33,394 nt of DNA from Acidobacteriota bacterium (GTDB taxonomy: Bacteria > Acidobacteriota > Thermoanaerobaculia > Thermoanaerobaculales > Sulfomarinibacteraceae). Below the pieces are notes generated by a model. It saw only the letters and a program-made list of their open reading frames with translations, was not told the origin of the DNA and ran no database searches. The stretch is from assembly GCA_024641545.1 (NCBI GenBank), contig JAHECW010000040.1, positions 1,578-34,971 of the forward strand. Direction: 5' to 3'. Positions 1 to 33,394 of this stretch are shown in pieces; position 1 is the first letter of the stretch; each line of letters opens with the position of its first letter. The position numbers and the translations under genes were made by a program.

Positions 1-105
1 GAGATCTACGAGAGATCCCAATCCCGGTTTCCTCCGGTGGACACCGAGCAACCACGCCGGGTGGGCGAACAACGAGTGGCTGCCTGGTAATTCGTCTATT
101 CTAAA

Positions 106-191
106 TGGTGCCGGAGGCGGGAGTCGAACCCGCATGGGCATACACCCAGGGGATTTTAAGTCCCCGGCGTCTACCATTCCGCCACTCCGGC
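106..191 (-). tRNA. tRNA-Leu (anticodon UAA)
   Basis: Read on the minus strand, this is a class II (long variable arm) tRNA. The acceptor arms GCCGGAG (185-191) and CTCCGGC (110-116) pair perfectly, the T-loop reads GGTTCGACTCC, and the 3' CCA is encoded (106-108). The anticodon loop CTTAAAA gives UAA, with stem GGGGA/TCCCC, and the variable arm fits leucine. A TATGAT hexamer at 203-208, 11 nt upstream of the mature 5' end, is a plausible -10 element. Nothing else is recognised between base 1 and 105. Confidence 0.96.
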
Positions 192-304
192 AGGGTGGGA
201 CCATCATAGCCCGCCACCGGGCTCGGGTTCGAGTCGAGACGGATTCTCGAAGCGTGAACATCCGCGAAACAGGCGCGTAGTTCTCTTCAAGGACGGAGGA
301 CGCC

Positions 305-1882
305 ATGAAGCCCTTGAGCGCGTTTGTGATGTCGCTGCTGGTTCTCGGTGGTGCGGGCCCCGCGGTCTCGAGCGACACCGCGGCCGAGACGAGGCAGGGG
401 CCCGCCTCGAGGGTCGCCACCTTCGTGCCCGGACCCCCCGTGTGGCTTCCCGCAGAATTGCGACTAATACCGGTGGTCAAGTCCACGAGTCTCGAGGATG
501 TGGTCGATCAGTGCGTCCTGGACGCCATGGCCGCCGCGGACACCCCGGGCGCGTCGGTGGCGGTCATCGTCGATGGTGAGCTGGTGGTCGAGAAGGGATA
601 TGGCGTCAAACGTCGCGGCGGCGGCGCCGCGGTCAACGCCCAAACCCAGTTCCGCATCGGGTCGGTGACCAAGATGCTGACCGCCGCGGCGGTGATGCAG
701 CAGGTGGAGGCCGGCACGGTCTTCCTTGACGACCGGGTGACCCGCCATGTTCCCGAGGCCGAGTTTCTCGGTCAGTGGCCCGCTCAAGCCATGACCGTGG
801 AGCACCTCCTGACCCACGCCACCGGGATCCCGGATCTGATCTTTAACGCGAACGGTGCAACCGGTCCGGACGCGCTCGCCGACTGGGCGCTCTCGCTCAA
901 CGGCGTCGCGCTGCACGCTCCTCCGGGCGCTTTCTGGAACTACTCGAACCCGAACTTCAATCTCGCCGGCCTGGTCGTCGAGCGGGCGAGCGGGATCGAC
1001 TACCGCTCGTACATGAAGACCCGGGTCTTCGGCCCGGCCGGGATGAGCCGAACGACCTTCGACACGACCGAGGTCGCCGACGGCGGCAACTTCGCCTACG
1101 GTCATTTGCCGGATGGTGACGGCGGTGAAACGATCTACGCACCCGACGACTACGACAACGGCGTCTATGCCCCTGCCGGCTATGCCTTCTCCACTGCGGG
1201 CGATCTCGCACGCTGGGCGCTGCTGCTCTCCGACGGCGGGGGCGGCGTGCTGTCGGCCGAATCCGCAGCGGCGATGCAGGCGATTCAGCAGAACATGGAT
1301 ACCATCCCCGGCAACGGCTACGGCTACGGGATCTTCGTCGAACCCTTCTACGATCTGACCCTCCGCCAGCACGGCGGCAATATCTGGGGCTGGGGAACTT
1401 TCCTGCTGTGGCATCCGCAACGCCGGTTTGCCGTCGCGGTGCTTGCCAACACCTTCCAGTCGCTCCCCGGCGCCGCCTACTGCATCGCGGATGCGGTGCT
1501 CGAGCCCGACCATGCGGCGGCGCAGAGGTACCCGTTGGATCCCGATCGCCTGGAGATCTTCGAGGGCAACTACGATCTCAGCCTCCGATCCAGCAGCAGG
1601 CCCAACCTCTATCCGGTGAGCGGCGAGGTCTGGGTCGAGGACGGCGGCCGCCTCCTACTCCACCTCTGGGATCCGAACTCGGCGTGGAGCCAGGTCTGGA
1701 TCCTCGACCACGCGGCGCTCGATGTCTTCGTGGTCGATATCGAAGGCGACGGGATCTACGACCTCGACCTCAGCTTTCTCACCAGCGGCGGAACGCCGGA
1801 GCGCGTGCGTTGGATGCGGATGCGCCCCGCGGTGGGAAATTCGCAGGTTGTCCCGAGGGAAAGCAGACGGGTGACTCCCTGA
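305..1882 (+). CDS. Exported serine hydrolase, beta-lactamase/class C PBP-like
   Basis: A 525-residue member of the serine beta-lactamase-like family (class C beta-lactamase, D-aminopeptidase and esterase EstB relatives). An N-terminal signal peptide (about residues 1-22) implies export. The three active-site elements are present: S120-V-T-K123 (SxxK), Y213-S-N215 (YxN) and H356-G-G358 (the KTG equivalent, as in many peptidase S12/esterase members). About 120 residues follow the hydrolase domain and look like the small beta-rich C-terminal domain found in this family. The ATG is supported by GGAGG about 6 nt upstream. The substrate cannot be told from sequence; hydrolysis of a peptide, D-amino acid amide or ester is possible. 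It looks monocistronic, followed by 288 bp without a gene. Confidence 0.88.
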   Translation: MKPLSAFVMSLLVLGGAGPAVSSDTAAETRQGPASRVATFVPGPPVWLPAELRLIPVVKSTSLEDVVDQCVLDAMAAADTPGASVAVIVDGELVVEKGYGVKRRGGGAAVNAQTQFRIGSVTKMLTAAAVMQQVEAGTVFLDDRVTRHVPEAEFLGQWPAQAMTVEHLLTHATGIPDLIFNANGATGPDALADWALSLNGVALHAPPGAFWNYSNPNFNLAGLVVERASGIDYRSYMKTRVFGPAGMSRTTFDTTEVADGGNFAYGHLPDGDGGETIYAPDDYDNGVYAPAGYAFSTAGDLARWALLLSDGGGGVLSAESAAAMQAIQQNMDTIPGNGYGYGIFVEPFYDLTLRQHGGNIWGWGTFLLWHPQRRFAVAVLANTFQSLPGAAYCIADAVLEPDHAAAQRYPLDPDRLEIFEGNYDLSLRSSSRPNLYPVSGEVWVEDGGRLLLHLWDPNSAWSQVWILDHAALDVFVVDIEGDGIYDLDLSFLTSGGTPERVRWMRMRPAVGNSQVVPRESRRVTP

Positions 1883-2170
1883 ACCCGGGAAGCCGGGAAA
1901 CCGGATTCAGGAAATTCGAGTTCTCTGCCGGCACGCGCTCATGAAGATGACCCGAATCGGTAGGGTTTTCGCTTGAGCGACGATCGTCTCGCCTGCCGAA
2001 GCTTTCGATCGCGGTCTGGTGCGCCCCCCTCCAGCTGGGCGTCCGAACAACCCGCAAAACCACCGACGCCGACCTGGGGGTCGGCGCGACAACGCGGCGA
2101 TGGATTCAAGATTGCGGGACCTGCGTGAGACCCGTTTGACAGGAGAAGGCGATGTCGCCATGCTCAGCCG
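1883..2170. other. Intergenic stretch with a hairpin
   Basis: No credible gene is seen. A small inverted repeat (CCCGG/CCGGG, 1884-1897) follows the serine hydrolase stop, and a perfect 8-bp stem CGCCGACC/GGTCGGCG with loop TGGG lies at 2067-2086. Neither has a T-run, so a terminator role is unproven. AGGAGAAGG at 2141-2149 is the only Shine-Dalgarno-like sequence before the next gene. Confidence 0.5.
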
Positions 2171-3541
2171 ATGAACCCCTCCGCCGAGGTCGTGATCTGC
2201 GGCGCCGGCATCGCCGGGATCTCGCTCGCCCATGAGCTGGCCCGGGTGCACGGCATGCGGCGGGTGGTCCTCATCGACGAGCGCCCGCCGCTGACCCTGA
2301 CCTCGGACAAGTCGTCGGAGGCCTACCGCAACTGGTGGCCCGGCCCGGACGACGCGATGATCCGGCTGATGAACCGCTCCATCGATCTCCTCGAGGACCT
2401 GTCCCGGGCCTCGGGAAATCGCTTTCTCATGAATCGCCGGGGCTATCTCTGGTGCACCGCCGATCCCATCCGCGCCGAGGATTACCGCGAGCACGGGCTC
2501 AAGGCGGCGGCCGAGGGCGCCGGGGAGCTGCGGATCCACACCGGCAGGATGAGCGACCCCGATTACCGGCCGCACACGGCGCACGGCTGGGTGGACCAGC
2601 CCGAGGGCGCCGACCTCATCCTCGAGGACATGCTGCTGCAGCAGGCGTTCCCCTGGCTCGGGCGCGAGGTCTTCGCCGCCCTCCACACCCGCCGCTGCGG
2701 TTGGCTGTCGGGACAGCAGCTCGGGATGGAGCTCCTCGAGCGGGCGCGCGCCGCGGGCGTCGAGCTCATCGAGGGGCGGGTCGAGGCGGTGGAAACCGCC
2801 GGCGGCAGGGTCGCGGGTGTGCGGATCAGCGGCAGGAGCGGCAATCGCGCCTTTGCAACGGGCCGTTTCGTCAACGCCGCCGGGCCCATGCTCGCTCCGG
2901 TCGCGCGGTTGCTCGGCATCGAGCTCCCGGTCTTCTCGGAGCTCCACCTCAAGACGAGCTTCGAGGACCACCTGGGGGTCGTGCCCCGCGATCTCCCGCT
3001 CTTGATCTGGGACGACCCGCAGCGTCTCGACTGGACACCCGAGGAGCGAGCAGCGCTCGCCGAGAGCGCGGCCACCCGCCGGTTGACCGAGACCCTGCCC
3101 GCGGGGGCTCACATGCGGCCCGAGGGCCGGCGTCACGTGCTGCTGCTCTGGCCGTACCACACCGCTGCGGCGCCCGAGACGTTCCCGTTGGCGATCCCTG
3201 ACGAGTACACCGAGATCTGCCTCCGGGGCCTGACTCGGGTGCTCCCGGGTCTCGAGGCCTATCTCGACCGGCTCCCCAAACCCTACGTCGACGGCGGCTA
3301 CTACACCAGGACCCGCGAAAACCGGCCGCTGGCCTGCCCGCTGCCGGTCGAGGGCGCCTTTGTCCACGGCGCGCTGTCGGGCTTCGGGCTCATGGCCTCG
3401 GCGGCGACCGCGGAGCTCTGCGCGGCGCACATCACCGGCGGGGCTCTGCCCGACCACGCTCCCGCCTTCGATCTCACGCGCTACGACGACCCAGCGTATC
3501 TCACGCGGCTCGAGGCCTGGGGCGAGGACGGGCAGCTGTGA
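2171..3541 (+). CDS. FAD-dependent oxidoreductase, DAO (glycine/D-amino acid oxidase) family
   Basis: A 456-residue flavoprotein. The N-terminal Rossmann motif GAGIAG (11-16), followed by the acidic residue ending the second strand (E37), binds the FAD ADP moiety. The C-terminal segment HGALSGFGLMASAATAELCA resembles the second FAD-binding segment of the DAO family (glycine oxidase, sarcosine oxidase, D-amino acid dehydrogenase). No signal peptide is seen, so it is probably cytoplasmic. The substrate is unknown but is likely an amine or amino acid by family. The start is the only in-frame ATG before the Rossmann motif; the best Shine-Dalgarno (AGGAGAAGG) lies an unusually long 21 nt upstream. 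ATGs at 2152 and 2160 are in other frames. No neighbouring gene suggests a pathway. Confidence 0.85.
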   Translation: MNPSAEVVICGAGIAGISLAHELARVHGMRRVVLIDERPPLTLTSDKSSEAYRNWWPGPDDAMIRLMNRSIDLLEDLSRASGNRFLMNRRGYLWCTADPIRAEDYREHGLKAAAEGAGELRIHTGRMSDPDYRPHTAHGWVDQPEGADLILEDMLLQQAFPWLGREVFAALHTRRCGWLSGQQLGMELLERARAAGVELIEGRVEAVETAGGRVAGVRISGRSGNRAFATGRFVNAAGPMLAPVARLLGIELPVFSELHLKTSFEDHLGVVPRDLPLLIWDDPQRLDWTPEERAALAESAATRRLTETLPAGAHMRPEGRRHVLLLWPYHTAAAPETFPLAIPDEYTEICLRGLTRVLPGLEAYLDRLPKPYVDGGYYTRTRENRPLACPLPVEGAFVHGALSGFGLMASAATAELCAAHITGGALPDHAPAFDLTRYDDPAYLTRLEAWGEDGQL

Positions 3542-3671
3542 CTCCGGCGAGCTGACCGGGCCGGCCGAGAACGTCGTCGCGAGATCCCCACAAAAACACC
3601 ACCTTTCCCCCACGACACTGCGCCCGCCGGGAACCACATTGTGGGAATCCAACGGAAAGGGGACGCAGACG

Positions 3672-4208
3672 ATGAAAGCGGCAAACAGGGTCGTGTTGAC
3701 GGCGGTTGTGATGACCGTGTTCTGGACGGGAACCGGCGTCGCCCAGGAAACAGCGGGCCAACCCGGTCGGAGATGGTGCGGCCCGGTCGGGACCTGGTTC
3801 GGCTCCAACGAGACCTTCGGCATCGAGTACGTGGTGACGATCGCACACATCGGCGGCGGCTGCTACTCGGTCGTGGCCGAGGGTGTTGAGGTCGCGCCTC
3901 CGTGGGAGCGCTCGACGCCGTGGCGGGGCGTGATCCACAAGACCGGCCGCGACACCTACCGATGGCAGCAGATCGCCTACGCGGGGCCGAGCCAGCTCAC
4001 CGATCCGGGTGAAGGCGTCCCCGACATCGCCGGGATTCGCGGTGAAATGACGATGTTGGACTGTGATCACTTCGAGGTCGACTTCGGACCGACCGCGCTC
4101 TACGCCTGGGGTCAGACCCCGTTCGAGGACATTCCCACGGCGACCTGGCCCCCTTCGATTGCGACCTACACCCGGGTTCCCTTCGACTGCGGGTCCGAAA
4201 CCGAGTGA
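3672..4208 (+). CDS. Small secreted protein of unknown function
   Basis: A 178-residue protein that I do not recognise. The chosen ATG follows a purine-rich GGAAAGGGG and opens a clear signal peptide (MKAANRVVLTAVVMTVFWTG, cleavage probably after the VAQ near residue 26). The frame continues upstream to 3360 but overlaps the preceding gene and encodes unlikely protein, so the shorter version is preferred. The mature part is about 150 residues, with four cysteines that could form two disulfides, many aromatic residues and beta-strand-like alternation. It is probably periplasmic or extracellular. No lipobox or membrane anchor is seen. The 189 bp downstream show no gene. Confidence 0.7.
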   Translation: MKAANRVVLTAVVMTVFWTGTGVAQETAGQPGRRWCGPVGTWFGSNETFGIEYVVTIAHIGGGCYSVVAEGVEVAPPWERSTPWRGVIHKTGRDTYRWQQIAYAGPSQLTDPGEGVPDIAGIRGEMTMLDCDHFEVDFGPTALYAWGQTPFEDIPTATWPPSIATYTRVPFDCGSETE

Positions 4209-4397
4209 TCACCGGCGCTCGACGGCCCGGACCGGCGGGCGCGCACTCGGTCTCAAGCCCGCTCTTCGCGATCGGAGCGGGGTCAGGGAGTCGGGGTCGG
4301 AGCTGATCCCACCAAACACCGGCTACGGCCGGCGGTTAGGCGCCGGGGCCTCGTGTGGGCCGGTCGGGAACCGGCTGGAGCATCGCTCGAGCCCCGG

Positions 4398-5192
4398 TCA
4401 TCCGGTCTCGGCCCGGCGCCTGGATGAGTTCTCCGGGGTGTCCGAGGTGCGGGTCGGCTCGACGGAGAGCCAACGGTAGATCATCGTGGTCGGACCGATG
4501 CCGACGGTGTCTCCCGAAAAGAGCCGGTGAGGTTGATCGATGACCCGGCTGTTGACCGTGGTTCCGTTCTTGCTCCCGAGGTCTTCGATCACGGCCTCGC
4601 TCGCCGCGACCGTCACCCTGGCGTGCCGCCTCGAGACCTCCGATACGAGAAACTGGATGTCCGCCTCCTGGCCGCGCCCGAAGACGATCGTCGGTTCGAT
4701 CAACGGGATCTCCTGGTCGCCGAGACAGAGCACGTGGTCGCTGAACGTCGACCCGGCGCGACTCCCGAGCTGCACCTTCTCGCCGACGATGACGGCGAGG
4801 GGTTCGCGGCCCAGGTCCGACCCTCGGTCGGTGGGCTCGTTCCGCGGCCCACCCCCGGTCTTAGCGATCAGGCGGTAACCCCGTTTCGGAATCGTCTCGA
4901 TGAATCGCGGCGCGCGGGCATCATCGGCCAGCGCCCTTCGCAGATCGGCCACGGCGTGGGTCAGGGTCGAGTCGGTGATGAACTCGGTGGACCAGACACG
5001 GTCGACGAGCACCCGGCGCGGGACGACCTCGCCGGCGTGGTCCGCAAGACACAGAAGCACTTCCATGGCCTTCGGCTCGAGGTGGACCGTAGTGCGGCCG
5101 TTGGTGACCCGGTTGAGCTGCGGTTCCACGAGCCAATCCTCGAGGCTGAAGGCGCCCACGGCCGCGCTCCGATTGATTGTCTCTGCGAACAT
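4398..5192 (-). CDS. Winged-helix transcriptional regulator fused to an FHA domain
   Basis: A 264-residue protein. Residues about 15-110 form an OmpR/PhoB-type winged-helix DNA-binding domain (Trans_reg_C), including the recognition-helix region STLTHAVADLRRAL and the wing ending in IPKRGYRLIA. Residues about 155-240 are an FHA domain with the usual phosphothreonine-binding landmarks: FGRG (171-174), S187-R-R-H190 and GSKNGT (206-211). There is no receiver domain and no membrane segment, so it is a soluble DNA-binding protein likely controlled by binding a phosphothreonine partner. That input is inferred from the family; no Ser/Thr kinase lies in the window. The start is set by a promoter whose -10 (TATAAT) is only 7 nt before the ATG, with no Shine-Dalgarno. 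It sits downstream of, and in the same orientation as, the C25-like peptidase gene. Confidence 0.9.
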   Translation of the reverse strand: MFAETINRSAAVGAFSLEDWLVEPQLNRVTNGRTTVHLEPKAMEVLLCLADHAGEVVPRRVLVDRVWSTEFITDSTLTHAVADLRRALADDARAPRFIETIPKRGYRLIAKTGGGPRNEPTDRGSDLGREPLAVIVGEKVQLGSRAGSTFSDHVLCLGDQEIPLIEPTIVFGRGQEADIQFLVSEVSRRHARVTVAASEAVIEDLGSKNGTTVNSRVIDQPHRLFSGDTVGIGPTTMIYRWLSVEPTRTSDTPENSSRRRAETG

Positions 5193-5199
5193 TGTGTTA

Positions 5200-5230
5200 A
5201 TTATACGCGTAAATGTACTTATGTGTTCAA
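5200..5230 (-). promoter_or_regulatory. Sigma-70-type promoter of the FHA regulator, leaderless configuration
   Basis: On the minus strand, a perfect TATAAT (5200-5205) follows TTGAAC (5225-5230) with a 19-nt spacer. Only seven bases (TAACACA) separate the -10 from the ATG (5190-5192), so transcription should begin at or next to the A of the start codon. The palindrome TACGCGTA (5204-5211) overlaps the upstream edge of the -10 and could be an operator. The AT-rich patch stands out from the surrounding GC-rich DNA. Confidence 0.75.
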
Positions 5231-5235
5231 GACCT

Positions 5236-6972
5236 CTATCGAAGATCGACGTTCATCGGGGTGAGGGGGTCACCGATCCAGGAAAGGACGCCGAAGGCGT
5301 TGAACCGATCGCTCTCCGGTTCGCCGGTGGGTTGGGCCAGACCCTTCGGCGCCAGTCCGCCATCGCGATAGACGGCGACGCTGGCGGCGGCCCAGCGACG
5401 GACGAGCTCTCCGACGGTGACGTCGGGCCGGACCGCGTCGGACCACCAGGAAGGATCGCCGGACCCGGCGGCGAGGATCTCGACCGCCATCAGCGAACCG
5501 TAGGCGAGCCGGCTCTGGAGGCCGACGAGCAGGGTCTGGTCCGCGATCCAGTCGTCCATGTCGGGCTTGCCGGTCGAACATGCGTGGACGAACCAGAAGG
5601 CCGGCCGACCCGTCGATTTCCGATTCATGAGGTGGCGACCTGAGAGCGACTCGTTGAACGGGTTCCCATCCGGGCTGAGGAAATCGGGGTGACCGTGGCC
5701 GTGGACAACCACCACATCGGATCGGTCGGCACGGTCGAAGAAGGCGCCTCGGTCGAGGCGGAAGCCGGGATCGTAGGGATCGGGACCCATGGTGCTCCAG
5801 CTCTGCTGCGGGAACGCGTCTCGCCACCGGGCGGCCGTGTCGTCGCGGAGACCCCCCCGCGGTCCGAGGAGGTCGAGAACGACGCCGTCGGTGGCTGCGG
5901 CGAATGCGCCGTTCTCGCGCCAGATTCCGACGACGCTCTGGATGGCGAGCAGGTCCCGAACCGGGCTCATGAGCCGCCCCACCGGGACGTCGGGCTCGCC
6001 CCACGGATCACCGTCGAGGTTGGCGTACTCGAGATCGGCGGAGTACTCGAAGACCCCGTTGTCGCAGCCGGCGCACGGGTTCGGATTGTCCCGCGGGAAA
6101 CGGAAGGGGATCTGGTGCCAGTCGCCGGCGATGACGAGGGCTTCGGGCATCTCGCCATCGAGGAGCCGGGGCAGTGCGCCGCGGATCCGGTCGCGGACCG
6201 CCTCGACCGCCGCGACCTCGCTCGCGGCGTCGTAGATGGTGTAGGGCGGGACCGCGACCTCGAGGATGACGGCGTCGCGTTGGAAGGCCCAGAGAATGTA
6301 CTCGGGCAGGAGCTCGCCGGCCCGAACAACCATCACCACCGGCCGCCGGGAGAGCTGGTTGGCGTAGGCGACGGCCTCCTCCGGGGTCGGGAGGTAGACG
6401 TCGAGGCCCTCGACCTGCGCCGGCTGACCGCCGACGCCGACAAAAACCGAGGGGCGGCCCGCGGCGGGCATCTCCGCGGTGAGCACACCGTCGAGCCGCA
6501 TGGCGATGAGGGCGGCGATGGGGTCGAAAGAAGCATCGGCCGAGTACACCGACGGGCCGTGGGAAGGGTCGAGACCGGCCACCCGATCGGGGCTCGTCCA
6601 CCGGTCGACATCGAAGATCGTCCCGGCCTGCGACACCCAGACGCTGTCGCCCTGAGGCAGCGACCGGAGGAGGTGCTGGAGACTCGCCGTCCACCGGGGA
6701 TTCTCTCCTCCGTGGAGAACGACGGGCTGGAAGCCCCCGCTCGCGGTCACGTGAACCAGGGTCTGCCACACGGCGAGCTCCTCCATGGTGCGGTCGATGA
6801 CCCAGACGGTCGCAAACGGCCGGTCGGGAGTCACCGCCTGGCCGCCGTGCCGGACCTGCGCCGCTGCCGGGATCGAGATCGCCAGCGCACACGCCATGGC
6901 GAGGGTCCTCGTCCAGGACTGTCGAGAAGTTGCGTTCTGCCGGGCCGCGGGTTGAGATGTTTGTTTGTCCAT
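5236..6972 (-). CDS. Exported C25 (gingipain)-like cysteine peptidase
   Basis: A 578-residue protein with a long, basic n-region and a hydrophobic signal core (about residues 22-38, ending AAAQ), so it is probably exported. The second half matches the peptidase C25 caspase-like layout: a strand followed by AGDWHQIPFRF (282-292), then DLEYANLDGD and PDVPVGRL (313-334), a His in HGHGH (424-428) preceded by hydrophobic DVVVV, and a Cys in FVHACSTG (C465) after a hydrophobic strand. These are the expected catalytic His and Cys. The end reads FGVLSWIGDPLTP, resembling the closing 'GDP' segment of C25 proteins. No type IX secretion C-terminal domain is evident. The substrate is unknown. Only 43 bp separate it from the downstream FHA regulator, but that gene has its own promoter. 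The start ATG lacks a good Shine-Dalgarno, so a start nearer M26 is possible. Confidence 0.75.
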   Translation of the reverse strand: MDKQTSQPAARQNATSRQSWTRTLAMACALAISIPAAAQVRHGGQAVTPDRPFATVWVIDRTMEELAVWQTLVHVTASGGFQPVVLHGGENPRWTASLQHLLRSLPQGDSVWVSQAGTIFDVDRWTSPDRVAGLDPSHGPSVYSADASFDPIAALIAMRLDGVLTAEMPAAGRPSVFVGVGGQPAQVEGLDVYLPTPEEAVAYANQLSRRPVVMVVRAGELLPEYILWAFQRDAVILEVAVPPYTIYDAASEVAAVEAVRDRIRGALPRLLDGEMPEALVIAGDWHQIPFRFPRDNPNPCAGCDNGVFEYSADLEYANLDGDPWGEPDVPVGRLMSPVRDLLAIQSVVGIWRENGAFAAATDGVVLDLLGPRGGLRDDTAARWRDAFPQQSWSTMGPDPYDPGFRLDRGAFFDRADRSDVVVVHGHGHPDFLSPDGNPFNESLSGRHLMNRKSTGRPAFWFVHACSTGKPDMDDWIADQTLLVGLQSRLAYGSLMAVEILAAGSGDPSWWSDAVRPDVTVGELVRRWAAASVAVYRDGGLAPKGLAQPTGEPESDRFNAFGVLSWIGDPLTPMNVDLR

Positions 6973-7212
6973 GCACCCACAGTCGGGCGCGGACCGATCT
7001 AAGTAATGAGATAAAGGTGGTTAAGGTGTGAGGAAGATGTGGGATTCCTGTGGTAGCGCCGGGAGCCCGCCCGATGCCGCCTCCGTCAGCGGCGGTGGCC
7101 GCGCCTCGGGGTGTTCTCAACGCAGGCGGTGTTGTGGGCGCCGTCGCCCGGGAGACCGACCTCGTCTCGAGATGGACTCGGGTTGGTCCGATACCCGGTG
7201 CGCGGCGTCGAC

Positions 7213-8214
7213 TCAGTCCGCGGTCGCGACCTGCGCTCTCAGCCGGTCGATCGCCCCGGCGGAGACCCACCAGATGTTGTCGCGGCCGTTGGCCGGGCCG
7301 GTCATGATCCCCTCGAGCTCGGCATAGGTGGTCGGCTCGGTTTCGTTCTCGGGAACCCGGCTCGAGGTGAAGAAGAAGACGGAGCCGTCGGGGGACAGGG
7401 CCGGGCAGTAGTCGAGGGCGGCCGAGTTGATCGGCTCGCCCATGTTGACCGCGGGGAGAAACTCGCCGCCGGGCCCGCGGAAGGCGATGTGCAGGTCGCC
7501 GCCGCCGACGTCGCCCTCGCGCATCGACCCGAAGATGAGCCACGACCCGTCGGGGGCGACGAGCGAGTTGAACTCGGGGCCGGGAGAGTTGACGGCGGGA
7601 CCGAGGTTCTCGGGCCCGGCCCAGCCGGCGCCGGTCCATGCGGCGCGCCAGATGTCCTCGCCGCCGAGGCCGCCGGGGCGGTCGGAGGTGAAATAGAGAT
7701 CGCCGGTGGTGGTGAGCGACGGGTAGAACTCCTTGTGCTCGTCGTTGACCGGTGCGGGCAGGATCTCGGGTTCGCCCCACCCGGCGTCGGTCCGGGGCGC
7801 CCGCCAGATGTCCCACTCGCCGGGCTCGGTCTCGCCGGGCGCCGGTCTCTTGGAAATGAAGTAGAGCCAGGCGCCGTCGTGGGTGATAAAGGGCTCGAGC
7901 TCGGAGAACTCGCCCGAAAAGGACGCGAACTCGGAATCCGACCACCCACCGGGAGCTTCGCTCCGACTCAGGATGGTGCCGCGCTGGCGTTCGAAAACCG
8001 AGTAGAAGAGTTGCTTCCCGTCGGGGGTCCAGGCGGTGTCTCGCTCGGCCAGCGCGGTGGCGAGGAAAAGCTCGGGGGTAGTTCCTGGGGGCTGCATACC
8101 GAGGAAGGGGCCGGTGACCGGAAGCGGCGCGTCGACGGTTTCGGTCTCTTCTTTGCAGGTACAACCGATCATCAGGAGCACCACGGTCAGAACGAGAGCA
8201 ACGGCTGAACGCAT
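7213..8214 (-). CDS. PD40/TolB-like beta-propeller lipoprotein
   Basis: A 333-residue lipoprotein. The signal sequence ends in the lipobox MIGC (C18). The body contains repeated PD40-type motifs: DTAWTPDGKQLFYS, EPFITHDGAWLYFIS, YPSLTTTGDLYFTSDRPGG, NSLVAPDGSWLIFGS and CPALSPDGSVFFFTSSR, each alternating with a 'DIWRA...GW..P' linker. Such repeats build a beta-propeller, as in TolB or in OmpA-associated PD40 proteins; binding a protein or polymer partner is likely, enzymatic activity is not. GGAGG precedes the ATG at good distance. The gene stands alone: 240 bp (6973-7212) without a recognisable gene lie between it and the C25-like gene, and 292 bp separate it from the EF-G gene. Confidence 0.85.
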   Translation of the reverse strand: MRSAVALVLTVVLLMIGCTCKEETETVDAPLPVTGPFLGMQPPGTTPELFLATALAERDTAWTPDGKQLFYSVFERQRGTILSRSEAPGGWSDSEFASFSGEFSELEPFITHDGAWLYFISKRPAPGETEPGEWDIWRAPRTDAGWGEPEILPAPVNDEHKEFYPSLTTTGDLYFTSDRPGGLGGEDIWRAAWTGAGWAGPENLGPAVNSPGPEFNSLVAPDGSWLIFGSMREGDVGGGDLHIAFRGPGGEFLPAVNMGEPINSAALDYCPALSPDGSVFFFTSSRVPENETEPTTYAELEGIMTGPANGRDNIWWVSAGAIDRLRAQVATAD

Positions 8215-8359
8215 GGGGGAACCTCCATTGATGAATGCTACGCGAGTCGGAGGGTCGGGTTTCGACGAAGTTCGGCCTGAGTTCCAAACGAACGATGGCC
8301 TCTTTGCAGCGCCGACATCTCATCGGCGATGGTCCTCTGTCGCTGCAGGTTCGTTCCAT

Positions 8360-8378
8360 CGCCGGCGGGACGCCGGCG
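8360..8378. repeat. REP-like tandem palindrome
   Basis: Two copies of the self-complementary octamer CGCCGGCG (8360-8367 and 8371-8378) flank GGA, forming a very GC-rich hairpin between the PD40 lipoprotein promoter region and the EF-G terminator. Only this copy is seen in the window. It looks like a repetitive extragenic palindrome, but dispersal through the genome cannot be judged here. Confidence 0.45.
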
Positions 8379-8443
8379 CTACAACGGTTCCTCGGTTCCT
8401 GGGAGCGCCTGTTCCGGGCAGGTCTAAGCCTTCCCAAAAATCC

Positions 8444-8483
8444 GAAACGAAAGGCCCGGCGTCAAACCGGGCCGATTCGTTTC
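8444..8483 (-). terminator. Intrinsic terminator of the EF-G operon
   Basis: It lies 23 bp beyond the EF-G stop codon. The core stem is GGCCCGG (8453-8459) with CCGGGCC (8467-8473) around a 7-nt loop. It extends through GAAACGAA (8444-8451) pairing with TTCGTTTC (8476-8483), broken by a small bulge. On the minus strand the core is followed by TTTCGTTTCGGATTTTT, giving a T-rich tail. Confidence 0.8.
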
Positions 8484-8506
8484 GCCGCAATTCGTCTGAC
8501 GAATTG

Positions 8507-10588
8507 CTAGTCTTCGTCTTCGTCTTCCCTGAGGGCGGCGGCCGCGATCTTCTCCTGCAGCTGCTTGGGCACCTCGGAGTAGTGGCTGAACTCCATGTGG
8601 AAGTCGCCGCGACCGCCGGTGATGGAGCGCAGGGTCGGAGCGTAGGTCAGCAGCTCGGCGAGCGGCACGGCGGCCTTGACCGTGGTCATGCCGTCCTCCG
8701 AGTCCATGCCCTGGACCCGGCCGCGGCGGGAGTTGAGGTCGCCCATGACATCGCCCATGGCGTCCTCGGGGGTGAAGACCTCGACCTGCATGATGGGCTC
8801 GAGCAGGGTCGGATTGCAGCGCGAAGCGCAGTCCTTGAACGCCTTGCGGCCGGCAGCCTTGAAGGCCATTTCGGACGAGTCGACCGCGTGCTCCTTGCCG
8901 TCGAGCAGGGTGATCTTGAAGTCGACCATGGGGAAGCCGGCGATGACGCCCCGCTCCGCGGCCTCCTGGATACCCTTGTCGACCGCGGGCCGGTAGCCGT
9001 GGGAGATCGAACCGCCGAAGATCTTGTCGATGAACTCGTAGCCCTTGCCCTTGTTGGGCTCCATGAGGATCTTGCACTCCGCGAACTGGCCCGAGCCCCC
9101 GGTCTGCTTCTTGTGCCGCGTCGTCGACTCGGCCGAGCCGGTAACGGTCTCGCGGTACGGGACCTTGGGTTGGTGGAGCATCACATCCACGCCGTAGCGC
9201 TTCTTGAGCCGGCCGACCACGACCTCGACGTGGAGCTGGCCGGTGCCCGAGATCAGCTGCTCCTTGGTCTGCGGATCGCGGCCGAAGCTGACCGTCGGAT
9301 CCTCGTCGCGGATCTTTGCGAGCGCCGCGGCGAGCTTGTCCTCATCGCCCTTCGACGCGGGCTCGAGGGCGAAACTGATGGCCGCCTCGGGGATCGGAAC
9401 CGGTTCGAAGATGATCTCCCGTTTGGCCGCACAGAGGGTGTCGCCGGTTTGCGTGTGTTTGAGCTTGGGCACTGCGATGAGATCACCCGCAGCGGCGCCT
9501 TCAACGTGCTCGAGCTCCTTGCCCTGAATCACCGACAGCGCTCCAAGCCGCTCGGGACTGCGTTTTTGCGGGTTGGTGACGTTGGCGTCCGACTCGATCC
9601 CGCCGGAGAAGACCCGCATCAGCGAGATGCGGCCGGTGTAGGGGTCGGAAATCGTCTTGAAGACATAGGCGGCGAAGGGGCTGTCGGCGGACGCCGTGAG
9701 GTCCTGCTCCTCGCCGCTGACCATGGCCTTCGTGGGCCGCCAGTCGGGCGCGGGGACGAGATCGACGAGGGCGTCCATGACCGGCTGGACGGCGATGTTC
9801 TTGCCGCCCGACGCCGCGAGGACCGGGAAGACCGATCTCGAGGCCACGGCCTTCTTGAGTCCGCGGATAAAGGTTTCGGTGTCGAGCTCGCCGGCGTCGA
9901 GGTAGGCCTCCATGAGCGTCTCGTCCTGCTCGGCGACCATTTCCATCAGGGCCTCTCGGGCCGAGCTGACCTCGGCGGCAAGATTGTCGGGGATGTCGAT
10001 CTCGGTGGGCGCGCCGTTCTCGTTGGATTCCCAGGTGAAGGCCTTGCCCGAGATCAGATCGACGACTCCGTTGAACCCAGCCTCTTCCCCGATGGGAACT
10101 TGAATCGGGGTGACTTCACGGCCGAACTTCTTCTGCAGGGTGTCGACGGTCCGCTGGAACGACGCCCGATCGCGATCCATCAGGTTGATGCCGAAGAGCA
10201 CCGGAAGCTCGCTTGCCGCGGCCGCTTTCCACAGCTTGTCGGTCTGAACCTCGACTCCCGCCACCGCCGAGATCAGCAACAGGCAGGCGTCGGCCACCCG
10301 CATGCCTTGAAGGGCGTCGGTGGTGTAGATCGAGTAGCCCGGGGTGTCGATGAGGTTGATCTTGGTGTTGCGGTGTTCGAAGTGAGCGATTGCCGTGTTG
10401 ATCGTGATCTTCCGCTCGTGCTCGTCCTCATCGAAATCGGTGACGGTGTTGCCGTCATCGACCTTGAGCAGCCGGTTGACCGATCCGCCGTTGAAGAGCA
10501 TCGCTGATACCAGCGAGGTCTTGCCGGTGTGGGAATGGCCGGTCACGGCGACATTGCGGATTGAATCTGTGGTGAAGGTCGTACTCAT
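8507..10588 (-). CDS. fusA: Elongation factor G-like translational GTPase (EF-G2 type)
   Basis: A 693-residue protein with the full EF-G domain order: GTPase domain (about 10-280), domain II, then domains III-V ending in the ribosome-contacting fold. The P-loop is GHSHTGKT (17-24) and G3 is DTPGY (81-85). The switch region reads ERKITIN rather than the usual ERGITI, and together with RHKKQTGGSGQFAE in domain IV this points to the second EF-G class (EF-G2/FusA2-like) rather than the str-operon fusA. The G4 motif reads N135-L-M-D138, with Leu where NKxD has Lys. It may act in translocation or ribosome recycling, or have a specialised role; a canonical fusA is expected elsewhere. GGAGGAG precedes the ATG. 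It is followed by a strong terminator and preceded by purC and rpsT in the same direction. The acidic tail EDEDED is unusual. Confidence 0.88.
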   Translation of the reverse strand: MSTTFTTDSIRNVAVTGHSHTGKTSLVSAMLFNGGSVNRLLKVDDGNTVTDFDEDEHERKITINTAIAHFEHRNTKINLIDTPGYSIYTTDALQGMRVADACLLLISAVAGVEVQTDKLWKAAAASELPVLFGINLMDRDRASFQRTVDTLQKKFGREVTPIQVPIGEEAGFNGVVDLISGKAFTWESNENGAPTEIDIPDNLAAEVSSAREALMEMVAEQDETLMEAYLDAGELDTETFIRGLKKAVASRSVFPVLAASGGKNIAVQPVMDALVDLVPAPDWRPTKAMVSGEEQDLTASADSPFAAYVFKTISDPYTGRISLMRVFSGGIESDANVTNPQKRSPERLGALSVIQGKELEHVEGAAAGDLIAVPKLKHTQTGDTLCAAKREIIFEPVPIPEAAISFALEPASKGDEDKLAAALAKIRDEDPTVSFGRDPQTKEQLISGTGQLHVEVVVGRLKKRYGVDVMLHQPKVPYRETVTGSAESTTRHKKQTGGSGQFAECKILMEPNKGKGYEFIDKIFGGSISHGYRPAVDKGIQEAAERGVIAGFPMVDFKITLLDGKEHAVDSSEMAFKAAGRKAFKDCASRCNPTLLEPIMQVEVFTPEDAMGDVMGDLNSRRGRVQGMDSEDGMTTVKAAVPLAELLTYAPTLRSITGGRGDFHMEFSHYSEVPKQLQEKIAAAALREDEDED

Positions 10589-10617
10589 CGATGCTCCTCC
10601 GGTACTGGGGCTGGAAA

Positions 10618-11526
10618 TCAGGTGGGTTTCTCTCCGAAGTCAATGTCGGCGCCGGTCAGCAGGCGGAAGGCCTCGGCGTAGCGCTCGAGGGTTCCTTCGA
10701 CGACCTCGGGTGGCAGGGTTGGCGCCGGCGGCTCCTTGTTCCAACCGCTGCCGACCAACCAGTCGCGAAGAAACTGCTTGTCGAACGAGGGCTGGGCGCC
10801 TCCGGGCCGGTACTGATCGACGGGCCAGAAGCGGGAAGAGTCGGGAGTCAGGGCCTCATCCATCCAGATGACGACGCCATCATCAGTCAGGCCGAACTCG
10901 AATTTCGTATCGGCGATGATGATGCCGCGTTCGAGTGCGTAATCGGCCGCCCTGCGGTAGAGCTCGAGGGTGAGAAAGCGCAACCGCTCGGCGATCTCAC
11001 CGCCGACGATCGAGACCATTCGATCGAAGCTGATGTTCTCGTCGTGGCCTTCGGTCTCCTTGGTCGCGGGCGTGAAGATCGGCTCCGGCAAGCGGTCCGA
11101 CTCGACGAGCCCCGGCGGCAGAGAGATGCCGCAGACCCGGCCCGACGATCCGTACTCCTTCCACCCGGAGCCGGAGAGATACCCCCGCGCCACGCACTCC
11201 ACCGGGATCGGCCGGAGCCTTCGTGCCAGGACGCTTCGCCCCGCAAGCTCCGGGTGGCCGCGGTAGGGCTCGGGGAAATCCACCAACTCGGTGGCGAGCA
11301 GGTGGTTGGGCACCAGATCGGAAAACCGGTGAAACCAGAAGGACGACAACCGGGTCAGGATGATGCCGCGACCGGGGACGCCCGGCGACAGTACACAGTC
11401 AAACGCGCTGATCCGGTCGGTGGCGACCAGAACCAGCGCGGCGTCGTGGGCGTAGATGTCCCGGACCTTGCCGCGGCTCACCAGTTCTCCCCCGGGAATG
11501 GAGGTGGTGAGCAGCGCGTCGATCAT
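10618..11526 (-). CDS. purC: Phosphoribosylaminoimidazole-succinocarboxamide (SAICAR) synthase
   Basis: A 302-residue cytoplasmic enzyme of purine biosynthesis, joining CAIR and aspartate with ATP. Family landmarks appear in order: SRGKVRDIY near residue 17, ATDRISAFDCVL, the VPNHLLATE segment, VECVARGYLSGSGWKEY and IIADTKFEFG, followed by the DEALTPDSSR motif. Length matches the longer PurC form (about 290-310 residues). Its start lies one base after the rpsT stop, so translation is probably coupled, and it is followed by the EF-G gene after 29 bp. No other purine gene is in the window. The rpsT-purC-EF-G string reads as one minus-strand transcript ending at the terminator near 8444. Confidence 0.96.
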   Translation of the reverse strand: MIDALLTTSIPGGELVSRGKVRDIYAHDAALVLVATDRISAFDCVLSPGVPGRGIILTRLSSFWFHRFSDLVPNHLLATELVDFPEPYRGHPELAGRSVLARRLRPIPVECVARGYLSGSGWKEYGSSGRVCGISLPPGLVESDRLPEPIFTPATKETEGHDENISFDRMVSIVGGEIAERLRFLTLELYRRAADYALERGIIIADTKFEFGLTDDGVVIWMDEALTPDSSRFWPVDQYRPGGAQPSFDKQFLRDWLVGSGWNKEPPAPTLPPEVVEGTLERYAEAFRLLTGADIDFGEKPT

Positions 11527-11527
11527 C

Positions 11528-11815
11528 TCAGGCTTCCTTGCCGCTCATCACTGCCTGGGCCTGGCGGGCCATGCGGGACTTGTAACGCGACGCGGTGTTG
11601 CGGTGCAACACACCCTTGCGCCAGCCCACATCGATCACGGTAAAGGTCTCGGGCAGGAGTTCCTTCACCTTGTCGGCATCGCCTTCCGATATGGCAGCGC
11701 GCATGATCCGCATCTGCCTGCGCACACGGGTGCGAACCGCCCGGTTGCGCATTCGGCGCTCGAGCGACTGCCGGTGGCGCTTGCGCGCCTGCTTCTTCGT
11801 TCCCTTGATCGTCAT
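11528..11815 (-). CDS. rpsT: 30S ribosomal protein S20
   Basis: A 95-residue, strongly basic protein that binds 16S rRNA in the small subunit. The S20 pattern is clear: an N-terminal KGTKKQARKRHRQSLERRMRNRAVRTRVR, then RAAISEGDADKVKELL and a C-terminal VLHRNTASRYKSRMARQ (the conserved 'hkn.AarkKSrLa'). GGAGAAGG lies 5-6 nt before the ATG. It is the first gene of the rpsT-purC-EF-G group. The upstream gap (11816-11937) contains the perfect 12-bp palindrome GAAACGCGTTTC at 11878-11889, which may be an operator or part of a terminator for the cpoB gene. Confidence 0.96.
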   Translation of the reverse strand: MTIKGTKKQARKRHRQSLERRMRNRAVRTRVRRQMRIMRAAISEGDADKVKELLPETFTVIDVGWRKGVLHRNTASRYKSRMARQAQAVMSGKEA

Positions 11816-11937
11816 TTCGCCTTCTCCTCAACTACGACACCGCAGTCCACGGTATCGGGTCGCACATGATAGCCGATGAAACGCGTTTCGGCTAGTAGGG
11901 CCGCCGGGACCGGGGCCGGGGATTTCGCTCGCGCACC

Positions 11938-12801
11938 CTACCGGATCGTCAGACCGAGCGATCGGAGCCTCTCGCGCGCGAGATCGGCCTCGCGCGTTCC
12001 CGGATATTCGTAAACCACATACTGCAGGTGGACAACGCCTTGGGCCTGGTCGCCCAGCTTGAGGTAGAGCAGCCCCTTCTTGAGTTGGGCCGCGGCCGCC
12101 TTGTCCGAGGTCGGAAAGTCTTCGAGCACCTGGGTGAAGACCTCGATCGCCTTCTCGACATCATCTTGAGCGTCGTAGCACTCACCGATCCAGTAGAGCG
12201 CGTTGTCGGTGAGCTCGGTTGCAGGCCACCGCACCATGTAGTCGCGGAATCCCTGCGAGGCGAGGTCGTAGTTGCCGCGCATGTAATCTTCGTAGGCTGA
12301 GCGATAGAGCGCCTCGGGAGTCGAGCCCCCGCCGGCCGCCGCCGCTGCCGCCGCGGCTTCTTCGCCGGCCTCGACGGCGGGGTTCCCGGACGCTGCTCTC
12401 GCCTCGCCGGCGGCGAAACCCTCAGCGGCCGCCGTTACCGGCGGCAGCACGGCCCCGGTCGCCAGCCGGGCGCGCGACGCGGCGAGCTCCTGCGATATCG
12501 TCTGCAACTGGCCGGTGGTCATATCCAGGCTCGCGTGGAGCGCCTCGATCTGTTCCTGAAGCCGTTTGACCTCGGCGGCAAGATCGGCGTTGGATCGCAT
12601 GGATTGCGAACTCAGCTCCTGCATGCGGGATTCCATCGACTGGAGATCCTTCTTGTCCAGGCTGTCGGCCTGCATCGCCTTCAGCTCGCGCTGGACATCG
12701 GTGATCTCGCGGTGGATCAGGACCATGTCCTCCGAGCCCGTCGAGCAGGCAGCGAGGGGTATCAACATGACCGCAAAAACCAGCAGCAGGCGGACGCGCA
12801 T
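11938..12801 (-). CDS. cpoB: CpoB/YbgF-like Tol-Pal-associated TPR protein, predicted lipoprotein
   Basis: A 287-residue protein. The ATG at 12799-12801 is chosen because GAGGAGG sits 5 nt upstream and the signal sequence begins there; an alternative ATG seven codons upstream overlaps the pal stop codon (ATGA). The signal ends in the lipobox LAAC (C19), unlike classical soluble CpoB. Residues about 25-115 are a Gln/Glu/Leu-rich coiled coil (trimerisation in family members), followed by an Ala-rich linker. About 160-285 hold three TPR-like repeats (YRSAYEDYMRGNYDLASQGF, ALYWIGECYDAQDDVEKAIE and AQLKKGLLYLKLGDQAQGV). In Gram-negative bacteria CpoB coordinates PBP1B and Tol function during outer-membrane constriction. 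Immediately downstream of pal, which supports the assignment; tolQRAB are not nearby. Confidence 0.87.
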   Translation of the reverse strand: MRVRLLLVFAVMLIPLAACSTGSEDMVLIHREITDVQRELKAMQADSLDKKDLQSMESRMQELSSQSMRSNADLAAEVKRLQEQIEALHASLDMTTGQLQTISQELAASRARLATGAVLPPVTAAAEGFAAGEARAASGNPAVEAGEEAAAAAAAAGGGSTPEALYRSAYEDYMRGNYDLASQGFRDYMVRWPATELTDNALYWIGECYDAQDDVEKAIEVFTQVLEDFPTSDKAAAAQLKKGLLYLKLGDQAQGVVHLQYVVYEYPGTREADLARERLRSLGLTIR

Positions 12802-12818
12802 TCTTGCCTCCTCGAACG

Positions 12819-13394
12819 TCATCGGGCGGTGATCACAAAGTGGGTTCGGCGATTGAGGCGGAACGCCTCCTCGGTGTGGCCGAGCGCAAACGGGCGTTCC
12901 TCACCGTACGAGATGGTGCGAATCCGGTCGCCGCCCACGCCGAGAGAGATGAGGTAGTCGCGGACCGCATTGGCCCGCCGGTCACCCAGTGCGAGGTTGT
13001 ACTCCCGGGTGTTTCGTTCGTCGCAGTGGCCCTCGACGAGGACCAGGACCGTCGAGTACCGGAGCATCCAGTTCGCGTTCTTGGCGAGCGTCCCTCTCGC
13101 CTCGGGGCTGAGGTCGAAGCGATCGGTATCGAAGAAAACATCCTCGAGGTAACCGCGAGCGTTGAGCAGGGCCAGATCTTCAGGCAGCTCCGAGGTCACC
13201 TCTTCGGTGGACAGGGTCTCGGTGACGGGCTCGCTGACCTCTTCCTCGACGACGCCCTCCTCCGCTTCATCGGCGGGTTCGAAAGTCGGTTCCGGCGGCG
13301 GCGCCTGAGCTTTCGGACCGCCGGAACAAGCCACCATGCCCAGAGCGACGACGAGCAACACTCCAACGGCCAGATACCGTGTCTCGATTTTCAT
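12819..13394 (-). CDS. pal: Peptidoglycan-associated lipoprotein Pal (OmpA-type C-terminal domain)
   Basis: A 191-residue outer-membrane lipoprotein that binds peptidoglycan and links the outer membrane to the cell wall. The lipobox MVAC places the acylated Cys at residue 23. An acidic, Pro/Glu-rich linker (about 30-75) is longer than in E. coli Pal. The OmpA-like domain begins near LEDVFFDTDRFDLSPEA and carries EGHCDERNTREYNLALGDRRA, the diaminopimelate-binding region with conserved Asp and Arg. AAGGAGG precedes the ATG. A TAAAGT hexamer on the minus strand at about 13418-13423 is a possible -10. It is followed directly by cpoB. Confidence 0.94.
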   Translation of the reverse strand: MKIETRYLAVGVLLVVALGMVACSGGPKAQAPPPEPTFEPADEAEEGVVEEEVSEPVTETLSTEEVTSELPEDLALLNARGYLEDVFFDTDRFDLSPEARGTLAKNANWMLRYSTVLVLVEGHCDERNTREYNLALGDRRANAVRDYLISLGVGGDRIRTISYGEERPFALGHTEEAFRLNRRTHFVITAR

Positions 13395-13481
13395 GAGCGC
13401 CTCCTTGATCGCCTCACTTTAGCCCGGTTTCCAAACCAGGTCCACTGCCGTCGTCGGGTACCGCAGTTGATGTGACCCGGC

Positions 13482-14084
13482 TCACCCATCGGGGTTCCCG
13501 ACGGTTCCATCGACCGCTTCCGCGAGGCCCCCTTCGGGCCGCGAAAGACCTCCCGTCCGGTGACGCTTGGCCAGGTAGTCATAGACCACAATCGAACCCG
13601 CGACCGCGAGATTGAGACACGGAACCAGGCCCCACTGGGGAATCTGCACGATGAGCCCGGCGTCTTCGAGAAGTTCCGGCGGAAGGCCCCCGACCTCCGC
13701 ACCGAGGATGAAGCACGGACGATCCGGGTACTCGGCGTCGAAGAGATTGGTCGAATCCTCGGTGAGCTCCACAGCCACCAGATTCCACCCATGCGCCTTG
13801 ATGTGGGCCCGAAGGGCGTCGGTTTGTGCGGGCAACTGGACGATCTCGGTAAAGAGCTCGGCCGTTCGCGCCGCCTCGACATTCCACTCGCGTTCGCCGA
13901 GAAGGATCACCTGTTCGGCCGCCGCCGCGTGCGCCGTTCGAACCAGGGTACCGACGTTGTGTTCCTTCGAGATCTCCCACGCCGCGATCGCGAACGGGCG
14001 CAACCCCAGACGGTACTGCTCGAGCCTCCGGGCCCGCCGCTCGGCGCGGCGTCGAGCCACATAGTCATTCTTGACCTCGTTCAT
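13482..14084 (-). CDS. SpoU/TrmH-family RNA 2'-O-methyltransferase
   Basis: A 200-residue SPOUT methyltransferase expected to methylate a ribose in tRNA or rRNA using S-adenosylmethionine. The three family motifs are visible: motif 1 N43-VGTLVRTA, motif 2 ILGAEVGGLP (126-135) and motif 3 LNLAVAGSIVVYDY (157-170), which form the trefoil-knot cofactor site. The serine that usually precedes LN in motif 3 (SLNV) is Cys156. A basic N-terminal helix (RRRAERRARR) may contact RNA. The exact RNA target cannot be named. The ATG has no useful Shine-Dalgarno but follows an extended -10 (TGT-TAGATT) by 6 nt. It lies 87 bp upstream of pal on the same strand; co-transcription is possible. Confidence 0.85.
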   Translation of the reverse strand: MNEVKNDYVARRRAERRARRLEQYRLGLRPFAIAAWEISKEHNVGTLVRTAHAAAAEQVILLGEREWNVEAARTAELFTEIVQLPAQTDALRAHIKAHGWNLVAVELTEDSTNLFDAEYPDRPCFILGAEVGGLPPELLEDAGLIVQIPQWGLVPCLNLAVAGSIVVYDYLAKRHRTGGLSRPEGGLAEAVDGTVGNPDG

Positions 14085-14330
14085 GACCTTAATCTAACAC
14101 TCGAATGTGACGAAATCTGCGACCACCGCATGACGTATCGATGGCGGCGACTCCGGGTGACGGTGTGAAGCCCCCTCCCCACGGGTCAGCCACAGCTCGC
14201 CCACTGCGACGTTTCGAGCAGTTTTCGAACCTGAGCTCAGTGCCTCGGCCGGTTGAGATGTGCCTGAATTTATGGCTCCACTTCGTTCCGCGATCACACA
14301 AATTGATACCCGCCACCTCTCCCGGCACTC
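14085..14330. other. Gene-free stretch with a partial direct repeat
   Basis: First part of a 557-bp region (14085-14641) without a credible gene; reading frames crossing it give no recognisable protein. The minus-strand extended -10 of the methyltransferase gene (TAGATT, 14091-14096, with TG at 14098-14099) is at its left edge. A 22-nt segment at 14245-14266 (beginning TCGGCCGG, ending GTGCCTG) recurs with one mismatch at 14349-14370, inside the near-palindrome that follows, suggesting a decayed partial copy of that element. Confidence 0.5.
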
Positions 14331-14495
14331 GAATCCTAGATGGGTCCTTCGGCCGGATGAGATGTGCCTGGCTCTTGATGCTCTGGCTCGTTAAAAATGC
14401 GGAGGCATACCCTGGGGTATGTTGAGCATTTTTGAACGGGCAGGAGCGCAAGAGACAGGCGCAGATCACCGGTGAGAAGGGCCGATCTAGGATTC
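14331..14495. repeat. 165-bp near-palindromic element (long imperfect hairpin)
   Basis: The two halves are complementary over most of their length. Paired blocks from outside in: GAATCCTAGAT (14331-14341) with ATCTAGGATTC (14485-14495), CCTTC (14346-14350) with GAAGG (14476-14480), GCCTG (14366-14370) with CAGGC (14456-14460), CTCTTG (14372-14377) with CAAGAG (14449-14454), AAAAATGC (14393-14400) with GCATTTTT (14426-14433), and CATACCC (14406-14412) with GGGTATG (14415-14421) around a 2-nt loop. It could be a palindromic miniature transposable element or a structured RNA. No coding sequence is evident. Confidence 0.7.
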
Positions 14496-14503
14496 AATAA
14501 ATA

Positions 14504-14529
14504 CGAAATCCCGCTCCTGCGGGATTTCG
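14504..14529 (-). terminator. Hairpin terminator downstream of cdd
   Basis: A perfect 11-bp stem, CGAAATCCCGC (14504-14514) with GCGGGATTTCG (14519-14529), closes a TCCT loop. On the minus strand it is followed by TATTTATTG. It lies about 110 bp beyond the cdd stop codon and is the likely end of that transcript. The T-run is interrupted, so efficiency is uncertain; it also abuts the 165-bp palindrome. Confidence 0.6.
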
Positions 14530-14641
14530 CTTCGGCGGATGACCGCCCGGACCTTTTCAGTGGGTATCGCGGCTGTGTGGTCCGTTAAACACCCGCGGTT
14601 CCTGTGAACACTCTTAATATGGAGTTCGGGATCGCCGATTG

Positions 14642-15073
14642 TCAAGGGGTCCGGCCGGGGTCCTCTTCCGAGGCCGCCGCCAGCGTCGCCGGATCGAAGG
14701 CGCGCGGCAGCAGATCGCGCACGCTGGTGGTCTGCAGATTCCCGTCGAGACCGGCCAGAATCACCGGAAAATCGCCGAACTCGGCAAGAACCTGGCGGCA
14801 GGCGCCACAGGGAGCGGCGGGCGGATTCGATTGCGTGACCACCGCAATTCCGGTGAAATCGCGACATCCCGCCGCAACCGCGACGGCGACCGCATTCCGT
14901 TCAGCGCACACGCTGAGACCGTACGACGCGTTCTCGACATTGCAGCCGGCGAACACACGGCCGTCGGCCGTCAGCACCGCCGCCCCGACGAGGTAGCCTG
15001 AATAAGGTGCGTGCGCCCGATGCCGAACCTCGGTCGCAGCCGCCACGAGCTCATCGATCTGCCGCTGATCCAT
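14642..15073 (-). CDS. cdd: Cytidine deaminase
   Basis: A 143-residue zinc enzyme deaminating cytidine and deoxycytidine to the uridine forms in pyrimidine salvage. The active-site signature is intact: C56-A-E58 (zinc ligand and proton shuttle) and P88-C89-G-A-C92 (two more zinc ligands), typical of the small homotetrameric class. The upstream ATGs (up to 15085) would add only Met-Met-Met-Arg. ATG at 15071-15073 is preferred because a TATGAT -10 (15081-15086) ends 7 nt before it, consistent with a leaderless mRNA; the longer start would overlap that -10. The C-terminal 25 residues after the conserved domain are unremarkable. No other nucleoside gene is adjacent. Confidence 0.93.
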   Translation of the reverse strand: MDQRQIDELVAAATEVRHRAHAPYSGYLVGAAVLTADGRVFAGCNVENASYGLSVCAERNAVAVAVAAGCRDFTGIAVVTQSNPPAAPCGACRQVLAEFGDFPVILAGLDGNLQTTSVRDLLPRAFDPATLAAASEEDPGRTP

Positions 15074-15080
15074 CCTCATC

Positions 15081-15086
15081 ATCATA
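15081..15086 (-). promoter_or_regulatory. -10 element of cdd (leaderless start)
   Basis: TATGAT on the minus strand ends 7 nt before the ATG at 15071-15073. No Shine-Dalgarno lies at normal spacing. A perfect 8-bp hairpin, GCGTGACC (15130-15137) with GGTCACGC (15141-15148), lies about 45 bp further upstream and could be a binding site or a second weak terminator for the preceding gene. Confidence 0.5.
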
Positions 15087-15169
15087 TCCGGTCCCTCGGG
15101 TCGAGGCGCACGGGCCTCGGGGTTTGAGCGCGTGACCCTGGGTCACGCCCCCACGCCTTCCTCCCCGCA

Positions 15170-15198
15170 ACAAGAAAACGGCCGCCGGGTGGCGGCCG
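15170..15198 (-). terminator. Intrinsic terminator of the DUF6600/FecR gene
   Basis: The stem CGGCCGCC (15179-15186) with GGCGGCCG (15191-15198) and a 4-nt loop is followed on the minus strand by TTTTCTTG. It begins about 30 bp after the stop codon of the Trp-rich protein gene. Confidence 0.82.
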
Positions 15199-15227
15199 TG
15201 GCGACCTTGAAGGGTCGGGAATCGTCG

Positions 15228-17585
15228 TCAGAAGCTGCGCGTGCCGCCTGACGAGGTCGAGGGCTTCGATCCCGAGGAGGACCCTGAGCTCGGGCGGCTC
15301 GCGCCTGAGGAAGATCCCGAGCTCGGGCGGCTCGCTCCCGATGACCGGGTTCCGGACGAACCGGAGGGTGACGGGGACGGCGCTCGTACCGACGACGATG
15401 ACGATCTCCCCGGTGACGGTGCGCCCCGAACAGAAGGAGCGCCCGTGTACGGGGATCCCGACCCCATGTACCGGCTCGGCCGCGTCGGCGAGGTGCGGGG
15501 GACGATGACCGGTCGCGACAATCCCGAAATCGGGCTTGAGCGACCACCGCCGAGACGAGGCGTAACCGGTTGTCGCACGAGGGGGGAGGACGAACTCCGA
15601 GTGCTCGGAAGCGAGGGTGTCGTCCGAGCTGTCGGAAGGGAGGACGAGTTTCGAGTGGTCGGGAGGCTCCGGCCGCCGGGCGGCAGCGTTCCCACGCTTG
15701 ATGACGACCGCCCGCCGTTGCGGCTGAACGAGCCGGCGCCGGGTTGGACGAGGGGGCGGGTGTTTCCGCCGGGATCTGCGCCGGCGCCGCCGCCGGCTGC
15801 GCTGACACCACCGCCGCCGCCGGGGCGGTAGAAGTTGCTCCCCGAGTCGTGCCGGCCGGCGGACCGCGAGGTCGCCGGCGTCGCGAACGGCGATTGGTTG
15901 CGAACGTTGAGATCCGCTCCGCCGCCGCCACCCGCATTCGACCGGGCCGGGGCGGTGGAATCGGAGTGCGTCGCCACCACCGACTGGGCCGAGCTCCTGC
16001 CGAGGGTCGTCAACGAGGTCGGCTGCACTAAGCGTGAGATGTCTTCACTTCGGAGACTGTTGTCGCGGGCCATCACCCGGGTGATGTCGCGGTCGGTCCG
16101 TTCGCCGACATCGGTGAAGGTGCGGGCGATTTCATCGGCCGTGCTCGCTCGAGCCGGCGAGCGGGTGGTCAACGGCCCGGTGACCACGACTCCCGTGGAG
16201 TCTCCCTGACCGGGCATGACCCGGCTGCCGGGTTGAACCACCCGGGAGAGATGCTCGCTGGCGAAATCATCCGCCGCCACGACATTCCAGCCGACCCGAT
16301 CCATCTCGGCCACCCGCACCCGACCGGTGAAGTCGGCGGCCGCCCGGCGGTCGGACGAGGCCCGGAGGTTGTCGCCGCCGCCGGGCGTGACGCGGCGCGA
16401 CCCGCCTCCCGCATCGGCTGCTGCTCGTTCGCGGGCGTCCGGCGTTTGGCGTCGGCCGGCATCACCGGGGGCCACACCACCCCGCGGCGGAATCACGTCG
16501 CCCCGCGGCGGTCGCGGCTGGCCGGCGATGGGCGGCGCCGGATGACCAGGATAGTAGCCTCCATCCCATCCCCAGCCCGGGTAGCGGCCCCAGCACCATG
16601 AGTTGTAATAACCCCACGGACACCAACTGACATACCCCGGCCACCAGCACCAGCTGACCCAGGCCGGGCTCCACACCGAACCCCAACCCCAGGTCCACCC
16701 GAAACCCACGGAGTAGGACCACGAGCCGTAGTGGTAGGGCAGCCAGCCCCAGGGCTCGTAGGACACCCAGGACCACCCGGTGGCGGTCCAGTACCAACGT
16801 CCCGCCGTGTACGGCTGCCAGTCCGGGCCCACCGCGGGTTGCCACGCCCAGCTCTGGTTGGCGTCGACATAGACCCAGGTGCCGTAGCTGTCGAGAATCC
16901 CGGCCTCGCGGCCGTAGCGGTCGTCGACGTACTGGGCGCTCTCGTTTTCATAGCTGAGCCGCCGCTGCTCGACCCAGCGCGCGAAATCGTCGCCCCAGGT
17001 GAGGTGGGGCTCGACACCGGTGACCTCGCCGCTGCGCACCTCGGCAGCCGTCGCCGGCTGGACCAACACGCCCCCGGCGGTGGTTGCGGCTTCCGCCAAC
17101 CCTTCCCAAACCTCGACCCGAAGACCCCCGGAACGGAGAACCTCGACCCGGTAGGTGCCCGGCTGGTTGAGATAGGCGGTGGCGCCCGAGCTGTCGATGC
17201 GCAGGGGCTCTCCGCTCAGCACGTGTTCGGGGACCTGGACCATGATCGAGCCGTCGACGAGATAGAGAACGGTTCGGTCGCCGCCGAGGTCCCGGCTGAA
17301 GGCGACCGCATCGAAGCTCACGGTCGTGTACTGATCGAGCCACATGATGTTGCCGTCGGCAAGGATGACTTCCATCCGCGCCTCGCGTGCGGTATCGACA
17401 CGGTCACCGACAACCAGCGGCATGTTGATGGCCGCTTCGATGGCCTCGTCGTCGGTGGCGGGCTGGATGGTGGCGTAGCGCTCGAGGTAGGAAATGTAGC
17501 TCAGCGAGGTCAGATCGTCCTCCTCAGAGGCCATGAGAGGGGCCGCCATCACGAGGATCATTGCTGCCGTCGCTAGGGTCTTCAT
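15228..17585 (-). CDS. Exported FecR-like/DUF6600 protein, Trp-rich with low-complexity C-terminus
   Basis: A 785-residue exported protein. The start is placed at the ATG at 17583-17585, which follows GGGAGG by 6 nt and opens a signal peptide (MKTLATAAMILVMAAPLMAS); the frame extends 15 codons upstream without support. Residues about 50-170 resemble the FecR-like beta domain (NMPLVVGDRVDTAREARMEV, then LDQYTTVSF and LVDGSIMVQVP). Residues about 232-345 are a striking Trp/Tyr/Gly-rich stretch (GTWVYVDANQSWAWQP, PDWQPYTAGRWYW, SYEPWGWLPYHYGSW), matching what is known as DUF6600. The last 400 residues are Pro/Arg/Ser/Gly-rich and likely disordered, ending in two tandem 11-residue Ser-rich repeats. 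Function is unknown; an envelope structural or surface role is plausible. It lies 50 bp downstream of a thioredoxin-like lipoprotein gene, probably as one operon. Confidence 0.82.
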   Translation of the reverse strand: MKTLATAAMILVMAAPLMASEEDDLTSLSYISYLERYATIQPATDDEAIEAAINMPLVVGDRVDTAREARMEVILADGNIMWLDQYTTVSFDAVAFSRDLGGDRTVLYLVDGSIMVQVPEHVLSGEPLRIDSSGATAYLNQPGTYRVEVLRSGGLRVEVWEGLAEAATTAGGVLVQPATAAEVRSGEVTGVEPHLTWGDDFARWVEQRRLSYENESAQYVDDRYGREAGILDSYGTWVYVDANQSWAWQPAVGPDWQPYTAGRWYWTATGWSWVSYEPWGWLPYHYGSWSYSVGFGWTWGWGSVWSPAWVSWCWWPGYVSWCPWGYYNSWCWGRYPGWGWDGGYYPGHPAPPIAGQPRPPRGDVIPPRGGVAPGDAGRRQTPDARERAAADAGGGSRRVTPGGGDNLRASSDRRAAADFTGRVRVAEMDRVGWNVVAADDFASEHLSRVVQPGSRVMPGQGDSTGVVVTGPLTTRSPARASTADEIARTFTDVGERTDRDITRVMARDNSLRSEDISRLVQPTSLTTLGRSSAQSVVATHSDSTAPARSNAGGGGGADLNVRNQSPFATPATSRSAGRHDSGSNFYRPGGGGGVSAAGGGAGADPGGNTRPLVQPGAGSFSRNGGRSSSSVGTLPPGGRSLPTTRNSSSLPTARTTPSLPSTRSSSSPLVRQPVTPRLGGGRSSPISGLSRPVIVPRTSPTRPSRYMGSGSPYTGAPSVRGAPSPGRSSSSSVRAPSPSPSGSSGTRSSGASRPSSGSSSGASRPSSGSSSGSKPSTSSGGTRSF
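15286..15335. repeat. In-frame 33-bp tandem repeat
   Basis: GAGCTCGGGCGGCTCGC occurs at 15286-15302 and again at 15319-15335, a 33-bp period encoding an 11-residue Ser/Gly/Pro unit (RPSSGSSSGAS) near the C-terminus of the DUF6600 protein. Its copy number could vary by slippage without frameshift. Confidence 0.7.
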
Positions 17586-17635
17586 ATCGAACCTCCCTGT
17601 CGGACGGGGAGATTGCAACCGTCGTGCCAACCGAT

Positions 17636-18118
17636 TCAGCCCTGCGTCAGAATTCCCCTCATCGCCTCGACAAACTGACCCGGTGGGAGATAGCCGTTGA
17701 TCCGGCCCCGCTCGACGCCGTCAGGCGAGAAGACCAGCACCGTCGGCAGACTCTCGACCCCGTGTTCGTCTGAGAGCTCGCGTCCCGCGTTGTCGACATC
17801 CAGGGTCAACGGCACCAGCGAGTCGGCGATCAGCGACCTGACCGTGTTGTCCCGGTAGGTGGTGGACTCGAGTTTCTTGCACCAGACACACCACTCGGCT
17901 TCAAAGCTGACCAGGACCGGCTTGCCTTCGGTCTTGGCGCGGGTGAACGCGGAGTCCCAGCTCTTCTCCCAATTCAAATCGGCGGTGTGGGACGACACCG
18001 GCTCGAAGGAGGCGGTCGCCGGCACCTCGTCGACCCCTCCGGCGCCGCAGGCCGTCAACGATCCCATCACCGTGAGCGCGACGATGACCACACAAGTTTT
18101 CGGTCCGCAGGTTCTCAT
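17636..18118 (-). CDS. Thioredoxin-like lipoprotein
   Basis: A 160-residue predicted lipoprotein. The ATG at 18116-18118 is chosen because GGAGG precedes it and the signal sequence begins there, ending in the lipobox LTAC (C24); the frame stays open 50 codons upstream but without signal. The rest is a thioredoxin fold of the DUF255/thioredoxin_7 type: strand VLVSFEAEWC, active-site C77-V-W-C80, DVDNAGRELSDEHGVESLPTVLVFSPDG with the cis-Pro region, and a final helix FVEAMRGIL. It should act as a periplasm-facing disulfide reductase or oxidase. WCxxC followed by KKLE resembles proteins such as the DsbD C-terminal domain. The DUF6600 gene follows after 50 bp; that protein has few cysteines outside its Trp-rich part, so a substrate link is only possible. 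Confidence 0.86.
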   Translation of the reverse strand: MRTCGPKTCVVIVALTVMGSLTACGAGGVDEVPATASFEPVSSHTADLNWEKSWDSAFTRAKTEGKPVLVSFEAEWCVWCKKLESTTYRDNTVRSLIADSLVPLTLDVDNAGRELSDEHGVESLPTVLVFSPDGVERGRINGYLPPGQFVEAMRGILTQG

Positions 18119-18246
18119 GACGCCTCCAACCGGCGGCGGGGATTGTATCACCGCCTGGCTATACAGTATGAACATCACCGCTCGTTGGTAACATCGGGTG
18201 TCCCACTCTTCTTGCGAACAGTCCCCTGCAGTGACATCATCCGCCC

Positions 18247-19476
18247 ATGTCGAGTCAGACGCTCTCACTGTTCCGCCGAATTGAAAGCGCCCTCGAGACC
18301 ATCGCTCTGGCCTCGACCCCGCTCGAGATCATCCACGACACCGCGGAGTTCCTGGCGGCGCACTTCGCCGAGGACCTCGGGATCACGGGCGGACGGATCT
18401 ATGTCCACGCGGATGGCAGCTACGAGCTGGTCAAGGGCTTCGGCGAGGCGATCAACGCCCCGATCGGGCGGCGAATCTGGAAGACCTATCCGCCCTTCGA
18501 GAAGATGTTGGACACGGGCATCGTCGTGATGAGTCGCGACGATGAACGCCTCGACCCGCATCTCGAGCACGAACTCGGTACGCGCAGGTGGTTTGCCGCC
18601 ATCGCCGTCTCGGACGGCCAGTACGTCCTCTCCTTCGACGTCGATACACCCAGCGAAGACCACGAAAAGCTCCACCGGACCCTCAACATCATCCGTCTCG
18701 CCGTCAACCAGAAGCTGCGCGAGGACCGGATGATCACCATCATGGAGGACGCCCGGCAGATCCAGAACTCGATCCTGCCGCGCCACCTCCCCAAACCGGG
18801 GGACTTCGAGATCGCCGCCCGCAGCGTCGCCGCCGAGATCGTCGGCGGCGACTTCTACGATGTCATCGTTCTCGACGACGACATCTTCAATGTCGTCATC
18901 GCCGACGCCACCGGCCACGGCTTGCCCGCCGCGCTCCAGGTTCGCGACGTCTTCACCGGTCTCCGCATGGCGTTGTCGCGCGAGTTCAAGCTCACACGAA
19001 CCCTGGAGAGACTCAACAACATCATCCACCGCAGCCGCCTCGCCACCAAGTTCGTCTCCCTGGTCTTAGTCGAGCTCAACCTCACCGGCACCGTGATCTA
19101 CTGCAACGCGGGACACCCGCGGCCGATCCTCATCCGCGACGACGGGTCGCTGGTCCGGCTCGACGTCGGCGGACCGCTCCTCGGACCGGTCCCCGATGCG
19201 GTCTACTCCATCGGGATCCAGTCCATGGAACCGGGCGACTCGCTGATCCTCTTCACCGACGGCGTCACCGAGGCGAGCGAGGACGGGGAAGAGGAGTACG
19301 GCATCGATCGCCTGATCCACATCGCCCGCACCAGCCGCCATCTCGACCCACCGGCCATGGTCGACCGCATCTTCACCGATGTCGCCGAGTTCTCCCAGCG
19401 CACCCCGCCCGAAGACGACCAGACCGTCGTGGTCGTCAAACGAATGCTCCCGGAACCCGAAGAGGCCCTTGCATGA
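18247..19476 (+). CDS. RsbU/SpoIIE-type PP2C serine phosphatase with N-terminal GAF-like sensor
   Basis: A 409-residue protein. Residues about 5-155 look like a GAF-type sensor domain, though weakly conserved. A helical linker (KLREDRMITIMEDARQIQNSILP) with the typical 'A..IQ..lLP' entry leads into the SpoIIE/PPM phosphatase domain. Metal-binding landmarks are intact: GGDFYDV (200-206), IADATGHGLPAAL (218-230), CNAGHPRPIL, LILFTDGVTEA and DDQTVVVV, so it should be active. Members dephosphorylate anti-sigma-factor antagonists in partner-switching pathways; no STAS or anti-sigma gene is adjacent, so its target is unknown. No membrane segment. The start has no Shine-Dalgarno; TGA-CATCAT ends 6 nt before it, resembling the leaderless -10 arrangement seen elsewhere here. 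The stop codon overlaps the next start (ATGA). Confidence 0.9.
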   Translation: MSSQTLSLFRRIESALETIALASTPLEIIHDTAEFLAAHFAEDLGITGGRIYVHADGSYELVKGFGEAINAPIGRRIWKTYPPFEKMLDTGIVVMSRDDERLDPHLEHELGTRRWFAAIAVSDGQYVLSFDVDTPSEDHEKLHRTLNIIRLAVNQKLREDRMITIMEDARQIQNSILPRHLPKPGDFEIAARSVAAEIVGGDFYDVIVLDDDIFNVVIADATGHGLPAALQVRDVFTGLRMALSREFKLTRTLERLNNIIHRSRLATKFVSLVLVELNLTGTVIYCNAGHPRPILIRDDGSLVRLDVGGPLLGPVPDAVYSIGIQSMEPGDSLILFTDGVTEASEDGEEEYGIDRLIHIARTSRHLDPPAMVDRIFTDVAEFSQRTPPEDDQTVVVVKRMLPEPEEALA

Positions 19477-20177
19477 TCGACTTCACCCCACACTCGTTTT
19501 TCGATCTCGCCGACTTCGCCCATCGCGATCTGTTTGCCGAAGACGAGGCGGTGTGGACCGCCCTGGGCCGGCGCCTCGCCGCCTATCTCGAGGCATGGAC
19601 CCAATGGGGCATCGCCTGCGACCTGCCGGCGGGAGTCCACCTGCTCGGCGAGAGGATCTCCATGGCGGCCGACTGCACGGTGGAGCCGGGCGCGGTCATC
19701 GTCGGACCGGCGATCATCGGCAGCGGCGTGTCGATCCGAACCGGCGCCTATGTCCGCCAGAACGTGATCCTCGGGGCCGGGTCGCTGGTGGGCGCCCACT
19801 CGGAGGTCAAGGGATCGGTGCTGCTGCCCGGCGCCAAAGCGCCCCATCAGGCCTATGTCGGCGACTCGATCCTCGGCCGCAACGTCAATCTCGGCGCCGG
19901 CACCATCTGCTCCAACGTCAAGAACATCGGCAGCGAGGTCACGTTCCGGGCCGGCGGCGAAATCGTCAAGACGGGTCTGAGGAAGTTCGGCGCGGTGCTC
20001 GGGGACGAGTGCAAGACCGGGTGCAACACCGTGTTGAACCCCGGGGTGGTCATGGGTCCGGGTTCGGTGACCTACACCAACGCGAGCCTCCGCGGCGGCT
20101 ACTATCCGGCAGGCACGCTGGTGAAGGTGCGGCAGGAGCAGCGGCTGGTAGAGATGGATCGTCTGCGACGCGAGTAA
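19473..20177 (+). CDS. Left-handed beta-helix (hexapeptide) protein, GlmU acetyltransferase-like
   Basis: A 234-residue protein. Residues about 1-55 are helical and not recognised. From about 60 onward it has hexapeptide turns of a left-handed beta-helix (VEPGAVIVGPAIIGSGVSIRTGAYVRQNVILGAGSLVG). The NLGAGTICSNVKN segment and VLGDECKTGCNTVLNPGVVMGPGS resemble the acetyltransferase half of GlmU (NIGAGTITCNYDG, IGSNTxLVAPV). It lacks the nucleotidyltransferase domain. It may transfer an acyl group to a sugar phosphate or nucleotide sugar, or act only as a regulatory homologue; catalytic residues cannot be fixed by eye. It starts inside the stop of the phosphatase gene (ATGA overlap), so the two are translationally coupled. 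Only 37 bp separate its end from the convergent PBP gene. Confidence 0.82.
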   Translation: MIDFTPHSFFDLADFAHRDLFAEDEAVWTALGRRLAAYLEAWTQWGIACDLPAGVHLLGERISMAADCTVEPGAVIVGPAIIGSGVSIRTGAYVRQNVILGAGSLVGAHSEVKGSVLLPGAKAPHQAYVGDSILGRNVNLGAGTICSNVKNIGSEVTFRAGGEIVKTGLRKFGAVLGDECKTGCNTVLNPGVVMGPGSVTYTNASLRGGYYPAGTLVKVRQEQRLVEMDRLRRE

Positions 20178-20214
20178 CGGCGGCTGCGGAGCCTGTTTTC
20201 ACGCGGTTCCGGCC

Positions 20215-22704
20215 CTACCGCTCTCCCTCTCCTTGGCCGACGCCTGCCGCTTCTTCGGCGGCGATGGCCGCCCCTTCCGCCTCGGTCGGTGTCGGCTTCA
20301 GTCGGTCATCGGCGGCGGAAATGGCCATGGAGTCGGGCATGGGCTCGCCCGGTTTGGGCTCGTAGAACGGAAGCTGGAACGGCCACGGCAGCTCGCGCAG
20401 GGAAATCTCCTGCTCCTTGCACGGCTCTGTCGGCTCGGTGCCGTCGAGAAACGCCTCGAGCACCACCGTCGTCATTTGGCTGCACGGCGGCACCGCCCGC
20501 TCGCCGGTTTCGGCATCGACCGGTGTGAAGACCACGCCCGCCGGCACCGAGAAGTCCTCCGCCCGGGTCGCCTCGTCGAGGGACTCGAGATAGCCCTTCA
20601 TGAACTCGTTCCAGATCGGCTGCGCCGCCTTGGCGCCGGTCATCTTCCTGCCGATGGGTGCCTTGCGGTCGCGGCCGACCCAGACCCCCACCGTGAGCCG
20701 GGGCGAGAACCCGACGAACCACGCATCGGAGTAGTCATCGGTGGTACCGGTCTTGCCGGCGAGATTGGCGTCGAGAAAACGAGCCGAGTTCCCGGTTCCG
20801 CGCTCGATCACCCCGCGCAGAACGTGCAGCGCGAGATAGGTGACCGGCGCCGACATGATGGGTTCGAGCCGCGGATAGAACCGCTCCAGGGGGCGGCTGT
20901 CGCGGTCGTTGACCTCGGAGATGAAATAGGGCTCGGGCAGCTCGCCGAGGTTGGCGATGGCGGAGTACGCTCGAACCAGATCGATGAGCCTGACCCCGAG
21001 GGAACCCAGGGCGAGCGAAGGATAGGGGTGGAGATCGGTGGAGATCCCGAATCGACGCGCCGTCGCCACCACCTGTTCGGAACCGACCAGTTGTTGGAGC
21101 TTGACCGCCGTCGCGTTGTAACTGAGCTCCAGGGCTTTGCGCAGAGTCGTGATGCCGTAGTAGATGTTGTAGTAGTTCTTCGGACAATAGGTCAGTTCAC
21201 CCGTCCCGTCCGGGAGCAGAAAAGGTCCGTCGAACAGGGTGTCCGCCGGCGAGTAGCCCTGTTGAAAGGCGGTGAGATAGACAAAGGGCTTGAAGGCCGA
21301 TCCGCACTGGAGGCTCGACTGCACCGCCCGGTTGAACTCCGAGCGCTCGAAGTCGAAACCGCCGACCATGGCGAGGATGGCGCCGGTCTGGTTGTCCATG
21401 GCGATGAGGGCGCCCTCGACCTCGGGCTCCAGGAGCAGGGCGACGGGAATCACCGCCTCGGCCTCCCCGGGAAGTTCCTCGGGCAGACGGACCAGAATCA
21501 GATCGCCGACATCGAGCAGTCGATTCATCGACACGGCGCCGGTCCACTTGACGGCCTCCATGTCGAGCCGCGCGCGATGGTCGCCGATCCTCAGCGCCGC
21601 TTCTCGCCGATCGACCTCGACGACCACTGCGTGGACCATGGCGCCCGGCGCAAGCTCGAGCTGGCGCCATGACCGGTGTTGGTATTCCGCCAGATCTTCG
21701 ACGCCTTCGGTCTCGAGGACGTTCGGCGGCGGCCGCCAGCCGAGGTAGATCATCTCGAGCTTGACCAGCCACTCGCGAACGGAGCGCTCGGCCAGCTCCT
21801 GAAGAAACGGGTCCATCGTGAGGTGGACCTGAAGACCCTCTTTGTACAGGGTATTGGTGCCGTAGCGCCGTTCGATCTCCTTGCGCGCCTCCTCGAGGAA
21901 GTACGCCCCCGATGCCACGCGGTCGCGATGGAGCGCGACTTCGAGCGGCTGGGCGACCGCCTCGGCGTGCTGTTCGGCATCGATGAACCCCTGCTCGAGC
22001 ATCCGGTCGAGCACCTTGTTGCGCCGGGCGAGGGCGTTCTCGGGTCGTTTGATGGGGTTGTAGAGATTGTTGGCGCTGGGAATCATCCCGGCGAGCAGCG
22101 CCGCCTCGGCCAGCGAGATCTCCACCGCCGGCTTGTTGAAGTAGAGCTGCGATGCGGCCTCGACGCCATACGCCCCGTGACCGAAGAAGACCTGGTTGGC
22201 GTACATCGTCAGAATCTGGTCTTTTGAGAAACGCTTTTCGATATCGATCGCGAGCAGCGCCTCTTTCGCCTTGCGGCCGATGGTCCGCTCGCGTTCGAGA
22301 AAGAGGTTGAGGGCGAGCTGCTGGGTCAGGGTCGAGGCCCCGCCGCGCGAGCCGAACTTGCGGTCACGCAGGCTGTACCAGACGGCTCGCATCACCGCCT
22401 GGGGATCGACCCCCCCGTGTTCGTAGAAGTCGGCATCCTCGATGGCGACGATGGCCTTCTTCAAGTGGTCGGGGATGTCCTCCGGCTCGAGTTCGACCCG
22501 TTGCTCGACGGCCCACGAAGCGACCTCGCTGCCATCCTCGGCATAGACATGGGTCGCGGTGGCGGGTCGGAAATTCTCCATGGCGTCGACCAGGGGAACG
22601 TGGAGGAACTGGGCCACGACCCAGCCCGCCAGGGCCCCTGCGAGGACGCCGGCAACGATGCCGATCGAGACGAACTTGAGCAGCCGGAGAAGCTTCTCGC
22701 GCAT
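20215..22704 (-). CDS. Class A penicillin-binding protein (PBP1A-type, bifunctional)
   Basis: An 829-residue peptidoglycan synthase. An N-terminal membrane anchor (about 10-32) is followed by the GT51 glycosyltransferase domain: E89 in AIEDADFYEHGGVD and the GGASTLTQQLALNLF motif. The transpeptidase domain has S469-A-F-K472 (SxxK), S528-Y-N530 (SxN) and K651-T-G-T654. Both activities should be intact: polymerising lipid II and cross-linking stem peptides in the periplasm. About 130 residues between the two domains form an OB-like insertion. The tail after KTGT is long and ends in a Glu/Ala-rich stretch. The ATG at 22702-22704 is preferred over a TTG ten codons upstream, as it starts the basic-hydrophobic anchor and follows a TGC-TACCCT -10-like element by 6 nt. 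Convergent with the acyltransferase-like gene, close to the metalloprotease gene. Confidence 0.94.
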   Translation of the reverse strand: MREKLLRLLKFVSIGIVAGVLAGALAGWVVAQFLHVPLVDAMENFRPATATHVYAEDGSEVASWAVEQRVELEPEDIPDHLKKAIVAIEDADFYEHGGVDPQAVMRAVWYSLRDRKFGSRGGASTLTQQLALNLFLERERTIGRKAKEALLAIDIEKRFSKDQILTMYANQVFFGHGAYGVEAASQLYFNKPAVEISLAEAALLAGMIPSANNLYNPIKRPENALARRNKVLDRMLEQGFIDAEQHAEAVAQPLEVALHRDRVASGAYFLEEARKEIERRYGTNTLYKEGLQVHLTMDPFLQELAERSVREWLVKLEMIYLGWRPPPNVLETEGVEDLAEYQHRSWRQLELAPGAMVHAVVVEVDRREAALRIGDHRARLDMEAVKWTGAVSMNRLLDVGDLILVRLPEELPGEAEAVIPVALLLEPEVEGALIAMDNQTGAILAMVGGFDFERSEFNRAVQSSLQCGSAFKPFVYLTAFQQGYSPADTLFDGPFLLPDGTGELTYCPKNYYNIYYGITTLRKALELSYNATAVKLQQLVGSEQVVATARRFGISTDLHPYPSLALGSLGVRLIDLVRAYSAIANLGELPEPYFISEVNDRDSRPLERFYPRLEPIMSAPVTYLALHVLRGVIERGTGNSARFLDANLAGKTGTTDDYSDAWFVGFSPRLTVGVWVGRDRKAPIGRKMTGAKAAQPIWNEFMKGYLESLDEATRAEDFSVPAGVVFTPVDAETGERAVPPCSQMTTVVLEAFLDGTEPTEPCKEQEISLRELPWPFQLPFYEPKPGEPMPDSMAISAADDRLKPTPTEAEGAAIAAEEAAGVGQGEGER

Positions 22705-22710
22705 GCCGAC

Positions 22711-22718
22711 AGGGTAGC
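22711..22718 (-). promoter_or_regulatory. Putative extended -10 of the PBP gene
   Basis: On the minus strand, TGC-TACCCT precedes GTCGGC and then the ATG, so the hexamer ends 6 nt from the start codon. The 19 bases from 22702 to 22720 match the start region of the NtrC-type gene (26986-27004) at 18 positions. No clear -35 is seen, as expected for an extended -10. Inferred from sequence only. Confidence 0.45.
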
Positions 22719-22774
22719 AGAGGAGATGCGGCAATGGTGTGGCCGGGCGATGACCGGTGCGTGGCTTCGCCCGA

Positions 22775-24196
22775 TCAGTTCACGACCGAACTCCAGGCGT
22801 CCGAGGTCCCGTCTTCGAATCCATCCTCGAAGACGCCGCCCCAGTCACCGTACCCGACCTTGACGGTGTAGCCCTCGGTGGTGACGGACTCGACGCAGAT
22901 GAGAATCTCGTTGGCGACGTCCTCGAAACACTCGCCCGGCAGCCACATGGCGCCGGCATCGGCGCCGTTGGCCGGATCGTCCGCATCCACCAGCCACGCC
23001 GGCTCCTGTCGTCCGAAGTCGACCTCGTGGAGGATCACCGCAAAACCGGGAAGACTGCCGTCGTATCCGAATCGATCGCGGACCTCGATGGTGTAGAAAC
23101 GCGATGACCCGGGTATCTGCACCTTGGCCATGTGAAGGCCGGTCGGGTCCGCCAGCGTCAGATGGTCGATATCGAACCGGTAGAGCCCGGCGGACGAGAC
23201 CGCGGCCTTTCGTCCGGCCGGGATCCAGCCGAGGGAGTCCTTGTGGTAGGAAATCGTGTGCTTGCCGACGGTGCCGTAGGTGGAGTGGTGCTCGGCATAG
23301 CCCCAGGAGTCGCTCATCACATCCCACGGGTTGTCATAGGGGTTGCCGTCGTCGTCCGCGTTGTTGGAGTGCGGCAGACCGAAGGCGTGGCCCATCTCGT
23401 GGCCGATCACGGCGACGTTCCGCCAGCCCCACGGCGGCTCCCAGGTCACCCCGCCCCACCCGCCCCAGGCATAGGGGCCGAAGGTCTCGTTGAACATCAG
23501 GTTGATGCCCACGAAATTGCTGAGGTTGACGGCGCCCGAGGCGGCGCCGGTGCAGTCGTTGTAGAGCGCGCTCAGCATGGCGCTGTAGTTGCTTCCGCTG
23601 ATGAGATCGGTGTAGTACGAACGGATGTGGGGCATGGTGAACCAACCCGCGGCCGTCGACCCGACGACGTTGACCATGCCGTACGACTGCCGACGCCAGT
23701 AGTGATCCAACCCCGGCCAGGCGTTGGCGTACATGTTCTGGAAGTAGCTCAGACCCTCCGGCGGCAGCCCGATGTCGGGAAACCTGCACATGAGCGAAAC
23801 ATAGGGGTACGACCCGGAGGCGACATCGGGACCTGGGGATTCCCCCGCCAGCACCTCGAGGGCCAACGGACGAAAGGGAGAGAAATCAACACCCCCGTCA
23901 TCGGTCGGAAGCTGGACCCGGACCCGCCTTCCATTGACCGACATGGGGCCGCCAACCGCCGACAAGAGCTCTGAATCGAGCTCGAGACTGACCATCGAGC
24001 CGTCCGCACGACGAAGGCTCGCAGCCGTGGCCGTCGATTCGACTCCACCCGGGCTCGGGTTTCCCCAGGCAATCAGGAGGGCGCCCTCGACCCACTCGGC
24101 GCCGTTCGCCGAATCACCCGCGGATGCGGGGAGGAGCGCGATTCCGAGGGCAAGAACGGACACGGCAGCCGACAGCTTCCAGCGTTGAACAGGCAT
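22775..24196 (-). CDS. Exported zinc metalloprotease (M6-like metzincin) with C-terminal DGFE tail
   Basis: A 473-residue exported protease. The ATG at 24194-24196 is chosen because AAGGAG precedes it at good distance and the signal peptide starts there (MPVQRWKLSAAVSVLALG, cleavage near the ASAG). The zinc site is HEMGHAFGLPH (H266, E267, H270, H276), the metzincin HExxHxxGxxH, with a Met-turn at WDVMSD (M294). Spacing and the WDVMS turn suggest the immune-inhibitor-A/M6-like group. About 130 residues before the site (LSYFQNMYANAWPGLDHYWRRQSYGM) fit that family too. The protein ends in FEDGFEDGTSDAWSSVVN, a tail shared with the CAP protein at 27127. It is probably secreted and degrades extracellular protein. 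Divergent from folK. Confidence 0.87.
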   Translation of the reverse strand: MPVQRWKLSAAVSVLALGIALLPASAGDSANGAEWVEGALLIAWGNPSPGGVESTATAASLRRADGSMVSLELDSELLSAVGGPMSVNGRRVRVQLPTDDGGVDFSPFRPLALEVLAGESPGPDVASGSYPYVSLMCRFPDIGLPPEGLSYFQNMYANAWPGLDHYWRRQSYGMVNVVGSTAAGWFTMPHIRSYYTDLISGSNYSAMLSALYNDCTGAASGAVNLSNFVGINLMFNETFGPYAWGGWGGVTWEPPWGWRNVAVIGHEMGHAFGLPHSNNADDDGNPYDNPWDVMSDSWGYAEHHSTYGTVGKHTISYHKDSLGWIPAGRKAAVSSAGLYRFDIDHLTLADPTGLHMAKVQIPGSSRFYTIEVRDRFGYDGSLPGFAVILHEVDFGRQEPAWLVDADDPANGADAGAMWLPGECFEDVANEILICVESVTTEGYTVKVGYGDWGGVFEDGFEDGTSDAWSSVVN

Positions 24197-24279
24197 CGCA
24201 CGCTCCTTGTACAGTCTGCCCCCCATTCAAGGCTAAATCCGATCGATCTGCGGGTTGGTGATCTGTATCATGCTCAATC

Positions 24280-24801
24280 ATGGTTCAGGTGGTCATCGGG
24301 CTCGGTGCGAATCTCGGCGATCCGGCGGCAGCGTTCACGACCGCGCTCGGCGAGATCGCCCGGAGGGGCGACGTCGTCTCCGTCTCCCGACTGTGGCGGA
24401 CGCGCCCCCTTGGACCGGACCAGCCGGACTACTGCAACGCCGCGGTTCTCATTGGTTGGCCGGGTGATCTCACGACCCTGCTTCAAACCTGTCGTGACCT
24501 CGAGCTCACCGCCGGCAGGGATCGCTCGAGCGAGCGGCGCTGGGGGCCGCGGGTCCTCGATCTCGATCTCCTCCTCGCCCGCGATCTCGTCTGGCGCGGA
24601 CCCGAGCTCGTGGTGCCCCACTCCGGTTTCCACCAGCGCGCCTTCGCCCTGGTCCCGGCCGCCGAGCTCGTCCCCGACTGGGTCCACCCCCTCGTCGGTC
24701 GGACCATCGCCGAGCTCGCCCGAGAGGTTCTGCGGGACGATCCCGGTGCGCTCATCGCGAGCGAACCGTTCCCGGTCGTACCGAGTTCTCTTCACGTATA
24801 G
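24280..24801 (+). CDS. folK: 2-amino-4-hydroxy-6-hydroxymethyldihydropteridine pyrophosphokinase
   Basis: A 173-residue cytoplasmic enzyme that transfers pyrophosphate from ATP to the pterin in folate biosynthesis. The N-terminal IGLGANLGDP and the signature RRWGPRVLDLDLLL (86-99, R-x-G-P-R-x-x-D-x-D) are intact, as is LVVPHSGFHQRAFAL later. Length fits stand-alone HPPK. There is no good Shine-Dalgarno; a TATCAT hexamer (24266-24271) lies 8 nt before the ATG, suggesting a leaderless mRNA. The ATG at 24270 is out of frame. No other folate gene is adjacent; it is divergent from the metalloprotease gene across 83 bp. Confidence 0.93.
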   Translation: MVQVVIGLGANLGDPAAAFTTALGEIARRGDVVSVSRLWRTRPLGPDQPDYCNAAVLIGWPGDLTTLLQTCRDLELTAGRDRSSERRWGPRVLDLDLLLARDLVWRGPELVVPHSGFHQRAFALVPAAELVPDWVHPLVGRTIAELAREVLRDDPGALIASEPFPVVPSSLHV

Positions 24802-24870
24802 AGAGTCTGTTCGATTCCCGTGAGACCTGATCGCCTTCGGTCGTCAACTGTGGCAGCCGAAGCGGCGCGT

Positions 24871-25006
24871 TGAAACCCAAGGAACACGAGGACCCACGAG
24901 GGTTCCACGAAGCATCGCATGACTGACCCTGGCCCCCTCCGATCTTGAAGAATCGGAAAACCCCGCTGGTGACTTCTTTGTGGTTCTTTGTGGCCTTTGT
25001 GTTTCA
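24871..25006. repeat. 136-bp element with imperfect terminal inverted repeats
   Basis: The left end (24871-24901, beginning TGAAACCCAAGG) and the reverse complement of the right end (24976-25006, beginning TGAAACACAAAGG) agree at about 22 of 31 positions. Both arms are built from degenerate CACAAAG/CACGAGG units. The interior holds no gene. It lies between folK and pyrE, which converge. It resembles a dispersed non-coding repeat, but other copies cannot be checked here. Confidence 0.55.
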
Positions 25007-25057
25007 AAACACGGGTCACGACGACCCGAAGAAATCCCCTCGAGCACGACCGCTTCC

Positions 25058-25648
25058 TTACGTCTTCTTGATGGGTCGCGATCCGGGTTTGGCGATGGGG
25101 ACGCCGTCGGCGCAGAGCGGGCAATCATCCGCGCTCCAGGTCGGGAAGCTCACCCCGAGCAAGGCACGGTACGGCTTCGGATCGAAGGGGTTGGGGTTCG
25201 CCGACCGGTTGACCATCGAGGCCAGACCGACGACCACGGCGCCGTCGGCCTCGAGGATCTCGATGACCTCACGGGTCGACTTGCCGGTCGTCACCACATC
25301 CTCGACGATGACGATCCGCTGGCCGGGCGTGACCGCGAACCCGCGTCTGAGCACCATCTCACCGTCGGCGCGCTCGGTGAAGAGAAACGGCAGACCGAGG
25401 GCTCGCGCCGTCTCGTGGCCGATGATGAGACCGCCCATGGCCGGCGAAACCACCAGGTCGATCGCAGGAACCGCGTCGGCAATCGCCGCGGCGATCAGCG
25501 CCCCGGCGCGGGCCGCACGACGCGGCTCGGCAAGGTAGAGAGCGCACTGCAGGTAGTCACCGGAATGGAGGCCCGACGAGAGCAGGAAGTGGCCGTGCTG
25601 ATGCGAGCCGCAGGCGGTGAAGTCGTCAAGACCGAGGGCGTCGCTCAC
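25058..25648 (-). CDS. pyrE: Orotate phosphoribosyltransferase
   Basis: A 196-residue enzyme of pyrimidine synthesis making OMP from orotate and PRPP. The PRPP-binding motif IVIVEDVVTTGKST (112-125) is intact, with SSGLHSGDYLQCALYL as the N-terminal substrate region and VVSPAMGGLIIGHETAR as the pyrophosphate loop. The C-terminus carries a CPLCADG motif followed by IAKPGSR, a feature I associate with the PyrE form of some thermophiles and archaea. The start is GTG (25646-25648) with GGAGG upstream; it overlaps the stop of the NtrC-type gene (GTGA), so translation is coupled to that regulator. Confidence 0.95.
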   Translation of the reverse strand: MSDALGLDDFTACGSHQHGHFLLSSGLHSGDYLQCALYLAEPRRAARAGALIAAAIADAVPAIDLVVSPAMGGLIIGHETARALGLPFLFTERADGEMVLRRGFAVTPGQRIVIVEDVVTTGKSTREVIEILEADGAVVVGLASMVNRSANPNPFDPKPYRALLGVSFPTWSADDCPLCADGVPIAKPGSRPIKKT

Positions 25649-26988
25649 GGTTCCTCCCTGGATATCCCATAGGCCTGCATCTTCTTGTAGAGGTTGGATC
25701 TTGGGGTTTCGACGGCGCGCGCGGTGGCGGCGATGTTCCAGTTGTTGGCCGCCAGGTGGTGGCGCAGGAAAGCGATCTCGGAGGCGCGCTGGAAATCCTG
25801 CAGGGTGGGTTCCGCCAGCAGCCGTTGCAGCTCGTCCCCCGCGGCGGTCGAATCAAACAGGTCGACGCCCTCGATGGTGTCGTCGAGCTCCATGATCACC
25901 GCCCGCTCGACGACATTCTTGAGCTCGCGGACGTTGCCGCGCCAAGGGTGGCGCGCCAGCCGTGCGAGCGCGCCCGGGCTCCACTTCTTCGCCCGCCGGC
26001 TGTACTCGACGCAGTAGCGCTCGGTGAGGTGTTCCACCAGGGGCGCGATGTCTTCCGGATGGTCGCGCAGGGGTGGCGTCTTGAGCACCAGCACCGCGAG
26101 GCGGAAGAAGAGATCTTCGCGGAAACTCCCATCGCCGACCGCGCCGGTCAGATCCTTGTTGGTCGCCGCAATCACCCGGACATCGACGGTGAACGGCCGC
26201 TCGGCCCCGACCGGCTCGACTTCACCATCCTGCAGGACCCGAAGCACCTTGGCCTGGGTCTTGAGACTCATGTCGCCGACCTCGTCGAGAAAGATGGTCC
26301 CCCCGTCCGCCTGGACGAACTTGCCCACCTGTCGCTGATGCGCGCCGGTGAAGGACCCCTTCTCGTGGCCGAAGAGCTCGGATTCGATGAGCTCCTCGGG
26401 AATCGCGGCGCAGTTGACCCGGATGAACGGCTTGCGCGCCCGGTCCGAAAGGTGGTGCAGCCGGCGGGCCACCAACTCCTTGCCGGTGCCGGACTCGCCG
26501 AGGATGAGGACGGTGGCGTGGGTCGGCGCCGCACGCGTGATCTCCTCGCGCAGGCGGGCCATGGCGGCGCTCGACCCGAGCAGCGGCGGCGGTTCGTCCA
26601 CCCCGTTGAGCTCCCGCGCCACCCGGCCCTGGGCGACCGCGCCGCGGACGGTGAGCAGCAGATCGGCGCGGTCGGGAGGCTTGGTGAGGTAGGCGGCGGC
26701 GCCGGCGTCGAGACACTGCTGCGCGGTGAATTGATCACCGTGGCCGGTGAGGATCACCACCGGAATCTCGAGGCCCCTGCGAGCGAGATTGTCGAGCAGG
26801 CCAAAGCCGTCCATGCCCGGCATCTTGATATCGAGCAGCGCCGCGTCGGGCTGCCGCGAGTCAAGCAGATCGAGGGCTTGGAACGCGTCCTTCGCCTGTT
26901 CGACCTCGTACCCCGCCGAGCTGAGGATTCGATCGAGCACGCGACGGACACCGGGATCGTCGTCGATGATGAGGATTCGGCCATCCAT
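25645..26988 (-). CDS. NtrC-family sigma-54-dependent response regulator
   Basis: A 447-residue three-domain regulator. The receiver domain (about 3-120) has acidic D10/D11, the phospho-acceptor D53 in [12 protein letters not shown]81 and K103. The AAA+ domain has Walker A GESGTGK (164-170), the sigma-54-contacting loop GSFTGA (211-216, a Ser variant of the usual GAFTGA) and Walker [10 protein letters not shown] (231-239). The C-terminal Fis-type helix-turn-helix ends in [16 protein letters not shown]. It should drive sigma-54 promoters when phosphorylated by an unidentified histidine kinase; none lies in the window. The ATG at 26986-26988 fits the receiver start; a longer frame reading upstream lacks support. 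TGC-TACCAT ends 6 nt before it and no Shine-Dalgarno is present. It overlaps pyrE by four bases. Confidence 0.93.
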
Positions 26989-26994
26989 GCCGAC

Positions 26995-27002
26995 ATGGTA
27001 GC
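26995..27002 (-). promoter_or_regulatory. Putative extended -10 of the NtrC-type gene
   Basis: On the minus strand TGC-TACCAT precedes GTCGGC and the ATG, the hexamer ending 6 nt from the start codon. It is nearly identical to the start region of the PBP gene. No matching -35 is apparent. The inference is a leaderless transcript. Confidence 0.5.
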
Positions 27003-27126
27003 AGCCGGGAGCACAGGCTGGAATCCGGCGGTGTTGGTGAGGCGCGTCACCCCCACTCTCCGCTTCGGTTTCGCTCACATGAACCGGCTGTCGACTCCCA
27101 CGATAGAGTGGAGGTGGAGTCGTGCC

Positions 27127-28077
27127 ATGAGTCGATTGTGTTTCCCCTCCCGCGTTGCATCCGTCTGCCTCGGGACCACGCTCCTGTGCGGTCCATCCGG
27201 GGGGTTCGACCTGTTGCGACCCCTCGATGCGTCCTTTCCGCCGGGCATCGGGATCAGCGATGCCACTGCGACCGAGGAGGGATTTCCCGAGGTCGATGAC
27301 CCGAGCTTCGAGGACCAGCTCATCGCCCTCGTCAACCAGGAGCGCTGGACCAACGGTCAGCTCGCCCCGCTCAAACGGGTCGATCTGCTCGACACCTCGT
27401 CGGAGACCCACAGCACCAACATGGCGGTGCGGAACTTCGTGATGCACTGCGACCCGGACACCGGCACCATGCCGTGGGATCGGATGGTCGCCGCCGGCTA
27501 CCTCTACTCGAACGCCGGCGAGAACATCGCCTGGGGATACCCCGATCCGACCGCGGTCATGGCCGGCTGGATGGCGAGCTCGGGCCACCGCGCGAACATC
27601 CTCTCGACAACGTTCCGAGAAATGGGAAACGGCTTCTTCAACCAGCCCGGAGACCAGGGCAACGTCCGCCGCACGACCACGACGGGGTGCACACCGAACG
27701 TCTTCAACGAGGGGCCCTTCACCCGATACTGGACCCAGAATTTCGGCAAACGCAGCTCGGTCTATCCCGTGGTCATCAATCGCGAGGCCTCGCTCACCGA
27801 CAGCCGCGACGTCTCCCTCTTCCTCTACGGCAGCTGGACCGAGATGCGGCTGCGCAACGACAACGGCGCCTGGACCGCCTGGATGGCGTTTGCCAACAAC
27901 ACGTCGTGGCAGCTCGGCTACGGCAACGGCACCAAGACCGTCAGCGCCGAGATGCGAACCGGATCCACCGTGGTCTCGGCATCCGACACGATCATTCTCG
28001 AGGACACCGGCGAGGTCATCTTCTTCGACGGTTTCGAGTCGGCAAGCACGTCGGCGTGGAGTGCGGTCTCGCCCTGA
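27127..28077 (+). CDS. Exported CAP/SCP-domain protein with C-terminal DGFE tail
   Basis: A 316-residue predicted exported protein. The N-terminus (residues 1-25, hydrophobic with two Cys) is a plausible signal peptide. Residues about 60-207 form a CAP (SCP/PR-1) domain: LIALVNQERW, H95 in SSETHSTNMA, GENIAWGY (131-138, E132), SSGHRANIL (151-159, H154) and YWTQNFG (201-207). Bacterial CAP proteins are secreted, with disputed enzymatic roles. The following 90 residues look like a beta-sandwich (VSLFLYGSWTEMRLRND). The protein ends in FFDGFESASTSAWSAVSP, the same tail type as the metalloprotease at 22775. The ATG follows a GA-rich GGAGGTGGAG. The frame continues upstream but without credible protein. 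Confidence 0.83.
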   Translation: MSRLCFPSRVASVCLGTTLLCGPSGGFDLLRPLDASFPPGIGISDATATEEGFPEVDDPSFEDQLIALVNQERWTNGQLAPLKRVDLLDTSSETHSTNMAVRNFVMHCDPDTGTMPWDRMVAAGYLYSNAGENIAWGYPDPTAVMAGWMASSGHRANILSTTFREMGNGFFNQPGDQGNVRRTTTTGCTPNVFNEGPFTRYWTQNFGKRSSVYPVVINREASLTDSRDVSLFLYGSWTEMRLRNDNGAWTAWMAFANNTSWQLGYGNGTKTVSAEMRTGSTVVSASDTIILEDTGEVIFFDGFESASTSAWSAVSP

Positions 28078-28181
28078 CCGTGGGAATCCACCGCCGACCG
28101 CTCGTCTCACCGCCGCCCAAACGGCGGCCGAAAGTCTCCCCGAAGGACCTCGCGCCTCCGGCGGCGGAAATCGTGAGGGAT

Positions 28182-28210
28182 TTCACATAAACCGGATCTC
28201 AGAGTAGAAT
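28182..28210 (+). promoter_or_regulatory. Sigma-70-type promoter of the ALDH gene
   Basis: TTCACA (28182-28187) and TAGAAT (28205-28210) are separated by exactly 17 nt, 33 nt upstream of the ATG, with GGAGG at 28234-28238 between. A small hairpin, GAAATC/GATTTC (28167-28184), overlaps the -35 and may be regulatory. A CCGCCG/CGGCGG stem at 28110-28127, lacking a T-run, follows the CAP gene. Confidence 0.75.
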
Positions 28211-28243
28211 CCCCGGCGCAGCGATCGACTGCGGGAGGAAACG

Positions 28244-29770
28244 ATGAGCAACGTTCAAAAGATTCTCGATGACCTCGGACTCAAAGCAACCAACCCCGGC
28301 GCCTGCACCGGTGAGTGGATCACACCCGCAGCCGGCCGCGAGCTCGTCAGCATCAACCCGACCACCGGCGAACCCATCGCCAAAGTGATCCAGGCCGATG
28401 AGGCAGCCTACGAAAAGGTCATGCAGACCGCCGCCGACAACTTCACCGAGTGGCGGATGGTTCCCGCGCCGGTGCGCGGCGAGGTCGTGCGCGACCTCGG
28501 CAATGAACTGAGAAAATTCAAAGATCCCCTGGGCCGGTTGGTCTCCCTCGAAATGGGCAAGATCAAATCCGAAGGTCTCGGCGAGGTTCAGGAGATGATC
28601 GACATGTGCGACTTCGCGGTCGGGCTGTCGCGCCAGCTCTATGGTCCGACCATGATGTCCGAACGGCCCCGCCACCGGATGTACGAGCAGTGGCACCCGC
28701 TCGGCGTGGTCGGCGTCATCTCCGCGTTCAACTTCCCGGTCGCGGTGTGGGCGTGGAACGCGGCCCTGGCCGCCGTCTGCGGCGACACCACGGTGTGGAA
28801 GCCCTCGTCATCGACTCCGCTCACCGCGATTGCGGTTCAGAACATCTGCAACACGGTGATGAAGCGGCACGGGCTCACCGGCATCTTCAACGTCGCCATC
28901 GGGCCGGGCTCGGTGGTCGGCGAGCGTCTGATCAACGACCCGCGGGTTCCCTTGATCTCCTTCACCGGCTCGACCAAGATGGGCCGGCACGTCTCGGAAG
29001 CCTGCGCCAAGCGTTTCGGCCGCAGCATCCTCGAGCTCGGCGGCAACAACGCGATCATCGTCGAGCCCGACGCCAATCTCGATCTCGCCCTGCGGGCGAT
29101 CCTCTTCGCCGCGGTGGGCACCGCCGGTCAGCGCTGCACCAGCCTGCGCCGTCTCTTCCTCCACTCGTCCATCGCCGACGACGTGGTGGCCAAGCTGGTC
29201 AAAGCCTACGGCAGCATCACCATCGGCAACCCCCTCGATGACGGCATCCTGATGGGCCCGCTCGTCAACGAGGGCGCCATCAAGGACTATGAGAACGCGC
29301 TCGAAAAGGTGCGTGAGCAGGGCGGCGAGATCGTCACCGGCGGCCACCGGGTCGACCGTCCGGGCTACTACGTCGAACCGACGATCGTCCGGCTGAAGAG
29401 TCAGATCCCGATCTCCTGCGACGAGACCTTCGCGCCGATCCTCTACGTGCTCACCTACGACACCCTCGACGAGGCGGTCCGGACCCACAACTCGGTGCCA
29501 CAGGGTCTGTCGTCGGCAATCTTCACCTCGAGCATGTACTCGGCCGAGCGGTTCCTGTCGCACGAGGGCTCCGACTGCGGCATCGCCAACGTCAACATCG
29601 GCACCTCGGGCGCCGAGATCGGCGGCGCCTTCGGCGGCGAGAAGGAGACCGGCGGCGGCCGCGAGGCCGGGTCCGACTCGTGGAAGGCCTACATGCGGCG
29701 CCAGACCTGCACCATCAACTGGTCCACCGAGCTGCCGCTGGCGCAGGGTGTGAGCTTCGACATCGACTGA
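28244..29770 (+). CDS. ALDH7-type aldehyde dehydrogenase (probable L-2-aminoadipate-6-semialdehyde dehydrogenase)
   Basis: A 508-residue NAD(P)-dependent aldehyde dehydrogenase. The catalytic set is intact: N163 in AFNFP, K186 in VWKPS, E264 in ELGGNNA and the nucleophile C298 in GTAGQRCTSLRRLF. The ELGGNN form and GQRCTSLRR context are typical of the ALDH7 (antiquitin, AmaB/Pcd) group, which oxidises alpha-aminoadipic semialdehyde in lysine breakdown, also betaine aldehyde and lipid aldehydes. The lysine role is inferred from family; no lysine catabolic partner is adjacent. GGAGG lies 5 nt before the ATG. It has its own promoter and terminator and so is a single-gene unit. Confidence 0.92.
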   Translation: MSNVQKILDDLGLKATNPGACTGEWITPAAGRELVSINPTTGEPIAKVIQADEAAYEKVMQTAADNFTEWRMVPAPVRGEVVRDLGNELRKFKDPLGRLVSLEMGKIKSEGLGEVQEMIDMCDFAVGLSRQLYGPTMMSERPRHRMYEQWHPLGVVGVISAFNFPVAVWAWNAALAAVCGDTTVWKPSSSTPLTAIAVQNICNTVMKRHGLTGIFNVAIGPGSVVGERLINDPRVPLISFTGSTKMGRHVSEACAKRFGRSILELGGNNAIIVEPDANLDLALRAILFAAVGTAGQRCTSLRRLFLHSSIADDVVAKLVKAYGSITIGNPLDDGILMGPLVNEGAIKDYENALEKVREQGGEIVTGGHRVDRPGYYVEPTIVRLKSQIPISCDETFAPILYVLTYDTLDEAVRTHNSVPQGLSSAIFTSSMYSAERFLSHEGSDCGIANVNIGTSGAEIGGAFGGEKETGGGREAGSDSWKAYMRRQTCTINWSTELPLAQGVSFDID

Positions 29771-29790
29771 ACCGAATCCGGTCCGATTCC

Positions 29791-29825
29791 ACGCCCCGCG
29801 TCGGCAGCGACGCGGGGCGTTTTCT
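29791..29825 (+). terminator. Strong intrinsic terminator after the ALDH gene
   Basis: A perfect 12-bp stem, ACGCCCCGCGTC (29791-29802) with GACGCGGGGCGT (29809-29820), with loop GGCAGC, runs into TTTTCTT. It starts 21 bp past the stop codon. Confidence 0.95.
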
Positions 29826-29882
29826 TGTCCTGCAACGCGTTCCGAGCTTGATTCTCCCGTCGCAGGTGGCCGAGAGTGCCCC

Positions 29883-29950
29883 CTCAAACGATATTCGGGC
29901 CAGAAACGCGCGACCTTCTGGTTGGGCAGTGGTACCCAAAATCGTTTGAG
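29883..29950. repeat. Nested inverted repeat between convergent genes
   Basis: CTCAAACGAT (29883-29892) pairs perfectly with ATCGTTTGAG (29941-29950), and CCAGAA (29900-29905) with TTCTGG (29916-29921) inside it. It lies 58 bp beyond the YacP-like stop, between that gene and the ALDH terminator. A bidirectional terminator, small RNA or miniature element are all possible; the arms lack a long T-run. Confidence 0.5.
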
Positions 29951-30008
29951 ACGGCACGTCCGTTCAGCGCCGGAACCTTGTTTCCTCCGGGCAATGACCC
30001 GACGAAGC

Positions 30009-30461
30009 CTACTCGTTGTCCGGTTCACCCCCGGCAAAGAAGGCTTCCCAGTCGGCGATGTCGTGGCTCGAGAGCTTGGACTCGAAGGTGGTCGGCCGCG
30101 GCTGCTGTTCTCTCCGCACCCGCCAGTCGGCGAGGCGCCGGACCTCGGCGCCGCGCGCACGGACGCGATCGGCGAGACCACGGTCATCGGTGATCACCGA
30201 CCACTGTCTGGCAGCGGGGCCATCGGGCAGCATGCCGATGATGACATCGTCCGCGGTCCGAGAGCCGGCATAGACAACCGTCGCCTTGCCCAGGCTCTCC
30301 CGAACCGGGACGCCCGCCGGCGGCGGGCCGTCGAAGACGACGGTCACCGACATGGTCTCGTGGCGGGCGCGGTCCAGAACCTGCCTGCGGACGGCGGATC
30401 TGCTGCGCAGGTGCCCCGGCAACCGGTGGAGAAGGTTGTTGCCGTCGATCACGAGAGGCAT
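30009..30461 (-). CDS. NYN-domain (YacP-like) predicted ribonuclease
   Basis: A 150-residue protein of the NYN/PIN-like fold, as in YacP/Rae1. Acidic residues expected at the metal site are visible: D6 in IDGNNLLH, D44 in VVFDG, D71-D72 in TADDVI and TDDR (91-94). YacP-type proteins are RNA nucleases (Rae1 cleaves mRNA in the ribosome A-site in Bacillus); this exact role here is inferred by family only. The C-terminal 40 residues are charged. It begins 28 bp after the DUF4388/J/TPR gene and has no clear Shine-Dalgarno, so it is probably co-transcribed. Confidence 0.83.
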   Translation of the reverse strand: MPLVIDGNNLLHRLPGHLRSRSAVRRQVLDRARHETMSVTVVFDGPPPAGVPVRESLGKATVVYAGSRTADDVIIGMLPDGPAARQWSVITDDRGLADRVRARGAEVRRLADWRVRREQQPRPTTFESKLSSHDIADWEAFFAGGEPDNE

Positions 30462-30489
30462 CAGGCTCGCCCCGCGGTCTTCCGGCGGG

Positions 30490-32043
30490 CTATCTCACGC
30501 GGCGCAGCAGCCGGTCGAGTTCGCGCCCCCCGACGAGCTTCTTGTACATCTCGGCCGCGGTCTCGTTCCACGGATCGGCGCCGACCGCCCGCTCGAGAGC
30601 CTTCCGCTGGCGCTCTTTGTGCCCGCGCGCCTTCCAGAAGTTCGCGATCTCGATCCACCCCTGGACAAAGGTGGGGTCGACCTCGACGGCGATCCGCAGA
30701 CGCTCGAGGGCGCGGCCGATCCAGAGCGGGTTCCGCATCTGGAGCCTGGCCAGCTTGAGCAGCTCCGCGGGCTGGGGATCCAGGGCGCACGCCTGCTCGA
30801 GCAGTTGGATGGCAAGATAGGTCTCGCCGGACGCGATCAACTGGTCGGCACGCGCGACGTTCGCTTTGACCATGGACGCCCGCGCCGCCGGATCGGTTCG
30901 GGGTTTTTTCGATAGACTCTCCGCCTGCGCCTCCTCGACCGAGGCGAGAACCTTGTCGTAGCGGCGGCGGGCCTTGGGATCGGACAGCAGCTCGTAAGCC
31001 TCACGGGCGCGGTCCACGATGGCGGACAGGTTCGCCCTCTGATCGACCAGGTGCGGCTCGTCCACCCGCTTGGGCGAGTAGCGCTTGCGGATCACCGTGA
31101 AGGCCTTCTCGATCTGGTCCGACCCGGCGCCGTGCTGGAGACCGAGGGCGCGATAATGATCGATCCGGGTGACCCTCGCCGCCAACTCCATGATTCTGTG
31201 CCGCTCTTCTCGATGGTGCTCTTCGAAACCGCTGTCGTCGATGCCGGCATCGACCTCGACACCGGCCGGTTCCTGGACCAGCACTTGATCCGGAACCGAG
31301 ACCGCTTTCGGACTACCGGGGCCGGCCGCGGGGTCGATCGCGACGACCCCGGCGACCACCAGCGCATAGAGACTGGTCACCACCTCCTGCTCGGGCATGG
31401 TCGAGAGGTGCTTGAGGGCCGAGAGGTTCTTGGCGGAATCGAGGCGGGACAGGATGAATCCCTCGCTCGGAGTGAGCTCGAGCTGGCCGAGCACGCTTTC
31501 GATGCTGAGCTGGAGCCTCACCTTCTGGTCGAAGGAACCGAGGAGGTCCCACATCGCCACCTGGTCGCGGCATTCACGAGCCGCAGTCAGGATGATCTGA
31601 GAGGTCGTGATGTTGGGCAACGTGTCCGGCTGAGGGTCGCCCTGACCTCCCATGAATCCGAACCGGGGTGACGATTCCGATGCCGCCCGACGAATGATCT
31701 CCAGCGTCAGTTCCTGGAGCTCGGCCTCGAGTTCGGATTGGGCGATGCACCCCCGCTTGACCATGATATGACCCAATGTGCCGTCCTCGTCTGCTCCCTG
31801 GGCGAGGAGGGTCAGGGCGCGCTCGTCCTCGCTGATCCACTGCCGCTCGACGAGCCACATCCCGAGCATTTCGCTCTCGACGTTCGATCGTGCCGCGCGG
31901 ATCTCTCCGTTGACGAAGAAGATCTCGCGCCGGGCATCCTCCGAGCCGATGACCAGGGTCCCGGTTGCGTGGTCGGCCGCAAGGCGCGCCATCCGGGCCG
32001 GCAGGGGCTGGGCAAAGGTGGGCGACCGTTCGTCTTCGACCAC
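30490..32043 (-). CDS. DUF4388 protein with degenerate J-domain and TPR-like C-terminus
   Basis: A 517-residue soluble protein. Residues about 15-125 resemble DUF4388 (PATAN): TGTLVIGSEDARREIFFVNGEIRAARSN, then a helical region. Residues about 294-364 have the layout of a J-domain (DHYRALGLQHGAGSDQIEKAFTVIRKRY ... AYELLSDPKARRRYD), but the HPD tripeptide that stimulates Hsp70 is missing: the loop reads YSPKR. Residues about 390-500 are TPR-like helical pairs (AIQLLEQACALDPQPAELLKLARL, GRALERLRIAVEVDPTFVQGWIEIANFW). It is probably a scaffold rather than an Hsp70 co-chaperone. The start is placed at GTG 32041-32043, 7 nt after GAGG; a TTG two codons upstream overlaps the previous stop (TTGA). 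Function unknown. Confidence 0.78.
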   Translation of the reverse strand: MVEDERSPTFAQPLPARMARLAADHATGTLVIGSEDARREIFFVNGEIRAARSNVESEMLGMWLVERQWISEDERALTLLAQGADEDGTLGHIMVKRGCIAQSELEAELQELTLEIIRRAASESSPRFGFMGGQGDPQPDTLPNITTSQIILTAARECRDQVAMWDLLGSFDQKVRLQLSIESVLGQLELTPSEGFILSRLDSAKNLSALKHLSTMPEQEVVTSLYALVVAGVVAIDPAAGPGSPKAVSVPDQVLVQEPAGVEVDAGIDDSGFEEHHREERHRIMELAARVTRIDHYRALGLQHGAGSDQIEKAFTVIRKRYSPKRVDEPHLVDQRANLSAIVDRAREAYELLSDPKARRRYDKVLASVEEAQAESLSKKPRTDPAARASMVKANVARADQLIASGETYLAIQLLEQACALDPQPAELLKLARLQMRNPLWIGRALERLRIAVEVDPTFVQGWIEIANFWKARGHKERQRKALERAVGADPWNETAAEMYKKLVGGRELDRLLRRVR

Positions 32044-32045
32044 GG

Positions 32046-33155
32046 TCAATCCTCAACCCCGAGCTCGCCGTCCGCGTCACTACCGGAGACCTCGATGACA
32101 TGGGGTTGGAAGCCCGCCTCGACCAAGGTCGGCGGGACGTCTCCCATGGCCTTTTCGGCCGCTGTCTGAGTCGGGAAACTCCCCCAGACGAGACGAAAGC
32201 ACATGTCGCCGTTGGTCGGGTCGGCCTTGATGGTGCGCAGGGCCTTGCGTTCGAGGTTTCGTTTGCGGAGCATGCGCTGGAGATCCTGCGGCTCGCAACC
32301 CATCTCGACGACGACACCCCAATCTCCGGAACCCACCGCCGCCGCATCCTCGTTGCTGTCGCCCCGCAACAGGACGAACGCGACAAACACGGCGATGATG
32401 AGCAGCAGGCCGGCCCCGGCGCCGATCATCCACCCGGGGATTTTTCGCCACGACGGCTCGTCCTCGTCCAGGTCGGTCCCGGGCCACTCGAGATCGTGGT
32501 TGGGGACGACCGGCTCCGACGCTTCCAGAATGCCCGTGGTCACCAGAGCGGCGACGAGCCGAACAACCTCGTCGGGATGGTGCGAGGACTCGGCGGCGAT
32601 GGTCGCCGCGGTGGCGCTAGCGGTGATGTTCGCGACGATGAGGTCCGCCTCTTCGGTGAGGCGAAGCGGTGCGTAGAGCTCGAGGAAGTTTTTCGAGCGC
32701 TGGAGTGTGATGCGGCTGTCGGGAAGAATCGAAGCGGCAACGTTGTGCTTGGTGTCCGCGAGGACCAGCTCGACCAGCGCGTGGGTGATGGAAATGGTCG
32801 CTCCGTTCACCTTCGGCGGCTGATCGTTTTCCAAGGTGAACTGCCGGTCGGGATCCAGAAGCCACTGGTGAAGCGCGCGCTGGAGGATCTCCTTGGCGGC
32901 GCCCATCGCACGGGTTTCGGGAATGCCGTGCGCCCGCGAGAGGAACCGCGCCTCTGCGAGGAGATCATCCTTGCCTGAACCGTTGCGGCCGAGACGGACC
33001 GCCAGTTCATCCGAGTCCAATCCGCCGGCGCTGTGAATTCGTCCCTGGCGCACCCCGAGAACGAGCTCTCCCCCGGTCCAGGAGAGTCTCGCCGACCCCG
33101 GATCCCGCTGCGCAATCCAACGCCCGAACTCCCAGATCTGTTTCGGATCCTGCAT
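32046..33155 (-). CDS. DUF4388-like protein with one membrane segment and SPOR-like C-terminus
   Basis: A 369-residue protein. The N-terminal part (about 10-210) begins with SARLSWTGGELVLGVRQGRIHSAG, similar to the DUF4388 (PATAN) strand pattern, and continues helical. A single membrane helix (243-263, MIGAGAGLLLIIAVFVAFVLL) separates it from about 100 residues that end in CFRLVWGSFPTQTAAEKAMGDVPPTLVEAGFQPHVIEV, a SPOR-like layout (the 'GsF.....A......l...g..p.v..v' pattern of septal peptidoglycan-binding domains). Topology is probably cytoplasmic N-terminus, periplasmic C-terminus. The ATG follows TAAGCT by 6 nt, with no Shine-Dalgarno. Its stop overlaps or abuts the start of the DUF4388/J/TPR gene, so the two are coupled. 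Confidence 0.78.
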   Translation of the reverse strand: MQDPKQIWEFGRWIAQRDPGSARLSWTGGELVLGVRQGRIHSAGGLDSDELAVRLGRNGSGKDDLLAEARFLSRAHGIPETRAMGAAKEILQRALHQWLLDPDRQFTLENDQPPKVNGATISITHALVELVLADTKHNVAASILPDSRITLQRSKNFLELYAPLRLTEEADLIVANITASATAATIAAESSHHPDEVVRLVAALVTTGILEASEPVVPNHDLEWPGTDLDEDEPSWRKIPGWMIGAGAGLLLIIAVFVAFVLLRGDSNEDAAAVGSGDWGVVVEMGCEPQDLQRMLRKRNLERKALRTIKADPTNGDMCFRLVWGSFPTQTAAEKAMGDVPPTLVEAGFQPHVIEVSGSDADGELGVED

Positions 33156-33161
33156 GGCGCG

Positions 33162-33191
33162 AGCTTAGTTCATCGCCGTGGAGGTTGTAAA
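33162..33191 (-). promoter_or_regulatory. Sigma-70-type promoter of the DUF4388 operon, leaderless configuration
   Basis: On the minus strand TTTACA (33186-33191) and TAAGCT (33162-33167) are 18 nt apart, and the -10 ends 6 nt before the ATG at 33153-33155. Transcription would start at or beside the start codon. No Shine-Dalgarno is present. Confidence 0.65.
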
Positions 33192-33307
33192 GCACCACCA
33201 TCGGTACGGGCGAAGATCTCATGTGCTCAAAATGAAAGACTTGTCCCTGATCTCCCGGGTGAAACCACCGCCCGGCGCCGAACCGGAACGCAACCGGATC
33301 AACAGGG

Positions 33308-33336
33308 TTGACAGAAGACCCGTCGAGATCTAGTAT
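33308..33336 (+). promoter_or_regulatory. Consensus promoter for the terminal tRNA gene
   Basis: A perfect TTGACA (33308-33313) and TAGTAT (33331-33336) are separated by 17 nt, and the tRNA 5' end is 24 nt downstream. This is the best match to the sigma-70 consensus in the window. Confidence 0.85.
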
Positions 33337-33360
33337 GACCGTCCCAACGGTTCACCGTTT

Positions 33361-33394
33361 GGGAGGTTAGCTCAGGGGTAGAGCACCTGGCTTA
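33361..33394 (+). tRNA. Partial tRNA, probably tRNA-Val(UAC), cut by the window end
   Basis: The first 34 bases of a tRNA are visible: acceptor strand GGGAGGT, D-arm GCTC-AGGGGTA-GAGC, anticodon-stem strand CCTGG and the loop start CTTA. The first two anticodon bases are therefore U and A. The short D-arm and overall sequence suggest valine (UAC), but the last anticodon base lies outside the window, so isoleucine or another UAN reading is not excluded. Confidence 0.85.

Follow-up and report, generated by a model that had tools for sequence, protein, structure and literature searches.

Neighbouring SPOR-like and PATAN/J-domain/TPR proteins of Acidobacteriota as a possible envelope-spanning adaptor

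Two neighbouring genes of an uncultured Acidobacteriota bacterium encode proteins, here called P1 and P2, which may act together as an envelope-spanning adaptor whose client is likely a type IV pilus motor or polarity system. This functional assignment is tentative, and we favour it with somewhat less than even confidence. The genes were analysed in a stretch of 33,394 nucleotides of contig JAHECW010000040.1, hereafter called the window. P1 (32046..33155, minus strand, 369 aa) consists of a PATAN-like domain, a winged helix, one transmembrane (TM) helix and a SPOR-like domain, and P2 (30490..32043, minus strand) joins PATAN, winged-helix, J and TPR parts. The PATAN (PatA N-terminal) domain is taken here to be the same family as DUF4388.

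Both ORFs were present where the initial annotation had put them. The overlap that it had assigned to them, which would be one of 4 bases, was not upheld, since it requires a TTG start for P2 (at 32049, giving 519 aa) which is absent from both same-genus relatives. A GTG with a purine-rich stretch ahead of it lies two bases past the P1 stop in the window and in these two relatives. Because the relatives lack the TTG and the GTG is common to all three, the P1 and P2 genes probably abut, and the GTG at 32043 is the likely start of P2, as read from these sequences; residue numbers of P2 are counted from the TTG. The single promoter proposed for the pair was not recovered, the sole sigma-70-like match in 29700-33394 being on the opposite strand. 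After a gap of 28 bases, P2 is followed by a YacP-like NYN-domain gene (30009..30461, minus strand, 150 aa), which had been noticed before and was recognised by a PF05991 match (31.9 bits, cut-off 24.6).

The model of P1 had a mean pLDDT of 85.4 and a pTM of 0.60. Its PATAN/DUF4388-like domain (32757..33143, minus strand, residues 5-133) had been proposed from the letters alone; the window protein's own DUF4388 match, 12 bits, stayed below the cut-off, and at the profile level P1 matched the PATAN domains of the class in hhalign (95.2%). With an E limit of 1, DUF4388 (PF14332) matched 11 of the 25 P1 members, the lowest E being 7.7e-5, and both long homologues scanned, L248 and L231, were over its cut-off (40 and 33.9 bits). 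The winged helix (32514..32729, minus strand, residues 143-214) was identified from the model and by hhalign with that of P2 (96.3%), and it was similar to a GATOR1-KICSTOR chain in VIA (Z 9.1, rmsd 2.4) over a match of 70 residues only. The single membrane helix that had been predicted appears in the model as one long helix (32364..32435, minus strand, residues 241-264), which the alignment shows to be flanked by Arg/Lys on the N side.

The C-terminal domain of P1 (32088..32324, minus strand, residues 278-356) was modelled as a beta-alpha-beta-beta-alpha-beta fold, and the SPOR-like end suggested earlier is borne out by its three best Foldseek matches, all of which are SPOR domains (DamX, DedD and CwlC; E 0.02-0.06, probability 0.99-1.00). 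VIA gave Z scores of 6.5 for CwlC and DedD, 6.4 for RlpA and 5.9 for DamX, Z below 8 being weak when taken alone, and the region matched DamX (2lfv) as a profile (E 0.0013). The PF05036 profile gave no match listed at E 1 in the window P1; with the same limit it matched 17 of the 25 P1 members, the lowest E being 1.3e-5, and of the long homologues L248 scored 24.7 bits, over the cut-off of 21, and L231 19.5 bits, below it. Cys287 and Cys319 of this domain are invariant among the 25 P1 proteins, and both are kept in 95 of 98 aligned SPOR domains.

A SPOR fold whose best matches include DamX and DedD would be in line with a division-site complex, in which P1 sits on denuded septal glycan and recruits P2 to the septum as a scaffold, in the manner of FtsN, DamX and DedD. 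FtsN has one membrane helix and a flexible linker, which the single helix and linker of P1 resemble. According to the accessible part of one source (PMC6895207), every SPOR protein known so far has a role in division or morphogenesis, and strand 1 of the SPOR domain usually has a glycan-binding Gln that contacts denuded glycan. Such a Gln was found in strand 1 (aligned residues 280-286) in 0 of 25 P1 proteins, whereas Gln occurs somewhere in these residues in 31 of the 98 domains of the wider SPOR set; the role of septal glycan binder is therefore weakened for the P1 family. P1 shares the periplasmic-type SPOR fold with FtsN, DamX, DedD and RlpA but differs from them in its conserved Cys pair, in this missing Gln and in its cytoplasmic PATAN-winged-helix part. 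Furthermore, no division gene was recognised among the conserved neighbours read, and one genus, which nevertheless has to divide, is jointly without the DUF4388 set, strong P2 matches and pilM. A division-site complex is thus considered rather unlikely.

The model of P2 had a mean pLDDT of 83.2 and a pTM of 0.46, by which the arrangement of its domains is not fixed. The PATAN/DUF4388 domain (31555..32004, minus strand, residues 16-165), seen both by Pfam and in the model, agrees with the earlier assignment (PF14332, 41.8 bits, cut-off 25), and all 19 P2 members had a PF14332 match with E no higher than 0.1. It is followed by the winged helix (31333..31509, minus strand, residues 181-239; model and hhalign with P1) and by the J-domain (30952..31164, minus strand, residues 296-366), which likewise had been recognised correctly and was detected by PF00226 (32.9 bits, cut-off 27.8) and by profile matches to DnaJ structures. 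The SPOR fold and the J-domain are therefore both supported by prediction and by profiles. The annotated TPR repeats (30496..30894, minus strand, residues 386-518) were seen by fold in Foldseek and VIA, the Pfam profiles being below or near their cut-offs. The VIA comparison of P2 covered the TPR part only, and is therefore silent on the PATAN domain, the J-domain and the insertion described below. As had been noted, the J-domain is without HPD, the triplet at 31069..31077 (minus strand, residues 325-327) being Ser-Pro-Lys (SPK). HPD is absent from 16 of 16 P2 rows of the window's family and present in 30 of 53 P2 rows overall, by which its loss as a trait of the whole P2 family is ruled out. 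HPD is probably ancestral in P2, and by the alignment it was lost at least twice, as a lineage-specific loss.

By profile comparison, P1 and P2 have a related cytoplasmic part (hhalign 96.1% over 201 columns), a match carried by the winged helix. The PATAN parts compared alone gave only 2.6%, which speaks against the adaptor reading. The pair was expected to be conserved together, and of 30 named Acidobacteriota loci 25 have P1 before P2 and 23 have an NYN gene after P2. Among 78 genomes examined from other Acidobacteriota families, 15 had SPOR with P2, 19 had SPOR with NYN, 8 had P2 with NYN, and 5 had all three. Confinement of the module to Thermoanaerobaculales is ruled out, as the pairs recur in other families of the phylum. 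On this gene-order evidence, the pairing of P1 with P2 is more than chance and recurs over many families, and the YacP-like gene belongs to the P1-P2 unit. The partners are not obligate, because in 41 of 70 genomes with the SPOR gene, 28 of them from family f35, the fetched stretch showed no P2 and no NYN; NYN was not detected in the fetched stretches of f35 (0 of 28 genomes), f17 and f55. The earlier picture of a scaffold in the cytoplasm paired with a partner that faces the wall was right in outline, and it had missed the part shared by P1 and P2, the membership of the YacP-like gene in the unit, the lineage-specific nature of the HPD loss and the insertion in PATAN.

The YacP-like NYN protein is a predicted RNA-cutting enzyme, which resembles the YacP/Rae1-type nucleases by its NYN domain (over the Pfam cut-off) and differs from them in that its gene adjoins genes for envelope proteins. 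P1 and P2 might then serve membrane-held control of RNA or translation, by anchoring this Rae1-like nuclease near translocating ribosomes, with the J/TPR arm as the reader of nascent chains or chaperones. NYN begins just past P2 in the window, and the sharing of its stretch with SPOR or with P2 in the counts above extends to lineages in which SPOR and P2 lie apart (f6, f16, f42 and f4; in G041 of f4, 4.5 kb away). Against this, neither P1 nor P2 had an RNA-binding family listed in the Pfam scans, and the NYN gene went undetected in the fetched stretches of f35, f17 and f55, so that this explanation is held to be unlikely. That the adjacency of P1, P2 and NYN is only a gene order kept in slowly rearranging genomes, without shared function, is very unlikely: other neighbours too are kept within families (genes which we take to be aldehyde dehydrogenase-like in the window's family, and UvrC- and RecG-like in its sister family), but from one of the two families to the other these change and P1-P2-NYN is retained, each of the three possible gene pairs turns up again in distant families, and P1 and P2 have a domain pair in common.

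The PATAN domain of P2 contains a degenerate MshEN-like tandem insertion (31708..31869, minus strand, residues 61-114), located by hhalign and NF053729. In hhalign, the PATAN insertion matched MshEN at 98.9% (E 3.6e-17, 53 columns), compared with at most 1.3% for 20 column shuffles and at most 0.5% for six other P1/P2 segments, and the window P2 insertion matched MshEN of PilB-type loci at 94.5% over 51 columns. DUF4388 matches overlap 51 of 114 over-cut-off MshEN motif matches. Several PATAN insertions score over the cut-off of the NCBIfam model NF053729 (38 bits); the window insertion stays below it (18.3 bits), and the P2 orthologues of family f10 gave 43.5 (G056) and 35.1-39.2 across two scans (G050). 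By these matches, the helical insertion of PATAN and the MshEN c-di-GMP motif are homologous. As in MshEN of MshE/PilB (accessible part of PMC5013675), the insertion has two 24-residue motifs in tandem, which here lie inside PATAN; unlike that MshEN, the window P2 has no Arg1 in either motif (Met and Thr instead), keeps Gln24 in motif I and has Leu in motif II, with a spacer of 6 against the usual 5. By sequence, the ligand residues have decayed in the window insertion. The Pfam MshEN profile PF05157 was rejected as a detector in favour of the shorter NF053729, as five excised insertions gave no match listed at E 1; in the window genome its four matches coincide with none of the 14 DUF4388 matches. 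The P1 segment 48-101 was ruled out as MshEN (hhalign 2.4%), and the PATAN-like domain of P1 has no MshEN-type insertion recognisable by this comparison. In the accessible parts of the literature searched for both terms, no statement of the PATAN-MshEN link was found.

Among 30 genomes of the class, all 25 with DUF4388 have pilM over the cut-off, and the 5 without DUF4388, all of one genus, have no pilM over the cut-off and only weak P2 matches (E 2.8e-5 to 4.9e-4); G057, from the family of these five and with pilM, has a P2 match at E 1.2e-22. At E 1e-40, pilM was found in 78 of 83 P1-profile-positive genomes (compared by eye) versus 233 of 313 other genomes of the phylum, counts which are not corrected for relatedness; one genus alone supplies at least 14 of the 85 pilM-negative genomes. 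Pilus dependence as a strict rule is ruled out by G101 (100% complete) and G248 (89%), which have SPOR and P2 and no pilM match at E 1e-40, and no pilus gene was recognised among the conserved neighbours whose sequences were read by eye. In cyanobacteria, according to the accessible parts of the sources, PATAN regulators bind PilB (PMC10519157, PMC12288463) and the TPR-containing DnaJ3 works with DnaK1 at PilB (PMC9239167, PMC12288463). The Synechocystis PATAN-REC regulators PixG, PixE and LsiR likewise have a PATAN domain with a helical insertion, whereas P1 and P2 lack a receiver domain and have a winged helix plus TM-SPOR or J-TPR parts. P2 resembles DnaJ3 in joining a J-domain and TPR in one protein, and differs from it by the added PATAN and winged helix and by the loss of HPD in the window's family.

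In the adaptor reading, which we prefer, P1 and P2 would be the two halves of one envelope-spanning device. P1 would be anchored in the inner membrane, its PATAN-winged-helix part extending into the cytoplasm and its SPOR-like domain, probably braced by a disulfide, into the periplasm, and cytoplasmic P2 would bind P1 via the related PATAN-winged-helix part. The SPOR end would tie the complex to a certain site of the cell wall, or to a certain wall state, and the J/TPR arm of P2 would bring a client there. Where relatives have HPD, their J arm could call DnaK, and in the window's family it may have decayed to a docking surface. Because of the cyanobacterial PATAN-PilB and DnaJ3/DnaK1-PilB work and the co-occurrence with pilM, the client machine is likely the type IV pilus motor or the surrounding polarity system. 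The NYN protein would be the third module member. A bolder version, which we regard as improbable, is a transmembrane switch, spread across much of the phylum, that passes the wall state outside, through the Cys-braced SPOR domain, to control of c-di-GMP and the pilus motor inside; the MshEN sensor would be built into PATAN, P1 and P2 would pair via PATAN-winged-helix, J/TPR would hand the motor to DnaK, the RNase would be co-regulated, and in the window's family the loss of sensor and HPD would have made the device constitutive.

P2 unites domains that are each tied to the cyanobacterial type IV pilus motor, PATAN and a TPR-DnaJ with DnaK, and the gene next to it encodes a SPOR-fold membrane partner. 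The suggested MshEN-type c-di-GMP site in the helical insertion of PATAN would make ligand binding of many DUF4388 proteins simply and directly testable.

The architecture of P1 and P2 and their recurring association with a third gene, NYN, were well supported. P1 (window 32046-33155, minus strand) encodes a 369-aa protein and P2 (window 30490 to about 32043, minus strand) a protein of 519 aa if counted from a TTG start. They are probably not overlapping genes as the initial annotation had it: a 4-base overlap would require this TTG, which is unconserved, and the window and two same-genus relatives have in common TGA, two bases and GTG at the P1/P2 junction. The P1 model (mean pLDDT 85.4, pTM 0.60) contained a helix at residues 241-264 and a C-terminal strand-helix-strand-strand-helix-strand at residues 278-356. 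The three best Foldseek matches were DamX, DedD and CwlC, in this order (E 0.02 to 0.06); RlpA came further down, and zero matches were found at E 0.001. VIA aligned P1 with CwlC (Z 6.5, rmsd 3.6, 75 residues), with DedD (Z 6.5, rmsd 3.3, 78 residues) and, over the same SPOR-like part, with a Burkholderia exported protein (Z 8.1), where by the tool's own warning a Z under 8 may reflect just a common arrangement. The P1 profile also matched DamX (2lfv, E 0.0013). The proposed membrane helix and SPOR-like end were borne out. In P2 (mean pLDDT 83.2, pTM 0.46), the TPR repeats were supported by Foldseek and VIA. The top VIA match of the P1 winged helix (window 32514-32729) was a winged helix of a GATOR1-KICSTOR complex chain (Z 9.1, 70 residues); a PATAN-plus-winged-helix parallel to GATOR1 subunits is possible.

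Aligned profile to profile, P1 and P2 matched at 96.1% (201 columns) over their cytoplasmic parts and at 96.3% over the winged helices alone. The two PATAN domains alone reached only 2.6%, while the class PATAN set gave 95.2% against P1 PATAN and 99.7% against P2 PATAN. P1 and P2 would pair through this common PATAN-winged-helix part. In the SPOR-like part, Cys287 and Cys319 were both present in 95 of 98 aligned SPOR domains, the 3 exceptions, all from f35 genomes, belonging to a second, shorter SPOR gene next to the main copy. An RNP-type sheet brings the end of strand 1 next to the start of strand 3, and a Cys287-Cys319 disulfide is therefore a plausible prediction. A strand 1 Gln (residues 280-286) was found in 0 of 25 P1 proteins and in 31/98 aligned SPOR domains; that P1 and P2 act at the septum, the division site, is judged rather unlikely.

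The neighbourhood was compared in named relatives (MAGs labelled Thermoanaerobaculales, Thermoanaerobaculaceae, Thermoanaerobaculum, Holophagae or other Acidobacteriota) and in a genome sample; the two appear to overlap, many of the named loci coming from the same MAGs, and their counts are not additive. The pair proved to be conserved in the named loci and recurred in several families of the sample. In 25/30 named loci P1 immediately preceded P2 in the same orientation (P1 of L123 being cut by the contig end). Among the other five, L121, L122 and L137 hold further P2-like copies without P1 in the stretch (that of L122 begins 226 bases before P2), L136 is cut and L138 is a divergent relative. 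The YacP-like gene said to follow the pair, NYN, does so in the window (30009-30461, minus strand) and also followed P2 in 23/30 named loci, at about 530 bases in L115 and L119. The P1 profile at E 1e-6 matched 83/396 phylum genomes. Stretches were examined in 78 genomes (the 73 of these 83 that fall outside f2 and the window's family, f1, together with 5 more genomes of the class), varying in length and some stopping at contig ends. SPOR domains occurred in 70, within one ORF with PATAN in 51. SPOR stood with P2 in 15/78 (f10, f17, f37, f50, f55, f63, f72) and with NYN in 19/78 (f6, f9, f10, f16, f37, f42, f49, f63, f72; f49 divergent), P2 with NYN in 8/78 (about 4.5 kb apart in G041), and all three together in 5/78. 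Neither P2 nor NYN was found in the examined stretch of 41 SPOR genomes (28 f35, 5 f38, 2 f17, 2 f74 and 1 each f8, f24, f59, f87). Control of RNA or translation by P1, P2 and NYN is considered improbable.

Other genes were seen nearby. In f55 and f17 a TPR + Peptidase_MA_2 gene lies between the SPOR gene and P2 (L237:7827-9275, by Pfam scan; L250:6320-7792 and similar ORFs in L239 and L242, by eye). In L088 and L091 (f10 and f4) a gene for a hydrophobic membrane protein, presumably DUF4126, lies between P2 and NYN. At window 33308-33394 (plus strand) a TTGACA-17-TAGTAT site precedes an apparent tRNA gene start cut by the contig end, for which ARAGORN made no call; tRNA-Val and tRNA-Asp diverge from P1 in 2/6 related loci scanned. 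The ORF at window 25756-28077 (plus strand) includes a stretch resembling a CAP/SCP-domain secreted protein.

HPD was present in 30/53 aligned P2 rows, namely f2 (12/12), f4 (3/3), f10 (2/2), f17 (5/5), f55 (4/4) and single rows of f37, f50, f63 and f72. It was absent from f6 (5/5), f8 (1/1) and all 16/16 rows of f1, in agreement with the J-domain without HPD initially described; the f7 triplet is HPG (1/1). A quick P2 tree, built without the HPD columns and with its root position not fixed, needed 2 HPD changes, forced by starred branches, and its joining of f7 and f6 may be a long-branch artefact. Because of its spread over families, HPD is likely the older state.

A helical insertion in PATAN was reportedly named by Makarova in 2006. 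Of 37 class DUF4388 loci, 34 were matched by the P2-PATAN profile and 3 without the insertion were removed, leaving a set of 31 biased toward domains with the insertion; the MshEN set held 28 stretches from 32 PF05157 loci, searched with one PilB-type seed. A single comparison of insertion and MshEN gave 98.9% (E 3.6e-17) over 53 gapless columns. As controls, shuffling the columns of the MshEN alignment 20 times gave at most 1.3%, and six other P1/P2 segments gave at most 0.5%. NF053729 (NCBIfam) scored 42.3 to 51.7 (cut-off 38) on 4/4 chosen PATAN domains, three chosen for a clear motif. Across 30 class genomes, at least 51 of 114 over-cut-off matches overlapped DUF4388 (among 150 DUF4388 matches listed), 34 entirely within it and mostly starting about 54 codons in. 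P2 orthologues of f10 scored 43.5 (G056) and 39.2 (G050, genome search; the ORF itself 35.1), those of f2 31.7 and 34.9 in two genomes and 18.1 in L126, and window P2 18.3. In the window P2 insertion the Arg1 positions are Met and Thr, and of Gln only the first is kept. PF05157 had no match on five excised insertions. The c-di-GMP-binding unit of MshE has 53 residues according to passages of PMC5013675, whose main text mentions neither PATAN nor DUF4388; a PATAN-MshEN link is unstated in passages of PMC5812497 and PMC9090330 and in the PATAN passages of PMC7690835.

Of the 30 class genomes, 25 had DUF4388 and 25 had the pilus gene pilM over the cut-off, the same five lacking both (G042, G045, G048, G051, G054, all f7 genus g21). 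NF053729 had no match in these five, and in G057, also of f7, DUF4388, NF053729 and pilM are all present; the joint DUF4388/pilM absence in g21 is one loss. At E 1e-40, pilM was found in 78/83 P1-positive genomes (compared by eye) vs 233/313 other phylum genomes (Fisher p 3.8e-5, kinship uncorrected), with no match in G101 and G248, which both have SPOR and P2. PATAN-PilB contact and a DnaK1/DnaJ3 system are described in passages of PMC10519157, PMC12288463 and PMC9239167, and two PATAN proteins are among ten co-occurring with SgmX in Myxococcus in passages of PMC11580455. The window's genome (5.4 Mb, 310 contigs, completeness 99.36%) likely has c-di-GMP signalling, since 21 GGDEF matches were found in it. 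P1 and P2 would form an envelope-spanning adaptor, with a moderately supported link to the pilus.
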